Shown piece after piece: positions 1 to 64,000 of a stretch of 64,000 nt of DNA (position 1 is its first letter; every line of letters starts with the position of its first letter). The notes under the pieces were generated by a model. The model saw only the letters and a list, made by a program, of their open reading frames with translations. It did no database searches and was not told the origin of the DNA. Origin of the DNA: Candidatus Anaeroferrophillus wilburensis (GTDB taxonomy: Bacteria > Desulfobacterota > Anaeroferrophillalia > Anaeroferrophillales > Anaeroferrophillaceae); NCBI GenBank assembly GCA_016934315.1, contig JAFGSY010000028.1:1-64000 (forward strand). Direction: 5' to 3'. Position numbers and translations under genes: made by a program.

Positions 1-1015
1 AATTGCCATCTTTTTCATTTAACCAGTCGGAGCCAATCCGTAGTGTAATTGCTCTCTGATTTGAGTCATTGTTTAAGAAGCGCGCCGGAAAAAGCAGAAA
101 TCACCCCATTTCTCGACCAATGGCTGACGCAAGGCCAGCTCTTTACCAACTTCTACGCTACCGGTACCAGAACCACCCGGGGGCTGGAGGCCATTACCCT
201 TTCAGTGCCACCGACACCAGGCCGTTCACTGGTTAAACGGCCGGAGAAAACCCGCTTGATATCTTTGGGTGAGGTTTTGGCCAACAACCGCTACGATGTG
301 GCATTTCTCTATGGCGGTCGTGGTTTCTTTGACAATATGAACGCCTTTTTCACCCACCGACCATGGCTACCGCTGTCTTGATCAGACAGATTTCGGCAAG
401 GAGGAAATCACCTTCAAAAACGCCTGGGGAGTCGCCGGCGAGGACCTTTACCGCAAGGCCATCAAGGAAGCCGATAGGGACCACCAGCAATCATCGGCCC
501 TACACCTATCCCGACGACAGGGTTGACGTTCCTTCCGGCACGGACCGCGAGGGAGCGGTAAAATACACGGATTACGCCCTGAAGCAGTGCATCTTCCTGG
601 CCAGGGAGCGGCCGTGGTTCGCCCATACTATTTTTATCGTCGTCGCCGACCACTGCGCCAAAAGCGCCGGCAAAGCCGATCTGACGGTGACCAAATACCA
701 CATCCCCTGTTCATCTATTCCTCCGCCTGGTGATCCCGGGGGAAAACAACAAGCTGTCAAGCCAGATTGATATCGCCCCCACACTTCTCGGCCTGCTCAA
801 CCTCTCCTGCCAGAGCTGTTTTTTCGGCCAGGACTTCCAGCCGCGGGCCCTGCTTGCCAACTATCTCAAGCTCAGCCTGCTCAAGGATGACTCATTGATC
901 GTCCTGGCCCTACAACGAGAACATGGCCATCAATCCCGACAACCGGCTGGTACTCGATTGCCAGTCCTACTATCAGGGCGCCAACCATTTCATCACCGCC
1001 AAAACCATCAAGTAG
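1..1015 (+). pseudogene. LTA-synthase/MdoB-like phosphoglycerol transferase, degenerate
   Basis: Remnant of an alkaline-phosphatase-superfamily (sulfatase-fold) membrane enzyme of the LTA synthase family. Family landmarks survive in order but in changing frames: TNFYATGTRTTRGLEA and FFDNMNAFF (frame of base 49), DQTDFGKEEITFKNAWGV from about 380 (second frame), HRPYTYP and VVADHCAKSAGKADL about 495-705 (third frame), SSQIDIAPTLLGLLN about 757-800 (first frame again), then NPDNRLVLDCQSYY up to a TAG at 1013-1015 (second frame). That needs four frameshifts, and the stretch just before HRPYTYP looks shortened. The N-terminal membrane domain would lie left of the window. No functional product is expected. 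Confidence 0.85.
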
Positions 1016-1284
1016 ACCATTTGAACCGGTAATGGCCCTGGACGACGCCTACGGTCCCGACCAACCACAAAAAAACTGCCCGCATTGTGATATTTTTTTA
1101 CACTTCCTCGCCCGTCAGACACATCGTACCGCATGCATGCACCCACCCCTTCCCAAATAAAGGTTTTTTCTCTCAGAACCCTTAAGTTTTCCCTTCCCTG
1201 TGCCGATTATCAAGGTACCCCTATGACCTGGGCACCACCAGGTCCAAACACATTGCTAACCGCCTGACCGTAGAGGAACGCCGG

Positions 1285-2604
1285 ATGACCGTTTTCATCA
1301 TCGACCACCATGCTGAATCGGCAGACTACATAGCCCAGATTGTCAGCTCCCTAGGGCTTACTCCCAAACCGATCAAATCAATCGCCGAACTGGTCACCAC
1401 ACTGCAGCAGGGACTCCCGCGGCTGATAATCACCGAAGCGCTGCTGCCCGGCTATGACGATTTTCTCATCCTGCAGCATGTGAAAGAGCAGGAGAACCTC
1501 AAGGACATTCCGGTTATCGTCACCACCAGCCGATCAAAACGGGAAGATATCATCAAAGCCCGCCAATTGGGGGCCAAAGGGTTTCTCATCAAACCTTTTG
1601 ATAAAAAAGCACTTATTCAACAGATCAAACTGGCGCTTAACATCCGGGACTTGACCGGCAGCAGCACACAGCCGACCCAGGTCCGCCGCCCGCCGGCCAC
1701 CGGCCGCCATCAATCCCACAAAATATCCCTCTCGACCATCAACAACGAACGACTGAAAAGCCAGATTTTACAGAAAATTGAGTCAATTCCCTCACTGCCG
1801 GCCATTGTCTATAAAGTCATGCAGCTGATCCAGGATGAAAAATCATGCGCTGCGGACTTCCAGGATCTGATTGCCAAAGACCAGGCGATGACCGCCAGGA
1901 TGCTAAGGATGGTCAACTCCTCTTTTTTCAGCCTGTCACGGAAAATCAATTCCATCTCTGACGCCGTGGTTTATTTAGGCCATAACACCATCAGGAGCCT
2001 GGTTCTTGGAGCTTCAACCTCAAATATTTTCAAGAAAAGTCTCACCATCTACGGCTACCCGAAAGAGGGGCTCTGGCTGCACTCCAACATTGTTGCAGCC
2101 ATCGCCCGCCACCTGGCCAAAGAGGCCCGGCTTACTCCGGCAGAAATTGAAAACTGCTATATTTCCGGGCTGCTGCATGACATCGGCAAGTTAATTCTTG
2201 GCCCCTTTGTGGAACAGTTCGCCGACCGTTTCACCCCAATTCTCGCTGCCGGCAAACCTATTTCTGGTGCAGAAAAAGATATTCTCGGCTTTGACCACGG
2301 TGAGATCGGCGGCATTCTGCTCACCAACTGGAAGCTGCCAAAAAACCTGGTTGAAACGGTCTCCAGCCATCATAGTCCTGACAATGCCACCGTCAACCCG
2401 AGGGAGGCCATTGTTGTCTCCCTGGCTGACAATCTGTGCAACCGCCAGGGATTTGCCCTGGCGCAGCCGCTTGAACGGCTGACGGAGGAAGAACGGCACC
2501 GAGGATATAAAGCCCTCAACCTGCCACCGGACTGGGAGGAACAACACCAGGAGCAGATTACTGATCTGGCCGGCCAAGTGGAGGAGATGATCAGTAAACT
2601 CTAA
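1285..2604 (+). CDS. HDOD-domain protein with degenerate receiver domain
   Basis: 439 residues. Residues 1-118 resemble a CheY-like receiver; residues about 155-355 are an HDOD domain (IPSLPAIVYKVMQLI, then MTARMLRMVNSSFFS). HDOD proteins are signalling outputs related to HD phosphodiesterases; the HD pair is present here (LLHDIGK, H298-D299). The receiver keeps the TTS and KPFD switch motifs, but the expected phosphorylatable Asp is Glu51 (in LIITEALLPG), and the usual acidic pair near the N-terminus is D7-H8. It is therefore probably not regulated by ordinary phosphotransfer. It precedes a GAF-SpoIIE phosphatase by 140 bases on the same strand, suggesting a shared signalling operon. Confidence 0.9.
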   Translation: MTVFIIDHHAESADYIAQIVSSLGLTPKPIKSIAELVTTLQQGLPRLIITEALLPGYDDFLILQHVKEQENLKDIPVIVTTSRSKREDIIKARQLGAKGFLIKPFDKKALIQQIKLALNIRDLTGSSTQPTQVRRPPATGRHQSHKISLSTINNERLKSQILQKIESIPSLPAIVYKVMQLIQDEKSCAADFQDLIAKDQAMTARMLRMVNSSFFSLSRKINSISDAVVYLGHNTIRSLVLGASTSNIFKKSLTIYGYPKEGLWLHSNIVAAIARHLAKEARLTPAEIENCYISGLLHDIGKLILGPFVEQFADRFTPILAAGKPISGAEKDILGFDHGEIGGILLTNWKLPKNLVETVSSHHSPDNATVNPREAIVVSLADNLCNRQGFALAQPLERLTEEERHRGYKALNLPPDWEEQHQEQITDLAGQVEEMISKL

Positions 2605-2744
2605 TTTTTTCAGTAAGTCAGCGCGTCTGGCTCCAGACATCGACCGTCCCCTGACCACCGGCAGCACATGAAGCGCCGCAAACAGTCATGCTTACAGCAC
2701 CGGCGGCCAGCTGTTCAAATAATCATCACTAAGGAATACCTATA

Positions 2745-4478
2745 ATGAACTCCCTTTCCCAGCAAGCAATCATGGAGATCCATGCCTCCCTGGATTCAGC
2801 CGAACTCTACTTCACCTTGAATCGGCACCTTGGAGAGCTTTTCGGCATCCACCGCTATTCAATCTTCCTTTTCAACAACGACAGTCAGCAATACAACCTG
2901 GATTTTTCCACGGTGATCGACAGCAGCTACTGGGATGAGATCTTTTTTGACCAGAATGATGTCTTTTTTGAGTTCTTTGCCGGCGATGAGCCGTCACCTA
3001 TTCCCTCCCAGCTCACCTGGTTCGGCAATGAATATGACCTCTACTGGATCAACATCCTCTACCATGGCGATGAAATCGCCCTGGCTTTCATCGCCCATGA
3101 ACCACTTGACGATTTTACCACCATTGCAGCACCGTTACAGCTCTATTTCGACCATCTCTGCCTCTCCCTGATCAAAGCCAAGCTGTATGAAGAGATGCGT
3201 GATATCAAGGAGGAAAACGCCGCCAAACTTGACGCCATCAACGAAATGGGAGAACTGCTGGGCAACCTTGAGCTGGAACGAATCATGGTCAAACTGATGG
3301 AGTTGTCATTGAAGATCCTCACGGCGGAAGTAGGTTCTATCATGCTTTACAACGATGAGCATGAACTGGAGACTACGATCGAGTGGGGCCTCAAAGATGA
3401 ATTTATCAAATCAATCACCCTGAGCGAGGAAAAACTGCTTGTCGACCAAGTTGCCGCCAACAGGGAGGTTTGTCACATAGAGGACCTCCCCCATGACCCC
3501 AACGTTTCCGTCGGCAACAGTCTCTATTCGGTTAATTCCATTATCTCTTTCCCTCTGTTTACCCAAAACAAAACATACGGCGTCATCAACATCATCAACC
3601 AAGAAGGAAGTACCCATTTCGACAGCCGGGAGATAGAAACCCTGAAAACCGTTGCCCAGCTGGCTTCCATTGCCATTGAAAATGCCGTCTATCATCAGCA
3701 GGCACTGGAACAGGAAAAACTGATGGAGCAGCTAAGGATTGCCGGCGAAATCCAGCGGAGTCTGTTGCCCCAGAAGAATCCGGCTATCAAGGGACTTGAC
3801 ATCAGCGGCATCAGCATCCCGGCAGTCAATGTGGGGGGAGATTTTTTCGACTACATCGAAACACCGGAGCATAAGCTATGCGTGGTTATCGGCGATGTTG
3901 CCGGCAAAGGCATTCCGGCAGCCCTGCTGATGGCCATGACCAAAAGCATGATCAGATCAAATATCCAGGAACCCTGCAGCAACCGGACAAACCTACCCCA
4001 GGGAATGCGCTCGGTAAACAATTTCCTGGCCCGGGAAAACCTGGAGGGCAAATTTGTCACCGCTTTAGTGTATATTCTTGATCTGGTGGCAATGAAAGTC
4101 CACCTGCTCAGTGCCGGTCATACACCGCTACATATTTTCCGGCCCCGGGAAAACGAAGTAAAGACTTGGAATGATGGCGGCCTGCCGTTCGGCGTCCTGG
4201 AAAACGAAAGCTATCGACACCTGGCAGTTGACATCAAACCCGGTGACATCCTGCTTATCTACACCGATGGAATCACTGAAGCCCATAATCGGAACAGTGA
4301 GCTCTTCGGCACCCGACGGCTGGAACAGTTGATCATGAAAAATGCTGATCAGAACGCTGAAACAATCCGTGATGTGGTCGTCAAGGAAGTGGCCCGGTTT
4401 GCCCATGGCGAACCCCAGTTTGACGACCTGACCCTGGTGGTGGCTAAAATAAGCGAAGACATCGGCCGACCAGAATAA
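2745..4478 (+). CDS. GAF-domain SpoIIE/RsbU-type PP2C serine phosphatase
   Basis: 577 residues. An N-terminal region of about 160 residues of uncertain fold is followed by a GAF domain (about 170-325), a helical linker (LMEQLRIAGEIQRSLLP) and a PP2C/SpoIIE phosphatase domain (about 345-570). Metal-binding landmarks are visible: NVGGDFFDY, IGDVAGKGIPAALLMA, LLSAGHTPL, LLIYTDGITEA and FDDLTLVV. Proteins of this architecture dephosphorylate anti-sigma-factor antagonists (STAS proteins) in partner-switching pathways. No anti-sigma kinase or STAS gene lies nearby, so the partner is unknown. It follows the HDOD gene. A loose inverted repeat (4485-4491 with 4522-4528) lies just after the stop. Confidence 0.93.
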   Translation: MNSLSQQAIMEIHASLDSAELYFTLNRHLGELFGIHRYSIFLFNNDSQQYNLDFSTVIDSSYWDEIFFDQNDVFFEFFAGDEPSPIPSQLTWFGNEYDLYWINILYHGDEIALAFIAHEPLDDFTTIAAPLQLYFDHLCLSLIKAKLYEEMRDIKEENAAKLDAINEMGELLGNLELERIMVKLMELSLKILTAEVGSIMLYNDEHELETTIEWGLKDEFIKSITLSEEKLLVDQVAANREVCHIEDLPHDPNVSVGNSLYSVNSIISFPLFTQNKTYGVINIINQEGSTHFDSREIETLKTVAQLASIAIENAVYHQQALEQEKLMEQLRIAGEIQRSLLPQKNPAIKGLDISGISIPAVNVGGDFFDYIETPEHKLCVVIGDVAGKGIPAALLMAMTKSMIRSNIQEPCSNRTNLPQGMRSVNNFLARENLEGKFVTALVYILDLVAMKVHLLSAGHTPLHIFRPRENEVKTWNDGGLPFGVLENESYRHLAVDIKPGDILLIYTDGITEAHNRNSELFGTRRLEQLIMKNADQNAETIRDVVVKEVARFAHGEPQFDDLTLVVAKISEDIGRPE

Positions 4479-4749
4479 ACAAACACCTCTGAACCGGCAG
4501 CATCTGCGTGTAGTCCGCAAACAGAGGTAAGAAAACCGGCAGGAATGGGGAAGCAGTCGCCTCCGAAAACCAGCCGGCCCGAGAACCGCTCAATCAAAGG
4601 GAGTTGCTCGCTGCCATCAGCCTCAAGGATGTTTACAAACATCCGGACCCCCTCTTTACCCCTATCCATACCCCCTTGCGCCACCGTGCAGAAGCTGGTA
4701 CAGTTGGGTACTTTTGGTTTCAACTTTCCCCCTGGCTGCGTGGCTCATC

Positions 4750-6306
4750 ATGGTCCGGATTTTCCCTCGTCACTTTTGCCGCACGCTACCCGTCATCCTG
4801 CTGGCGGTTATCTTCTCATTGGGGGCCTGTACACGCGACCAGCTCACCACTGCCCCCGGCAACAGCATAACGGTCGGTCTTGAAGGGTCACCGACAACGC
4901 TGGATCCCTGCTATACCAGTGACGCCTATGGCTCCAGGATTCTGCCGCTGATCTACAACAGCCTGGTAACCACCGATCACCACGGAATCATTATTGGCGA
5001 CCTGGCCGAAACATGGCAGATTATTGACAGCTGCACCTATCTCTTCCGGCTCAAGCCGACTATCCGGTTCAGCGATGGCAGTCCCTGCCGGGCAGCAGAT
5101 GTCAAGGCAACCATCGATTTTCTCAGAAACCCTGATCATGGGTGCCCGGCATTCGGCAGCCTTTCCCTGATCGAAAACATTGACATCCCCGACCAGCGGA
5201 CGATCATCTTTCATCTCAGTCGGCCTTTTGCCAGTTTTCTCTATGCCCTTACCGCCTATATCATTCCAGCACCTTACTGCACCATCGACAACAACAATGA
5301 TCGTATCATTCCCGGCAGCGGTCCTTTCCAACTGAGTGAATTTTCCCGTGGTCGGCGCATTACCCTGACTCGCAATCAAAACAGTCAAGTGGCGCCAACG
5401 ATCGACACCATCCATTTCCAGATTATTGCTGATGATACCACCAGAATTCTGGCGCTCAAAAAGGGAACGCTTGATCTGGTGCAAAATGCCATCCCTCCCT
5501 ACGCATTGAAATTTCTCCAGCGCGATCCCCAGCTGCAGATTATCAGTCAGCACGGCTCCAGTTATAAATACCTGGGCTATAATCTTGAGGACCCACTGAC
5601 CGGCAATCTCACGGTTCGTCAAGCTATTTCCCTGGCCATTGACCGCCAGCAGATCATCCGCCATATTCTAAAAAACCATGCCCGCCCGGCCACCGGCCTG
5701 CTGCCGCCGGAACACTGGGCAAAAGCATCGTCGCTGCCGTCAGATCGCTACGACCCGGAAGCAGCTGCGGCGCTGCTTGACAACGCCGGCTTTCCACCCC
5801 TTGGAAAACAAGGTATCCGTTTCAGCCTGACGTATAAAACATCCACTAACCAGGAAAGTTACGAGATCGCCCAGATCATCAAAAAACAGCTGGCTGCAAT
5901 CGGTATTGCGGTAACCATCCTGCGCTTCGAGTGGGGCACCTTTTTTGCGGATATCAGGAAAGGAAATTTTCAGCTCTACTCGCTGAAATGGATCGGCATT
6001 GAAGACCCGGATATTTTTTACTACATCTTTCATTCCTCCAGCACCCCGCCCAAGGGCGCCAACCGTGGCAGGTTCGTCAACAAAGAGGCAGACCGACTGC
6101 TGGAGCAGAGCCGGCTGTCCCTTGACCCGGAAGAACGCCGCCGGATTTTTGTCCGCCTGCAGGAGATTCTTGCACAGCAAGTTGTCTACACCAATCTCTG
6201 GCACCGGGATGACGTGGTGATCATGAAGCGGAATCTGGCGGGGTTTGAAATCTATCCGGGGGGCGTGTACACTTCCCTCAGGCAGGTCACATGGCTCGAT
6301 ACCTGA
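4750..6306 (+). CDS. Peptide/nickel-type ABC transporter substrate-binding lipoprotein
   Basis: 518 residues from the ATG at 4750; an in-frame ATG at 4714 would add 12 residues but spoils a normal signal peptide. It starts with positive charges, a hydrophobic stretch and a lipobox (FSLGAC, Cys27), so it should be a lipid-anchored periplasmic protein. The rest is an SBP_bac_5 (DppA/OppA/NikA) domain: ITVGLEGSPTTLDPCY, an ETWQII strand, FSDGSPCRAADV, NLTVRQAISLAIDRQQI, and LWHRDDVVIM near the C-terminus. It binds peptides or related oligomers for import. The stop overlaps the following permease start by 16 bases. The ligand cannot be told from sequence. Confidence 0.93.
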   Translation: MVRIFPRHFCRTLPVILLAVIFSLGACTRDQLTTAPGNSITVGLEGSPTTLDPCYTSDAYGSRILPLIYNSLVTTDHHGIIIGDLAETWQIIDSCTYLFRLKPTIRFSDGSPCRAADVKATIDFLRNPDHGCPAFGSLSLIENIDIPDQRTIIFHLSRPFASFLYALTAYIIPAPYCTIDNNNDRIIPGSGPFQLSEFSRGRRITLTRNQNSQVAPTIDTIHFQIIADDTTRILALKKGTLDLVQNAIPPYALKFLQRDPQLQIISQHGSSYKYLGYNLEDPLTGNLTVRQAISLAIDRQQIIRHILKNHARPATGLLPPEHWAKASSLPSDRYDPEAAAALLDNAGFPPLGKQGIRFSLTYKTSTNQESYEIAQIIKKQLAAIGIAVTILRFEWGTFFADIRKGNFQLYSLKWIGIEDPDIFYYIFHSSSTPPKGANRGRFVNKEADRLLEQSRLSLDPEERRRIFVRLQEILAQQVVYTNLWHRDDVVIMKRNLAGFEIYPGGVYTSLRQVTWLDT

Positions 6307-7211
6307 TCAAACGGCTGCTGACCATGATTCCTACCATCATCGGGGTGGTTACCATGGTCTTTTTTCTGGTCCACCTGATTCCCGGCGACCCGGTGACGGT
6401 CATGCTGGGGGAACATGCCCGGGCGGTGGAAAAGGCCGCCCTGCGCCAGCAGCTGGGCCTTGACCTGCCGCTTTGGCAGCAATACTGGAGTTTTCTCAAG
6501 GGGATTGCCACCGGCAACCTGGGGGTATCTTTTTTCTATCGCCAGCCGGTGGCTGCCATCATCGCTGCACGGCTGCCGGCAACCATCCTGCTGGCCGGCG
6601 CGGCAATGGGCGTGGCCCTGCTTATCGCCCTACCCCTGGGAGTACTGGCCGCCAGCCGCCAGTACAGCGGCATTGACAACCTGGGAATGTTTTTTTCGCT
6701 GTTGGGGATCTCAATGCCCAACTTCTGGCTCGGACCGCTGCTGATCATTCTCTTTTCCCTGAAGCTCAACTGGCTGCCGGTTTCAGGCATGGATGGCCTT
6801 GCCAGTCTCATTCTGCCGGCCATCACCCTGGGCACGGCCCTGGCAGCCATCCTTTCGCGGATGACCCGCTCCAGCCTGCTGGAGGAGATGGCCAAAGAGT
6901 ATCTGACGGCCGCCCGGGCCCGAGGTCTGCCAGCCGCCCGGGTAATTCTCAAACATGCCTTGAAAAACGCCCTCCTGCCGGTGGTCACCATTGTCGGCCT
7001 GCAGTTCGGTTCCCTGCTTTCGGGGGCCATCGTCACCGAAAAGGTTTTTTCCTGGCCGGGGATCGGCAGCCTGCTGATTCAGGCAGTTTTCAGCCGGGAT
7101 TACCCTATGGTCCAAGGATGCATCCTGGTGATCTCCTTTTGCTACATCATCGCCAACGTGGCCACCGAACTGTTTTACGCCCTTGTTGACCCAAGAATCC
7201 GGTATGACTAA
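6291..7211 (+). CDS. dppB: DppB/OppB-type ABC transporter permease
   Basis: 306 residues, full length for the DppB family. It begins with the family hallmark RLLTMIPTIIGVVTMVFFLV followed by HLIPGDPVTVMLGE, has about six membrane segments and the EAA-type coupling loop (YLTAARARGLPAARVILKHA), and ends ELFYALVDPRIRYD. It forms one half of the membrane channel of a peptide-type importer. It overlaps the substrate-binding protein gene, so the two are translationally coupled. The partner permease (DppC) and ATPases (DppD/DppF) that normally follow are absent: the next gene runs in the opposite direction. The transporter is incomplete unless subunits are supplied from elsewhere. Confidence 0.94.
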   Translation: MARYLIKRLLTMIPTIIGVVTMVFFLVHLIPGDPVTVMLGEHARAVEKAALRQQLGLDLPLWQQYWSFLKGIATGNLGVSFFYRQPVAAIIAARLPATILLAGAAMGVALLIALPLGVLAASRQYSGIDNLGMFFSLLGISMPNFWLGPLLIILFSLKLNWLPVSGMDGLASLILPAITLGTALAAILSRMTRSSLLEEMAKEYLTAARARGLPAARVILKHALKNALLPVVTIVGLQFGSLLSGAIVTEKVFSWPGIGSLLIQAVFSRDYPMVQGCILVISFCYIIANVATELFYALVDPRIRYD

Positions 7212-7349
7212 GGTTCACTTTGAATCATGGTCTTATTCATTACAAGGATATAAGCCAGGACAACCTGAAACTCCCATACATGCCCCGCAACCCCCGAACA
7301 GGCGACCTGAGTCCGAAAGGTCAGCGTGGATCGGTGGCCAGCAAGCTAC

Positions 7350-8310
7350 TTACACCATACGGATGGCAAACTCGGGGCAGAAACCAACGCAGTAGCCACA
7401 GCGCAGGCAGAGATCAGCATTGATCCTGGGTTTTTCCTCTCCAGGGTCCTTGGTGATCGCTCCGTTGGGACAATTTTCCATACAGGTACCGCAATCCTTG
7501 CAGAGCCAGTCGATGATTTGGAACTCCTTGACCTCAGTCAAGAGCGGCGGCAGTGAAGCAAGGTCAACTGGTTGAGTCTTGAAATAGGCCAGGTTATACT
7601 CCACTTCCGCTTCGCTGACCATCCCCAGCGCAAGAGACAACCGACCAATTTCCCTGGCAAAGCCGACTGCCTGATGAAAGTCACTCACTAGACTGCCACC
7701 CCCAAGAACTTTCATCAGATAAACGCCCTTTTCCTGTTTGAGACACTGGCCGATGGCTCCTTTCATTTCAGTCACCGATCCATGGAGGATGCCGATCCCC
7801 GCCTGGTTGATAATCGGAAACACCACGTCCACCTCATCCACCTCGGCCGCTCTGCTAGCGGCGGCCACCGAATGGGTGCTGATCCCCACCGCCTTGATGA
7901 TTCCTTTGGCTTTACAATCCAGCAGACACTGCCAGGCCCCCCGACGCTGCTCAAAGACCGTTTCATCAGCCCGGGCGGCGTGGAGGTGGAAGATATCGAT
8001 ATAGTCCACTTCCAGAGCCTGCAGAGCCTCTAGAACAGCCTGTTCCATTTCCCCATAGCCTGGCAGCCGTGGATTTACTGGCCAGCACCGGCCGGCGGGG
8101 AACCTGCTTCAAAGCCAGTCGGATCGGTTCATAGGTTTTGTACATCTGGGCGGTATCGATGAAATCAATCCCGCCGCGCAGGGCCCGGACAATGATATTC
8201 CGGCAAACATCAACCGGCAGATTCTTCTGCAGCGGCCCCATGGGCAGAGCGCCAAAACATACTTCACTGACTTCCAATCCGGTCCTGCCGAGGAGCATTC
8301 TCCGCATCAT
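7350..8310 (-). pseudogene. Aldo/keto reductase with C-terminal 2[4Fe-4S] ferredoxin domain, frameshifted
   Basis: Two adjacent minus-strand frames make one protein of about 320 residues. 8310 down to about 8068 encodes the N-terminus (LLGRTGLEVSEVCFGALPMG, then FIDTAQMYKTY with the catalytic Asp and Tyr, and LASKS with the catalytic Lys). From about 8060 the other frame continues with MEQAVLEALQALEVDYIDIFHLHAAR (motif HLH) and ends with two cluster motifs, CKDCGTCMENCPNG and CLRCGYCVGFCP. One missing base near 8058-8068 explains the break. The family is an NAD(P)H or ferredoxin-linked reductase common in anaerobes; its substrate is unknown. It is either a recent pseudogene or a sequencing error, since the rest of both halves looks intact. 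Confidence 0.85.
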
Positions 8311-8510
8311 GTTCTCCTTTTTCGCTGCTGCTGCCTACACACCCATCTCTTGGCACTTTACCAACAGCTTTTTTCTCCCCTTAGTGCAATAAAAACCGGC
8401 CGCTGTCAAATCTTTGCTTATTTTTTCTATCAGTACTCCCGTAAATCATGATACATTCTTATGGCAGTTCAACGAACTGGGAAGCCACCTGCCCGCCAAA
8501 CAACAAGACG

Positions 8511-9557
8511 ATGAACCACGCAACAAGAATGACACAACGATTAGTTCTCTCCCTGCTTTTTTTCGCCTTGCTGATTCCCGCCGACTCCCGAGCGGCGGAG
8601 CTGAATCCCTGGATCCACAGCTGCTATTTTGAAAACGACCTGTTCACCGGCACCGACAGCAACTACACCAACGGCGTGAAATATGCCATCATCTCCCCCG
8701 ACCTGTCACCGACCGTCCAGGACAAAGGCAGGATTCCCAAAAAAGTGCTTGATCTGATTCACACCCTGCCCTTCATCCGCAATGCGCCGCCCGAAACAGC
8801 GCACAAGGTGGAGTTTTCCTTCGGCCAGAACATCTACACCCCTGCGGATATCGCCCGCAGCGACCTGATCGACGATGACCGTCCCTATGCCGGCTGGACC
8901 TACCTGGGCACCGCCTACCACCGGAAAAGCGTCCTGCAGCAAGGCATCGCCACCATGGACACGGTGGAAATCCAGCTGGGTCTGGTGGGTCCGGAATCAT
9001 ACGCCGAAAACTCCCAGAAGCTTGTCCATGAACTCCGTGACCTCCAGACTCCCAACGGCTGGGATCATCAGCTGCACAATGAACCAGGCATTGTCCTTGC
9101 GTTCGAAAGGAAGTGGCTCTTTCACCCCCATAAGGATGGGCTGGGCTGGGCGACCATCGGCCATACGGGCGGCACCCTGGGTAATGTGGCAACCTACCTC
9201 AATGGCGGCCTGGAGGTGCGGCTGGGCTGGAATATTCCCGAAAACTTCGGTGTTTCGCTCATCAGGCCGGCTGGCAGCACCCGAATGGGGGTAACCTGCA
9301 GACCAAGCTTTTATCTCCTCGGGGCCCTTGACAGCCGGCTGGTTTTCAGGGATATTTTCTTAGACGGCAATACGTTTACTGACAGTCACAGCGTTGACAA
9401 GGAACCCCTGGTCGCTGATCTTGCTGCCGGAGTCGCCTGCAGCTATGGCAGGTTCATGCTTACCTTTACCCAGGTACTGCGTACCAAAGAGTTCAAAAAG
9501 CAGACCGACAGCCATAGCTTTGGTGCCATCTCCCTCTCCTGTTTTTTCAACTTTTGA
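8511..9557 (+). CDS. LpxR-like lipid A deacylase family protein (DUF2219)
   Basis: About 348 residues from the ATG at 8511; an ATG at 8529 is equally possible, while the longer frame opening at 8448 lacks signal-peptide character. The N-terminus is a cleavable signal peptide (LVLSLLFFALLIPADSRAAE). The family motif ENDLFTGTDSNYTNGVKY opens the mature protein, followed by DDRPYAGWTYLG. LpxR proteins are outer-membrane beta barrels that remove the 3'-acyloxyacyl group of lipid A. The protein ends in Phe (SLSCFFNF), as outer-membrane barrels often do. Whether this member acts on lipid A is inference from family. Confidence 0.88.
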   Translation: MNHATRMTQRLVLSLLFFALLIPADSRAAELNPWIHSCYFENDLFTGTDSNYTNGVKYAIISPDLSPTVQDKGRIPKKVLDLIHTLPFIRNAPPETAHKVEFSFGQNIYTPADIARSDLIDDDRPYAGWTYLGTAYHRKSVLQQGIATMDTVEIQLGLVGPESYAENSQKLVHELRDLQTPNGWDHQLHNEPGIVLAFERKWLFHPHKDGLGWATIGHTGGTLGNVATYLNGGLEVRLGWNIPENFGVSLIRPAGSTRMGVTCRPSFYLLGALDSRLVFRDIFLDGNTFTDSHSVDKEPLVADLAAGVACSYGRFMLTFTQVLRTKEFKKQTDSHSFGAISLSCFFNF

Positions 9558-9603
9558 ACGGCCGGGGAATTGCCGACGCAATAACCACGGAAGGATCATG
9601 ACC

Positions 9604-11661
9604 ATGTTCCATCTTCCCCCAACAGGATGGACAACCTATCGATTTTTCCGCCCACATCACCTTTTTGGCATCGTTCTGGCAGCCATGTTGCTGGCCTTGC
9701 CGCCGGCGGATTGGGCAAAAGCAGAACAAGCTGCTGACCAGGCCGGAATGCAGCGGCATATCATTCTGCAACTGCCATGGCGTCACCAGTTCCAGTTTGC
9801 CAGCTACTATGCCGCCGTTGAACAGGGCTATTATCAGAAGGCCGGATTCGACGTAACCATCCAGAACGACAATCCGGGCAGCAGTCCAGTTGCCGAGGTT
9901 CCTGCCGGTTTCCTCTACAATCCTGAGCCCGAACTGGACTACGCAATACTCTATCGGCTGGCGGTTATTGCCATCACCCTGCTGTTTGCCACCGCCATCG
10001 GCCTGCTGATCTTCTTCACCTATCGCATGCGCCAGGTCCTCAAGGAAAAAACGGCATCACTGGTGGCTGCCGAAGACGACCTGCTTGCCAGCGACGCCCT
10101 CTATCGAACCCTGTTCAACAACGTTCCGGTCGGCATCGGCCTGATCGGCCTCGATGGCAGCATTTTTGCGGTCAACAATAAGGTGCTGGAGATTACCGGC
10201 TATACCAGGCGGGAAGCCCTCCGGGAAAATGTCAGTTCCCTCTATTTCAACCCTGCTGATCGGCAAAAAACTCTCCAACAGATACGCGAGAACGGCTTTG
10301 TCCAGGGGATGGAGTTCAAACTGAAGCGAAAGGACGGCACCCCTTTTGACGGTCGTTTCACCAGCGTCCTGGTGTCGGTCGGCGGCGAACAGAAGATGCT
10401 CTCGATGGTCGAAGATCTCAGCCAGCAAAAGCAGCTGGAGGAGGAGCAGCTCAAGGTAGCGGAAAAGCTTGAGCGGCTGGAAAAGATGGAGGCCATCGGG
10501 TTGATGGCCGGCGGCGTCGCCCATGATCTGAACAATATTCTTTCCGGCATCGTCAGCTATCCGGAACTGCTGCTAATGAAGCTCCCCAAGGACAGTGACC
10601 TGAGAAAACCGATCCAGACCATCCAGCAGGCTGGCAGCCGGGCGGCGGCCGTGGTGGCTGATCTCCTGACTGTTGCCCGTGGCGCTGCCAGCATCAGGGA
10701 AACGGCAAATCTGAACAGGATCATCGAGGAATATTTCACCTCGCCAGAGGGGATGGAAGTCAAGGAGCTGCATCGAGAAGTTTCCTGCATCACCAATCTG
10801 CTCCCAGAACTGGCCAATATTTTCTGTTCACCGGTGCATATCAGGAAATGCCTGATGAACCTGATCCTTAACGCCGCGGAAGCCATTGAAGACGAGGGAA
10901 CCATTGTCATTACAACCCGCAACCAGTATCTGGCCGGGCCGCTTTTCAAGGGACACAAGATCAACCAAGGACAGTATGCCGTTCTCAGCGTCAGTGATAC
11001 CGGTTCGGGCATTGAAAAAAAAGATATTGAACACATTTTTGAGCCATTTTATACAAAAAAAGTCATGGGTAGGAGCGGCACCGGTCTGGGACTTACCGTG
11101 GTCTGGAATACGGTTCAGGATCATGGCGGCATCATCACGGTGGACAGCAGCAGAAAAAGGACTGTCTTCGAACTCTATTTCCCGGCAACCACCGAGGAGC
11201 CGGCGGCCGGCAAACCCCATGTTGAGATGGAATCCCTGAAAGGCAGCGGTGAAACCGTCCTGGTTGTCGATGATGAACCTCAGCAGCGGGAGATTGCCAG
11301 CCAAATTCTCCTACTCCTTGGCTACCGGGTTGCAACGGTGGCTTCAGGGGAACAGGCTGTTCACTATCTGCGCTCCAAAACAGCAGATCTGCTTCTTCTC
11401 GATATGCTCATGGCCCCGGGAATCAATGGACGGGAAACCTATGAACAGATCATCAGCATCCATCCCGAGCAAAAGGCGTTGATCGCCAGCGGCTTTTCCC
11501 ACAGCGACGACATTAATCAGACGCTTTGCATGGGTGCCGGCGGTTTTGTCAAGAAACCATACACCGTTGAGCAGCTGGGCAAAGCAATCCAGAAGGTGCT
11601 GGGCACAAAACACACCGTCAACACAACATCTCGGCCACTTTTGGGGAGGATGCGAACGTGA
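9604..11661 (+). CDS. Hybrid sensor histidine kinase with truncated THI5-like sensor domain
   Basis: 685 residues from the ATG at 9604, which sits 8 bases after GGAAGGA; the ATG at 9598 is too close to it. Order: signal/anchor segment (about 17-33), a remnant of an NMT1/THI5 substrate-binding domain (LQLPWRHQFQFASYYAA, then EQGYYQKAGFDVTI), a membrane helix (about 119-140), PAS domain (about 163-270), HisKA with His307 in GGVAHDLNN, HATPase_c, and a C-terminal receiver with Asp600 in LLLLDML. The sensor domain, normally about 200 residues or more, is cut after roughly 45. The kinase and receiver domains look intact. The next gene starts inside its stop codon. Confidence 0.9.
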   Translation: MFHLPPTGWTTYRFFRPHHLFGIVLAAMLLALPPADWAKAEQAADQAGMQRHIILQLPWRHQFQFASYYAAVEQGYYQKAGFDVTIQNDNPGSSPVAEVPAGFLYNPEPELDYAILYRLAVIAITLLFATAIGLLIFFTYRMRQVLKEKTASLVAAEDDLLASDALYRTLFNNVPVGIGLIGLDGSIFAVNNKVLEITGYTRREALRENVSSLYFNPADRQKTLQQIRENGFVQGMEFKLKRKDGTPFDGRFTSVLVSVGGEQKMLSMVEDLSQQKQLEEEQLKVAEKLERLEKMEAIGLMAGGVAHDLNNILSGIVSYPELLLMKLPKDSDLRKPIQTIQQAGSRAAAVVADLLTVARGAASIRETANLNRIIEEYFTSPEGMEVKELHREVSCITNLLPELANIFCSPVHIRKCLMNLILNAAEAIEDEGTIVITTRNQYLAGPLFKGHKINQGQYAVLSVSDTGSGIEKKDIEHIFEPFYTKKVMGRSGTGLGLTVVWNTVQDHGGIITVDSSRKRTVFELYFPATTEEPAAGKPHVEMESLKGSGETVLVVDDEPQQREIASQILLLLGYRVATVASGEQAVHYLRSKTADLLLLDMLMAPGINGRETYEQIISIHPEQKALIASGFSHSDDINQTLCMGAGGFVKKPYTVEQLGKAIQKVLGTKHTVNTTSRPLLGRMRT

Positions 11662-12350
11662 GAGACAGCAGCTCGAACCAACAACAGCCAGCCACGACAC
11701 CCAATGTAGGCTGGCTGAAAATACTGGCCATCGTGGTGCTCGCCACCAGCATCGCAACGATCGTCGCCGTGATTGCGGTCACCGGCATCTTTTCACGGGA
11801 ATTCAGGCCAGTGACCTTGAGCGCCGGTGAACAGCAAATCCTGGAAAACAAACTGGCCAGGCTTGACCCCGGCAATCACCCGGAGGCTGACCACCAGCAG
11901 AAGGCTCCGCCAGTCGGCCAAACGTTACAGCCAGAACCCTACAGCGAGAAAGATGCCAGGCGGGAGATTGTTTTGAGTGAAAAGGAACTCAACGCCCTGC
12001 TGGCCAGGAATACTGACTTGGCCAGGAAACTTGCCATCGACCTTGCCGATGACCTGGTCAGCGCCAAACTGCTGCTGCCCGTCGAAGAGGACTTTCCCCT
12101 CTTGGGGGGCAAGACCATCAAGGCAACTGCCGGTCTGGAACTGGCAACAAAAAACGGGCAGTTGACCATCGCCCTGAAGGGGATCAGCATCTGGGGCGTA
12201 CCGGTTCCCAACGCCTGGCTGGGCAATCTGAAGAATGTGAACCTGATAAAAGAGTTCGGCAATGATGAAGGGTTCTGGAAGACACTGGCCGCTGGCATCG
12301 AAACAATCATCATAAAAGAGGACAAACTGCTGGTCAAGCTCAAGGAGTGA
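11658..12350 (+). CDS. Membrane-anchored protein of unknown function
   Basis: 230 residues. The GTG start overlaps the kinase stop (GTGA) with GGGGAGGA a few bases upstream, so translation is probably coupled. A short polar N-terminus is followed by one membrane helix (about 17-44), a Pro/Gln-rich linker, and a soluble domain with LSEKELNALLARNTDLA, ADDLVSAKLLLPVEED, and a beta-rich end with GISIWGVPVPNAWLGNL. I do not recognise a named domain with certainty. The repeated strand-like segments suggest a lipid-facing or scaffold fold on the periplasmic side. The coupling to the kinase hints at an accessory role, but this is inference only. Confidence 0.75.
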   Translation: MRDSSSNQQQPATTPNVGWLKILAIVVLATSIATIVAVIAVTGIFSREFRPVTLSAGEQQILENKLARLDPGNHPEADHQQKAPPVGQTLQPEPYSEKDARREIVLSEKELNALLARNTDLARKLAIDLADDLVSAKLLLPVEEDFPLLGGKTIKATAGLELATKNGQLTIALKGISIWGVPVPNAWLGNLKNVNLIKEFGNDEGFWKTLAAGIETIIIKEDKLLVKLKE

Positions 12351-12391
12351 GGGGCATCGGCTACGCTTAGCTGAACAAACGGGGCTTATCC

Positions 12392-12553
12392 ATGGAAATC
12401 ATCAAAATTATCTGCGCAATTATGCTGCCGCCGTTGGGAGTTTTCCTTCAGGTGGGGATCGGCAAGCACTTCTGGCTCAACCTGCTGCTGACGCTGCTGG
12501 GCTATATCCCCGGCATCGTTCATGCGGTCTGGGTGATTGCCAAAAACAAATAA
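12392..12553 (+). CDS. YqaE/Pmp3-family small membrane protein
   Basis: A 53-residue protein with two membrane helices. It matches the YqaE/Pmp3 (UPF0057) family: IICAIMLPPLGVFLQVGIGK in the first helix and WLNLLLTLLGYIPGIVHAVW in the second, ending in IAKNK. Family members are small proteolipids associated with membrane potential and salt or cold stress in yeast and plants; bacterial roles are poorly defined. The start follows a GGGGC stretch about 10 bases upstream. It lies 41 bases after the membrane-anchored unknown gene on the same strand and is followed at once by a repeat element. Confidence 0.88.
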   Translation: MEIIKIICAIMLPPLGVFLQVGIGKHFWLNLLLTLLGYIPGIVHAVWVIAKNK

Positions 12554-12555
12554 AT

Positions 12556-12719
12556 GATGGCTTCGTAACAACTCCATCTTGTTCGTTAAGCTGCAACCTT
12601 CGTCATTGTGGCGTACTGTATAGTACAACCCATTCCTCAGCCTTTGCTTGCCTCGAATCTGGTGCCGTTACTGTGCCATCCGGTTTCTAAAACATTTTGC
12701 CGGTTATTACGAGTTCATC
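12556..12719. repeat. 164-bp dispersed repeat, copy 1 (MITE-like)
   Basis: This stretch matches 34862-35024 along its whole length in the same orientation, about two thirds identical by eye. Shared blocks include CAACCTTCGTCA, TTTGCTTGCCTCGA, GGTGCC/GAGCC before the centre-right, GTGCCATCC, and TTACGAGTTCAT at the right end. The ends are imperfect inverted repeats: GATGGCTTCGTAACAAC on the left and GATGAACTCGTAATAAC reading in from the right. It carries no credible gene. It abuts the HNH gene and produces the spurious upstream extension of that reading frame. Confidence 0.75.
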
Positions 12720-12734
12720 AATAAAGAGGAGGGC

Positions 12735-13112
12735 ATGACCTTGTCAAAGGAAAAAGACTATACCGAGACCATGGCTGAGCTTCGGCGCCACCAGGAACTG
12801 CGGGCGCAAAGCTACCGTGAGCGGGCTCTTAAACTGTTTCCATGGGTCTGCGCCCGCTGCGGCCGTGAATTCGCCGGCAAAAAACTGCAGCAACTCACCG
12901 TCCACCACAAAGACCACAACCATGACAACAATCCCGCTGACGGCAGCAACTGGGAGCTTTTGTGCGTCTACTGCCACGACCACGAACACACAAAACAGGT
13001 CAATGCATCATTCTACGGCAGCCCGCCACCGACCGACGCAGAAAAACCAGCCACCACCTATTCGCCCTTTGCCGATCTTGACCAGCTGCTGAAGAAGAAG
13101 CAGTCACATTGA
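12735..13112 (+). CDS. YajD-like HNH nuclease family protein
   Basis: 125 residues from the ATG at 12735, preceded by AGAGGAGGG. The frame is open further upstream, but that part lies in the dispersed repeat and is not protein-like. The HNH core is clear: two zinc-type pairs (CARCG and CVYCHDHEH) around a TVHHKDHNHDNNPADG stretch with the catalytic histidines, followed by NWELLC. The tail is Pro-rich and then Lys-rich. YajD-type HNH proteins are small, widespread and of uncertain role, possibly metal-dependent nucleases. There is no sign of a toxin partner or phage context. Confidence 0.88.
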   Translation: MTLSKEKDYTETMAELRRHQELRAQSYRERALKLFPWVCARCGREFAGKKLQQLTVHHKDHNHDNNPADGSNWELLCVYCHDHEHTKQVNASFYGSPPPTDAEKPATTYSPFADLDQLLKKKQSH

Positions 13113-13189
13113 GCAACTACCTTTAAGGCGGTTCTGGGCCAGGGTCATTTGTTGCCCGGAAATTACGCAATGAATTCATGAACCGGGCA

Positions 13190-13756
13190 CTAGAAAATAT
13201 CGGCGGAAAACAAGTATATCCTGGTTTCTGACTGCCGCCAGCAGGAAGCCGACAGCCCGGCTTTCATGCAGGTGTGCGCAAGGAACTCCTCCCGGCTCCA
13301 GCCGTACTCGGTGGCCACCTGGGGCAGCAAAAGTCCGGCATGGCCCTGGCATTCAAGATACAAGCCATGCACCCCCACCTCAATCTCCTCAAAATCATTC
13401 ACCAGCTGCAGAGGTGTCAGGACGGATATCTCCAGTTTCAGGGAGGTCAGTTCCTCGGCAGTGACCGCTGGGAAGCGAGGATCATGGAAGGCTGCGGCAA
13501 TGGCCATCTCCCGAACCGTTTCCTCCAGCGGCCGGGTTGCTCGGATATGGCCGATGCAGCCGCGCAAGCTGCCATCTTTATAGAGGGTTACAAAAGCCCC
13601 GCGCAATTCCCGCAGATGTTCACCAGCTGCCGGATCATGATGGTGCGCCGGGACAGGTGCATTCAGATGGCCGGCAATCTCCGTTAACACCACCTGGCGG
13701 AGAAACTGCTTCTCCGCCGCCGTCAACCCCAAGTCCACCCCAACCTTTTTTTTCAT
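13190..13756 (-). CDS. amrA: AmmeMemoRadiSam system protein A (AMMECR1 domain)
   Basis: 188 residues from the ATG at 13756, which is 6 bases after CAGGGGA; an ATG at 13762 leaves no spacing. The AMMECR1 domain is complete: FVTLYKDGSLRGCIGHI carries the invariant LRGCIGH signature, then AAFHDPRFPAV and a GLLLPQVATEYGW strand. The biochemical role of bacterial AMMECR1 proteins is not established. It lies 39 bases downstream of the MEMO-family gene on the same strand; in many anaerobes these two accompany a radical SAM enzyme, but none is next to them here. Confidence 0.94.
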   Translation of the reverse strand: MKKKVGVDLGLTAAEKQFLRQVVLTEIAGHLNAPVPAHHHDPAAGEHLRELRGAFVTLYKDGSLRGCIGHIRATRPLEETVREMAIAAAFHDPRFPAVTAEELTSLKLEISVLTPLQLVNDFEEIEVGVHGLYLECQGHAGLLLPQVATEYGWSREEFLAHTCMKAGLSASCWRQSETRIYLFSADIF

Positions 13757-13795
13757 GAGCATTCCCCTGTCTGGATATAAACCATGGACGGCATA

Positions 13796-14632
13796 TCACT
13801 CCTCTTGACGGAACAAGGCAGCCGCCATGTAGCCCACCACATGACCGCGATCACCGGAGACATCGCCGGAATTTTGATACTGAAGCACCCGGGCTGCAGT
13901 TGCTCCCAGGCGGGCGGCAAGCATCATGACCGCAATCATCGGGCCGGCACCGCAGGCTTCGGCAGAACCGCTTTTCACCGTCTGCCACAACGCCCGGGGA
14001 TCATTGTCATTGACGGCCGCAATAATATGGCCATCCAGGACCGTTGCTTCATCATAGGTGTGGTAGTGGGATAGATCTGAACTGGCCACCAGGAGCACCC
14101 GGCGGCCGGCCAGCACTTTGGCAAAGGTTTCGGCAATCATCATCGCGGTTTCCCAATCCTGGGACCCCATGATCGCCGGAATCAGAGTAAATGCAGGCAG
14201 CATAACCTGCAGGAAGGGCAGTTGCACCTCCAAAGCATGTTCCTGCCGGTGAGCCTGGGGCATAAAATGACAGCTGCGGTTCTCCGCCTGCAGCTGCGCC
14301 ACCACGTCATCAGCCACCGGCACCACCCCCAGCGGCGTCAGGTAGTCACCGTCACCATAGAGTGAAATCCCCTGGAAATACACATGATGACTGGGGGCAA
14401 TCACCACCACATGATCATACACCGCCCCAGCCAGCTGCCGGTAAGCCGCAGCGGCAACGCCGCCGGAATAGATGTAGCCGGCGTGGGGACTGATAAGGCC
14501 GACCACCTGCCCGGGAACCTGCTCTCCAGGTGCATCTCTGAGATAGCGGGAGATGTCAGCCCGCAGGACCCGTTGATCATCGGAATAGAAAGCGCCAGCC
14601 ACTGCCGGTCTTCTCACGCTCCGTTGCTGCAT
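13796..14632 (-). CDS. amrB: AmmeMemoRadiSam system protein B (MEMO1 family)
   Basis: 278 residues, full length for MEMO-like proteins. It begins RRPAVAGAFYSDDQRVLRAD and carries the histidine-rich motifs ISPHAGYIYSGGVAA, VIAPSHHVYF and SSDLSHYHTYDEA that line the presumed metal site of this family, which is related to class III extradiol dioxygenases. The bacterial function is undetermined. It is followed by the AMMECR1 gene, so the two form an operon running left. A purine-rich GGAGGGGGGAGGGA run just before the start provides the ribosome binding site. The usual third member, a PflA-like radical SAM protein, is missing from the neighbourhood. Confidence 0.94.
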   Translation of the reverse strand: MQQRSVRRPAVAGAFYSDDQRVLRADISRYLRDAPGEQVPGQVVGLISPHAGYIYSGGVAAAAYRQLAGAVYDHVVVIAPSHHVYFQGISLYGDGDYLTPLGVVPVADDVVAQLQAENRSCHFMPQAHRQEHALEVQLPFLQVMLPAFTLIPAIMGSQDWETAMMIAETFAKVLAGRRVLLVASSDLSHYHTYDEATVLDGHIIAAVNDNDPRALWQTVKSGSAEACGAGPMIAVMMLAARLGATAARVLQYQNSGDVSGDRGHVVGYMAAALFRQEE

Positions 14633-14775
14633 TCCCTCCCCCCTCCAGGGCCGATATCTGGCCGGCCCTTTGCACTTGATTATAATCGCCAGATCACGTA
14701 TGAAACCTCACAGTGATTCTCCCTCGTAATAATCTATCATGCTTTGACGGCATGTCAAGCAAGCTGACAACAACG

Positions 14776-15075
14776 ATGGACAAAAATAGCATCCTTACCC
14801 ACCTGGAAAATTTACTGGCCCAGTTCAACATCAGGGTCGTTTATGAAAACCTTGTCGCCCAGGCAATCAAAAGAAAACGCGGCCTGTGTCGCCACGAAAA
14901 CGAATACCTGTTCATTATCAATAAAAAGGAGAACCTTGACTTCAAGATCGGTGCGCTTTGTGAGATTATCTCAAAATTCGATCTCGAATCAATCTACCTG
15001 CCGCCCCAGGTACGGGCGCTTATTGAGCGGCAGCAGAAACCTTCCAGCCGCCGGCAGACTTCAGGAAAGCAATGA
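14776..15075 (+). CDS. Small conserved protein of unknown function
   Basis: 99 residues from the ATG at 14776. Earlier in-frame starts (14713, 14752) would add a tail without homology-like character. The sequence MDKNSILTHLENLL opens a helical segment, followed by RVVYENL, a GLCRHENEYLFIINKK strand pair, and FDLESIYLPPQVRALIE near the end. I recognise this layout (short helix, RYENL-like strand, CR..., FDL..YLPP.VR) from uncharacterised small proteins of deltaproteobacteria, but no function is known. It is a single gene, divergent from the MEMO operon and ended by a strong terminator. Confidence 0.75.
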   Translation: MDKNSILTHLENLLAQFNIRVVYENLVAQAIKRKRGLCRHENEYLFIINKKENLDFKIGALCEIISKFDLESIYLPPQVRALIERQQKPSSRRQTSGKQ

Positions 15076-15093
15076 CAGCAGCGTGAGGTTGAT

Positions 15094-15132
15094 AAAAAAA
15101 AGGGGATTACCCAACGGGTAATCCCCTTTTTT
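15094..15132. terminator. Bidirectional intrinsic terminator
   Basis: An 11-bp perfect stem (GGGGATTACCC at 15102-15112 with GGGTAATCCCC at 15116-15126) closes a 3-base loop. It is flanked by an A run on the left and a T run on the right. It sits between the convergent small conserved gene and the ferredoxin gene and can serve both. Confidence 0.93.
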
Positions 15133-15152
15133 CATACTCATGAGGCCGGCAC

Positions 15153-15320
15153 TTACTTTTCGATAATCGCGTCAGTCGGGCACACTTCTACGCAGGAACC
15201 ACATTCAACACATTTGTCCTGATCAATTTCATACTTGTCATCAGCTTCGAAGATGGCATCTTCAGGACATTCTTCTGCACAGGTACCACAGGAAACACAT
15301 TCATCGGTAATCACATACAT
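15153..15320 (-). CDS. 2[4Fe-4S] ferredoxin
   Basis: A 55-residue clostridial-type ferredoxin with two CxxCxxxCP sites: CVSCGTCAEECPEDAI near residue 8 and CVECGSCVEVCPTDAI near residue 37. The two halves form the usual pseudo-twofold repeat. It should be a soluble cytoplasmic one-electron carrier for anaerobic redox enzymes such as the oxidoreductases seen elsewhere in the window. The start is fixed by a strong GGAGGT six bases upstream. It stands alone, about 110 bases downstream of frr, and ends at the shared terminator. Confidence 0.96.
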   Translation of the reverse strand: MYVITDECVSCGTCAEECPEDAIFEADDKYEIDQDKCVECGSCVEVCPTDAIIEK

Positions 15321-15432
15321 GGTCAAACCTCCTTCAGTTATGGTTCACTTCGGGACACTGTCTTGCGTCACCTCTCAGTAAACACATTACATTATGGCCG
15401 GCAGCCAACCACGGCCGCCAACCTAACAACCA

Positions 15433-16002
15433 TTAAATTTCCATCACTTCCTGCTCTTTAGCAACAATGATCTCATCAATTCTTTTGACAAAGCTGTCGG
15501 TCAACTTCTGCACTTCATCCTGACCTTTACTGTTTTCATCTTCGGTGATATCCTTATCTTTTTCCAGCGATTTAAGCATATCAATGCAGTCACGCCGGCA
15601 GGCCCGGATACCGACCTTGGAGGTTTCCCCCATCTTTTTCACCACCTTGACCAACTCTTTCCGCCGCTCTTCGGTTGGTCGGGGCATCACCAGGCGAATC
15701 TGCTTGCCGTCATTCGTAGGATTGACCCCAAGATCGGACTTATTGATCGCCTTTTCAATATCACCAATCATGTTACTGTCCCATGGCTGAATGACAATCA
15801 TCCTGCTTTCGGGAACAGAAAGCGATGCCATCTGGTTCAGCGGTGTCAAGGTGCCATAATAATCGATCTTAATCCCATCAAGCAGGGCAAGGGATGCCCG
15901 GCCGGTACGCACCCGCCCCAAATCACGCTTCAGAGCCTCAACAACCTTCTGCATACTTTCCTGGCCGTCTTCAAGAACCGCAGCAATATCTTCCTGTGCC
16001 AT
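15433..16002 (-). CDS. frr: Ribosome recycling factor
   Basis: 189 residues, normal length. Ribosome recycling factor works with EF-G to split the post-termination ribosome. It shows the expected start (VEALKRDLGRVRTGRAS), the hinge region and the GIRACRRDCIDML stretch, corresponding to the RNxRR region of the family. Note that the consensus RNVRR appears as RACRR here. It is the last gene of the rpsB-tsf-pyrH-frr operon, starting 2 bases after the pyrH stop. Confidence 0.97.
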   Translation of the reverse strand: MAQEDIAAVLEDGQESMQKVVEALKRDLGRVRTGRASLALLDGIKIDYYGTLTPLNQMASLSVPESRMIVIQPWDSNMIGDIEKAINKSDLGVNPTNDGKQIRLVMPRPTEERRKELVKVVKKMGETSKVGIRACRRDCIDMLKSLEKDKDITEDENSKGQDEVQKLTDSFVKRIDEIIVAKEQEVMEI

Positions 16003-16004
16003 AG

Positions 16005-16772
<768 letters not shown>

Positions 16773-16791
16773 TTACCGGGAAAACAACCAG

Positions 16792-17442
16792 CTACTTAAG
16801 TTGATCGGCAACTTCCTGTGCCAAGTCGGAACTTCTCTTTTCCAGGCCTTCACCCATAACAAAACGGGTAAATCGCCTGATACTGATATTTTCCCCGGTC
16901 TTGGCAATCATATCTTTCACCAGGGCCTCGACGGTCAGATCAGTATCTTTGACGAAAGGCTGCTCCATCAGGCAGTTTTCCTGGTAAAATTTTTCCAGTT
17001 TACCGGTAACAATCTTATCAACAATGTTTTCCGGTTTGCCACTGTCCAATGCTTGAGTCTTGAAAATCTGCTTTTCCCGTTCCACGATCTCCGCCGGAAT
17101 ATCTTCCCGCAGGACGCCTGCCGGATTGGCTGCCGCAATCTGCATGCAGATATCTTTGACAAAAGCCTGGAACTCATCGGTACGGGCAACAAAGTCAGTT
17201 TCACAATTGACTTCCACCAGGACGCCGATTTTCCCGCCGGCATGGATATAGGATCCAACCAGACCTTCGGAGGTGATACGGCCGCTCTTTTTAGAAGCTG
17301 CCGCCAGGCCCTTTTCACGCAGAAAATCAAGAGCTTCTTCCAGATTGCCCTCTTTTTCCTTGAGAGCTCTTTTACAATCCATAATCCCGGCCCCGGTTTT
17401 TTCCCGGAGCTCTTTTACCATTGCAGCAGTAATCTCTGCCAT
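16792..17442 (-). CDS. tsf: Elongation factor Ts
   Basis: 216 residues starting at the ATG at 17442 ([20 protein letters not shown]), which follows GAGGATGAG; the longer frame to 17502 adds non-homologous residues. EF-Ts is the nucleotide exchange factor for EF-Tu. The N-terminal UBA-like domain (MDCKRALKE) and the core TDFVAR motif are present. The length is that of the short, single-core-repeat form found in many bacteria rather than the longer E. coli form. It lies between rpsB and pyrH. Confidence 0.97.
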
Positions 17443-17525
17443 GCGCTCATCCTCCACTATGGTCATCTGCGGTCCCGCGGACAGGTTCAATCCAGCCGTC
17501 AAAAACCCAGATAGATGTTCAATAA

Positions 17526-18359
17526 TTATTCTGCGGACGGGGCTGCAGACTCTTCAACAGCCTCGGCTGCCTTCTCTTCCCCTACCCGCTCGACAATGGG
17601 ACCCTCACCTGATTCCTCGACAAGAAAATCAGCTTCATCGACCCCTTCAGCCGCAACCTGGGCTCTTTCGGCCCGCAGCATTTTCCCCTCCAGACAGGCG
17701 TCAGCAATTTTGCCGCAAAACAGCTTGATGGCCCGGATGGCATCATCGTTGCCCGGGATGGGAAAATCGATGGGATCAGGATCACAGTTGGTATCAATGA
17801 CGGCAACCACCGGGATGCCCAGCTTGTTGGCCTCGGCCACCGCAATCGATTCCCGTTTGCAATCGATGATAAAGACGCAAGCCGGCTGCCGGGTCATATT
17901 CTTGACCCCGCCAAGGTTCTTCTCCAGCTTTTCCCGCTGCCGTTCCAGGGAAACCACTTCCTTCTTGGGCAGCAGTTCATAGGTACCATCGCCCTTCATG
18001 GTTTCCAGCTTCTTGAGCCGGGCGATGCTCTGCTTGATGGTCTGAAAATTGGTCATCATACCACCCAACCAACGCTGGCTGACCCAGTACATGCCGCAAC
18101 GCCGAGCTTCCTCCTCAATGCTTTCCTGCGCCTGGCGCTTCGTCCCGACAAAAAGGACATCGCCACCATTAGCCACTGTTTCAACCACTTCCTTGTACGC
18201 CCTGCGAAATAGGGGAAGCGATTTCTGCAGGTCGATAATATAGATGCCGTTGCGGTCTCCAAAGATGTATTTCTTCATCTTCGGATTCCATCGTTTTGTC
18301 TGGTGACCGAAATGAACCCCAGCCTCCAGCAACTGTCTGATTGTTGTTACTGTTGCCAT
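17526..18359 (-). CDS. rpsB: 30S ribosomal protein S2
   Basis: 277 residues from the ATG at 18359 ([20 protein letters not shown]), preceded by GGGAGAAAAAC; the open frame extends upstream to 18425 without homology. S2 signatures include [30 protein letters not shown] and [18 protein letters not shown]. The C-terminus has an acidic Glu/Ala-rich extension of about 50 residues, common in this protein. It is the first gene of rpsB-tsf-pyrH-frr. Confidence 0.98.
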
Positions 18360-18479
18360 GTTTTTCTCCCGTTTCTTGTTTTTCCGCCGCTTCCCGTCCA
18401 CCCCCACCAACCCTTGCTGGCACAATGGTGTAGACGATATAAACTATCCGGAAGCGTGAGTTTTATGAACGTGGCCTAG

Positions 18480-19424
18480 TTACCATAAACACCGGTCTTT
18501 TGCAAGGCCAAAAATCTTCCTGGCATCACTGATATCACGGGCAATCTGGGCCTGCAAAGCAGGGATGTCGTGAAACGCAATGACCGCTCTGAGCCGGTCA
18601 AGAAAAGTGATTTTGATTGTTTCTCCATAGAGATAACGCGCAAAATCAAGGATATGAACTTCGACGGTCAACCCGGTATCACCAAACGTAGGATTATAGC
18701 CGATACTGACGACACCCTGCCATTGGCGATCATGGTAGTCAACCAGAACCGCATATACACCTTCCCGGGGATAAAGCTCTGCTTCAGAACGGATGTTGGC
18801 CGTCGGGAAACCCAACTCAGCACCCCGGCTTTTCCCCGGCCGCACCTCGCCCATCACCGAATAGTAACGACCGAGCAGACGGGCAGCTGGCAGAACCTCA
18901 CCGGCCATGATATGTTCACGAACCCGGGTACTGCTCACCACTTGGCCGTCGACCAACAGCGGCGGGGCAATAAGCGTGGAAAATCCCAGTTCGTCACCCA
19001 GTTTGTGCAGGAGTTTGACATCTCCTTCACGATCACGACCAAAGGTATAATTATCGCCAACAATAACGGTCCTGGCCCCCAACTGTTCGACGATGACCCG
19101 GCGGCCAAACTCGGCCGCCGACAAATCGGCAAATTCCCGGGTAAAGGGGGCACAGACTACTGCTTCAAGACCACATTCGGCCATCAGCCTGATTTTTTTC
19201 TCCAGCGGGGTAATCAAAAAAAGCCGCCGCTCGGGAAAAATCAGCTTTAAAGGGTGGGGATTGAAAGTCAGCGCGACCGGAACAACGCCATCACGGGCAG
19301 CCACTTCACCAGCCAGGGCAAAAAGGGAGCGGTGCCCCAGATGAACACCGTCAAAATTACCAATGGTCAGTACCGTACTGCGCGGCGGAAACCGCTGATC
19401 CCAAAGATTAAGGTAGGTCTTCAC
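18480..19424 (-). CDS. ribF: Bifunctional riboflavin kinase / FAD synthetase
   Basis: 314 residues. The N-terminal half is the FAD synthetase (FMN adenylyltransferase) domain with GNFDGVHLGHRSL and, later, VSSTRVREHIMAGE; the C-terminal half is riboflavin kinase with ELGFPTANI and EGVYAVLVD. The enzyme makes FMN and FAD from riboflavin and ATP. It lies about 120 bases upstream of rpsB on the same strand and could be transcribed with it. The 270 bases upstream (to 19696) hold nothing I recognise. Confidence 0.96.
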   Translation of the reverse strand: MKTYLNLWDQRFPPRSTVLTIGNFDGVHLGHRSLFALAGEVAARDGVVPVALTFNPHPLKLIFPERRLFLITPLEKKIRLMAECGLEAVVCAPFTREFADLSAAEFGRRVIVEQLGARTVIVGDNYTFGRDREGDVKLLHKLGDELGFSTLIAPPLLVDGQVVSSTRVREHIMAGEVLPAARLLGRYYSVMGEVRPGKSRGAELGFPTANIRSEAELYPREGVYAVLVDYHDRQWQGVVSIGYNPTFGDTGLTVEVHILDFARYLYGETIKITFLDRLRAVIAFHDIPALQAQIARDISDARKIFGLAKDRCLW

Positions 19425-19696
19425 AGTTTCATCCAGAAAAAAAGAGGGATGTCCTGACTCTTTCGCCTGCCGGCCAAAAGCGCCACAACAATCCCGAAGC
19501 TACCAAGATATCCTATTTCAGCCGCATAGGACTGTACGGTTAGGTTAGCGACAGCCCCGGCACAAGAGCGATCACTATACACATTTCAGCCACGAAGAAA
19601 AAGAAAAATTTCCAAGAGATCGTACACTCTCAGCGACGCAAAATCCGTGGAGCCCCCCCATGCACTCATCCGGCCATCTCAGCACAACGGATAACC

Positions 19697-20849
19697 TCAA
19701 CAGTCGACGGCTACCCGTTGACGGGCCTCTTGAACAATGGAAACATAGTCCTGCTGATCAAAACCCAGCCTGGTGAGGGTTTCATCAAGGGGGATGCTGT
19801 GCTCGTCAAACCCTTTCTCCCGGTAGACCACATCCGTCAGGATCTCATACTGCTCCCGGCGATGCGTTTGCAGCAGGTGCAGTAACTCCGCGTCAGTTCT
19901 CGATTCAACCTCAACACCGGCATTACGAAGGCAGGCTTTATAATAATCCCGGCGATCGACAAACTCGTCCAGGAAAACCGGTGCCATGGCCCTGAGAGGA
20001 ATGCGGTCATGCTCCCGGGTACCGACTCCCTGGCGCAGGTTAATGAGTTTATGCAACAGATAGCAGCGCTCGGACTCGGTCAACAGATCATCAAGCGTTT
20101 TTTTGGTTCCCAGGGTCGCATTAACGAGTTCAAGATAGCAGTCAACCGTGGGGAGATTTTTGGCCGGGTCATCGGTTGCCGCCGCATCCGGATGGCGGAC
20201 GTCAATCCATGGAAGCTTGCAAAGGCCGACAATGTTAAACCAGGTGCGAAACAGGGGAAACCACCTCAGGGCAGCGGCTTTCTGTTCAAAGGTCGGCATC
20301 TCGTTTTTGACCTGATCAAGGGCAATCAGCCAGGCCTCATCATGTTGGGGACCTTTCAAGGCAAAACCATAGCCACCCTGCTGAGCGAGCGATTCCTTGG
20401 TGATATACATGGAAAACTCCAGTCCTTTGGTCTCCATGGCAAAAAGGTCAAGATCATCAAGGACAACCCGTCGATTGCCGCCATTGCGGGCCGCCGCCCG
20501 TTCAGCTATCCAGCCCTTCATATGGCGAATTCCCCGTCCCACTTCCCTGGTGAAGCCATGGGTTCCAGCAGCCATCATGTGCAGCAGGCCAAACAGGACA
20601 TCCTTATCATTAAAAAGGACCGCCGGCAAAGGCAAGCACGTTTTCAGGGCTATCATATCTGGTTGCCGCATGCGTACCGTCATAGACCAGTTTCAAACAA
20701 TAGCCGCGGCCGCCGACAAACATCTCTTTTGTCTGAGGGGAAAACTCCTTGATGGAAATAGTTCCAGTGGTCAGATCTATGGCCAGCAAACGGTCCGTGT
20801 ACCCTTGTTTGACTGACACTTTTTCATACTCAGTTGATACAATCACCAT
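19697..20849 (-). pseudogene. Aldehyde:ferredoxin oxidoreductase (tungsten), internally deleted and frameshifted
   Basis: The N-terminal frame (20849-20610) encodes an AOR start: DRLLAIDLTTGTI, MFVGGRGYCLKLVYDG, SPENVLAFAGGPF, then a stop. A shifted frame continues to 19697 with C-terminal AOR sequence (VKGLEFSM-type KGLEFSMYI, then NIVGLCKLPW and a helical tail). Compared with Pyrococcus AOR (about 605 residues, cluster ligands Cys288, 291, 295 and 494), roughly 250-300 residues between the segments are missing, including the first three cluster cysteines. The final Cys survives in VGLC. The shift lies at a run of five T's near 20610. No active enzyme is expected. It follows the molybdopterin oxidoreductase gene. 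Confidence 0.87.
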
Positions 20850-21020
20850 GATCTACTCCTGCACATTTCGGTCTTGCAATCCGACACCATTATCCATAGT
20901 GAATTTTCTTAGCTTAGCCTGATACCACAGGCTCCCATTCATGTCCATGTTCGCCCGGCATCTGATCCAATCGGAGGCGGGCAAGTCAATAATTCTCTCA
21001 GTAGCGGCAACATATAAACA

Positions 21021-21046
21021 AACGCGACGGTTGACGCCGTCGCGTT
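21021..21046. other. Perfect 10-bp inverted repeat between Mo/W genes
   Basis: AACGCGACGG (21021-21030) pairs perfectly with CCGTCGCGTT (21037-21046) around a 6-base loop. No T run follows on either strand, so it is not a classic intrinsic terminator. Two shorter inverted repeats lie close by, including one across the stop codon of the molybdopterin oxidoreductase (AGCTGCC with GGCAGCT). They may form the 3' end or a processing site of that transcript before the AOR remnant. Confidence 0.5.
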
Positions 21047-21116
21047 GAGTACCAATATCCACGCAGCTGACTGCAAAAAACCTCGCAGTCGGCTTTTGGC
21101 AACCGGCAGACCCTCC

Positions 21117-23198
21117 CTAAAGCTGCCTGCGTATGCGGCAGCTGATTCCCTTAAGGTTCGGAGTACCGTATTCCTTACCGATTCTTTCGGTTGAAGTAAG
21201 CATATTGAGATTGGCCCTTTTCCAATCAAACTGGTTTTGGGCATCTCCTTCGGGAAACCACCAGCCATGGGCCGCATTAATGACCCGGGGATCGATGCTA
21301 TCAACCAAGTGGACATACTGGACGATGCTGCCTTTCCGAGTCTCAATGACCACCTGATCGCCCTCGCCGACCCCATGGAGCGCCGCCGTTTCGGGATGGA
21401 TTTCCACCTTTGGTTGGGGCCGCAGTTTCCGCAGTTTTTCAATCCACCGGTAAGATGAATGGAGAAAATAACGGCTTTTGCTGCTGGTCAGCAGCAGTGG
21501 ATAGTCGGCATCCACCTCCTCCGGCAGACCGTTGAATTCAGGCAGTGGTTTCAGTTTGAATTTTTCCGCGATGCTGAGCCGCAGTTCCACTTTGCCGGTG
21601 GGGGTGCGAAACCCTTTTTGTTCATACCGTTTGAAACGCTCGGGGCCCTTCAGATAACCTCGCTCGACAAACTGCCCATAGGTAAGTCCGGCCGGTCTGA
21701 CAACATCTTCGAGAAATTCTTCATGATCAGCATGCCATAATTCCGGCGGACTGATCAGCTTGCCCAATTCGTTCATGATCTTGATATCGGACCAGCACTC
21801 CGGCGGCGGCTCAATGATTTTCGGCCTGGCCAGGATAAAACCATGACCGATGCCGTAGTGGCCGATGTCGTTGATTTCATAGTGGCTGGCAACCGGCAAC
21901 ACCACGTCGGCCATGGACGCCGTCGGGGTCATGAAAAGGTCGGCAATGGCGATGAAATCAAGCTTCATCAGGGCTTCGTAGGTCTGCCGGCTGTCGGCAT
22001 AGGAAAGCATGCCGTTGGAACACATGGCATAGAACCCTTTGATGGGGTAGGGAACTTCATCAAGGATCGCTTTTTTGAAAAAGGTCGGGGGAATGGTCAT
22101 CAGGCGGGGAATCACCCGATGATAGGCACTGACCATCTCCTTTCGCTTTTCGGGAATGAGATCGGCACGGACAAACTCTCCCAGACTCATAATCGGCGGA
22201 TCATGGGCGGCCACATTGCCCCCCGCCACATCAAGGTTGCCGGTGATCGCCATCAGACAGATGAGCGCCCGCATCACATCAAAGGTGTTGACCGTATGCT
22301 CGAGGGGATTTCCCCATTGAATAACCGCCGGTTTTGTCGTCGCATACAACCTGGCGGTTGCCCGGATGTCGGCGGCCGGAATCCAGGTTATCTCAGCCAT
22401 CTTTTCCGGGGTATACTGCTGCACATGCTGGGCCAGATCCTCAAAACCATGGGTCCAGTTATCAACAAATTGCCGGTCATACAACGACTCTTCAATGATC
22501 ACCTGAAGCATGGCCAGGGCCAGGGCATGGTCGGTTCCGGGACGGATCCGCAGCCATTGCTTTGCCTGGCCAGCAAGGTCTATCCGGCGCGGGTCGATGA
22601 CAACCAGCTCCGTATCCCCTTTCAGCTGGTCCAGCAGCAGCTTGCAGATCTCCCCCTCCTCATTGGTGGAGGTAATGTTGCTGCCCCACAGCATCACCAG
22701 CTTACTGGGATGGTGGAAATCGGCCACCGGGTAAAAGCCGCAGGTATGAATGCCGGTGATCTCACGGGGGGCATGGCAGACATCCTGGGAGGCAATGACA
22801 TTGGGAGAACCGAACAGGTTGGCCAGCCGGATGAGGACAAAATGCTCCAGCCCCTTCGGCATGCCGACCCCAAAGGCAACCCCTTTCGGACCGTATTGCT
22901 CTTTGATGCGGTTGAACTGTTCGGCGGTGTACTGGAGCGCCTCCTCCCAGGAAATCCGCTCCCACTTGCCGGCGCCCCGCTCACCAACCCTTTTCAAAGG
23001 ATGGGTAAGACGGTGGGGATGGCTGAGACGGTCAGCGGACGCCAGCCCTTTGGGGCAGATATAGCCCCGGTTGAGATAGCCCTCGGGATCGCCCTTTACC
23101 TGCTCAATGCGGCCGTTTCTGACGCCGACCAGCAGGGAACAGCCGCCATGGTCCATGCGGGCACAGTGAGTTTTTAACCAACGAAGTTCTTCAGCCAT
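21117..23198 (-). CDS. Molybdopterin oxidoreductase (DMSO reductase family, Mo/W-bisPGD)
   Basis: 693 residues, uninterrupted. An N-terminal 4Fe-4S region (Cys12, Cys20, Cys48 in GYICPKG) precedes the molybdopterin domains (GSNITSTNEEGE, VVIDPRRIDLAGQAKQWL, ITGNLDVAGGNV, ADVVLPVASHYE) and the C-terminal cofactor-closing domain (HPETAALHGVGEGDQVVIET, then NAAHGWWFPEGD). Cys141 in SQDVCHAPREI is placed to be the metal ligand. The family pattern Cx3Cx3C at the cluster reads C12-ARM-D16-HGG-C20, so the second cysteine is Asp. No FeS subunit or membrane anchor is adjacent, so it may act alone with ferredoxin. The substrate is unknown. It precedes the AOR remnant. Confidence 0.9.
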   Translation of the reverse strand: MAEELRWLKTHCARMDHGGCSLLVGVRNGRIEQVKGDPEGYLNRGYICPKGLASADRLSHPHRLTHPLKRVGERGAGKWERISWEEALQYTAEQFNRIKEQYGPKGVAFGVGMPKGLEHFVLIRLANLFGSPNVIASQDVCHAPREITGIHTCGFYPVADFHHPSKLVMLWGSNITSTNEEGEICKLLLDQLKGDTELVVIDPRRIDLAGQAKQWLRIRPGTDHALALAMLQVIIEESLYDRQFVDNWTHGFEDLAQHVQQYTPEKMAEITWIPAADIRATARLYATTKPAVIQWGNPLEHTVNTFDVMRALICLMAITGNLDVAGGNVAAHDPPIMSLGEFVRADLIPEKRKEMVSAYHRVIPRLMTIPPTFFKKAILDEVPYPIKGFYAMCSNGMLSYADSRQTYEALMKLDFIAIADLFMTPTASMADVVLPVASHYEINDIGHYGIGHGFILARPKIIEPPPECWSDIKIMNELGKLISPPELWHADHEEFLEDVVRPAGLTYGQFVERGYLKGPERFKRYEQKGFRTPTGKVELRLSIAEKFKLKPLPEFNGLPEEVDADYPLLLTSSKSRYFLHSSYRWIEKLRKLRPQPKVEIHPETAALHGVGEGDQVVIETRKGSIVQYVHLVDSIDPRVINAAHGWWFPEGDAQNQFDWKRANLNMLTSTERIGKEYGTPNLKGISCRIRRQL

Positions 23199-23316
23199 GT
23201 AATTCCGCCTCCAGCTGCCGGCTTCATTGCTGAAAGAGAATTATCCGGAAACGCTGCACCCGGACGAACCCTTCCATCAACACCGGCAACACCGGCAGCT
23301 CCGGCTAACAGTTATC

Positions 23317-24171
23317 CTACTTTGAGTGGTTGACATAGCGGAGAAAATCGCTGCCGCTGTCCAACACCATGGTCGTTTTGTCGGTCAAAGCGTTTTTATA
23401 CGCTTCAAGGCTCCGGTAGAACTGATAGAACTCCTCATCCTGCTGAAAAGCCTCGGCATAGATGGCAATCGCCTGCAGCTCACCTTCACCGCGGGCTTCC
23501 TGGGCGGTACGGTACGCCTCCGCCAGCAGGATGGTCCTCTCCTTGTCAGCCCGGGACCGGATCTTCAAGGCTTCCTCCTCCCCTTCAGAACGATATTTCT
23601 TCGCTTGGCGCTGACGTTCCGCCTGCATGCGGGAAAAGACATGCTTTTCATTTTCGGTCGGCAGATCAGCCCGCTTAATCCGCACATCGATCACCTCAAT
23701 ACCATAATCAACCGCTGCCTTGTTGCTTTTCATGGTTACCGTCTCCATGATTTCAGTCCGCACCTTGGCAACAATATCATTGAGGGTTTCCTTCCCCAGC
23801 TCAACCCGCAGTTCCGAGTAGATGATATCATCCAGCCGTGATTGAGCCCCCACCACGTTTTTCACCGTCTGGTAAAATTTCAACGGATCGACAATCCGCC
23901 ATTTGGAATAGTTGTCAATCACCAGATTTTTTTTGTCACTGGTGACAATTTCCGCCGGCGAGGCATCATAGACCAGCAGCCGGTGGTCAAAGGTTATGAC
24001 CTGCTGCAGCAGGGGGATTTTGAAATTCAGTCCGGGCTCGGTAATCACCCGCATCGGTTTGCCCAACTGCAGGACGAGGGCCTGCTGGGTCTGGTCAACC
24101 TTGAACATGGTTGACATGCCGACCAGCGCCAGAACAACCACAACAACAACGATTACCTTGATATTATTCAT
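23317..24171 (-). CDS. hflC: Protease modulator HflC
   Basis: 284 residues. One N-terminal membrane helix (IKVIVVVVVVLALVGMSTMF) anchors a periplasm-facing SPFH/band-7 domain (FKVDQTQQALVLQLGKPMRV, then PGLNFKIPLLQQVITFD). HflC pairs with HflK in a large ring that surrounds the FtsH protease and limits its access to membrane substrates. A long helical segment (FSRMQAERQRQAKKYRSEGE) follows, typical of the family. It is 59 bases downstream of hflK; ftsH itself is 6 kb away in this window. Confidence 0.96.
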   Translation of the reverse strand: MNNIKVIVVVVVVLALVGMSTMFKVDQTQQALVLQLGKPMRVITEPGLNFKIPLLQQVITFDHRLLVYDASPAEIVTSDKKNLVIDNYSKWRIVDPLKFYQTVKNVVGAQSRLDDIIYSELRVELGKETLNDIVAKVRTEIMETVTMKSNKAAVDYGIEVIDVRIKRADLPTENEKHVFSRMQAERQRQAKKYRSEGEEEALKIRSRADKERTILLAEAYRTAQEARGEGELQAIAIYAEAFQQDEEFYQFYRSLEAYKNALTDKTTMVLDSGSDFLRYVNHSK

Positions 24172-24230
24172 TTTCCAACCTCAGCTCTGCATAAAAACAT
24201 CTCCGGGAAAACCCCCGATCACCACCCTGA

Positions 24231-25292
24231 CTATTCCGCTGATTGCCCTTTGAAGCGCAAAGGATCGATGGGCAGCAGAGGGAGCATGCCCTTGCCCATC
24301 TTCTCATCCAGAATAATCTTGTCAACCCCGGCCAGCACCTCTTCCATGGTTTCCAGATACATCCGCTTACGGGTTACCGAAGGCGCCTGCTGATACCCCT
24401 TGAGGTTTGACAGAAAACGAGCCGCATCACCCTTGGCATAGTTGATCATCTCTTCCCTTGCCGCCTGGGCTTCGTTGATCATCTGGGATGCCTTGCCTTT
24501 TGCCTTGGGGAGGATATCATTGCGATAGCCTTCCGATTCATTGATGACCTTGATCTTATTTTCCTTGGCGCTGGCAACATCCTTGAAGGCCTCGATGACC
24601 GCTTTCGGCGGATGGACATCCTGGAGCTGCACGGCAACGATATCGACTCCAGCTTGATAACGGTCGAGGATGCTCTGCAACAGGACCATGGCCTCCTGCT
24701 GGATACGAAATTTACCGACGGTCAGTACTTCATCAATCAGGGTTTTGCCGACAATCTCCCGCATGGCCGCTTCGGTAGCGTCACGGACCGTTTCCGTCTG
24801 GTTGGCGATATTGAAAAGGTAAGCAACCGGATCCTTGATCCGATACTGGACAATAAACTGGGCATTGACAATATTTTCGTCGCCGGTGAGCATCATTGAT
24901 TCACTGGTAATCTCCTGATAGCGGGCCGGGGGGCCGGGAGAGATGGTCCGAAAACCGATCTCCAGCCGTTTCACCTGGGTCACCCGCGGTTTCAGTACCT
25001 CTTCGATGGGAACCGGCAGATGCCAGTGGGGCCCCGGTTTGGTGGTATAGGTCACCTTGCCAAACCGCTTCACCACCCCCACCTCATCAGGACCGATGAT
25101 ATAAAAGCCGGTGGCCAGCCAGCCGATAATGATAAACAACAGCACCAGCCCGGCCCCACCCGGCAGTTTGCCGGCAATCTTAACGCCGCCGAAGCGAGCC
25201 TTTATTTTCCTGAGCACTTCATCCAGATCAGGGGGCTGCGGCCCATAACCACCCCCACCCTGATCTTCGTTACCATTGTATTCCCACGGCAT
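24231..25292 (-). CDS. hflK: Protease modulator HflK
   Basis: 353 residues from the ATG at 25292 (MPWEYNGNEDQGGGGYGPQP); residues upstream of this in the longer frame to 25349 are not family-like, and AGAGGGG lies upstream. The Gly-rich N-terminal tail, one membrane helix (LVLLFIIIGWLATGFYII) and the SPFH domain (VVKRFGKVTYTTKPGPHWHL) match HflK. It forms a heteromeric assembly with HflC that regulates FtsH. The 290 bases upstream of the gene contain no further gene. Confidence 0.96.
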   Translation of the reverse strand: MPWEYNGNEDQGGGGYGPQPPDLDEVLRKIKARFGGVKIAGKLPGGAGLVLLFIIIGWLATGFYIIGPDEVGVVKRFGKVTYTTKPGPHWHLPVPIEEVLKPRVTQVKRLEIGFRTISPGPPARYQEITSESMMLTGDENIVNAQFIVQYRIKDPVAYLFNIANQTETVRDATEAAMREIVGKTLIDEVLTVGKFRIQQEAMVLLQSILDRYQAGVDIVAVQLQDVHPPKAVIEAFKDVASAKENKIKVINESEGYRNDILPKAKGKASQMINEAQAAREEMINYAKGDAARFLSNLKGYQQAPSVTRKRMYLETMEEVLAGVDKIILDEKMGKGMLPLLPIDPLRFKGQSAE

Positions 25293-25584
25293 ACCAAACA
25301 CCCCTCTTATGTTATCGATTAACGATGCAGCTTCAAACCACTGAAGCAAGCACTATACTCAACTCTTCCCTTGGCGTCAACCTCGCAAATAGTCAAACTG
25401 CTGTTGGCAACGGACTCAAAGCCATCAGCTCTCTTCCATCCATACTTGCCAGCCAACCCTGATTGCCCACCGCTCATCAACCAGATTGTCATTTGATGGG
25501 AAAGCCTGCCTCAAGCGGCCAAACTGTTTGAGACAAAGCCCTGATAATAGACTATCAACCCGTGGATATCGATTGAGGAGAGAA

Positions 25585-26199
25585 TTATTCTGCCGCACCA
25601 CCGGTAAATTTTTGGATCACCGGAGCAAGAACATCAGCCGCCAGCATTCCCATAAACGCATGGCCGGTTTCGTTGGGATGAACGCCGTCGACCAGGAAAT
25701 AGCCCATGGGATCCTCCAGAACGGGCCAGGAACGCCAGATATCGAGCAGCAACACCCCCTGGCGGTCAGCTGTTTGCCGGATAATAGCATTGTAGGTTTC
25801 CGGCGAGCCGCCGCCGAGAAACATGGCCGGGGCTGCAGGCTGAATGGTGGTCAGCAGTACCGGCAGGCTTTCAATTGCCAGCAGCGCCTCGACCACCGCC
25901 AGCAGGTTATGGCGAAACTCGGCCGGCGGCGCTCCCAGGTAGAGATCATTGAGGCCGAAAGCCACCGTAACCAGCTGTGGCCGATAGCGGAGAACATCCC
26001 GCCGCAGCCGCTTTCGGCCGCCGAGCAAGGTATCACCATCCACCCCGGCATTGATCAAGCGCAGATCAAGGGCAGGAAACTGCTTCTGCAGCTGTTGCCG
26101 GGCAATCTGGCACCAGGCGTGCCGGACACCGAAACCATGGGTTATGGAATCTCCGAGACAGGCAAGGGAGAACATCTTTCGTGCTGTATGATTGTTCAT
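25585..26199 (-). CDS. SGNH/GDSL-type esterase-lipase
   Basis: 204 residues. The four SGNH blocks are visible: catalytic Ser in CLGDSITHGFGV, Gly in INAGVDGDTLLGG, Asn in FGLNDLYLG, and Asp/His in VDGVHPNETGH. No signal peptide is apparent. Enzymes of this fold hydrolyse esters, thioesters or lysophospholipids; the substrate is not readable from sequence. It lies just downstream of the predicted phospholipase-C-like gene on the same strand (34 bases apart), so the two may act together on lipids. Confidence 0.93.
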   Translation of the reverse strand: MNNHTARKMFSLACLGDSITHGFGVRHAWCQIARQQLQKQFPALDLRLINAGVDGDTLLGGRKRLRRDVLRYRPQLVTVAFGLNDLYLGAPPAEFRHNLLAVVEALLAIESLPVLLTTIQPAAPAMFLGGGSPETYNAIIRQTADRQGVLLLDIWRSWPVLEDPMGYFLVDGVHPNETGHAFMGMLAADVLAPVIQKFTGGAAE

Positions 26200-26233
26200 G
26201 GTTGAGCCACAGACATCCTGACCAATGGGAATT

Positions 26234-27094
26234 CTAGAGAAAAGACTGGAGATATTCCTCCAACTGGCCCGGCGTCAGCAAAGTTTTTTGCCGCCGCAGC
26301 CGGCGGGCGGTTTTTTTAGCTTTGAGCAACTGCTGTTCCCCCCGGGGATCTTCAGCACATAAAGGTGAAGCCTGAAAGTTCTGCAGAATTTCCCTCATAT
26401 TAGCAAGGCACCGCTGTTTGTAATCGGCCACGTCCTCGGCAGAGAGCTGGCAGCGGGGTGAATGATCAAGACGGGCAAGCATTTTCTGCCAGCGCCTGGT
26501 CCGATTCAACAGCAGGATGGTATTAAATATCCGCCGATTGACCGGAAATGAGAAAAGGGTCGGCGTAAGATTCTCGGCCAGCAGGGGATCATGATCCCAC
26601 CGGCAGCGGCGGCTGATCAGGTGGGCATACTGCCATAACTGGTGGCGGACCGAGACCTCAAAACGCATCTCCCAGTAGAGGTGCAGCACTCGCCTGCGAT
26701 AGTAGTGCTGAACGATTTTCGTCGGCACAAAAACGTTGTGGGCAACAAGGTCGGCAGCCAGGTGGGTAAGATAGCCGTAGACAAAAGCCTGCTGCGCCGG
26801 AATAACCGCCTTCTCCAGCAGTTGGAAGGCTACCGGCCAGATATGACAATGGCGCAAAGGATCAACAAACTTCTTGCCGACCACCATATCGGCAGCAATA
26901 TTTCCATAGAGGAAATCATAGGGATACCGGGCCAGCAACGTAGCAACCGGTAACGGCAGCCTATCTTTGTCAGCAAGCAGTTCCCGGCCCAGCTCCAGGT
27001 GGGTTGCCGGCCCCCAAGCCCGGGCTGGAGAGGCACTGCCGAAAACCACCAGCAGAACCATCAACAGCAACATAAAAGCAAACACAACCATCAA
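26234..27094 (-). CDS. Zinc-dependent phospholipase C-like family protein
   Basis: 286 residues with an N-terminal signal peptide or anchor (FMLLLMVLLVVFGSASPARA). The mature part starts WGPATHLELGRELL and includes FLYGNIAADMV and YLTHLAADLVAHNVFVP, the histidine and aspartate pattern of the Zn-dependent PLC/P1-nuclease-like fold. A basic helical tail closes the protein (KKTARRLRRQKTLL). Exported phospholipid or phosphoester hydrolysis is the likely role. It lies between lolA and the SGNH hydrolase, all on the minus strand with short gaps. Confidence 0.85.
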   Translation of the reverse strand: MMVVFAFMLLLMVLLVVFGSASPARAWGPATHLELGRELLADKDRLPLPVATLLARYPYDFLYGNIAADMVVGKKFVDPLRHCHIWPVAFQLLEKAVIPAQQAFVYGYLTHLAADLVAHNVFVPTKIVQHYYRRRVLHLYWEMRFEVSVRHQLWQYAHLISRRCRWDHDPLLAENLTPTLFSFPVNRRIFNTILLLNRTRRWQKMLARLDHSPRCQLSAEDVADYKQRCLANMREILQNFQASPLCAEDPRGEQQLLKAKKTARRLRRQKTLLTPGQLEEYLQSFL

Positions 27095-27118
27095 CCAGAA
27101 GCGCTCACGGAACTAGGG

Positions 27119-27805
27119 TTATTGGGACAAGGGAATGACATCAGTCCCCGGTGGCGGTGAAAAGTGGAAAAAGGTTGCTGGCAGATCCTGTTCAGCCGCC
27201 AGATTCCATGCATAAGTGATAATAATCTCATTGGCAAAAAGATCGATCATCCGACTTTCCACCAACTGCAATGTCAGCCGGTCGAAATAGAGTTGCAGAC
27301 GGGTAAACGGCTTGCCTTCAGCATCGGACGTTTGCGGCTCAAGGGCAACCAGAATTCTGGGATCGTTCTCCTCAGGTGCCCCACCGACAACCACCCGGTA
27401 GTCCTGCTGCAGGCGCTCCAGGTTGGTCAACAGATTAACCATCAATCTGGCTTCCATCATCCGGGCAACCTGGCCAACCATGACCTGACGCAGTGCCTCA
27501 TCATAAAACCAGAGAGTTTGACCATCTGAAATCAGCAGCTGCCGTTCAGGCGTCATAAATTCCCAGCGCATCTGGTCGGGAAGCTGGAAATAAACCTTCC
27601 CCCGAGAAACCACCGGTTCCCCGACATCGGGCAGACGGGCCTCCTGCGTAAAATCGCTGACCCAGACCCGGCGCTGCTGGAATGCCGCGTTGATTTTTGC
27701 CAGCAGGTCATGCTGATCAGCCAAAGGCTCGGCGCCGGCGGCCAACGTCAGGAAAAAGGGCACCATGATGGCTATCCACCGTATCATTCTGAACGCACTC
27801 TTCAC
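27119..27805 (-). CDS. lolA: Outer membrane lipoprotein carrier protein LolA
   Basis: 228 residues from the GTG at 27805, six bases after AAGGAG; the frame extends to 27874 without signal-peptide logic. Signal peptide: MIRWIAIMVPFFLTLAAGAE. The LolA fold is indicated by VSDFTQEARLPDVGEPVVSRG, KVYFQLPDQMRWEF and LISDGQTLWFYDEALRQV. LolA ferries lipoproteins through the periplasm from LolCDE to the outer membrane. The upstream gene on the same strand is cardiolipin synthase. Confidence 0.92.
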   Translation of the reverse strand: MKSAFRMIRWIAIMVPFFLTLAAGAEPLADQHDLLAKINAAFQQRRVWVSDFTQEARLPDVGEPVVSRGKVYFQLPDQMRWEFMTPERQLLISDGQTLWFYDEALRQVMVGQVARMMEARLMVNLLTNLERLQQDYRVVVGGAPEENDPRILVALEPQTSDAEGKPFTRLQLYFDRLTLQLVESRMIDLFANEIIITYAWNLAAEQDLPATFFHFSPPPGTDVIPLSQ

Positions 27806-27897
27806 TCTCTTCTCCTTAATCTGCAATCTGCGAGATACCCAAGGTGAACAACGGTAATGCCCTTTCACTGGCAAGATTGATTGCTGCCCATGTTCAC

Positions 27898-29322
27898 CTA
27901 GAGTACCGGTGAGAACACCCGGCAGATATCCTCGGCAAATTCCCGCACCCTGCCCCGCTGCTGGATTTCTTCAAGGCTGACCAGACGGGATGCGGCCATG
28001 ATCCGCTCCACAGCGGCAACCACCTGGCAGACATCGCCCTGGGAGTAAAGAAACATTGCCAGCTCGAAATTGAGCTGAAAGCTGCGGATGTCCATATTGA
28101 CGGTACCCACCACCGCCAGTTGACCATCGATGACAATCATTTTAGCATGGGTCATGCCTGCTTGATAACGATAGAGTTGAACTCCCGCAGCCAGCAGATC
28201 GGGGAGAAAAGAGTTCCCGGCCAGATCCACCAGCGGATGATTCGACCGTTCGGGAATAATCAGACGGACCTCGCGCCCCATACGGGCCGCCAGTTCCAGG
28301 GCCGCTGAGAGAGGTTCGTCAGGAACAAAGTAGGGGCTGACAACCCAGATACTCTTTTCCGCCTGATGCAGCGCCGCCAGAATGCCGGAGTAAAGCGGCC
28401 GGCGCGCCGGAAAAACCGGCCCGTCGGCAACCACCTGGACAATGCTGCCAACCATGTGACTTCCCCCAAGCCCGTGCGCCGGCAGGTTCAGGTCATACGA
28501 TTCGCCGGTGGCATACAGCCAGTCATGCCAAAACACCTGTCTGAGATCGTCAACTCCGCGCCCTTCCATAAAAAACGCCACATCTTTCCAGCGTTTGCGA
28601 TCCCTGGTCGGCCCGAGGTAAGCCTTGGCCAGATTCATGCCTCCCGTAATCGCCCGTTTGCCGTCAACGATGACCATTTTCCGATGATTGCGCAAATTGG
28701 CCGACCAGCGGGTCCGAATCTGCAGCAGCGGCAGAAAAACCCCCACCTGACCGCCGGCATCCCTCAGCGGTTGGACGAACCGCCCCTTGGTGAAAAAACA
28801 ACCAAGCGCATCAAGCAGTAAGCGAACCTTTACCCCCTGCCTGGCTTTAGCCGCCAGCATGGCAACCAGCTTTCGCCCGACATCATCATGTCCGAGGATA
28901 AAGGTTGCGATTTCAATTGATGATTCCGCGTTCCTGATCAGGACGGCCAGCGACTCATACGCCTCGACACCATCATCGACGAGCTGACAACGATTGCCGC
29001 CCACCGGCGAAAATGCCCCGGTCTGCTCCAGTAAACCGGCAACTCGCGAAAGTGGTGGGCTCAAGCTGCCGGCGGGCAGGGAAAAATGCTGCGGGGGGAC
29101 AGCAAGCCTTTCGATTTCACTGATAATTTTTTTTATCCGCTTACCGCCGATAAGGAAGTAGACTGGCACCCCCAGATAGGGTATCAAGCCGATAGCCAGA
29201 ATCCAGGCCAGCGTTGCCCCGGGATGTCGCCGTTCAAGGAGAATCCTGGGGATGAGGATAATGGCCAGCAGATACCCGAGGATCTCAAAAAAATGGACAA
29301 ATGTCCAGTTGGTGACAGTCAT
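27898..29322 (-). CDS. cls: Cardiolipin synthase
   Basis: 474 residues. Two N-terminal membrane helices of the PLDc_N type (FEILGYLLAIILIPRILLE, then ATLAWILAIGLIPYLGVPVY) are followed by two phospholipase D domains with HKD motifs: HRKMVIVDGKRAITGGMNL and HAKMIVIDGQLAVVGTVNMD. The enzyme joins two phosphatidylglycerol molecules (or PG and PE) to make cardiolipin at the inner membrane. The final RVFSPVL is typical of bacterial Cls. It is about 90 bases upstream of lolA. Confidence 0.95.
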   Translation of the reverse strand: MTVTNWTFVHFFEILGYLLAIILIPRILLERRHPGATLAWILAIGLIPYLGVPVYFLIGGKRIKKIISEIERLAVPPQHFSLPAGSLSPPLSRVAGLLEQTGAFSPVGGNRCQLVDDGVEAYESLAVLIRNAESSIEIATFILGHDDVGRKLVAMLAAKARQGVKVRLLLDALGCFFTKGRFVQPLRDAGGQVGVFLPLLQIRTRWSANLRNHRKMVIVDGKRAITGGMNLAKAYLGPTRDRKRWKDVAFFMEGRGVDDLRQVFWHDWLYATGESYDLNLPAHGLGGSHMVGSIVQVVADGPVFPARRPLYSGILAALHQAEKSIWVVSPYFVPDEPLSAALELAARMGREVRLIIPERSNHPLVDLAGNSFLPDLLAAGVQLYRYQAGMTHAKMIVIDGQLAVVGTVNMDIRSFQLNFELAMFLYSQGDVCQVVAAVERIMAASRLVSLEEIQQRGRVREFAEDICRVFSPVL

Positions 29323-29405
29323 CAGCTACCGCAGAGGTATGATCCTTTTCCAGCCCATAGTGAACAGCTGCCATCCCATGAAGCTGCCAGAATCCGATGG
29401 GATCT

Positions 29406-30152
29406 TCAGTTTGCTGGCAGAGAAAAATTCCGGGTGTAAAGAATGCCGCTACTCTTATCAAGAATTTTCAGCACCAGGGATGCGGGAGTTCCCGCTTCAG
29501 CCGGAAAAAAGAGAAAACCATGGGATATTTTGCCGGGCTGGATATCCCGGTTGTCGAGGGATCGGCGGTCAATATCTTCAACAATCCGGTAGTGACTATC
29601 ATCCCGGGCTTCCGAGGTCATGGTACTGCCACCCCCGATAACCGCACCCGCCGCGCCGCCGACCGCCGCGCCTTTGCCAACGGCGGTGCCGACATTTTCG
29701 CCGCTCACTACCCCGATTGCCGCGCCAATGATGGCCCCGGTCACCGCGCCAAGGCTGGCACCTTTGGCCGCCGGCCAGCCAAGCCGGGCCAAGCCGCCCT
29801 TTTTTTCAATCCGCTGATATGCCGTTGCCCCCGGCAGAACATTGAAGGCCCGACCCTCCTGATTCAGCAGCAGGGTCTGTTCGGCATCAATCCAGAAAGC
29901 TTTCGTAGTCTGATTGTCGATAACCACCTGAACCGGCAGCAAGCCGGCCCCGATAACATCGAAACCAAACGCTTCTTTGGCCCGGCTCCGGTCGGCATAA
30001 CTCACAACCCCGATTTCAGCACCATTGACAACCGCCCGGTTGGCCAGTTGGCCAGGCAGCAGGAAACCCACTTCCCTGGTCGGTTGAGAGGCGCAGCCAA
30101 TCACAAACAATATACTGATCAAGGTAACGAGTACAAGACGATATGCTTTCAT
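29406..30152 (-). CDS. Glycine-zipper lipoprotein of unknown function
   Basis: 248 residues. An N-terminal lipoprotein signal (VTLISILFVIGCASQPTREV) places it at the envelope. The middle holds a long glycine-zipper stretch (about 130-175: GASLGAVTGAIIGAAIGVVS, then VGTAVGKGAAVGGAAGAVIG) of the kind that inserts in or packs against membranes. The flanks are beta-rich and do not match a domain I recognise. It sits between ftsH and cls on the same strand. Confidence 0.8.
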   Translation of the reverse strand: MKAYRLVLVTLISILFVIGCASQPTREVGFLLPGQLANRAVVNGAEIGVVSYADRSRAKEAFGFDVIGAGLLPVQVVIDNQTTKAFWIDAEQTLLLNQEGRAFNVLPGATAYQRIEKKGGLARLGWPAAKGASLGAVTGAIIGAAIGVVSGENVGTAVGKGAAVGGAAGAVIGGGSTMTSEARDDSHYRIVEDIDRRSLDNRDIQPGKISHGFLFFPAEAGTPASLVLKILDKSSGILYTRNFSLPAN

Positions 30153-30205
30153 CTTTCATAACCTCCGTTGTTATGCCGGCTGTGCCGGCAGGCAATCTTA
30201 AACAA

Positions 30206-32104
30206 TCAGCTCTCTGATCCAGATGCCTTCTGATCGGCAATAATGGCTGCCACATCATCGCCGGTCAAAACCTCCTTCTCCTCCAGAACGGCGGTCAAAT
30301 GATCCAGCACCGAACGCTTGCTGGTCAGGAGTTCACTGACCAGCCGGTGGGCATCAGCAATGAGCTTGCTGACCTCGGCATCAATCCGCTCAGCGGTTTC
30401 ATCGCTATAATTGCGCTCCTCGCTGATAAGACTCCCTAAGAATGGCGAGATACTTTTTTTACCGAAAGTCCGCGGCCCCAAATCGCTGCTCATCCCATAC
30501 TCACAGACCATTTTATGGGCAATCTCGCTGGCCCGCTCCAAGTCATTCTGGGCACCGGTGGAAACATCACTGAAAGCCAGCTCTTCAGCAACCCGCCCGC
30601 CCAGGAGGACAGCAATCTGGTCAAGCAACTCATTCCTGGTGGCAAGAAATTTCTCCTTGACCGGCAGCTGAAGAGTATACCCTAAAGCCCCAATTCCCCG
30701 GGGAATGATAGATACTTTATGGACCGGCTCGCCGCTGGACACCGACATGGCCACCAGAGCATGGCCGGCCTCATGATAGGCAACCCGGTGCTTTTCCTCT
30801 TTCCCGAGAGAATTGCGTTTTTTCTCGGGACCGGCCAAAATCCGCTCAATGGCATCCTCGAAATCCTTGGTGGTCACCGCGGGCTGATTTCGCCGGGCAG
30901 CCAGAATAGCCGCTTCATTGGCAATATTGGCCAGATCAGCACCCACCAGCCCCGGTGTTCGCCGGGCAATCAGATGCAAATCGACATTGTCCGCCAACGC
31001 AAGGCCGCGGGTATGAATGCTCAGGATATCTTCACGCCCCTGCAAATCAGGCTTGTCAACCACAATTTGCCGGTCAAAGCGCCCGGACCGCAGCAGGGCT
31101 TTATCAAGAATTTCCGGCCGATTGGTCGCCGCCAGCACTACGACTCCCTTACTGGTGTCGAAGCCGTCAATTTCCACCAGCAGCTGGTTCAGGGTCTGCT
31201 CCCGTTCATCGTGGCCGCCCATGGCCATCTGGCCACCCCGCTGGCGGCCGATGGCATCCAATTCATCGATAAAAATAATGCAGGGAGCCTTCTGGCGGGC
31301 CTGGTCAAAAAGATCACGAACCCTGGCCGCCCCGACACCGACAAACATTTCGATAAATTCTGAGCCACTGATGCTGAAAAAGGGTACTCCCGCCTCACCG
31401 GCTACCGCTTTGGCCAGCAAGGTTTTGCCGGTTCCCGGCGGGCCCACCAGCATAACCCCTTTCGGCATATGGCCGCCGAGACGCTGAAAATGCTGGGGGT
31501 TGCGCAGAAACTCGATAACCTCCTGCAGCTCCAGCTCCGCCTCTTCAACCCCGGCAACATCGTCAAAATTTACCTCTGCATGCTCATTGGCATGGATTTT
31601 TGCCTTATGTTTGCCAATGTTGAGAAAATTCCCCCCCATGGATCCCAGCCGCCGGGAGAGAAAGCCCCAGACGGCAAAAATAAAAATCATTGGCAGTATC
31701 CAGCCCACCAGAAAATCCCGCAGCCAGTTGTCACTATAGCGGACCGAGTATTTGACCCCATGCTGGTGCAGCTGGTCAACCAATTCACTATCGGCAAGCA
31801 GCACGGTGGCAAACGCCTTGGGACGGCCCCGCTCATCCTGGATTTTCAGGGTGCCGACAATCCGTTTTTCACTGACGACGCACTCGGCAACCTGGTTGGT
31901 CCGCAAATATTCCTGAAACTGGCTGTAGGGAATTTCCTGCCGCTGGGGAGTGAGGGAAGACTGAAAAAAATAGAAGAAGAGAAAGACCACCAGGAAATAA
32001 AGCAGGCTGAAATTCCAGGGGCTTTGCCAGCGCGACTGCTCCCGGGGCTTATTGATCTCGATGTCCGGTTCCGGCGTTTTCAAACGAAATGCTTTCTTTG
32101 GCAT
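30206..32104 (-). CDS. ftsH: ATP-dependent zinc metalloprotease FtsH
   Basis: 632 residues. Two membrane helices flank a periplasmic domain (residues about 30-140); then the AAA domain with Walker A GPPGTGKT, Walker [12 protein letters not shown], the pore motif MFVG, and the second region of homology ([20 protein letters not shown]); then the zinc protease domain with [10 protein letters not shown]. It degrades damaged or unassembled membrane proteins and some cytosolic regulators. HflKC, its modulators, are encoded 5 kb away in this window. It follows the P-type ATPase gene by 61 bases. Confidence 0.97.
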
Positions 32105-32165
32105 CGTACAATCCTTTGCGGCGGTTTACTGATCGCTGAAAGATACTATAACAACATCAGGCTGC

Positions 32166-34838
32166 CTAAACAAGATTTTTCCGCCGGTTCAGCCGCCACT
32201 TGTCCATTTCAACTCCGACAATAATCGATGTCGCTGCCAGAATAATCAGACCCATGTCACCCACCGTCAACGGCACAGTCCTGAAAATCCACTGGAACAT
32301 GGGCACATAGAGTACCACCAACTGGGCGAAAAATGCGGCAATAAGACTGTAAAAAAGAAAGGGGTTACCAAACGGATTCAGCTGAAAAACGGACTTCTCT
32401 TCAGAGCGGCAGTTGGCAGCCTGGTAAAACTGAAAAAAGACCATGGTCGTCAGGGCAACCGTCCTGGCCTTTTCCAACGCCATTCCCAGTCGGAGATAGG
32501 TGAAGAACATGAGGACGGTGCCGGCAGCCATAATCAAACCCATGATGACAATCCGCCGGATCATCAGGGGAGAGATAATTCCCTCGGTGGGCCGGCGCGG
32601 TTGGCGCAGCAAGACTCCCGGCTCTCCCGGCTCAAAGGCAAGGGCAACATCCTGAAGCCCGTTGGTCACCAGATTGAGCCAGAGAATCTGAGCCGGGTTG
32701 TAGGGAATCGGCAGACCCAGGAGGGAGGTGGCCAAAATGGCCACCAGCTCGCCAAAGCCACAGGATACCAGAAAAAGGGTCACTTTCCTGATATTATCGT
32801 AGACTACCCGACCTTCTTCCACCGCCGCAAAAATGCTGGCGAAGTTGTCATCCACCAGCACCATATCGGCGGCTTCCTTGGCTACATCCGTCCCGGTCCG
32901 CCCCATGGCGATACCGATATGGGCCGCTTTTAAGGCCGGAGCATCGTTGACCCCATCGCCGGTAACCGCCACCACCTCACCATGGCGCAACAACTGATGG
33001 GTAATCCGCAGCTTATGCTGGGGGGTAACCCGGGCAAAAACCGACACCGATTCCAAGCGGTTGAAGAGTTCATCATCATCCATCTTTTCCAGCTGCTTGC
33101 CGGTCAACACCTGGGGATCGGGACCACCAATCCCCAGTTTGCCGGCAACCGCCACCGCGGTAACCGCATGGTCACCAGTAATCATGATGGTTTTGATGCC
33201 AGCCCGACGGCAGCCGGCAACCGCCTCCTGGACTTCCATGCGCGGGGGATCGATCATCCCCTGCAGACCGGCAAAAAGAAATCCCCCATCGACCATGGCG
33301 TGGGTCGGCTCTTCAAGATCGGGAGCAACTTCCTTGGCCGCCATTGCCAGCACCCTCAGCCCCAGACCGGCAAATCGCTCGGCAGTCTGCAGAACGGCCT
33401 GACGGTCAAAAATATCTCCCACACTATCCGCCCCGCATCTGGCAAGAACAATCTCGGGAGCGCCTTTCAAAAAGAGCAGTTTTTTCTCCCCCTGCCGATG
33501 CAGGGTAGCCATGTAACCATATTCAGATTCAAAAGGCAGCATGGCCACCAGGGGATAGCGCTGCTGTTCCGCTTCAACAGCCAAACCAGCTTTCATGGCG
33601 GCAACGATCAGCGCCCCTTCCGTGGGGTCGCCATCAACTTTATACTGCTCTGCCTCCCGATACAATTGGGATTCGTTACACAACAACCCAATGCGCAGAA
33701 GGGTTCGCAACGGCTCATGTTCAGCCAGCAGCGGATCAACCGGCAACGCATCACACAGGAGTTCACCCGAAGGTTCATAGCCGCTGCCGGTCATTTCATA
33801 CACATGGCCCCCGGCAAAAAGACGATTAACGGTCATTTCATTCCTGGTCAAGGTGCCGGTTTTATCGGAACCGATGACCGTCGTGCTGCCCAGAGTTTCC
33901 ACTGCCGGCAGTTTCCGGACAATGGCTTGGCGCTTGGCCATCCGGGCAACACCGATGGCCAAGGCAATGGTCACCGCCACCGGCAGTCCTTCAGGAATGG
34001 CGGAAACAGCGGTGGCCACCGCCACAATAAACATCTCGGCAAGGCTTATTCCATGGAACAGGCCGATAAGAAAAACCAGCAGCGACATGCCTACAATTAC
34101 CACGGCCAACCGCCGGGCAAAACGCTCCAAATGCATCTGCAGAGGAACCTTTACATAGGCAGCCTCCCGGACCTCCTCCGCTATCCGGCCAAGGGCCGTC
34201 TGGAGTCCGGTGGCCACCACAATCCCCCGGGCCCGGCCGCTGACCACCGTGGTCCCCGTGAAGGCCATATTCAGCTGATCGCCGGGTGACAGGTTGTCGT
34301 AACTGATGGCAGCATTCAGCTTATCCACCGGCACCGATTCACCGGTCAACATTGATTCATCAATACGCAGCTGCAGGGTTTTCATCAGCCGCAAATCGGC
34401 AGGCACCTTGTTGCCGGAGGTTAGAAGCACCAGGTCACCAGGAACCAGGCTGCTGCTGTCGACCTCCTGTTCCAGGCCATCACGCACTACCCGGGCCCGG
34501 GGCACCAGCATTTTTTTCAGTGCCCTGACGCTCTCCTCAGCTTTAAATTCCTGCAGGTAACCGATGATCCCGTTGAGGATCACCACTGCCATGATCACCC
34601 CGGTATCAACATATTCAGCCAGTAATGCGGTCACCAGGGCCGCAATGAGAAGGATGTAGATGAGCGGGCTTTTAAACTGATGCACGGCAATGACAAAACG
34701 TTTCACCTGCTCCTCAGCCTGGAGCTGATTGGGACCATAGTGCTGCAGACGGCGGCCGATCTCTTCACCCGAAAGACCATTGGCTGTCGTCTGCAGAGCG
34801 GCAAGCACTCCCTCAACTTCCTGCTGGTACCATTCCAT
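32166..34838 (-). CDS. P-type cation-transporting ATPase (P2A-like)
   Basis: 890 residues from the ATG at 34838 (MEWYQQEVEGVLAALQ), with GGGGAGAGGG upstream; the frame beyond that point lies in the dispersed repeat. Domain order is that of Ca-type pumps: cation_ATPase_N, actuator with MLTGESVPVDK, PEGLPVAVTIALAIG in M4, phosphorylation site SDKTGTLTRNEMT, hinge VAVTGDGVNDAPALKAAHIG and a C-terminal six-helix domain. The M6 stretch reads NLVTNGLQDVALAFEPGE where Ca pumps usually have NLVTDGLP, so the ion (Ca, Mn or other) is uncertain. It precedes ftsH. Confidence 0.92.
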   Translation of the reverse strand: MEWYQQEVEGVLAALQTTANGLSGEEIGRRLQHYGPNQLQAEEQVKRFVIAVHQFKSPLIYILLIAALVTALLAEYVDTGVIMAVVILNGIIGYLQEFKAEESVRALKKMLVPRARVVRDGLEQEVDSSSLVPGDLVLLTSGNKVPADLRLMKTLQLRIDESMLTGESVPVDKLNAAISYDNLSPGDQLNMAFTGTTVVSGRARGIVVATGLQTALGRIAEEVREAAYVKVPLQMHLERFARRLAVVIVGMSLLVFLIGLFHGISLAEMFIVAVATAVSAIPEGLPVAVTIALAIGVARMAKRQAIVRKLPAVETLGSTTVIGSDKTGTLTRNEMTVNRLFAGGHVYEMTGSGYEPSGELLCDALPVDPLLAEHEPLRTLLRIGLLCNESQLYREAEQYKVDGDPTEGALIVAAMKAGLAVEAEQQRYPLVAMLPFESEYGYMATLHRQGEKKLLFLKGAPEIVLARCGADSVGDIFDRQAVLQTAERFAGLGLRVLAMAAKEVAPDLEEPTHAMVDGGFLFAGLQGMIDPPRMEVQEAVAGCRRAGIKTIMITGDHAVTAVAVAGKLGIGGPDPQVLTGKQLEKMDDDELFNRLESVSVFARVTPQHKLRITHQLLRHGEVVAVTGDGVNDAPALKAAHIGIAMGRTGTDVAKEAADMVLVDDNFASIFAAVEEGRVVYDNIRKVTLFLVSCGFGELVAILATSLLGLPIPYNPAQILWLNLVTNGLQDVALAFEPGEPGVLLRQPRRPTEGIISPLMIRRIVIMGLIMAAGTVLMFFTYLRLGMALEKARTVALTTMVFFQFYQAANCRSEEKSVFQLNPFGNPFLFYSLIAAFFAQLVVLYVPMFQWIFRTVPLTVGDMGLIILAATSIIVGVEMDKWRLNRRKNLV

Positions 34839-34861
34839 CGTTTTGCACCCTCTCCCCTTTT

Positions 34862-35024
34862 GATGGCTGCACAACAATTTCACCTTCTTCGTTGAGCCAC
34901 AACCTTCGTCACTGGGTTGTCCTTTTATATGCGCCTCATTTTCAGATTTTGCTTGCCTCGACTCTGGAGCCGTCAACGGTGCCATCCAGTTTTTGAAGCG
35001 TTTTATCAGCTGTTACGAGTTCAT
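34862..35024. repeat. 163-bp dispersed repeat, copy 2 (MITE-like)
   Basis: Second copy of the element at 12556-12719, same orientation. The left end GATGGCTGCACAACAAT and the right end (read inward GAACTCGTAACAGC) form imperfect inverted repeats. Internal blocks CAACCTTCGTCA, TTTGCTTGCCTCGA, GGTGCCATCC and TTACGAGTTCAT are shared with copy 1. It fills most of the gap between the start of the P-type ATPase and the divergent OmpA lipoprotein gene. No coding function is seen. Confidence 0.75.
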
Positions 35025-35132
35025 AACGTTTCATAGTGGCAATGTTATAATTTCCAGCTTAACAGATCAGCCTGAAATGGCAAGATCAGATACTTGTTGG
35101 CAAATGATGGCAACCGTTGTTGTATAAATAAT

Positions 35133-35160
35133 TTGACTTTTGCAAACCTCAGGGTATGAT
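35133..35160 (+). promoter_or_regulatory. Candidate sigma70-type promoter of the VWA/OmpA lipoprotein gene
   Basis: TTGACT (35133-35138), a 16-base spacer and TATGAT (35155-35160). It would give a leader of about 33 bases before the ATG at 35200, which has a strong AAGGAGGG. Only one mismatch per hexamer from consensus. Confidence 0.5.
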
Positions 35161-35199
35161 TACTTACATGGTGAAATTCTAGAACTAAGGAGGGAAATG

Positions 35200-36369
35200 A
35201 TGAAACGATTCGTATGGTGTTTAGGATTGCTGGGAATAGTGCTGCTCACCGGCTGTTTTCAGGGCGCTACCAAAAAACCGGCCCCCGTGACCATGACACC
35301 TTTGTCAATGACCGGCTATCAACTGAAAGTCAACGCGTTCCATGTGCTGACCGATGTTTCCAACTCAATGGCAGACCCTTATCAGGGCTACGTTAAGCAG
35401 GATCTTGCCAAAGCTATTCTGACCTCCCTGAACCAGGGAATCCCTGAAGCCAGGCTGGATGGCGGTCTGCGCTCGTTCGGCAAACCAGGAGATGCAACCA
35501 CCTCCCTGCTAACCCCAATCAGCACCTATGACCGGACGGCATATCAGCAGCTGATTGATTCTTTGACAGCCACAAGCGGCAACACCCCCATGGAAGCCGG
35601 CATCAACGCTACTCATGATGATTTTGCCAATGTTGCCGGCCAGACAGCCCTGATCATTGTCAGCGATGCCCTGCCCTACCCGAAAGAGGACAACGACCCG
35701 GCGGCCGCCGTCAGGAAGCTGAAGGCCACCTATGGCTCCCGGCTCTGCATCTATCCCATCCTGGTCGGCAACGACCCCGGCGGCCGCGCCCTACTGGAAG
35801 CCATGATCAAGGAAAGCGGCTGCGGCTTCGTTACCAATGGCGGCGACCTGATGGATCAGGGAAAGATGAAGCAGTTTATCATTGATGTCTTTTTACGGAA
35901 GGCGCCGCCGGCTCCGAAGCCAATGCCGTCTCCGAAACCCGCACCGCCGCTGGACAGCGATGGTGATGGCGTTCTCGACCGCGACGATGCCTGCCCCAAC
36001 ACTCCTAGGGGCGCACCGGTGAACGCCCGCGGATGCTGGTACATCAAAGGCCTGAATTTTGACACTGACAAAGCAGTCATCAAATCCCAGTACGAACCGG
36101 CCCTGAACGAAGCAGTGGTCATTTTACGGGCCAATCCACAAATCACTATTGAAATCAAGGGTTATACCGACAGCCAGGGCAGCGAAAAGTATAATCAGGG
36201 TTTGTCGGAAAGACGGGCACTGGCAGTGGAAACCTATTTCAAAAATGCCGGCATCGCCGCCAGCCGGATGATCTCAAACGGCTATGGCGAGAGCAATCCG
36301 CTGGCCGACAATACCACCAGCAGCGGCCGGGCCGCCAACCGCAGAGTGGTCATCGACGTCAAAGAATAA
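35200..36369 (+). CDS. Lipoprotein with VWA-like and OmpA peptidoglycan-binding domains
   Basis: 389 residues from the ATG at 35200, six bases after AAGGAGGG; an adjacent ATG at 35197 is too close. A lipobox (GIVLLTGCF) anchors it. Residues about 45-250 resemble a von Willebrand A fold with a full MIDAS motif DVSNS (VLTDVSNSMADPY). Then come a Pro/Lys linker, one thrombospondin-3-like calcium repeat (DSDGDGVLDRDDACPNTPRG) and an OmpA-like domain (NFDTDKAVI, EIKGYTDSQGSEKYNQGLSE, GYGESNPLADN) for peptidoglycan contact. It is likely an outer-membrane lipoprotein linking a binding domain to the cell wall. Its ligand is unknown. It is monocistronic, with its own terminator. Confidence 0.9.
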   Translation: MKRFVWCLGLLGIVLLTGCFQGATKKPAPVTMTPLSMTGYQLKVNAFHVLTDVSNSMADPYQGYVKQDLAKAILTSLNQGIPEARLDGGLRSFGKPGDATTSLLTPISTYDRTAYQQLIDSLTATSGNTPMEAGINATHDDFANVAGQTALIIVSDALPYPKEDNDPAAAVRKLKATYGSRLCIYPILVGNDPGGRALLEAMIKESGCGFVTNGGDLMDQGKMKQFIIDVFLRKAPPAPKPMPSPKPAPPLDSDGDGVLDRDDACPNTPRGAPVNARGCWYIKGLNFDTDKAVIKSQYEPALNEAVVILRANPQITIEIKGYTDSQGSEKYNQGLSERRALAVETYFKNAGIAASRMISNGYGESNPLADNTTSSGRAANRRVVIDVKE

Positions 36370-36390
36370 CACTGTCTAGCAACAACAGCG

Positions 36391-36430
36391 CAACAGGGCT
36401 GCCGGCACTCACCGGCAGCCCTGTTGTTTC
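36391..36430 (+). terminator. Intrinsic terminator after VWA/OmpA gene
   Basis: A 15-bp perfect stem: CAACAGGGCTGCCGG (36391-36405) and CCGGCAGCCCTGTTG (36412-36426) around a 6-base loop, followed by TTTC. It lies 21 bases after the stop. The T run is short, but the stem is unusually strong, and it also faces the end of the convergent selB. Confidence 0.8.
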
Positions 36431-36478
36431 ATGAGGGCTTCTCAATCTGGCAGCCAGGACATGCCGGCTAAGGCAGGC

Positions 36479-38389
36479 CTATTTCCACAACACCCGGACA
36501 TCACCCTCCCGCCGGGTCACTTTAGAAACATCAAGGCATTCAATCAGGGGGATAATATATTTGCGGGTCAGACCGACCATCTCCTTAAACTGGAGGGTGG
36601 TTAACTCCCGCTCTTGTTCAAAGTAGCGGACAACGGTAGACTTCAACTGTTCAAAGTGATTGCGGGAGATATAGCACCCTTCCCGCACCCGAATCAGCTC
36701 ACCCTCTTTTTCCAGCATCCTGACCATGGTTTTCATCTCAGCCTCCGAGGCTCCGAACTGGGCACACAGCTCACGGAAATCAGGAAACTGCAGCCCGGCC
36801 TGCTGGAAGGCCTGGCGGAGCTGCTCTTTCAGCCGCTGTTCATCGGCCGCCAACCGTACCTGATGGTCAGGCATCCTGATAATCTCCTGTTCCAGAACCA
36901 GCCGTTGTTCCTTGATACTCCGCTGCATGATGCTGGTAAAGAGGGATTGGCCGAGCTGCATGCGGGATTTGAGCTCTTCCTTAAGGATGCCGGGCTTTAC
37001 CGGATGCTGCTGATGGTAAGCAGCAACCAGATTTTCAAGTTTCTCCTTCAACTGAACAAACCAACGCCCACTAATGTAGGCCTGACGGTCCACATCGTAT
37101 CTGACCACCTCGCCGGTTGAACTCATCTCATCCAGAAGTGTCTTAAGCTGTTTGTGGGAAAGGTTTACCCGGCCGGCCAGTTCAACCATGGCAAGGCCCT
37201 TGATACCTGCATCATCGATCAAGATGGCAATCACTTGGGGCATCTGCCCCTGGCGCAGCTGCTCAAGAGTCGGCGACAGCTGTTCATACTCTTTCAGGCG
37301 ATGTTTTTGCGGCCGGGGATTGAGCACCCTCCCCCCACCCATGGTTTCCTGCCAAGCAAAGCTGCGCAGCACCAGGCGATCCCCATAGAGCACCACGGTG
37401 GGAAAATCCAGCCGCACCTGGACGAACCCCGATTCACCGGGATTAATCACCTTACCCGAAAGGACAACCACCGTTGCCATAATGGCTGCCGTACCACAAT
37501 GGACCATCATCTTGCTGCGCGGCTTCAAAGGCACTGAAGCACCTGGCAAATGATGGTAATAGATATCAATCATCGATGTGGGCTGCAGCGTATGAGGATG
37601 TGCCAGGACCTCACCGCGGACAATCAGCGATTTTTCCAAACCCTGGAGATTGATCGCCGTCCGCTCACCGGCAGCAGCTGTTTCCCGGCTGCTGCCATAG
37701 GTCTGCACCCCCCTGACCTTGCTGGTCAGTCCGCCGGGCAGCAGAACCACCTGATCGCCGACGGTTACCGTCCCGGAAAGAGTGGTTCCGGTAACCACGG
37801 TCCCAAAACCCTTCATAACAAAGGCACGGTCAACCGGCAGCCGAAAAGGCCCGCCTACCGGCCGGTCAACGGTTTCAGCTGCCAGCTTCATCAACTCACG
37901 GAGCAATGCTTCAATGCCTGCACCGGTGGTCGCCGACACCGGCAGGATGGGTGCCTCAGCAAGAAAGGTCCCGGCAACCACCTTCCTGACATCATCGATA
38001 ACCAGCTCTCGCCATTCATCATCCACCAGATCAGTCTTACTGAGGACTACCAGCCCCTTTTCAACCCCCAGCAGCCGGCAGATATCAAGGTGTTCCCGGG
38101 TCTGGGGCATCACCCCTTCATCAGCAGCAATCAACAGGGCCACCAGATCAATGCCGCCAACCCCGGCAACCATATTTTTAATGAATCGCTCATGGCCGGG
38201 AACATCAACAATACCCAAAGACTGGCCATCGGGAAGATCCAGATGGGCAAATCCCAATTCAATGGTGATTCCCCGCTTCTTTTCCTCCAGCAGCCGGTCA
38301 GTGTCGGTCCCGGTCAGCACTTTGACCAGGGTGGTCTTGCCATGATCAACATGACCCGCGGTTCCCAGAATAACCCGTTTATGATGCAT
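36479..38389 (-). CDS. selB: Selenocysteine-specific translation elongation factor SelB
   Basis: 636 residues, full length. An EF-Tu-like GTPase domain ([34 protein letters not shown], then SKTDLVDD) is followed by beta-barrel domains and four C-terminal winged-helix domains that bind the SECIS hairpin. SelB delivers Sec-tRNA to UGA codons in selenoprotein mRNAs, so the organism very likely makes selenoproteins such as formate dehydrogenase or glycine reductase. No selA, selD, tRNA-Sec or obvious selenoprotein gene is in this window. It lies 33 bases after the ABC-2 permease gene. Confidence 0.97.
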
Positions 38390-38422
38390 CTATCTCCTCA
38401 CTGTTAACTGCTGCAGCAAAAA

Positions 38423-39196
38423 TTAATCCCTGGCCTGGCAGACTGAACGATGTGCCAGGAGAAAAAAAAGTACCCCGATGGCCATCAGCAGAGCCAATGG
38501 CCACCAGGGAGATGTCTGGCCGTAGGCACCACTGCGGATCAGCCGGGAAGCATGGGTCAACGGCAGAATCTGCAGCAGACATTGCACCCAAACCGGCATC
38601 TTTGAAATCGGGAAGAATGTTCCCCCTAAAAAAGCCATCGGGGTAATAATGAAGTTAAACAGCATCGCCTGATCAGCATGGGATTTTACCAGCATCGCCG
38701 CCATGACCGCCAGGGATGCAAAAACAAAGGCGTTCAGCAAAACACCAAGCCAGAAAAGCGGATTGAAAAAAGCCAGATGAACGCCAAAAAGCAATGACAA
38801 CAGCAGGATGATGGCTACCGACATGAGCGCCTTCGCCACCCCAGCCAGGACTTCACCAATAACGTAAGCCAGATCCGAGAGCGGCGACGCCTGGAATTCC
38901 TCAAAAATTTTCCAGTAAAACCGGGCAATATTGATTTCTCCGGCGATCCCGAAAGACTGATTCATGCTGCCCATGGCCACCAGGCCGGGAATGAGAAATT
39001 CAATATACGAATGGCCGCCGATCTGCATATCCCGACCAACGCCAAGGCCGAAGGCCACCAGATACAACAGCGGCGAAACCGCCATGGAAAAGAGGACCTT
39101 TTTCCCCCGGCTATGGAGAATCATCATCTCACGCAAAAAGATCGCCCAGCTGCCACCCGCAAGCATGGCTATCCAGTTACCGCCTGCCGTCTTCAT
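38423..39196 (-). CDS. ABC-2 type transporter permease
   Basis: 257 residues with about six membrane helices. The family sequence FLIPGLVAMGSMNQSFG and the FLGGTFFPISKMPVWVQCLL stretch match ABC-2 export permeases (YadH/NodJ/DrrB type). Its start overlaps the stop of the ATPase gene by 4 bases, so the pair is translationally coupled. Substrates of this family include polysaccharides, lipids and drugs; none can be assigned here. The next gene in the same direction is selB, 33 bases on, probably unrelated in function. Confidence 0.92.
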   Translation of the reverse strand: MKTAGGNWIAMLAGGSWAIFLREMMILHSRGKKVLFSMAVSPLLYLVAFGLGVGRDMQIGGHSYIEFLIPGLVAMGSMNQSFGIAGEINIARFYWKIFEEFQASPLSDLAYVIGEVLAGVAKALMSVAIILLLSLLFGVHLAFFNPLFWLGVLLNAFVFASLAVMAAMLVKSHADQAMLFNFIITPMAFLGGTFFPISKMPVWVQCLLQILPLTHASRLIRSGAYGQTSPWWPLALLMAIGVLFFLLAHRSVCQARD

Positions 39197-40047
39197 GACT
39201 CGGCAACTTTCCGCCCGGTCAAGTCAAGAAAAACATCTTCAAGATTCACCCGCCTGATGGTCACCCCGCCGGACACCGCCGCCGCCGCTGCCTGGGCAGC
39301 CTCATGATCCAAAAAAAATTGCGACTGCAATTCATTGTCAACCAATCGGTCCACAACCCAACGGCCCTTTTGCTGCACCAGACTGGCCGGCCGGTCAACG
39401 GCAACCACCTCACCCCGGTCAACAAACGCCACCCTGGCAGCCAGATACTCAGCCTCTTCAATGTAGTGCGTCGTCAGCAGAATAGTGGTCCCTTCGTTCT
39501 GGATCCGGCGAATAATCGACCATATCCGCCGTCTGATAGCCGCATCCAGCCCCACCGTCGGTTCATCCATAAACAGGATGGTGGGGTTATGCATCATCGC
39601 CCGGATGATCAGCAACCGGCGTTTCATCCCACCGGACAAATTTTTGACCGGCGTCTGCAGCCGGTCACCAAGCTCCACATAGGCCAGCAACTCTTCTATC
39701 CGTTGCCGGCGCTGCCTTCGCCCCATAGCAAAAAACCGACCATGGAGATCAAGATTCTGGTAAACGGTCAGCTCGCTGTCCAGGTTGGTCATCTGCGGTA
39801 CAAGCCCCACCTGCCGCTTAGCCGCGATCGGCTGCTCACCGGCATTAATGCCATTGATGAAAACCCTGCCGGCATCCGCCCTTGTTAAGCCGGTCATAAT
39901 CCTCACCATGGTTGTTTTGCCGGCACCGTTGGGACCCAGCAAGGCAAACAGTTCTCCCTGTTCCACCTGCAGATCAACACCGGCAAGAGCCTTGATGCTG
40001 CCATAGGTTTTACTCAACTGCTGGATGACAATTGCGGGCTTTACCAT
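39193..40047 (-). CDS. ABC transporter ATP-binding protein (ABC-2 exporter)
   Basis: 284 residues. Walker A GPNGAGKTTMV, Q-loop near PQMTNLDSELT, signature LSGGMKRRLLI, Walker B ILFMDEPTVGLD and the H-loop TTHYIEEAEYL are intact. The C-terminal extension after about residue 215 (VDRPASLVQQKGRWVVDRLV) is typical of NatA/DrrA-type exporters. It overlaps and pairs with the downstream ABC-2 permease gene. Confidence 0.95.
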   Translation of the reverse strand: MVKPAIVIQQLSKTYGSIKALAGVDLQVEQGELFALLGPNGAGKTTMVRIMTGLTRADAGRVFINGINAGEQPIAAKRQVGLVPQMTNLDSELTVYQNLDLHGRFFAMGRRQRRQRIEELLAYVELGDRLQTPVKNLSGGMKRRLLIIRAMMHNPTILFMDEPTVGLDAAIRRRIWSIIRRIQNEGTTILLTTHYIEEAEYLAARVAFVDRGEVVAVDRPASLVQQKGRWVVDRLVDNELQSQFFLDHEAAQAAAAAVSGGVTIRRVNLEDVFLDLTGRKVAES

Positions 40048-40301
40048 CAGGTCACGAAAACAGGTAGATAGAGTTCATGGCAATCCATCGTAAGTACTAA
40101 ATCCCAACTGATTCTCAATCCGGGAAGCAATCAATGCAGACATGACAAGCAAACCGGTGGAAACATTCAGTATGGTAAAGTTAGCATAAACCCATGCCGG
40201 CTGTAAAATAAAATCCCGGTTGCAAAACCAGAGGATATATGCTCAAGTATGGCGGTTTGGCATCCCTTTTAAGGTTCACTGAAGAGGCATCTGAAGGACT
40301 G

Positions 40302-41801
40302 ATGATCAAGCACGTCAAACAATACCTGTTCATCCTCAACTATCTGGGAGCCCTGCTGACCATCTTCGGGCTGCTGCTCTTCCTGCCGCTTTTCGTCCAG
40401 GCCTGCTACCAGGAAAAGATGATCGGCACCCACCTGTTTGCCGCATTTGCCCTTCCCGGCATCGGCCTCATCCTAGGCGGCATCCTGATGCAGAAAAAGA
40501 TTCCCATCCGCATACCCACCGTCAAAGAAGGAATGATGATTACCGCCCTTGCCTGGGTCTCTGCCGCCGGGGTCAGCTCCATACCTTTCATTATCGGCAT
40601 GAAAACACCGGCAATCAATGCCCTCTTTGAAGCAACCAGTGGCATTACTGCCTCCGGCCTGACCGTTTTTACCGGCTTGGACAGCATGCCTAAATGCATG
40701 CTCTTCTGGCGTTCACTCCTGCAATGGGTTGGCGGAGTTGGCATTCTGACCTTTTTTCTCGCAGTCAGCTTTCGGGGCGGCAGCGCTTCCGCGACCCTTT
40801 TCAGCGCCGAAGGGCATAAGATTGCCGGCAAAAGGCCGGTACCGGGGATATTTAATACGGTTAAAATCATCTGGATGATTTATGGTTCACTCACCTTGAG
40901 CTGTTTCGTTCTCCTGTGGCTGGAAGGAATTCCCCTTTTCGATGCCATCAATCACACCCTGACCGTGGTTTCCACCGGCGGGTTTTCCACCCATGACGCC
41001 AGCATTTCATTCTTTTCAGCCGGCCGCAACGGTCCTTTGATCGAATACACCTTAATTTTTTTCATGCTCATGGGCGGCATCAATTTCCTCATCCATTATA
41101 AAGTCTGCACCGGCGAATGGCGCGCCCTGTACCGTGACTACGAGATCCGCTGGTTCTGGAGCATCCTGCTGGGCGGCACCATGCTGATCACCATCGATCA
41201 TCTGACCCACGTCCCGGGTGCTGGAACATGGTCGCCTTACCACCTTCATGAGGTTGTGCGAAAGAGCCTTTTCCAGGTGTCATCGGTGCTTACCAGTACC
41301 GGATACGCGACGGAACACATCAACAACCCCTTCTTTCCCGCCCTGGCCAAACAGCTGTTCCTGCTGATGATGTTCTCCGGCGCCTGCGCCGGCTCCACCG
41401 CCGGCGGCTACAAACTGCTGCGCCTGGGAATCCTCTGGGAAACCCTGAAAAGCGAACTGATCCGCAGCGTTTCATCTCCCAAGCGGGTGGTACCGGTTGT
41501 CATCCACGGCCAGGTGATTGCCAACCAGGAGATCAGACGGATTACCGCCGTCCTCTTCGCCTGGCTGATGATCATTTTTATGGGGGCGGGGGTCAGCGTC
41601 TTCTTTTCCGATCTCAACGGCTGGGAAGCATTTTCCGGCATGTTGTCGGCAGTCAGCAACATGGGCCCCCACTATTTTTCCGTCGAACGGCTGGCGGCCA
41701 CCCACCCACTGGTCAAAAGCGTCTATGTGATCGGCATGCTGGTTGGCAGACTGGAAATCCTGCCTTTTCTCGTGCTGTTTTCCCGAACATCGTGGAGATA
41801 G
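40302..41801 (+). CDS. trkH: TrkH-family potassium uptake channel subunit
   Basis: 499 residues from the ATG at 40302 (MIKHVKQYLFILNYLG) with GAAGGA just upstream; an in-frame ATG at 40239 adds 21 unrelated residues and cannot be excluded. The four pore-loop segments of the Trk/Ktr fold are seen: ATSGITASGLTVF, VVSTGGFSTHDAS, VLTSTGYATE and AVSNMGPHYFS. Together with the RCK-domain protein encoded 12 bases downstream it should form a regulated K+ uptake system in the inner membrane. The gene pair is followed by an overlapping old-yellow-enzyme gene. Confidence 0.94.
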   Translation: MIKHVKQYLFILNYLGALLTIFGLLLFLPLFVQACYQEKMIGTHLFAAFALPGIGLILGGILMQKKIPIRIPTVKEGMMITALAWVSAAGVSSIPFIIGMKTPAINALFEATSGITASGLTVFTGLDSMPKCMLFWRSLLQWVGGVGILTFFLAVSFRGGSASATLFSAEGHKIAGKRPVPGIFNTVKIIWMIYGSLTLSCFVLLWLEGIPLFDAINHTLTVVSTGGFSTHDASISFFSAGRNGPLIEYTLIFFMLMGGINFLIHYKVCTGEWRALYRDYEIRWFWSILLGGTMLITIDHLTHVPGAGTWSPYHLHEVVRKSLFQVSSVLTSTGYATEHINNPFFPALAKQLFLLMMFSGACAGSTAGGYKLLRLGILWETLKSELIRSVSSPKRVVPVVIHGQVIANQEIRRITAVLFAWLMIIFMGAGVSVFFSDLNGWEAFSGMLSAVSNMGPHYFSVERLAATHPLVKSVYVIGMLVGRLEILPFLVLFSRTSWR

Positions 41802-41813
41802 GAGACCCGAAAT

Positions 41814-42506
41814 ATGTATATTATTATCGCAGGAGGCGGAATCAGTGCCACCTCGCTGGCCAATGTGCTGGCACACCGGAAAGATGATGTGGTCATTATT
41901 GAAAAGGATCGTGAACGGTGTGAGCAGATGTATGCTGAAACCGGCATGGTAACCATCAATGGCAGCGCCACCGATATCGGCACCCTGAAAGAAGCCGGCA
42001 TTGAAAAAGCGGCGGTAGCCATCGGTGCCCTTTACCGGGACAGCGACAACCTGACGTTTGCCATCCTGGCCCGCAGCTTCCAGGTGCCGCGGATCATGGT
42101 CAAAATGCGTGATCCGGCCTATGTTGCCGCCTTTGAGCAAGCAGGGGTAACCACCATCTGCAACATGAATGAACTGTTCCAGAATAAAATCATGATGGAG
42201 CTGGAAAATCCCGACGTCCGGATTGTCACCCATCTGGGTGGTGTTTCAACCCAGCTGATCATGATCCGCTATCCGGAATATGCCGATCCTGCCGGTATTA
42301 CCATTCAAGACCTTTCCACCCAGGGAGTCTTTGCTAAGGATTGCGTCTTTGCCGGTATTTTGAATGAGAAGACCGAAAAAATTGTCATGCCCCGGGGGCA
42401 TGACAAGGTTTTTCCCGGCGACCGGCTTTTTCTCGTCGTCGACCAGGAACTGATTCCAGAGGTATCCGGTTTCCTGGCTGCCAAAAGCAAGCGGAAACAT
42501 GGCTAA
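41814..42506 (+). CDS. trkA: TrkA-type RCK regulator of potassium uptake
   Basis: 230 residues. One RCK_N (TrkA_N) Rossmann domain and one TrkA_C domain (GITIQDLSTQGVFAKDCVF, then HDKVFPGDRLFLVVD). This is the single-repeat form, half the length of E. coli TrkA. The dinucleotide loop reads AGGGISA rather than the usual GxGxxG, and the ribose-binding acidic end of strand 2 is present (VVIIEKDRERC). It gates the TrkH channel encoded upstream in response to nucleotides. Its last 8 bases overlap the start of the next gene. Confidence 0.93.
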   Translation: MYIIIAGGGISATSLANVLAHRKDDVVIIEKDRERCEQMYAETGMVTINGSATDIGTLKEAGIEKAAVAIGALYRDSDNLTFAILARSFQVPRIMVKMRDPAYVAAFEQAGVTTICNMNELFQNKIMMELENPDVRIVTHLGGVSTQLIMIRYPEYADPAGITIQDLSTQGVFAKDCVFAGILNEKTEKIVMPRGHDKVFPGDRLFLVVDQELIPEVSGFLAAKSKRKHG

Positions 42507-43614
42507 CAATGAACCAGTCGGTCGACTGGCAACAGCATTTTCTCCCTTTGCCATCGGCAGCAGAACGCTGAAAAATCGTTTTATCCGTTCCGCGACCTGG
42601 GACGGCATGGCTGGCAGCCAAGGGGAGATATGTCCGGCACACCATAGGCTGTATACAGACCTGGCGGCCGGGGGGTGCGCTCTGCTGACGTCAGGCTACA
42701 CCTATGTCAGTCTTGAAGGCCGGCAGCACCCGGGGCAGGCCGGCCTTGATCATGAACAGCTGATCGAGCCGCTTGCCCACCTGGCAGCGACGGTTCACCA
42801 GCACCGGGCACTGCTCTTCATCCAGCTGGTCCATTGCGGCGGTTTGGCGGATCCCAAGCTTTCCGGCCAGCCGGCCATCGCCCCCAGTGCCATTGGCCAT
42901 CCCCTCTTCCCCTGCCGACCGACAGCCTTGACGCCAGCCGACATCAAAAGGCTGATCAGCAGCTTTGCCAGTGCCGCCCGCCGGGCCAAGGAAGCCGGTT
43001 GCGACGGCATCCAACTTCATGCCGCCCATGGCTACCTGATCAGCCAGTTTCTTTCGCCGGCACTCAACTGCCGACGTGATGATTTCGGCGGCTCCATCAG
43101 GAACCGCTTTCGCTTTTTGGAGGAATGCTATCTGCAAGTACGGCAGGAGGTGGGCCGCGATTTCCCCGTGACCATCAAGATAAACGGCCAGGATTATCTC
43201 GACGGCGGTCTTACCCTTGAGGAAAGCATGGAGATCGGCCAACGGCTGGTGGAGCTGGGACTGGATGCCATCGAAGTAAGCGGCGGCACAAAAATAAGTT
43301 CCCGCAAACAACCGGTGATTAGAAACATCGATGAACCGGGAAAAGAAGCCTATTTTCTGGCAGAAGCGGCGGCCATTCAGCAGGCAGTAGACATCCCGGT
43401 GATCACGGTTGGCGGCATCCGCTCACCACAAACTATTACCGCCATCGGTGACCGAAAAATCCCTTTCATTGCCCTGTGCCGCCCACTGATCCGCGAACCA
43501 GCCCTCATCAACCGTTGGCAGGACGGCGACCTGTCACCTGCCCGCTGCATCTCTTGCAACGGCTGTTTCAAGCCTGCCTACCAGGGAAAAGGCATCCGCT
43601 GCAGCCGGAGCTGA
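42499..43614 (+). CDS. NADH:flavin oxidoreductase, old yellow enzyme family
   Basis: 371 residues. OYE-type TIM barrel: GSRTLKNRFIRSATWDGMA at the start, HAAHGYLISQFLSPALNCR with the substrate-binding His pair, then GGSIRNRFRFLEE and VGGIRSP. The C-terminus ends with a Cys-rich segment (ARCISCNGCFKPAYQGKGIR), seen in the 2,4-dienoyl-CoA-reductase-like branch, but the rest of that longer enzyme (the second flavin/NADH domain) is absent. It probably reduces an activated alkene; substrate unknown. The start overlaps trkA. Confidence 0.93.
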   Translation: MANNEPVGRLATAFSPFAIGSRTLKNRFIRSATWDGMAGSQGEICPAHHRLYTDLAAGGCALLTSGYTYVSLEGRQHPGQAGLDHEQLIEPLAHLAATVHQHRALLFIQLVHCGGLADPKLSGQPAIAPSAIGHPLFPCRPTALTPADIKRLISSFASAARRAKEAGCDGIQLHAAHGYLISQFLSPALNCRRDDFGGSIRNRFRFLEECYLQVRQEVGRDFPVTIKINGQDYLDGGLTLEESMEIGQRLVELGLDAIEVSGGTKISSRKQPVIRNIDEPGKEAYFLAEAAAIQQAVDIPVITVGGIRSPQTITAIGDRKIPFIALCRPLIREPALINRWQDGDLSPARCISCNGCFKPAYQGKGIRCSRS

Positions 43615-43619
43615 CCAGC

Positions 43620-45104
43620 TCAGTGGAGATGGCCAATCCGACGGGCATACTGCTCGATAAGGGGCGGATTGGCAACCTGATAGCCTTCACCTACCTCCCC
43701 TTGGACAACAAATCCCTTTTGGAGAAAAATAGTCAACGCCATCATCAGCTGGTGCGCAACATCCTGATCACGACATTCGGGCACGGCGGAAAAATACTCC
43801 AAAAAAAAGTCGTGAATCTCCTCCAAGGTAAAGGTTATCTCTTTTTTCCCTTCCCCCACCCCAATGATTGCTGTGGCCAGCATGGAGGTGTAGGTCCGGA
43901 TCATCCCCTGGCTGATGGCATGCATCAACTGAGAAACCACCGGCTGCACCTTCGGCTGATCAGGTCCGAACATTATCGGCCGGGAAAAGCGAACATGAAT
44001 GGCTGAATCTGGCAAAGATTTATAGTGTCTATCCAATCTGGCCAGCTGGGAAACAAGATCTTTCTCGGAAATATTTTTTCCGCTCCGACTGGCTTCAATC
44101 TCAACATCTTCGGGAACAACCGTATAGGAGATGGAAACTGGCACCAGATAGGCATGGCGACCCGTTTTTTTTATATAGGCGGCAATATCTTCCATGATGC
44201 CCCATTTTGGCTCACCGATGCTGCCGTCCCGGGAACGGGTTCCCTCAATATAAAACATCATCGGTTCATTCCGATCCCAGAGATGGTGCAGATATTCTGT
44301 ATGTACCCGGCGATAGATGGGATTATGGAACCATTTGAGCTGATAAAACCATGTGGAGTCGGCACCGATCTGCTCCCGCCTGATCTTGTAGGCATTAACT
44401 TTCGGCATAATGTCTGCCGACACCCCCCTGAACAGGTTGGCACCAGCTGCAATGACCGGCTGCAGGCCACCGAAACCATTGATTGCAAAGCAGATGGGAA
44501 TGTGATCAGCATTGGAGACATGATTGGGCAGAATGAAAACCGGAGACTTGCCCATCAACTCGCGGATCTGGGCTACAACACCCGGTTCACTTTCGGACAG
44601 CCTGATACTGTTGACAAAGTTGGGGAAAATGCGCCGGGCAATACTGCGGAAAACAACAAAAAATGCCGGATCAAAATTGGCCGCCATATCCTCGATATAG
44701 TAGCCGGCCAGATAGTCTATGATTGCGGCAGGGTGATCAAGGTCATTGAGCTCCTGCGAACGGGTCCGATAGAAGGAAACCAGTTTCTCATATCTCTCGG
44801 CACTCTGGCTCCCCTTCAAACCCGATGGTACCGCAGACAATCTACGCTGCAGGGCACGGATCTGCTGGCGAAAATGGACTTTCTGGTATACTCGGGCCTG
44901 TCTGGCATCAAGGGCCGCTTCCAGCTTGTGTTCCCGGTAGTGATTGAGGACCACATCAGTGACCACCTCAACAACGTCAGCCTTTGGCATTCTAACTTGA
45001 TTGAGGCAGCAGCGATCAGCAAACCAACGAACCGGCCGCAATCGGCATAAGAAAAACAGCAGGGCAATGATTCTGCCCTGCAAGGTGGGGGGACTTTTTT
45101 CCAT
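43620..45104 (-). CDS. 1-acyl-glycerol-3-phosphate / glycerol-3-phosphate acyltransferase-like protein
   Basis: 494 residues. The PlsC/PlsB-type acyltransferase motifs are present: HX4D in LPNHVSNADHIPI and EGTRS in FYIEGTRSRDGS, followed by VPVSISYTVVPED. The N-terminal 180 residues are helical and unlike short PlsC proteins, making the layout closer to PlsB-like or DHAP-acyltransferase-like enzymes. It should transfer a fatty acyl group to a glycerol phosphate backbone at the membrane. The acyl acceptor is not certain. The gene is convergent with the OYE gene, with only 5 bases between their ends. Confidence 0.88.
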   Translation of the reverse strand: MEKSPPTLQGRIIALLFFLCRLRPVRWFADRCCLNQVRMPKADVVEVVTDVVLNHYREHKLEAALDARQARVYQKVHFRQQIRALQRRLSAVPSGLKGSQSAERYEKLVSFYRTRSQELNDLDHPAAIIDYLAGYYIEDMAANFDPAFFVVFRSIARRIFPNFVNSIRLSESEPGVVAQIRELMGKSPVFILPNHVSNADHIPICFAINGFGGLQPVIAAGANLFRGVSADIMPKVNAYKIRREQIGADSTWFYQLKWFHNPIYRRVHTEYLHHLWDRNEPMMFYIEGTRSRDGSIGEPKWGIMEDIAAYIKKTGRHAYLVPVSISYTVVPEDVEIEASRSGKNISEKDLVSQLARLDRHYKSLPDSAIHVRFSRPIMFGPDQPKVQPVVSQLMHAISQGMIRTYTSMLATAIIGVGEGKKEITFTLEEIHDFFLEYFSAVPECRDQDVAHQLMMALTIFLQKGFVVQGEVGEGYQVANPPLIEQYARRIGHLH

Positions 45105-45315
45105 GCGATGTCAACCTGCATTAAACGGGGCTCGAACGTGCAAACTCTAAAATTCGGGGTCCCGTTCATTTTCGCTGGTTTTATTGCTTGCCCGTGCATA
45201 CCGCACGGAGCCGGCCCCAACGCCGGATGGTTCACCGAAAATTGTCCGGAAAATACACCAGATAGCTGAACCTTGACGTGGCAGTTCCAGACTACGACTA
45301 TCGCCAAGTGGCACA

Positions 45316-45370
45316 CTAAAAACCCTGACTGCTTCCGGCATGTACGAAGCCAGAAAAAACAGTCAGGGTT
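45316..45370 (-). terminator. Intrinsic terminator of the leuA-leuC-leuD-asd operon
   Basis: An 11-bp stem (45321-45331 AACCCTGACTG with 45360-45370 CAGTCAGGGTT) with a 28-base branched loop. On the minus strand it is followed by a T run (45316-45320). It lies 25 bases past the asd stop. The remaining 200 bases up to the acyltransferase start hold only short palindromes such as CCGTGC/GCACGG near 45193-45209. Confidence 0.8.
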
Positions 45371-45395
45371 CTGTCAAAGAAAAGATCAATCGAGG

Positions 45396-46421
45396 TTACA
45401 GGTATTCCCGGATCAGAATCTCGGCAATCTGCACCGCATTGAGAGCCGCCCCTTTACGGATGTTATCGGCAACCACCCACATATTGATGCCATTGGCAAT
45501 TGATTCATCCTGACGGATACGGCCCACCAGCGTGTCATCCTGGCCAGCAGCGTCAATCGCCAGTGGATAACGGTTTTCAGCCGGCTCGTCAACCACTCGG
45601 ACCCCTGGTGCCTGAGAAAGAAGTTCCTTCACCTCATCCGCGGAAATAAACCTGTCCGTCTCCACATTAATCGATTCAGAATGACTGAAAAAAACCGGCA
45701 CCCGGACGGTGGTAGCCGTTACCTGGATACGGTCATTCTCCATTATTTTTTTCGTTTCATCAATCATCTTCATCTCTTCCTTGGTATAGTCATTATCAAG
45801 GAAAACATCGATGTGCGGCAGACAGTTGAAAGCAATCTGATGGGGGTATACCTCACAGGGCAGTTCCCGCTGCTGAAAAAGTGCCAACACCTGCTGCTCA
45901 AGCTCATTAATGGCCTTTTTCCCGGTCCCCGACACCGCTTGGTAGGTCGACACCACCACCCGTTTGATTCCTGCCTGATCATAGATCGGTTTCAGGGCGA
46001 CAACCATCTGGATAGTGGAACAGTTCGGGTTGGCAATAATTCCCCGGTTGCGATAATCAGCAATGGCGTGGGCATTGACTTCGGGAACCACCAGCGGAAT
46101 AGTAGGCTCCATGCGAAAAGCACTGGTATTATCGATCACCACCGCACCGTTCGCCGCCGCCACTGGCGCAAACCGGAGACTGACCGACCCGCCAGCGGAA
46201 AAAAGAGCGATATCAATATCAGCAAATGAATCGTCTGTCAGCTCTTCAACCACCAGCTCATCATCACCATACATCACCTTGGTACCCGCGGAGCGGGACG
46301 ATGCCAGAGGTTTAAGGGTTGCCACCGGAAACTTCCGTTCCGCCAGAATCTTCAACATCTCCTCACCAACGGCTCCGGTCGCACCGACTACCGCCACATT
46401 ATACCCTGCCTTTTTCATCAT
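45396..46421 (-). CDS. asd: Aspartate-semialdehyde dehydrogenase
   Basis: 341 residues. The NADP-binding loop VVGATGAVGEEML, the catalytic Cys in IIANPNCSTIQMV, and the YQAVSGTGKKAI and VRVPVFFSHSESI segments identify Asd. It reduces aspartyl phosphate to aspartate semialdehyde, the branch point to lysine, diaminopimelate, threonine and methionine. It is last in the leuA-leuC-leuD-asd series, 107 bases after leuD, a linkage known from several deltaproteobacteria. Confidence 0.97.
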   Translation of the reverse strand: MMKKAGYNVAVVGATGAVGEEMLKILAERKFPVATLKPLASSRSAGTKVMYGDDELVVEELTDDSFADIDIALFSAGGSVSLRFAPVAAANGAVVIDNTSAFRMEPTIPLVVPEVNAHAIADYRNRGIIANPNCSTIQMVVALKPIYDQAGIKRVVVSTYQAVSGTGKKAINELEQQVLALFQQRELPCEVYPHQIAFNCLPHIDVFLDNDYTKEEMKMIDETKKIMENDRIQVTATTVRVPVFFSHSESINVETDRFISADEVKELLSQAPGVRVVDEPAENRYPLAIDAAGQDDTLVGRIRQDESIANGINMWVVADNIRKGAALNAVQIAEILIREYL

Positions 46422-46528
46422 CAGTCATCCATCGTCCAATTGTTGTCAAGAAAGGAGAACACTGCCTGGAGAAGTTGCCCCTGGGGGGACCATCAGCATC
46501 CAGCAGTTCCCCTTTTACCTTTTATCCT

Positions 46529-47029
46529 TCAGCCTTGTAGCTGTTTTTTTCTGACATGGGCCATCAACCCCCCATCATCGATCAATTCCTGCATGAAGGA
46601 CGGAATGGGTTTGGCCTGAAAGATCTTGCCGGTTGTCAGATTTTCAATGCTGCCATCCGCCGAATTGATCTGCAGCTGATCCCCGGATTTCACTCCCGCA
46701 GCCACTTCATCGGATTCAAGAATCGGCAGGCCGGTATTAAAGGCATTACGGTAAAAAATGCGGGCAAAACTGCCGGCGATCACACAGGAAATTCCGGCCG
46801 CTTTGATGGCGATGGCAGCATGCTCCCTGGAGGAGCCGCAGCCGAAATTCTTATGGGCAACAATAATATCGCCCGACTGCATCTTGTCCATAAATTCCGG
46901 ATCGGCGTCTTCCATGCAGTGACGCGCCAATTCCTTGGGATCGGACGTATTGAGGTAACGGGCCGGGATGATCGCATCCGTATCAATATCATCACCGAAT
47001 TTCCATGCCCTGCCTTGATAGATCATCAA
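46529..47029 (-). CDS. leuD: 3-isopropylmalate dehydratase small subunit
   Basis: 166 residues, the short form paired with the archaeal/deltaproteobacterial type of LeuC. Swivel-domain signatures: FGDDIDTDAIIPARYLN, VAHKNFGCGSSREHAAIAIK and ARIFYRNAFNTGLPI. Together with LeuC it isomerises 2-isopropylmalate to 3-isopropylmalate in leucine synthesis. It starts 10 bases after the leuC stop. Confidence 0.97.
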   Translation of the reverse strand: MMIYQGRAWKFGDDIDTDAIIPARYLNTSDPKELARHCMEDADPEFMDKMQSGDIIVAHKNFGCGSSREHAAIAIKAAGISCVIAGSFARIFYRNAFNTGLPILESDEVAAGVKSGDQLQINSADGSIENLTTGKIFQAKPIPSFMQELIDDGGLMAHVRKKQLQG

Positions 47030-47039
47030 AAACTCCTTA

Positions 47040-48317
47040 TCAGTTACCGGTCACCACTTCCTCCGGGCTGGCTATCCTCCCCATGACCGCCGTCGCCGCC
47101 GCTACTGCCGGATTGCTCAAATAAACCTCGCTGTCGGGATGCCCCATGCGGCCGACAAAATTGCGGTTGGTGGTCGCCACTGCCCGTTCACCAGCCGCCA
47201 GAATCCCCATATGACCGCCCAGGCAGGGACCGCAGGTGGGGGTGCTAAACACCGCCCCGGCTTCGACAAAAAGCTCCGCCAACCCCTCCCGGACCGCCTG
47301 CAGATAGACCTCCTGGGTTCCCGGGATAACGATGAGGCGCAAGTATGGAGCAACCTTGTTGCCTTTCAGAACCCTGGCGGCCAGCCGCAGATCCTCAATC
47401 CGGCCGTTGGTGCAGGAACCGATGACCACCTGATCAATGACAATCTGCTGTTCCACCGCCTCAGCCACATCACGACTGTTTTCCGGCAGCGAGGGGAACG
47501 CCACCTGGGGCCTTATCTGTGCCACGTCAATTTCCATCACATAGGCATAATCAGCCTGTGGGTCACTGGTATAAAGATGATAATCCCGCTGTGAACGCCC
47601 CCGGACATAATCAAGCGTTGCATCATCAGGAATGATGATGCCGTTCTTAGCCCCGGCTTCAATGGCCATGTTGGCCATGGAAAAGCGCCCGTACATGGGC
47701 AGTCCGGCAATTGCGTCGCCCGCCATTTCCATCGCCTGGTACAGGGCACCGTCAACCCCGATCCGGCCGATGGTGTAGAGGATAAAGTCTTTACCCTCCA
47801 CCCAGGGTCCCGGAGTCCCGTAGTAGATAAATTTTATCGATTCAGGAACCTTGAACCATGCCTTGCCGGTGGCCATCGCTGCCGCGATGTCCGTACTTCC
47901 CATACCGGTGGCAAAGGCCCCGAGGGCTCCGTAGGTACAGGTATGGGAATCAGCGCCGATCACCAGATCACCGGGAAGGACAATGCCCTGTTCCGGCAGC
48001 AGGACATGTTCGATGCCCATCCGGCCAAGCTCAAAGTAATTGGTCAACCCCTGACGCCGGGAAAAATCACGGACGATCTTAGCCTGTTCAGCCGACTTGA
48101 TATCCTTATTGGGAGTAAAGTGATCCGGTACCAGAACCACCCGCTGGGGATCAAAAACCTTCTCAATCCCCAGTTTTTCAAATTCAGCAATGGCAATGGG
48201 GGCGGTCACATCATTGGCCAGGGCGATATCGACCCGGGCTTCAATCAACTGGCCGGGAGACACTTCATCATAGCCGGCATGGGAGGCAAGAATTTTTTCG
48301 GTAATGGTCATCGCCAT
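47040..48317 (-). CDS. leuC: 3-isopropylmalate dehydratase large subunit
   Basis: 425 residues from the ATG at 48317, eight bases after GAGGG; a TTG at 48323 is an alternative. The three 4Fe-4S cluster cysteines of the aconitase family are visible in [13 protein letters not shown] and [11 protein letters not shown]. Other marks: [20 protein letters not shown] and the [16 protein letters not shown] end. It is the catalytic iron-sulfur subunit of isopropylmalate isomerase and oxygen-sensitive by nature of the cluster. Confidence 0.97.
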
Positions 48318-48332
48318 GGTCAATTCCCTCCT

Positions 48333-49862
48333 CTATACAGTCGCTTGCGGCCGGTTATGCTTCTTATATTCCAGTTTGTTCAAGGCATTGATATAGGCCT
48401 TGGCACTAGCGACGATGACATCGGTATGGGCTCCCTGGCCCATCACCGTCAGGCCCCCTTCGTCAATCCTGACAGTTACCTCGCCAAGGGCGTCCGTCCC
48501 CCCTGTAATGGATTTAATTTCATAAGTCAAGAGCTTTGGGTTCGTTCCTGTCAGCCGCTTGATCGCCTTGAACGTGGCATCAACCGGACCATCACCAAAC
48601 TCAGCCCCCTCCAGGGTTTCACCCCCCACCTCCAGTTGAATGGTGGCATTGGGAACCGAAACACTGCCGCTGTTGACATTGATATAAACCAGTTTGCAGT
48701 AGTGGGGAATGCGGATGATCTCATCGGCAATCAGGGCGTCAATATCCTCGTCGAAGACATCCTTTTTTTTATCCGACAGCTTTTTAAAAGCCTTAAATGC
48801 CACTTCCACCTGTTCATCGCTCAATTCATAGCCCAATCCCATAATCCTGTCGCGAAAAGCATGGCGACCGGAATGTTTGCCCATGACCATGCGGTTCTGG
48901 GGCAGGCCGATGGATTCAGGCGTCATGATCTCGTAGGTTGATTTCTCTTTCAGGACCCCGTCCTGGTGGATCCCCGCCTCATGGGCAAAGGCATTGGCAC
49001 CAATAATCGCCTTATTGGGCTGCACCTTGATGCCGGTTACCTGACTCACCAGCCGGCTGGTGGGATAGATCTGGGTAGTATCGATGTTGGTTTCGTAGTG
49101 CAACAGATCATGGCGAGTGCGAAAAGTCATCACCAGTTCCTCCAGTGAGGCATTCCCGGCCCGTTCCCCGATCCCATTGACGGTACATTCCACCTGCCGG
49201 GCGCCATGGACCACCGCCGCCAGCGAATTAGCCGTTGCCAGGCCAAGATCATTGTGGCAATGGACCGAAATAACCGCCCGGTCACTGTTGGGAACCTGGG
49301 CAGCAATGGTCCGGATCAACGCCCCGTACTCTTCCGGAGTTGCATAACCAACCGTATCAGGAATGTTAATGGTGGTCGCTCCCGCCTCAATAACAGCGGT
49401 GAAAATCCGGCACAGAAAAGCAATATCACTGCGGGTCGCATCCTCGGCTGAAAACTCAACATTGTCGGTCAGCGTTTTGGCATAGGTGACTGCGGCCACC
49501 GCGTCGGCCAGCACCTCATCGGCCTTCTTCTGCAGTTTGAATTTCATGTGAATGGGAGAGGTGGCAATAAATGTATGGATTCGGGGTGCCGCCGCATAGT
49601 GCAGGGCCTCCCAGGCCCGAGCGATATCCGACCGGTTGGCCCGCGCCAGGCCGGCCACTTCACACCCCCGGATTTCCTGGCTGATCATTTTAACCGCCTG
49701 GAAATCACCATCTGAAGCAATGGGAAAGCCGGCCTCGATAATATCAACCCCCAGACGCTCCAGCTGCCGGGCAACCATCAGTTTTTCCTCGATATTCATA
49801 CTGGCCCCCGGTGATTGTTCCCCGTCACGCAAGGTGGTATCAAAAATTTTTACCTGGCTCAT
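48333..49862 (-). CDS. leuA: 2-isopropylmalate synthase
   Basis: 509 residues from the ATG at 49862 (MSQVKIFDTTLRDGEQSPGA), preceded by AAAGGAGAA; the longer frame runs into the upstream terminator. DRE-TIM domain with the metal site (TTLRDGEQ, SVHCHNDLGLATANS, NGIGERAGNASLEE) and a C-terminal LeuA regulatory domain (residues about 390-500) for leucine feedback. It condenses acetyl-CoA with 2-oxoisovalerate. It is the first gene of leuA-leuC-leuD-asd, starting just after an intrinsic terminator. Confidence 0.97.
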   Translation of the reverse strand: MSQVKIFDTTLRDGEQSPGASMNIEEKLMVARQLERLGVDIIEAGFPIASDGDFQAVKMISQEIRGCEVAGLARANRSDIARAWEALHYAAAPRIHTFIATSPIHMKFKLQKKADEVLADAVAAVTYAKTLTDNVEFSAEDATRSDIAFLCRIFTAVIEAGATTINIPDTVGYATPEEYGALIRTIAAQVPNSDRAVISVHCHNDLGLATANSLAAVVHGARQVECTVNGIGERAGNASLEELVMTFRTRHDLLHYETNIDTTQIYPTSRLVSQVTGIKVQPNKAIIGANAFAHEAGIHQDGVLKEKSTYEIMTPESIGLPQNRMVMGKHSGRHAFRDRIMGLGYELSDEQVEVAFKAFKKLSDKKKDVFDEDIDALIADEIIRIPHYCKLVYINVNSGSVSVPNATIQLEVGGETLEGAEFGDGPVDATFKAIKRLTGTNPKLLTYEIKSITGGTDALGEVTVRIDEGGLTVMGQGAHTDVIVASAKAYINALNKLEYKKHNRPQATV

Positions 49863-49899
49863 TGCTTTTCTCCTTTCGGCAATAACAAGCGGTTGCAAA

Positions 49900-49938
49900 A
49901 AATAAAAAACCCCCCGTGAAGCACTTTCCCGGGGGGTT
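49900..49938 (-). terminator. Intrinsic terminator between pssA and leuA
   Basis: On the minus strand AACCCCCCG (49938-49930) pairs with CGGGGGGTT (49916-49908) around a 13-base loop, followed by a T-rich tract (TTTTTTATTTTTT region, 49907-49897). It ends the ilv-psd-pssA transcript; leuA begins about 40 bases further. A leucine-rich leader peptide, as in classical attenuation, was looked for and not seen. Confidence 0.88.
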
Positions 49939-49971
49939 ACAATCATGAGATGGCGAACAAATCAGATAGGG

Positions 49972-50712
49972 CTACATGACTTCTTCACTCTCCTCATCCC
50001 GGGAGACGGGCTTCAGTAGACCCAGCAGAACGAGCAAGCGCTCAGCCGGCCCGGAAAACGCATACAGACTGCAGAGTACAAAAAGGGTAATTTGCGGCTC
50101 CGAGGCGATAACAATAATAAAGATGGCCGCCAGCACCAACGCCATGAAGGGGGCCCGGTCCCGGTTAAGCGAATCTTTGAAACTGCGATACTTGATGGTG
50201 CTGACCATAAGAAAAGCCAGCGCGTAGGCCTGCAGGAGAACCATGACATTCCTGGCCGTACCGCTGCCGCCAAGATGATAAAAAATCATCACCGTGGTGG
50301 CGATCATGCTGGCCGCCGCCGGAATGGGCAGGCCGTTGAAAAAACCCTTGTCAGCCGTGTCGGCCTGGACGTTGTAGCGGGCCAGCCGCAAAGCCCCGCA
50401 AGCGAGGAAAAGAAAGGCTGCCAGCCAGCCAAAACGACCATACTCAAGCAGCCCCCATGAAAAAACCAGCAGCGCCGGGGCCACCCCGAAGGAAACCAGA
50501 TCGGCCAGGGAATCAAACTCCATGCCGAAACGGCTGGTGGCCTTCATCAAGCGGGCAATTTTGCCATCAAGGATATCAAAGACATTGGCCAGGATGATTG
50601 CGGTCGCCGCCAGTTGGAAATCACCCTTAATCACGGAAATAATCGCGAAAAACCCGCAGAACAGGTTTCCCATGGTAAACAGATTGGGCAGAATATACAC
50701 ACCACGGATCAT
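49972..50712 (-). CDS. pssA: CDP-diacylglycerol--serine O-phosphatidyltransferase
   Basis: 246 residues with about six membrane helices. The CDP-alcohol phosphatidyltransferase motif is complete: DGKIARLMKATSRFGMEFDS, then LAD, giving the D..D...G...D...D metal site. It makes phosphatidylserine from CDP-diacylglycerol and serine at the inner membrane. A good AAAGGA site precedes the ATG. It follows psd, so phosphatidylserine is made and then decarboxylated to phosphatidylethanolamine by products of neighbouring genes. Confidence 0.96.
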   Translation of the reverse strand: MIRGVYILPNLFTMGNLFCGFFAIISVIKGDFQLAATAIILANVFDILDGKIARLMKATSRFGMEFDSLADLVSFGVAPALLVFSWGLLEYGRFGWLAAFLFLACGALRLARYNVQADTADKGFFNGLPIPAAASMIATTVMIFYHLGGSGTARNVMVLLQAYALAFLMVSTIKYRSFKDSLNRDRAPFMALVLAAIFIIVIASEPQITLFVLCSLYAFSGPAERLLVLLGLLKPVSRDEESEEVM

Positions 50713-50777
50713 CGTGAAGTCCTTTCAAGCAGTACGCCGGCCGACGCTTTGCCGCTCATCACCGGCAGTCGGAAAGA

Positions 50778-51440
50778 TCAATCGTAGTGCAGATAGCCAA
50801 GAACCGTCTCGCCGGCCCGCACCCGCTGGCCGGGGTGGACGTTGATAATCGTTTCAACCGGCAGGTAGACATCCAGCCGGGAACCAAACCGGATCAGGCC
50901 AAACCGCTCACTCTTAACAACTTTATCTTCAGGTGCCAGGTTGCAAACGATGCGCCGGGCAACCAAGCCGGCTATCTGGACAAAAGCGATTCTGCTCTTC
51001 CAGAAGGTTTCCAGAATAACTTCCTGACGCTCATTTTCCGCCGAGGCTTTATCAAGATTGGCGGAGAAGAACTTTCCCGGATGATAGCGCGTTTCAACGA
51101 TGGTCCCGTTGATGGGTATCCGGTTCACATGAACGTCAAACAGAGACATGAAAATACTGATTTTTATGCACTTCTGCCGACCATATACCTCAGATCCATC
51201 CAACTGGTCAACTAAAAGTACCTTGCCGTCCGCCGGCGAGGCGACGGCGTTCTCCAACATCGGGGCAAACCGCTCCGGGTCACGAAAGAAAAAGGCGGTG
51301 AACAGTGCCAGGAAAAAAAACAGTTTACCCAACATGCTCCAGCCGAACAGGAGGCACAAGAAGGAAACCCCCAGGAAAATAGCAATAAAACGATAGCCTT
51401 CAGGATTGATAGACTTCACCAGTGGCAGATCTTTCAGCAT
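50778..51440 (-). CDS. psd: Phosphatidylserine decarboxylase proenzyme
   Basis: 220 residues from the ATG at 51440, 10 bases after ACAGGA (a GTG at 51449 is possible). This is the short type: an N-terminal hydrophobic pair of helices (FIAIFLGVSFLCLLFGWSML, then LFFFLALFTAFFFRDP), VASPADGKVLLVDQLDG, MSLFDVHVNRIP, and the self-cleavage site RFGSRLDVYLP, where the Ser becomes the pyruvoyl cofactor. It makes phosphatidylethanolamine. It lies between ilvC and pssA, embedded in the amino acid gene cluster. Confidence 0.95.
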   Translation of the reverse strand: MLKDLPLVKSINPEGYRFIAIFLGVSFLCLLFGWSMLGKLFFFLALFTAFFFRDPERFAPMLENAVASPADGKVLLVDQLDGSEVYGRQKCIKISIFMSLFDVHVNRIPINGTIVETRYHPGKFFSANLDKASAENERQEVILETFWKSRIAFVQIAGLVARRIVCNLAPEDKVVKSERFGLIRFGSRLDVYLPVETIINVHPGQRVRAGETVLGYLHYD

Positions 51441-51558
51441 GATATTCACATCCTGTCATGTAATGAACGGTGGACGGCATCCGGTTGATGGTGGACAGGG
51501 ACAATTTGTAATCCTCTACCGTACACCTTGTACCGTAAACCTTTTACCCTTTTTTTAT

Positions 51559-52575
51559 TCAGTTCTTTTTACGGTCAACCAGCTTATCCTGGTTCAACCA
51601 GCTCATCATCCGGCGCAGCTTGCCGCCGACCACCTCAATCTGGTGCTCTTCGCCGATCCTGGTCAAGGCGTTGAACATCGGCCGATTGGCCATATTCTCC
51701 AGAATCCACTCCCGGGCAAAAGAACCATTCTGAATCTCCTCCAGAATGTCAACCATTGCCGCCCTACTCTCCTCATTGATGACCCGGGGACCACGGGTCA
51801 GATCACCAAACTGGGCCGTATTGCTGATCGAATAACGCATATTGGCAATGCCACCCTCATAAATCAAGTCGACAATCAGCTTCATTTCATGAACACACTC
51901 AAAGTAGGCCATTTCCGGAGCATAACCCGCATCCACCAGGGTTTCAAATCCAGCCCGCATCAACTCGGTAACCCCTCCACAGAGCACTGCCTGTTCACCA
52001 AACAGATCGGTTTCCGTCTCTTCCTTGAACGTCGTTTCAATGATGCCGGCCCGGCCGCCGCCTATACCACAAGCATAGGCCAGTGCCACGTCGCGAGTGT
52101 CACCGCTGTCATCCTGGTGGATCGCAATCAGGGTGGGCACCCCCATACCCTTACGGTATTCATGGCGCACCAAGTGACCCGGTCCCTTCGGTGCCGCCAT
52201 GAATACATTAACCCCTGGCGGCGGGGCAATCTGGCCATAATGAATATTGAAGCCGTGGGCAAACGCCAAGTACTTACCCGCCACGAGATGAGGGGCAATA
52301 TCCTGACTATAGAGAACAGCCTGATGCTCATCAGGCACTAAAATCATAATGATATCAGCCTGCTGAACCGCAGCTGGAATTTCCATGAGTTTCAGCCCGC
52401 TGTTGGCTGCTTTTTCCCATGAACTGCCTCCACGACGCAGACCAACCACAACGTCAAAACCGCTTTCGTGGAGATTGTGGGCATGCGCATGCCCCTGACT
52501 GCCATAACCAAGAACGGTAATGTTCTTCCCCTTGAGGATGGTCAAATCAGCATCTTTCTCATAATACATAGTCAT
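51559..52575 (-). CDS. ilvC: Ketol-acid reductoisomerase
   Basis: 338 residues, class I (short) form. Rossmann motif [19 protein letters not shown]; the cofactor loop [11 protein letters not shown] carries the Arg and Ser residues expected for NADPH preference. The metal-binding core is seen in [12 protein letters not shown] and [20 protein letters not shown]. It performs the second step of valine and isoleucine synthesis (acetolactate to dihydroxyisovalerate). It follows ilvN. Confidence 0.97.
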
Positions 52576-52622
52576 CTGTTATTGCTCCCGAAAAGGTTTG
52601 CTGCAACAGCTCCATATAGTGG

Positions 52623-53132
52623 TCACGCAGCTTTGATTTTTGACCGTGTGCGGCTCTTTGCCTCACGGTTCATTGCCACCACCCCAGTCCTGTTGACCTC
52701 TTTGATACCATAAGGAACCAAAACGTCAAGGAATGCCTGCAATTTGTCTTCACTACCGGTGATTTCAACAATTGCCGATTTGGCCGCCATATCTATGATT
52801 CGAGCCCGAAAAACATCGACAATCTGCAGAACCTCCAACCGCCGGCCACCTTCAACCGCCACCTTCACCAGCATCAGTCCCCGGGTAACATGATCGGTAT
52901 CCGTATAATCCACCACCTTAATGACATTAATGAGCTTATTGAGCTGTTTGGTTATCTGCTCAATGATCTGCTCTTCACCGCAAGTTACAATGGTCATCTG
53001 GGACAGGCCGGAGTCCTCGGTTTCCGCCACGGTCAGACTTTCGATATTGAAGCCACGGCCACTGAAAAGAGCCGAGATGCGTGACAAGACACCAAACTCG
53101 TTCTCAACCAGCACGCCAATAATATGTTTCAT
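52623..53132 (-). CDS. ilvN: Acetolactate synthase small (regulatory) subunit
   Basis: 169 residues. Starts with the ACT domain (HIIGVLVENEFGVLSRISAL, then FSGRGFNIESLTV) and has the C-terminal ALS_ss domain (RGLMLVKVAVEGGRR). It confers feedback inhibition by valine on the catalytic subunit. It begins about 40 bases after ilvB. Confidence 0.97.
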   Translation of the reverse strand: MKHIIGVLVENEFGVLSRISALFSGRGFNIESLTVAETEDSGLSQMTIVTCGEEQIIEQITKQLNKLINVIKVVDYTDTDHVTRGLMLVKVAVEGGRRLEVLQIVDVFRARIIDMAAKSAIVEITGSEDKLQAFLDVLVPYGIKEVNRTGVVAMNREAKSRTRSKIKAA

Positions 53133-53173
53133 GGATCGATCGCTCCTGCGGCAAGGCTGCCGGCATGGTGTTT

Positions 53174-54868
53174 CTATACCAGCAGCATTTTGGAGATGGG
53201 TTGGCCGGCCGGCACCATGGGATACACATTCTCCTCCTTGGCCACCACCACATCCACCAGCACCGGCTTATCGACTGCAAACGCTTGCTCCAGTACCGGC
53301 ACTACTTCCGCGGGCCTGGTGGCTCGCAAGCCAACGGCACCATAGGCCTCAGCCAGCTTGACAAAATCAGGCACCGAAACCATTTCAGTGGCAGAGTAAT
53401 GCTTGGCAAAAAATAGCTCCTGCCATTGACGGACCATCCCCAAATAACCGTTATTAAGAATGATCACCTTTACCGGCAGTTGATACTGGACCACGGTAGC
53501 CAACTCCTGGATATTCATCTGGATACTGCCATCACCGGCAATATCAATCACCAGGCGGTCGGGAAAAGCAACCTGCGCACCCAGGGCCGCCGGCAAACCA
53601 TAGCCCATGGTACCCAGGCCGCCGGAGGTCAGCCAGGTCCGCGGCCTGGTAAACTGATAGAACTGGGCCGCCCACATCTGGTTCTGCCCCACCTCGGTAC
53701 TGATAATCGGCTGCCGGTCCCGGGTCAAGGCGTAGATTTGTTCTACCACATACTGGGGTTTGATCACTTCATCCTGGATATAGGCCAGCTTGTGCAGCTC
53801 TTTCCACTTGGCAACTCTACTCAACCAGTCATCATGGCCACCGGCAAAGGCAGCCGCTTCCCCGCTCAGTTCATCGACCACCACCTGCATCTTGGTCATC
53901 ACGTCCAGCACATCGCCGACAATGGGGATATCAACCTTGATATTTTTGCTGATCGAGGTGGGATCGATATCAATATGAATTATTCTCGCTCCCGGAGCAA
54001 ACTCGTCGATCCGGCCGGTGACCCGATCATCAAAGCGGGCCCCGATGGCAACCAGGACATCACTTTCCGTTACCGCCATATTGGCCCGGTAGGTACCATG
54101 CATGCCGAGCATACCCAAGGAAAGATCGTGATCCTCGGGAAAGGCACCCAGCCCCATGAGTGTGGTAGTCACTGGAATCTGGAGCCTGATTGCCAGCCTG
54201 GTAATAACCTCGGCGGCATCAGCCAGAATTGCTCCGCCGCCGACATAAAAAAGCGGCCGTTTGGCTTTCAGCAGTGTCCGCAAGGCTTTGCGCAACTGGC
54301 CTGGGTGACCTTCATAGGTGGGATTATAGCCCCGCAAAACAACCTTTTCAGGATACTCATAGACGGCACTGCTGACCAGTATATCTTTGGGCAGGTCAAT
54401 CAGCACCGGCCCCGGCCGGCCGGAACGGGCGATGTGAAATGCCTCCTTGATGATCCGGGGCAACTCTTTGACATCTTTGACCAAGTAGTTGTGCTTGGTG
54501 CAGGGGCGGGTGATCCCGACAATATCTGCTTCCTGGAACGCGTCATTGCCAATCAGGGCGGTGGGCACCTGACCGGTAAAAACAACCAGAGGAATGGAAT
54601 CCATATAGGCAGTGGCAAGTCCAGTTACGGTATTGGTTGCCCCCGGTCCCGAGGTCACCAGGGCAACACCCACCTCTCCCGTTGCCCGGGCGTAACCATC
54701 AGCAGCATGCACCGCCGCCTGTTCGTGGCGAACGAGGTAGTGACGAAAGCTGAAATTGGGCATTTCATCATAAAGGTTGATCACCGCTCCCCCGGGGTAG
54801 CCAAAGACCGCCTTTACCCCCTCGATCTGCAGTGACTGCAAGACCATCTGCGCCCCGGTTTTCTTCAC
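53174..54868 (-). CDS. ilvB: Acetolactate synthase large subunit
   Basis: 564 residues from the GTG at 54868, seven bases after GGAAGGAG; the frame runs to 54898 in a less likely TTG start. Three thiamine-diphosphate enzyme domains are evident: the N-terminal PYR domain ([32 protein letters not shown]), the central domain ([15 protein letters not shown]) and the C-terminal PP domain with [18 protein letters not shown] and [16 protein letters not shown]. It makes 2-acetolactate or 2-aceto-2-hydroxybutyrate. It follows a small DUF465 gene. Confidence 0.97.
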
Positions 54869-54908
54869 CCGTTCGCTCCTTCCGATGGTTGGTCCCAACG
54901 TTGTTTAT

Positions 54909-55136
54909 TCACGCCCGCTGAGCATACTCAGCCATCAGGCGAAACAGCTTGTCTTTTGCCTTCAGCTTGAGCTTTTTCAACTGGGCCTCCTCCAGCTCCT
55001 CTTCCGGAGTCAAGTACGGCTTATTGACAAAAACCTGCAACTGTTGGTCGTACTTTCGATGCTCTTGGAATGTCTGGTTAAAGTCCTCACTTTGCCGGCA
55101 TAACGTCTCAACCAGCTGTTCGTCGGAAAGCGACAT
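54909..55136 (-). CDS. DUF465 (YdcH-like) small coiled-coil protein
   Basis: 75 residues from the ATG at 55136, seven bases after AAAGGGG; the ATG at 55142 is too close. The sequence is mostly helical: SDEQLVETLCRQSEDFNQTF, EHRKYDQQLQVF, LTPEEELEEAQLKKLKLKAK and DKLFRLMAEY, the pattern of DUF465 proteins (HxxYDxxLxxL, followed by a Lys/Leu-rich helix). Function unknown. It is the first gene of the ilvB-ilvN-ilvC-psd-pssA series, 40 bases before ilvB. Confidence 0.88.
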   Translation of the reverse strand: MSLSDEQLVETLCRQSEDFNQTFQEHRKYDQQLQVFVNKPYLTPEEELEEAQLKKLKLKAKDKLFRLMAEYAQRA

Positions 55137-55377
55137 ACACATACCCCTTTGCAAACCGAGACAGTTCATCAAGAAACCAGCTATTTCCGACCGGGAAATC
55201 AGCTCTCAGGCATCAGGACAACAACTCCCTATGCTTGATGAAACTCCTGCAACCTGAAAAACTTGCGGGAAAAACACTCGTTTCCGGATAAACTTGAGTT
55301 AGCAGAGAACGTCATGCCACCTGCGCCACACCCGAGCTGCAACTGGCACCCCCATAACAGTTCCTCTCTTTTCCCAA

Positions 55378-55406
55378 GTAATAATTAATCTGGGCACTTT
55401 TGTCAA
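55378..55406 (-). promoter_or_regulatory. Candidate sigma70-type promoter of the DUF465-ilv-psd-pss operon
   Basis: Minus strand TTGACA (55406-55401), a 17-base spacer and TATTAC (55383-55378). The -35 matches consensus fully and the spacing is ideal. It implies a leader of about 235 bases before the DUF465 start. That leader contains a paired element at 55179-55204 (AGCTATTTCC / GGAAATCAGCT) and an outer pairing (55163-55173 with 55234-55245), which may be regulatory. Confidence 0.6.
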
Positions 55407-55457
55407 GAAATGCAGGAAAGAGCCACAGGGACAGCAAAACACCCCCATATGCCGAGA

Positions 55458-56498
55458 TCAGGGAGCAAGCGGAACGGCTTCAAGGCCAGCCTGTTCATTA
55501 AAACCAAGCATGATATTCATATTCTGCACTGCCTGGCCGGCCGCCCCTTTTACCAGATTGTCAATGGCCGTTAACACGACCAGCAGACCCTCTTCAGGCT
55601 TCAAGACCATCCCCATATCGCAATAATTTGAACCTCTGACGGCAGCAACGGTCGGCAGGCTTCCTGCCGGCAGCAAACGGACAAAAAATTCACCGCCGTA
55701 GGCATCCTCGTACAAAGCTTTGATATCTTCAGAAGAGTAGCTGTTCTTCAACGGAACATAGATTGTTGACAATATCCCCCGGTTGATGGGCACCAGATGG
55801 GGAACGAACAGAATGCGGCTGTGACCACCAAAGGAGCGATCAACCTGCTCCTGGATTTCCGGCTGGTGGCGATGCATGCCAACTTTATAAGCCTTAAATG
55901 ATTCATTCACCTCGCAATAGAGACTACCGGTCGCCAACCCCCGGCCGGCACCGCTGGTGCCGGATTTGGCATCAATAATAACCGGCTGATCAGCAGCCGC
56001 CATCCCCTGGCGAAAGAGGGGGGTCAGGGCCAGGATGGCACCGGTGGGATAACAGCCGGGATTACCGACAATATCGGCTTTGCTGATCGCCTCGCGATGC
56101 AATTCCGGCAATCCGTATACCGCTGCAGCAAGCAAGTCTTTACGACTGTGCTCTTGATACCATGATTCATAAAGGCTCACATCGGTAAACCGGTAATCTG
56201 CACTGAGATCGATAACCTTTTTACCCGCCTCATAAAAATCAGCCACCACCTCCATGGCCGTTTTGTGCGGCAGAGCGGTAAAAACCACATCAACCTGATC
56301 TTTAATGGCAGCATAGTCATTAGGGCAAAAGACAAGAGAACAAATTCCCCGCAGGGATGGGAAAACAACAGCAACCTCTTCGCCGGCATACTGACGCGAG
56401 GTAACCACCGCCAGTTCCACCTGAGGATGACGAGACAGTATCCTGATTAATTCTACACCTGTATAACCGCTTGCGCCAACAACGGCAACCCGAACCAT
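55458..56498 (-). CDS. argC: N-acetyl-gamma-glutamyl-phosphate reductase
   Basis: 346 residues from the ATG at 56498, which has GAGAGG eight bases upstream; a GTG at 56507 is less likely. Rossmann start VAVVGASGYTGVELIRIL and catalytic Cys in VGNPGCYPTGAIL; later HRHQPEIQEQ and FVPHLVPINRGI. It reduces N-acetylglutamyl phosphate to the semialdehyde in arginine synthesis. It follows rplM-rpsI, but a terminator lies between, so expression by read-through or an own promoter is needed. Confidence 0.96.
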   Translation of the reverse strand: MVRVAVVGASGYTGVELIRILSRHPQVELAVVTSRQYAGEEVAVVFPSLRGICSLVFCPNDYAAIKDQVDVVFTALPHKTAMEVVADFYEAGKKVIDLSADYRFTDVSLYESWYQEHSRKDLLAAAVYGLPELHREAISKADIVGNPGCYPTGAILALTPLFRQGMAAADQPVIIDAKSGTSGAGRGLATGSLYCEVNESFKAYKVGMHRHQPEIQEQVDRSFGGHSRILFVPHLVPINRGILSTIYVPLKNSYSSEDIKALYEDAYGGEFFVRLLPAGSLPTVAAVRGSNYCDMGMVLKPEEGLLVVLTAIDNLVKGAAGQAVQNMNIMLGFNEQAGLEAVPLAP

Positions 56499-56663
56499 GG
56501 GGGACACCTCTCAATCATTCATGGGTTTGATGTTAGGCCGACAGGCCCCTCCATACAGGATGATTCCTGCGTCTGGAGGCTGTCAAGAAAAAGGTTTTCA
56601 CCAAAACCGCCGGCAACCTTACCCCAAGACAACTTCCATCAGGTTGCCTCAGCCAAAGTTAGT

Positions 56664-56697
56664 CGCATAAAAAAAGGAGGTCATAAAAAGACCTCCT
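56664..56697 (-). terminator. Intrinsic terminator after rpsI
   Basis: On the minus strand AGGAGGTC (56697-56690) pairs with GACCTCCT (56682-56675) around a 7-base loop and is followed by a run of T's (56674-56668). It lies about 80 bases past the rpsI stop and ends the rplM-rpsI transcript before argC. Confidence 0.9.
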
Positions 56698-56775
56698 GAA
56701 ACTTGCTCACCAACGTCACGGAATCGCCCATCAGCAGTCGAACAGAGTAGTAATCGCCAACCGGACGTGCAGGGA

Positions 56776-57168
56776 TTAACGCTTGGAAAACTGAAAACGC
56801 GCCCGAGCGCCGCGCTGACCATATTTTTTCCGCTCTTTCATTCGCGCGTCACGGGTCAGGAAGCCGGCCTTTTTCAATACCGGTCGGAACTCGGCATTAT
56901 ATTCCAGCAGGGCTTTAGAGATACCATGTTTAACCGCCCCTGCCTGCCCGGTAACGCCACCACCCCGAACCGTAACCATGACATCAAGGCTGCTGTCCGT
57001 TGCCGTTGCCTGCAATGGCTGATACACCAGCTTTTGGGCTGCACCAACCGAAAAATACTCTGCCATCGGCTTATTATTAACCACCATCGCCCCGGCACCC
57101 TCACTCAACCAGACGCGGGCTACAGCTGATTTTCTTCTTCCCGTTGCGTAAAAACGTTTCGTACCCAT
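56776..57168 (-). CDS. rpsI: 30S ribosomal protein S9
   Basis: 130 residues from the ATG at 57168 ([20 protein letters not shown]). The S9 core [20 protein letters not shown] and the basic C-terminal tail ending RARFQFSKR, which reaches the ribosomal P site, are intact. It follows rplM by 77 bases, the usual arrangement. Confidence 0.98.
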
Positions 57169-57245
57169 GCTCTCATCATCCATTCTGTCAGCAAAAAATT
57201 AACCGGTCCCGCTTCAACCGGAACCGCATCTCGTATGTGATGTCG

Positions 57246-57674
57246 TTACACCTCGCGGGCAGCCGGCTGCTGCGCCTGATGGGGATGCTCTTTGCCGGCA
57301 TACACCTTGAGTTTTTTGAACATCTTACGCCCCAGCCGGTTTTTCGGCATCATGCCCTTAACCGCCAGGCGAATCAACTCCTCAGGTTTTTTATCCAGTA
57401 GCTTTTCAGCTGAAATTGATCGTATCCCCCCCGGGTAACCGGTGTGATGATGATACATTTTATCAGCCATTTTATTGCCGGTCAACCTGATATCCTGAGC
57501 ATTAACCACCACCACAAAATCACCGGTATCAACATGAGGGGTATAGATCGGCTTATTTTTACCCCGCAGGATATCTGCTATCTCAGTTGCCAACCGGCCA
57601 AGCACTTTCCCCTTGGCATCAATAACATGCCAGGCGTGCTCGACGTTTTCATTCTTAGCCATAAAGGTCTTCAT
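57246..57674 (-). CDS. rplM: 50S ribosomal protein L13
   Basis: 142 residues from the ATG at 57674 ([20 protein letters not shown]), preceded by GTGGAGA; the frame reaching 57695 adds seven non-homologous residues. Family marks: [25 protein letters not shown]-type [14 protein letters not shown] and [20 protein letters not shown]. It binds 23S rRNA early in 50S assembly. It is first in rplM-rpsI. Confidence 0.98.
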
Positions 57675-57836
57675 TGATTTTCTCCACTTGAACACAGTTT
57701 ACCGCTGCCGTGCCATTATCCCAGCCAGCAACGCCAAAGAGGACATCACCTAATATAATCATCCTGCTTTGTCAAGCTTTTTCTGCTCTTTCTACCGACA
57801 AAAAGATAGGCTGATAACGGGTTGTCGGAAACGCGT

Positions 57837-59036
57837 TCATCTCTCTGCAACCGGGGGAAACAAATCACGAAAGCTGGCAAAAACAGCAAGAATTTCATCA
57901 ATTCTCGACCAACTCAGATCACGGGTTATGGTAACCCGCAGGCGCGACTTGCCTGCCTCCACGGTTGGCGGTCGAATTCCCTGGATAAAGATGCCGGCCG
58001 CCAGAAATTTTTCACTGAGCTCCATGGTCCTCCCGGCATCACCGACAATAATGGGAATAATCGGTGTCGGATCATCGGGCACCGTAAAACCAAGGTCACG
58101 AAGTCTGCTTCGCGTATAGAGTATTTTTTTCCGTAGTTCGGCAACCAGCCCCGGCTCATTCTGCAGCACTCGGACCGCAGCCAGGGACGCACCCAGCACC
58201 GCCGGCGGCAGGGCTGTGGTATAGATGAAAGGACGGGACTTATTGGTCAGATAATCAAGATACTCCTGGCGGCCGGCCACAAAAGCTCCGTAGCTGCCCA
58301 AAGCTTTGCCCAATGTCCCCATCAGCAGATCGATCGCCGATGCCGGCAGGGAAAAGTGGGAGCCCGACCCACGCCCGTGATCACCCAGGACCCCTGTAGC
58401 ATGGGCGTCATCAACCAGCAGCAAGGCATCATATTTCTGCGCCAGCGCGACAATCTCCGGCAACGGCGCCAGATCACCGTCCATGCTGAAAACACTGTCG
58501 GTGACAATCAGGCGGCGGCGATATGCTGACCCGGCAGCCAACAGATCGGCCAGATGCTGAACATCGCCGTGGCGATAAATATTCACTACAGCCCGGCTCA
58601 GCCGGCAACCGTCAACGATGCTGGCATGATTCAGGGCGTCACTGTAAACAGCATCGCCATCGCCGACCACGGTGGCCAGCACCCCCAGATTGGCCATGTA
58701 GCCACAATTATAAACCAGCGCCCCTTCCGTTCCCTTGAAAGCCGCCAGTTCCTTTTCCAGTTGGCGATGGAGGCTCATGGTGCCGGAAATCAACCGTGAA
58801 GCCCCGGAAGAACAACCATATTCCCGAATCGCCTCAACAGCCAACGCCTGCAGTCGCAGATCATCCGCCAACCCCAGGTAGTTATTGGAACATAAGATGG
58901 TCGTCGGCTGACTATCCAAGGTCGTTTCACTTCGCTGTGGCCCGGTGACCGTTCTCAAACGACGGCGTAAACCCTGGGCAGACAGGGAGTCAAGCTCACT
59001 CCTGATCTGCTGCAAGGCACTTTTGTTTTCAGCCAT
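57837..59036 (-). CDS. bioF: 8-amino-7-oxononanoate synthase
   Basis: 399 residues. PLP-dependent alpha-oxoamine synthase: LCSNNYLGLADD, GCSSGASRLISGTMSLHRQL, VDDAHATGVLGDHGRGS and the cofactor-binding Lys in LMGTLGKALGSYGAFVAG. It condenses pimeloyl-ACP or pimeloyl-CoA with alanine in biotin synthesis. Its start overlaps the end of bioB by a few bases, so the two are coupled. The remaining bio genes (bioA, bioD) are not in the window. Confidence 0.95.
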   Translation of the reverse strand: MAENKSALQQIRSELDSLSAQGLRRRLRTVTGPQRSETTLDSQPTTILCSNNYLGLADDLRLQALAVEAIREYGCSSGASRLISGTMSLHRQLEKELAAFKGTEGALVYNCGYMANLGVLATVVGDGDAVYSDALNHASIVDGCRLSRAVVNIYRHGDVQHLADLLAAGSAYRRRLIVTDSVFSMDGDLAPLPEIVALAQKYDALLLVDDAHATGVLGDHGRGSGSHFSLPASAIDLLMGTLGKALGSYGAFVAGRQEYLDYLTNKSRPFIYTTALPPAVLGASLAAVRVLQNEPGLVAELRKKILYTRSRLRDLGFTVPDDPTPIIPIIVGDAGRTMELSEKFLAAGIFIQGIRPPTVEAGKSRLRVTITRDLSWSRIDEILAVFASFRDLFPPVAER

Positions 59037-60027
59037 CACCACCATTCCCCCATTCGCTCAGCAACCGGTCATCATCCGCCCATTGGCGGCCGGCGGTGGT
59101 CAGGTAGTTGCCGACCATCACCCCATTGGCACCGGCGGCAAAAAGCATGGCCTGGGCATCAGGAAAAGTTCGCGCACGGCCGCCGCAGACCCTGATGTCA
59201 CGGGTGGGGCAGACCAGACGGAACATGGCAATGGTCAACAAACCGGCAAACGCCCCCACACCCGGCTGGTTGCCGAGGGGGGTTCCGGGAACCGGATGCA
59301 AAAAATTGAGCGGGATGGAATCAACCTCCAGGTCACGCAAGGTGAGAGCCAGTTCCACCCGCTGCTCCCAGCTTTCTCCCATACCGATTATCCCGCCGCT
59401 GCAGACATATAAACCAGCACCCTTGGCCGCGGCAACCGTTTCCACCGCCCGATCATAGGTATGGGTGGTACAGATGTTGGGGAAATAGCTCCTGGCCGTT
59501 TCGAGATTATGATGATAATGCCGCAGCCCCGCTTCCTTATATGTGTGTGCAGCCGCCTCATCAAGAAAACCCAGGGAAGCGCACGGGGCCATGCCCAAAC
59601 CGGCAATACCGACAATCATCTCCCTGACCCTGGCCATCTCATCCCGGCCGGTGACCGCACTGCCGCTGGTAACGATGGAAAAGTGTGCTGCCCCTTGTTT
59701 ACGGGCTTGGGAAGCCTGCTGCAACAGGAGATCGACGGTTAACAGGGGAAAACTTTCGACCGCCGTTTGGTAGTGAACTGACTGGGCACAGAAGGCGCAG
59801 TTTTCCGGACATTTGCCGGATTTGGCATTGGCAATGGCACAGCGGGAAATGGCAGTTCCGCAGAAATGGCGACGCAGGCTGTCGGTCAACGGCAATAACA
59901 CAAACAGGTCATCGGGGGAAAGGGAACCTAAGGCAACCGCCACCTCCCGGCTGATGCCCTTGCCGGAAATCATTATCTCGGCAAGACCTTCATGAATCAG
60001 GGCTATACTCTTTTTCATTTTTTTCAC
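59029..60027 (-). CDS. bioB: Biotin synthase
   Basis: 332 residues (an internal ATG at 60018 is an alternative to the GTG at 60027). The radical SAM motif CPENCAFCAQS (Cx3Cx2C) is followed by the SxHY sequence of BioB. The conserved downstream residues appear in VCSGGIIGMGESWEQRVELA, PLNFLHPVPGTPLG and RVCGGRARTFPDAQ (Arg and Cys ligands to the auxiliary 2Fe-2S cluster). It inserts sulfur into dethiobiotin. It is first in bioB-bioF. No clear BirA operator palindrome was found upstream. Confidence 0.96.
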   Translation of the reverse strand: MKKMKKSIALIHEGLAEIMISGKGISREVAVALGSLSPDDLFVLLPLTDSLRRHFCGTAISRCAIANAKSGKCPENCAFCAQSVHYQTAVESFPLLTVDLLLQQASQARKQGAAHFSIVTSGSAVTGRDEMARVREMIVGIAGLGMAPCASLGFLDEAAAHTYKEAGLRHYHHNLETARSYFPNICTTHTYDRAVETVAAAKGAGLYVCSGGIIGMGESWEQRVELALTLRDLEVDSIPLNFLHPVPGTPLGNQPGVGAFAGLLTIAMFRLVCPTRDIRVCGGRARTFPDAQAMLFAAGANGVMVGNYLTTAGRQWADDDRLLSEWGNGGDG

Positions 60028-60570
60028 GACAACTCAATGAAAGGTTAATGAACTGGCAACAACTCCTGAAAAGATCGGCACGGTACAAGCTTCAGCTTCG
60101 AGACCCGCACAACCTCAGGAACGGGCTGTAGCAATGACCAAAGCTGACGCATAATACAGAAGATGGTCATCAAAAATTACCAGGACAAAATACTAAGGAG
60201 CAGCGTTGCTGCTCCAGCCGGAATCAGTGGGAAATGGGGTTTTTACAAAACATGGGCATCAACTGCCCATAAGGTCATCACCCAAGTTTTCATGCAACTA
60301 CAGCCTGGAGAGTCGTGCCTCGGTGGGCCTCTTAAAGAACTGCCCCCTTGCTCAACACCCCAGCCGGCAGGGCTTTTAAGCCCGGCAGCACGATCAATGA
60401 TCTATGGCCTGGATACTCCACAGCCGGTCAACCCAAAGATCGCATGGCAGCTCATTTTCTCCTTGTTTTTAGTACCATGCATGGTATTTTGGTGTCAAAC
60501 TGATAATCGGTCTGCCTGTGCTGCCGTGCTGTTTCGGATTGCAGATGTTTAAACCAGAGAGGGATAGAGT
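60028..60570. other. Hairpin-rich intergenic region, candidate structured RNA
   Basis: 543 bases between divergent bioB and rlmE without a convincing gene. It holds several compact inverted repeats: GGAGCAGC/GCTGCTCC with a 3-base loop (60197-60215), ATGGGCA/TGCCCAT with a 5-base loop (60252-60270), GGGCTT/AAGCCC (60370-60383) enclosed by TCGTGC/GCACGA (60313-60318 with 60388-60393) and TGGAG/CTCCA further out, and a 14-base palindrome TACCATGCATGGTA (60473-60486). Known landmarks of SRP RNA, RNase P RNA and tmRNA are absent. An open frame at 60163-60552 looks non-coding. Confidence 0.4.
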
Positions 60571-61197
60571 ATGGCATTTGAACGAAAAGATGGTTTCTAC
60601 CGCAAGGCAAAACGGGAGGGGCTGCGCTCCCGGGCGGCTTTTAAAATTGAGCAGCTGCATCAGCGCTATCAACTCTTTAAAAAAAGCGACAGCATCCTCG
60701 AGCTTGGGGCCGCTCCAGGGGGCTGGATGCAGATCATTGCCCGGCTGGTTGGCGCTAAAGGATTGGTTCTGGGCATCGATCTGCTGCCCATTGCCGGCTT
60801 GCCTTCCCCCCCCTGCCAGACAATCCAGGAAGATATTTTCACCGACACCGTCGGCAAACAGATACAAACCTTCACCAATCAGCTCTTTGACGGGGTCATT
60901 TCGGACATCGCCCCCAACCTTTCAGGCATCAAAGCCGCCGATCAGCTGCGTGCTCATGAGCTCAATCGCCGGGCCATGGAGCTGGCATGCACCTTCCTGA
61001 AACCGGGGGGATTTTTCCTCTGCAAGGTTTTTCAGCATGAAGGATTGCATGAATTGCGGCTGGAAGCTGGACAATACTTTGAAAAAGTAACGGTCACCAA
61101 ACCGGAGGCCAGCCGAAAAAGCTCCGCCGAATTGTACCTGGTGGCCTTGAAATACCGCGGTCAAAAGGCGAAAGGTCCTGACACTCCTGGTCTTTAA
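60571..61197 (+). CDS. rlmE: 23S rRNA (uridine-2'-O-)-methyltransferase RlmE (FtsJ/RrmJ)
   Basis: 208 residues. SAM-binding motif LELGAAPGGWMQ and the K-D-K-E catalytic tetrad can be placed: Lys in SRAAFKIEQL, Asp in VISDIAPNLSG, Lys in FFLCKVFQ, Glu in SSAELYLVAL. It methylates U2552 of the 23S rRNA A loop in the late 50S subunit. AGAGAGGG lies just upstream of the start. It is convergent with the prepilin peptidase gene. Confidence 0.96.
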   Translation: MAFERKDGFYRKAKREGLRSRAAFKIEQLHQRYQLFKKSDSILELGAAPGGWMQIIARLVGAKGLVLGIDLLPIAGLPSPPCQTIQEDIFTDTVGKQIQTFTNQLFDGVISDIAPNLSGIKAADQLRAHELNRRAMELACTFLKPGGFFLCKVFQHEGLHELRLEAGQYFEKVTVTKPEASRKSSAELYLVALKYRGQKAKGPDTPGL

Positions 61198-61280
61198 ACC
61201 AGCGTTCGCACCCGGCAAACGCCGTCTTGCCATGTCAGCGTCGTTTTACCCTGCCCGTCGCAACCTGCCCCAAGACAGGT

Positions 61281-62072
61281 TCAAGACCCAGCCATCCAGC
61301 CAAAATACCAGCTGATCAATGGCTCTCCCCAAAAAAGGTACACGGCGGCACCAAAAGCCAGGAAGGGACCAAAGGGCACGGCATACTGACTGTTCCTGTG
61401 GCTGCGAACCATCAGCATAATACCAATGAGAGAGCCGGCAAGAGAACTTACCAGAATGACCAGCAATAATGATTTGACCCCCAGGAAGGCACCGATCATC
61501 GCCAGCAGCTTAACATCTCCGCCACCCATACCTTCCCGCCCGGTAAACCGATAATATCCTTCGGCAATAATCCATAACGTCCCGCCACCAACAACGATCC
61601 CCAGCCCGGATTGCTGCCAGCTGACGCCGGAACAACAGAAACTGCTGAGGAAGCCCAACACAATGCCTCCAAGGCTGAACCGATCGGGAATAATCTGATA
61701 ATCCAGATCGATGAACGTTATGGGAATCAACAGGGCGATGAAAAACAGCTGAGAAATAGTTGCCAGCCGCCAGCCGCCATGAAGAAAGACCGCTAAAAAA
61801 AGGCAACCGGTCAGCAGTTCCACCAGCACATATCTGGGAGAGATGGCCTGCTTACAGGAAAAACAACGGCCACGGAGTAGAAGATAACTGAATACCGGGA
61901 TATTCTGCCACCAGGAAATCGTCTGCCCGCAGGATGGACAATGGGAAGGAGGAGAGACAACCGATTCTTCACGCGGAATCCGGCAGATGCAGACATTAAA
62001 AAAGCTGCCGAGAGCCAATCCGAACAAAAAGAGCAGCACAGCGATACATGTTTCCGGTACTTCCAACGGCAT
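61281..62072 (-). CDS. pilD: Type IV prepilin peptidase / N-methyltransferase
   Basis: 263 residues with about eight membrane helices. The N-terminal methyltransferase part has GSFFNVCICRIPREESVVSP and two CxxC pairs (CPSCG, CFSCK) for zinc. The peptidase Asp residues are in FIDLDYQIIPD and GMGGGDVKLLAMIGAFLG. It cleaves and N-methylates type IV pilins and type II secretion pseudopilins, so one or both systems should exist elsewhere in the genome. Confidence 0.96.
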   Translation of the reverse strand: MPLEVPETCIAVLLFLFGLALGSFFNVCICRIPREESVVSPPSHCPSCGQTISWWQNIPVFSYLLLRGRCFSCKQAISPRYVLVELLTGCLFLAVFLHGGWRLATISQLFFIALLIPITFIDLDYQIIPDRFSLGGIVLGFLSSFCCSGVSWQQSGLGIVVGGGTLWIIAEGYYRFTGREGMGGGDVKLLAMIGAFLGVKSLLLVILVSSLAGSLIGIMLMVRSHRNSQYAVPFGPFLAFGAAVYLFWGEPLISWYFGWMAGS

Positions 62073-62474
62073 ATTACCTTGATATCCTCCTAATTTTTAT
62101 CCGGTTCCGCGGACATCGCCTGAAACAACGGTCAAAACAACCAGCAAGTAAGGCGCCCGCTACCCCCACCATTTCTTTTCTTCCCTGGGGAACAACGGGT
62201 TTTCTGGCAGAAAAGTGGAATCATACCAAGGATTAGCGGTTGACTTTTTAACCTGATTTATGATATCAGTGGGAGTTGATTTTTATTAGCTTGGCACCTT
62301 CTCCATCAAGCTGCTGACGCAATGGCGGTCAAGCATGCCGACTAGCGTTGGCATTATCATGCCAGACGGCATTTTGCCACCAAAAAAAATCTTGGTTGCA
62401 TAATTAGTTGCGTATCTGGCAGGGCAGAAGGATTGCAGCTATCGTTGTTCGTTAAATTTGACAGAGGGGGATAC
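62073..62474. other. Intergenic region without recognised feature
   Basis: About 400 bases between pilD and carD. I see no gene. There are short inverted repeats (TGGCAT/ATGCCA near 62350) and A/T-rich stretches such as GGTTGACTTTTTAACC near 62236 that could belong to a carD promoter, but no well-spaced -10/-35 pair that I would trust. Confidence 0.4.
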
Positions 62475-62954
62475 ATGTTCAAAATCGGTGACAAGGCAGT
62501 ATATCCCGGTCACGGTGTAGGTGAAATAAAGGCAATCGAAAAAAAGGATATTATGGGCAGCAATCAGGAGTTCTACATCTTCCTGACGAGGGAGAGCGGC
62601 ATGACCATTATGATCCCCCGGGCAAACACCAAGACTGTCGGCTTGCGAAAGCTGGTCAATGCCGATGAAATCCCCCGAGTTTTTGAAATTTTAAAGAAAA
62701 AAAAGATTAAAGTCGTCAACCAGACATGGAATAAACGATACAAGCTGTTTCATGATAAGATTAAAGGCGGTTCGATTTTTGAAATTGCCGAGGTACTGCG
62801 GGACCTGATTCTCATCAGCAGCAACAAAGACCTCTCTTTCGGCGAACGGAAGATGATGGATACCGCCAAGAACCTGCTCGTCAACGAACTTGCCTTGGCA
62901 ACAGCAAAAAAAGAGCAGTCCGTCGAGGAAAAAATCGAAAATATTTTCGTTTAA
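62475..62954 (+). CDS. carD: CarD-family transcriptional regulator
   Basis: 159 residues from the ATG at 62475 (MFKIGDKAVYPGHGVGEIKA), preceded by AGAGGGGG. The N-terminal Tudor-like RNA-polymerase-interacting domain (VYPGHGVGEI, FYIFLTRESGMTIMIPRANT) and the helical C-terminal domain (EVLRDLILISSNKDLSFGER, then KMMDTAKNLLVNELALA) are both present. CarD proteins bind the RNA polymerase beta subunit and stabilise open complexes at rRNA and stress promoters. It is followed by a PIN/TRAM gene on the same strand. Confidence 0.95.
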   Translation: MFKIGDKAVYPGHGVGEIKAIEKKDIMGSNQEFYIFLTRESGMTIMIPRANTKTVGLRKLVNADEIPRVFEILKKKKIKVVNQTWNKRYKLFHDKIKGGSIFEIAEVLRDLILISSNKDLSFGERKMMDTAKNLLVNELALATAKKEQSVEEKIENIFV

Positions 62955-63068
62955 GCGTAGCGAGCAATTTCAGGGAAATACTGGGCGTCACCATCATTCC
63001 TGCCCCCCACCAGGCTTCCTTTCTGCGGAGAACCTCTTTTCAGCAGCCCATGCACCATGGAGGAATAA

Positions 63069-64000
63069 TTGACTTTTTTTCGTTTACTGGTAGTCTTGGT
63101 CGGCTCCCTGCTCTCCTACCAGATTATCTATACCCATACCTATCGGGTAGATTTTTCGGTCATCGGTTTTTTTACCTCGCTGTTGCTGGTCTTTTACCTT
63201 TTCTACCTTGTCTCGCAGCTGAAGAAGATCCCCCTGAGAACCATTCTCGGGGGGTTAATCGGCCTGCTGGTGGGCTTATTCATCGCCAACCTGCTGTTCC
63301 ATGGCATCCTTTTCAACCTTTTTGACGATCCTAAAATAAATTTTATTTTCTACATTTTTATCTATTCCCTGTTTGCCTACGGCTCGCTGGAAATCGGCCT
63401 GAAAAAAGGCGATGAATTCGATCTCATGCGCTCCCTGGCACTCAAAGGGGTCAAGGGGAGCGAAAAAATTATTGACACATCAGTCATTATCGATGGCCGC
63501 ATTGCCGACCTGTCGGAAACCGGTTTTCTCGAAGGCGTCCTGGTCGTTCCCCAATTTGTGCTGCAGGAACTGCAGTCAATTGCTGACTCCCCCGACCCAC
63601 TCCGTCGAACCCGCGGCCGCCGCGGCTTGGATATCCTCAAGCGCATGCAGAATCAGGCCTTTATCGAGATCAAGATTATCGACGAGGATTTCCCCCGCAT
63701 CAAGGAGGTCGATGCCAAACTGGTTGCCCTGGCGAAAAAAAAGCAGGCAAAAATCATCACCAACGATTTCAACCTCAACAAGGTAGCCGATCTGCAAGGC
63801 GTTGCGGTCCTCAACATTAATCAGTTGGCAAATGCCCTAAAACCGGTTGTCCTGCCGGGCGAAACACTCCATATTCTGATTATGAAAGAGGGAAAAGAGC
63901 CGTTGCAGGGAATTGGCTATCTTGATGACGGAACCATGGTCGTTGTTGATCATGCCAAAGATCTGGTGGGCGAGACACTGACCGTGGTGGTAACCAGTGT
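63069..64000 (+). CDS. PIN/TRAM-domain membrane protein (YacL-like), 3' end outside window
   Basis: About 310 residues are visible from a TTG at 63069, five bases after GGAGG; the frame stays open to the window edge. Membrane helices fill the first 100 residues or so. A PIN domain follows (IIDTSVIIDGRIADLSETGF, then VVPQFVLQELQSIADSPDPL, and IITNDFNLNKVADLQG with the catalytic acidic residues), then the start of a TRAM domain (LKPVVLPGETLHILI). PIN/TRAM proteins are predicted ribonucleases with an RNA-binding tail. In related genomes it lies between carD and ispD/ispF, so those genes may follow beyond the window. Confidence 0.93.
   Translation, partial: MTFFRLLVVLVGSLLSYQIIYTHTYRVDFSVIGFFTSLLLVFYLFYLVSQLKKIPLRTILGGLIGLLVGLFIANLLFHGILFNLFDDPKINFIFYIFIYSLFAYGSLEIGLKKGDEFDLMRSLALKGVKGSEKIIDTSVIIDGRIADLSETGFLEGVLVVPQFVLQELQSIADSPDPLRRTRGRRGLDILKRMQNQAFIEIKIIDEDFPRIKEVDAKLVALAKKKQAKIITNDFNLNKVADLQGVAVLNINQLANALKPVVLPGETLHILIMKEGKEPLQGIGYLDDGTMVVVDHAKDLVGETLTVVVTS

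Follow-up and report, generated by a model that had tools for sequence, protein, structure and literature searches.

The window, a stretch of 64,000 nucleotides of Candidatus Anaeroferrophillus wilburensis DNA, carries between hflC and ribF a segment of 3.9 kb (19425-23316) that holds two features: the gene for a 693-residue Mo/W-bisPGD oxidoreductase, here called the Asp-type gene (21117..23198, minus strand), and a relic of an aldehyde:ferredoxin oxidoreductase gene. The relic is a pseudogene (19697-21000, minus strand) made up of a 328-residue C-terminal frame (19697..20683, minus strand), which matches PF01314 over positions 160-384 only and which we do not claim as a partner, and an N-terminal remnant in another frame. 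Of 21 genomes from the same family or order, 11 have a homologue of the pseudogene elsewhere at 74-76% identity, ten of the 11 in frames of 721-822 codons, three with one internal stop. The Asp-type gene was found in none of these 21 genomes, many of which are incomplete, the best rows being at most 33% identical. Eight relatives were fetched for the hflC-ribF region, and in all seven with enough sequence (L230 ends early) ribF follows within about 140 bases of hflC. The absence of the 3.9-kb segment from these seven relatives makes its gain by transfer probable; a search for mobile-element edges revealed no tRNA and no convincing flanking repeats.

The 693-residue product contains, over the Pfam cut-offs, all three of the domains that mark the DMSO reductase (MopB) superfamily, namely PF04879 (Molybdop_Fe4S4), PF00384 (Molybdopterin) and PF01568 (Molydop_binding). 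None of the best 25 of the 27 NCBIfam families matched lies above its cut-off, and the product consequently has no curated name. An earlier note on this DNA had read the N-terminal 4Fe-4S site as C12-ARM-D16-HGG-C20...C48, and this is borne out: residues 12-20 are C-A-R-M-D-H-G-G-C (23139-23165, minus strand), in which Cys12 (23163..23165) is the first cluster Cys, Ala13 (23160..23162) is a one-residue insertion, Asp16 (codon GAC, 23151..23153) occupies the column of the second cluster Cys, His17 (23148..23150) follows it and Cys20 (23139..23141) is the third cluster position. The fourth, Cys48 (23055..23057), is followed by Lys50 (23049..23051), all of these codons lying on the minus strand.

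In a first set of 59 relatives the motif is C-x-R-M-D-H-G-G-C in each of the five closest homologues (46-55% identity) and C-x2-C-x3-C in the next eight that were read (39-43% identity). The main count comes from a scan of the phylum (395 genomes) with the protein at E <= 1e-150, run without the motif and limited to the two best-scoring candidates of each genome; together with two extra hits and 14 rows of the first set this gave 118 rows, with no duplicates dropped. The clade of the Asp-type gene accounts for 64 of the 118 rows, with at least 46% identity, leaving 54 other rows. Asp16 is conserved in all 64 clade rows, as are Cys12, Cys20, Cys48, Lys50 and His17, and the inserted residue 13 is A, S or G in each. 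The usual four-Cys N-terminal motif of MopB proteins is thus absent throughout the clade, with three Cys and an Asp in its place. The other rows lack the insertion (54/54, one of them, L190, cut off at a contig edge) and present a Cys at the Asp16 column in all 53 that are readable; Lys50 is kept in all 54. In the rows read no other residue takes the place of Asp16, not even Glu or Asn, whereas positions 13, 14 and 15 vary.

The two types are separated without intermediates, with a gap in score between 700 bits (Asp) and 630 bits (Cys). Below 699 bits the four-Cys pattern is found in 65 of 70 rows, the five that do not fit being L190, L027 and L028 (N terminus outside the frame), L021 (wider spacing) and L017 (no motif). 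Asp-type rows occur in at least 63 of the 395 genomes. A further 80 loci came from search patterns that contained the Asp motif and are therefore kept out of the main count; with them the distinct clade rows number 126, and Cx3DHGGC is present in all 125 that are readable (L089 starts past the motif). Rows of at least 62% identity occur in 12 of 63 genomes from the class to which the Syntrophomonas genome G399 belongs, and of the ten with loci nine have Cx3DHGGC and one (L250) Cx3DQGGC. The full motif of L250 is CARMDQGGC, with Asp16 retained and His17 lost.

An AlphaFold2 model built with 59 clade sequences has a mean pLDDT of 92.9 and a pTM of 0.92, although its block of lowest confidence (residues 11-20, mean 76) is the motif itself. 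Its best match among solved folds is acetylene hydratase (AH; 2E7Z) with a Z of 44.9, an rmsd of 2.0 over 680 residues and 30% identity, followed by polysulfide reductase (Z 38.6); by profile, too, AH ranks first among solved structures (E 1.7e-165, with a profile of six Asp-type and eight four-Cys rows). In the alignment with 2E7Z, Cys9, Cys16 and Cys46 of AH correspond to Cys12, Cys20 and Cys48 of the window protein, and Lys48, Trp293 and Cys141 are retained as Lys50, Trp295 and Cys141. The changed positions are Cys12 (to Asp16), Asp13 (to His17), Ile14 (to Gly18), Ile113 (to Pro114), Ile142 (to His142), Trp179 (to Glu180) and Trp472 (to Gly449); Ile142 presumably lies near the active site of AH, and we take Ile14, Ile113, Trp293 and Lys48 to be functional positions of that enzyme as well. 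The accessible part of the AH literature describes a monomer in which Cys141 is the W ligand and four Cys hold the cluster, in which Asp13 is hydrogen-bonded to the metal-bound water and is essential, and in which Trp179 and Trp472 are named near the active site (PMC12096430).

Cys141 (22776..22778, minus strand), found in all 64 clade rows and all 54 others, thus stands by alignment with AH Cys141 as the probable Mo/W ligand, as the earlier note had proposed. Other positions are specific to the clade. His142 (22773..22775), Glu146 (22761..22763), Glu180 (22659..22661) and Gly449 (21852..21854), all encoded on the minus strand, are each present in 64/64 clade rows, whereas the other rows have Tyr, Phe or Trp at 142 (54/54), Ile or Val at 146 (52/54), Pro at 180 (43/54) and Trp at 449 (44/54). 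Glu181 and Asp444 are equally invariant, and all of the clade-invariant residues Asp16, His142, Glu146, Glu180, Glu181, Asp444 and Gly449, though not His17, are rare (<15%) in the other rows. The presence of His, His, Glu and Gly at the columns of AH Asp13, Ile142, Trp179 and Trp472 in every clade row indicates that this is not an AH. The catalytic Asp13 of AH is matched by His17 in the best alignment, while Asp16 may take the place of Asp13 in space. Judged from sequence and predicted model, the product is best read as an enzyme of an AH-like branch of the DMSO reductase (MopB) superfamily. A survey of MopB proteins describes, in its accessible part, an AH family as well as other novel branches whose best hits are AH-like and whose metal ligand is apparently a Cys (PMC10100899); by this description the clade plausibly lies among them.

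The surroundings of the gene were compared over 81 stretches (80 loci and the window), 77 of which retain the gene in the count, a longer antisense frame having displaced it in the simple gene caller in the remaining four. Among the 45 largest neighbour families listed no operon partner emerged, none being its immediate neighbour in more than 4 of the 77 loci, and the commonest of them occurs in 12 loci, mostly five or more genes away. The 64 immediate same-strand neighbours within 300 bases likewise share no Pfam family in more than six cases (GAF_2), among the 25 of 77 families listed. The statement of the earlier note that there are no partner subunits therefore holds, in the sense that no conserved neighbour appears among the families listed for the 77 loci. 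Minor recurring neighbours are polysaccharide deacetylase, cupin, TetR and pyruvate-oxidoreductase-like genes, and at two loci (L073 and L099) a Cys-rich gene of Fe-S type adjoins. A search with PADLOC for a defence role gave no match. The 11 residues that precede Cys12 are too few for a Tat signal, and the simplest reading is that of a soluble, single-subunit enzyme, probably cytoplasmic.

A tree of 111 rows was computed with the first 30 residues, and hence the motif, left out; it was made by a quick method with SH-aLRT values and no bootstrap, and acetylene hydratase sits on a long branch in it. A branch with an SH-aLRT of 99 has the 44 Asp-type rows on one side; one change is needed, and on this motif-free tree the Asp rows have a single origin. 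The simplest history is the insertion of one residue together with a Cys-to-Asp change at the second ligand column, since the R and the HGGC letters are for the most part present in the nearest relatives too. Reference of the site to a Cx3Cx3C form was accordingly correct as to spacing but not as to ancestry, the nearest relatives having C-x2-C-x3-C. The suggestion that the protein represents a distinct subfamily is supported by the invariant Asp at the second cluster-Cys column, by Cys141 as aligned and by the lack of conserved partner genes, and the subfamily is one without a curated name. At least 24 of the 63 Asp-type genomes also contain a four-Cys relative (L029, L011, L012, L030-L032 and others, mostly CRxCHGGC), so that the two types can be compared as natural pairs.

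From these alignments, and by analogy with other clusters, Asp16 is predicted to be the fourth ligand of the N-terminal cluster, a reading to which we assign a probability of about 0.55. The evidence for ligation is that Asp is found in 64/64 clade rows against Cys in 53/53 readable others while residues 13-15 vary, and that in L250, where His17 became Gln, Asp16 stayed. The cluster site is probably still used, given that none of the 64 rows has lost Lys50 or any of the remaining cluster Cys. Against ligation stand the low model confidence of the motif and the position of Asp16, which suits a second-shell role as well. Asp-ligated clusters that can be converted to the [3Fe-4S] form are known from ferredoxins. 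As far as the accessible parts of the sources go, it is established for DPOR that one Asp and three Cys ligate a [4Fe-4S] cluster (PMC12518044), the corresponding cluster of DMSO reductase subfamily II, whose metal ligand is Asp, is bound by three Cys and one His (PMC8840923), and Desulfovibrio africanus ferredoxin III has a reactive [3Fe-4S] and a labile [4Fe-4S] cluster, with no Asp ligand named in that portion of the text (PMC13111528). Two other candidate ligands were rejected. Column 15 is M in 53, F in 7, L in 2, W in 1 and Q in 1 of the 64 clade rows, which disfavours Met15, and the C-terminal Cys687 (21138-21140, minus strand), considered as a compensating ligand, is equally kept in four-Cys rows (53/54 other rows against 63/64 Asp-type rows).

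The main alternative, less likely but to be weighed seriously, makes Asp16 not a ligand but a second-shell acid/base and proton relay near the metal-bound water that replaces AH Asp13, the cluster then being held by three Cys either as [3Fe-4S] or as [4Fe-4S] with water or hydroxide on the fourth iron. AH Asp13 and Asp16 both lie at +4 from the first cluster Cys, the insertion giving the equal spacing, the change of Asp13 to Ala abolishes the activity of AH according to the accessible text (PMC12096430), and residue 15, directly before Asp16, varies. What counts against it is the HGGC that follows Asp16, which is common to most of the nearest C-x2-C-x3-C relatives, so that in the parsimonious alignment Asp16 falls in the Cys column and His17 in that of Asp13. 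Outright loss of the cluster, with the remaining Cys and the Asp serving other roles, appears quite unlikely; some MopB families are described as lacking the cluster in the part of the survey available (PMC10100899), and the distant hit L017 has no such motif, but the retention of Cys12, Cys20, Cys48 and Lys50 in all 64 clade rows is hard to reconcile with it. It is very unlikely that the subfamily is a formate dehydrogenase (FDH) variant using Cys141-His142 in the manner of the Sec/Cys-His pair, which has a functional role in FDH: although the Cys-His pair is present in 64/64 rows and FDH entries are among the next-best solved matches, AH ranks above FDH in both profile and fold, NCBIfam TIGR01591 scores 293.5 bits against a cut-off of 666.25, and the column of E. 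coli FdhF Arg333, which we take to be the conserved functional Arg of FDH, holds A in 29, R in 18, P in 16 and T in 1 of the 64 rows. A random change, frameshift, or sequencing or assembly error confined to this genome, with Asp only here and Cys in the homologues, is refuted by the conservation counts across the whole clade and many assemblies, nothing having been found in its favour, and its probability is practically nil.

With Asp16 as the fourth ligand, the N-terminal site would hold a [4Fe-4S] cluster with a 3 Cys : 1 Asp ligand set, perhaps labile and convertible to [3Fe-4S], which may set the potential of, and a proton-coupled step in, electron transfer between the cluster and the Cys141-ligated metal. 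The polar pocket of His17, His142 and Glu180 would handle a substrate other than acetylene, and electrons would be exchanged with a soluble carrier encoded elsewhere. The protein is a Mo/W-bisPGD enzyme, probably redox-active, with a rebuilt polar pocket. The fuller proposal, that a conserved [4Fe-4S] cluster with 3 Cys : 1 Asp ligation, perhaps the first known from the superfamily, sits beside Mo/W-bisPGD in a single-subunit enzyme of syntrophic and sulfate-reducing bacteria with a rebuilt polar active site, where its ionisable and exchangeable Asp would provide a proton-coupled or switchable relay, seems to us to stand at even odds. No description of an Asp at this cluster, or of this subfamily, was found in the literature searched, which is weak evidence of absence as few subscription papers were within reach, and the accessible portion of a paper on benzene activation (PMC13101534) contains nothing on this family. 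Should Asp16 be a ligand, the replacement of Cys by Asp next to a pterin metal centre became fixed a single time and has been kept across many Thermodesulfobacteriota and Syntrophomonas-type Bacillota. This would present a natural experiment on the way in which potential and proton coupling depend on a single ligand, with a four-Cys relative in the same genome in at least 24 of 63 cases. An uncharacterised enzyme subfamily is delimited as well, one found in organisms that carry anaerobic carbon flow.

Compared with AH of Pelobacter (Syntrophotalea) acetylenicus, the window protein shares the whole-length fold, the Cys metal ligand column, the Lys48/Lys50 position and three of the four cluster Cys columns, and the monomeric state described for AH is a further likeness to a gene without a conserved partner; the differences are the Asp with its one-residue insertion at the Cys12 column and the four replaced active site positions. 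The C-x2-C-x3-C relatives from the same phylum (about 38-44% identical) have the same length, Cys141, Lys50 and Cys687, and in most cases the HGGC block, but differ in having four Cys and no insertion, an aromatic residue at 142, mostly Ile or Val at 146 and mostly Pro180 and Trp449. The gut catechol dehydroxylases (Dadh, Hcdh, Cadh, Dodh), reported in the accessible part of the source to have acetylene hydratase as their nearest kin (PMC7028382), have ferredoxin and membrane-anchor genes or else a small 4Fe-4S gene as neighbours, and some of them carry a Tat signal. By this description, which is the sole basis of the comparison, the window gene differs from them in having no conserved neighbour and its first cluster Cys at residue 12; its own neighbours are hflC and the aldehyde oxidoreductase relic, and neither an adjacent 4Fe-4S partner gene nor a Tat signal is present. 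Subfamily II of the DMSO reductases (NarG, EbdA; FS0) offers a non-Cys ligand at the same cluster, as predicted here, but there it is a His combined with an Asp metal ligand, in contrast to the Asp at the second position and the probable Cys metal ligand of the window protein. The subfamily II His sits at the first cluster position. In its ligand set the predicted site resembles the cluster of DPOR BchNB, likewise three Cys and an Asp, although that protein is nitrogenase-like and draws its ligands from two subunits.
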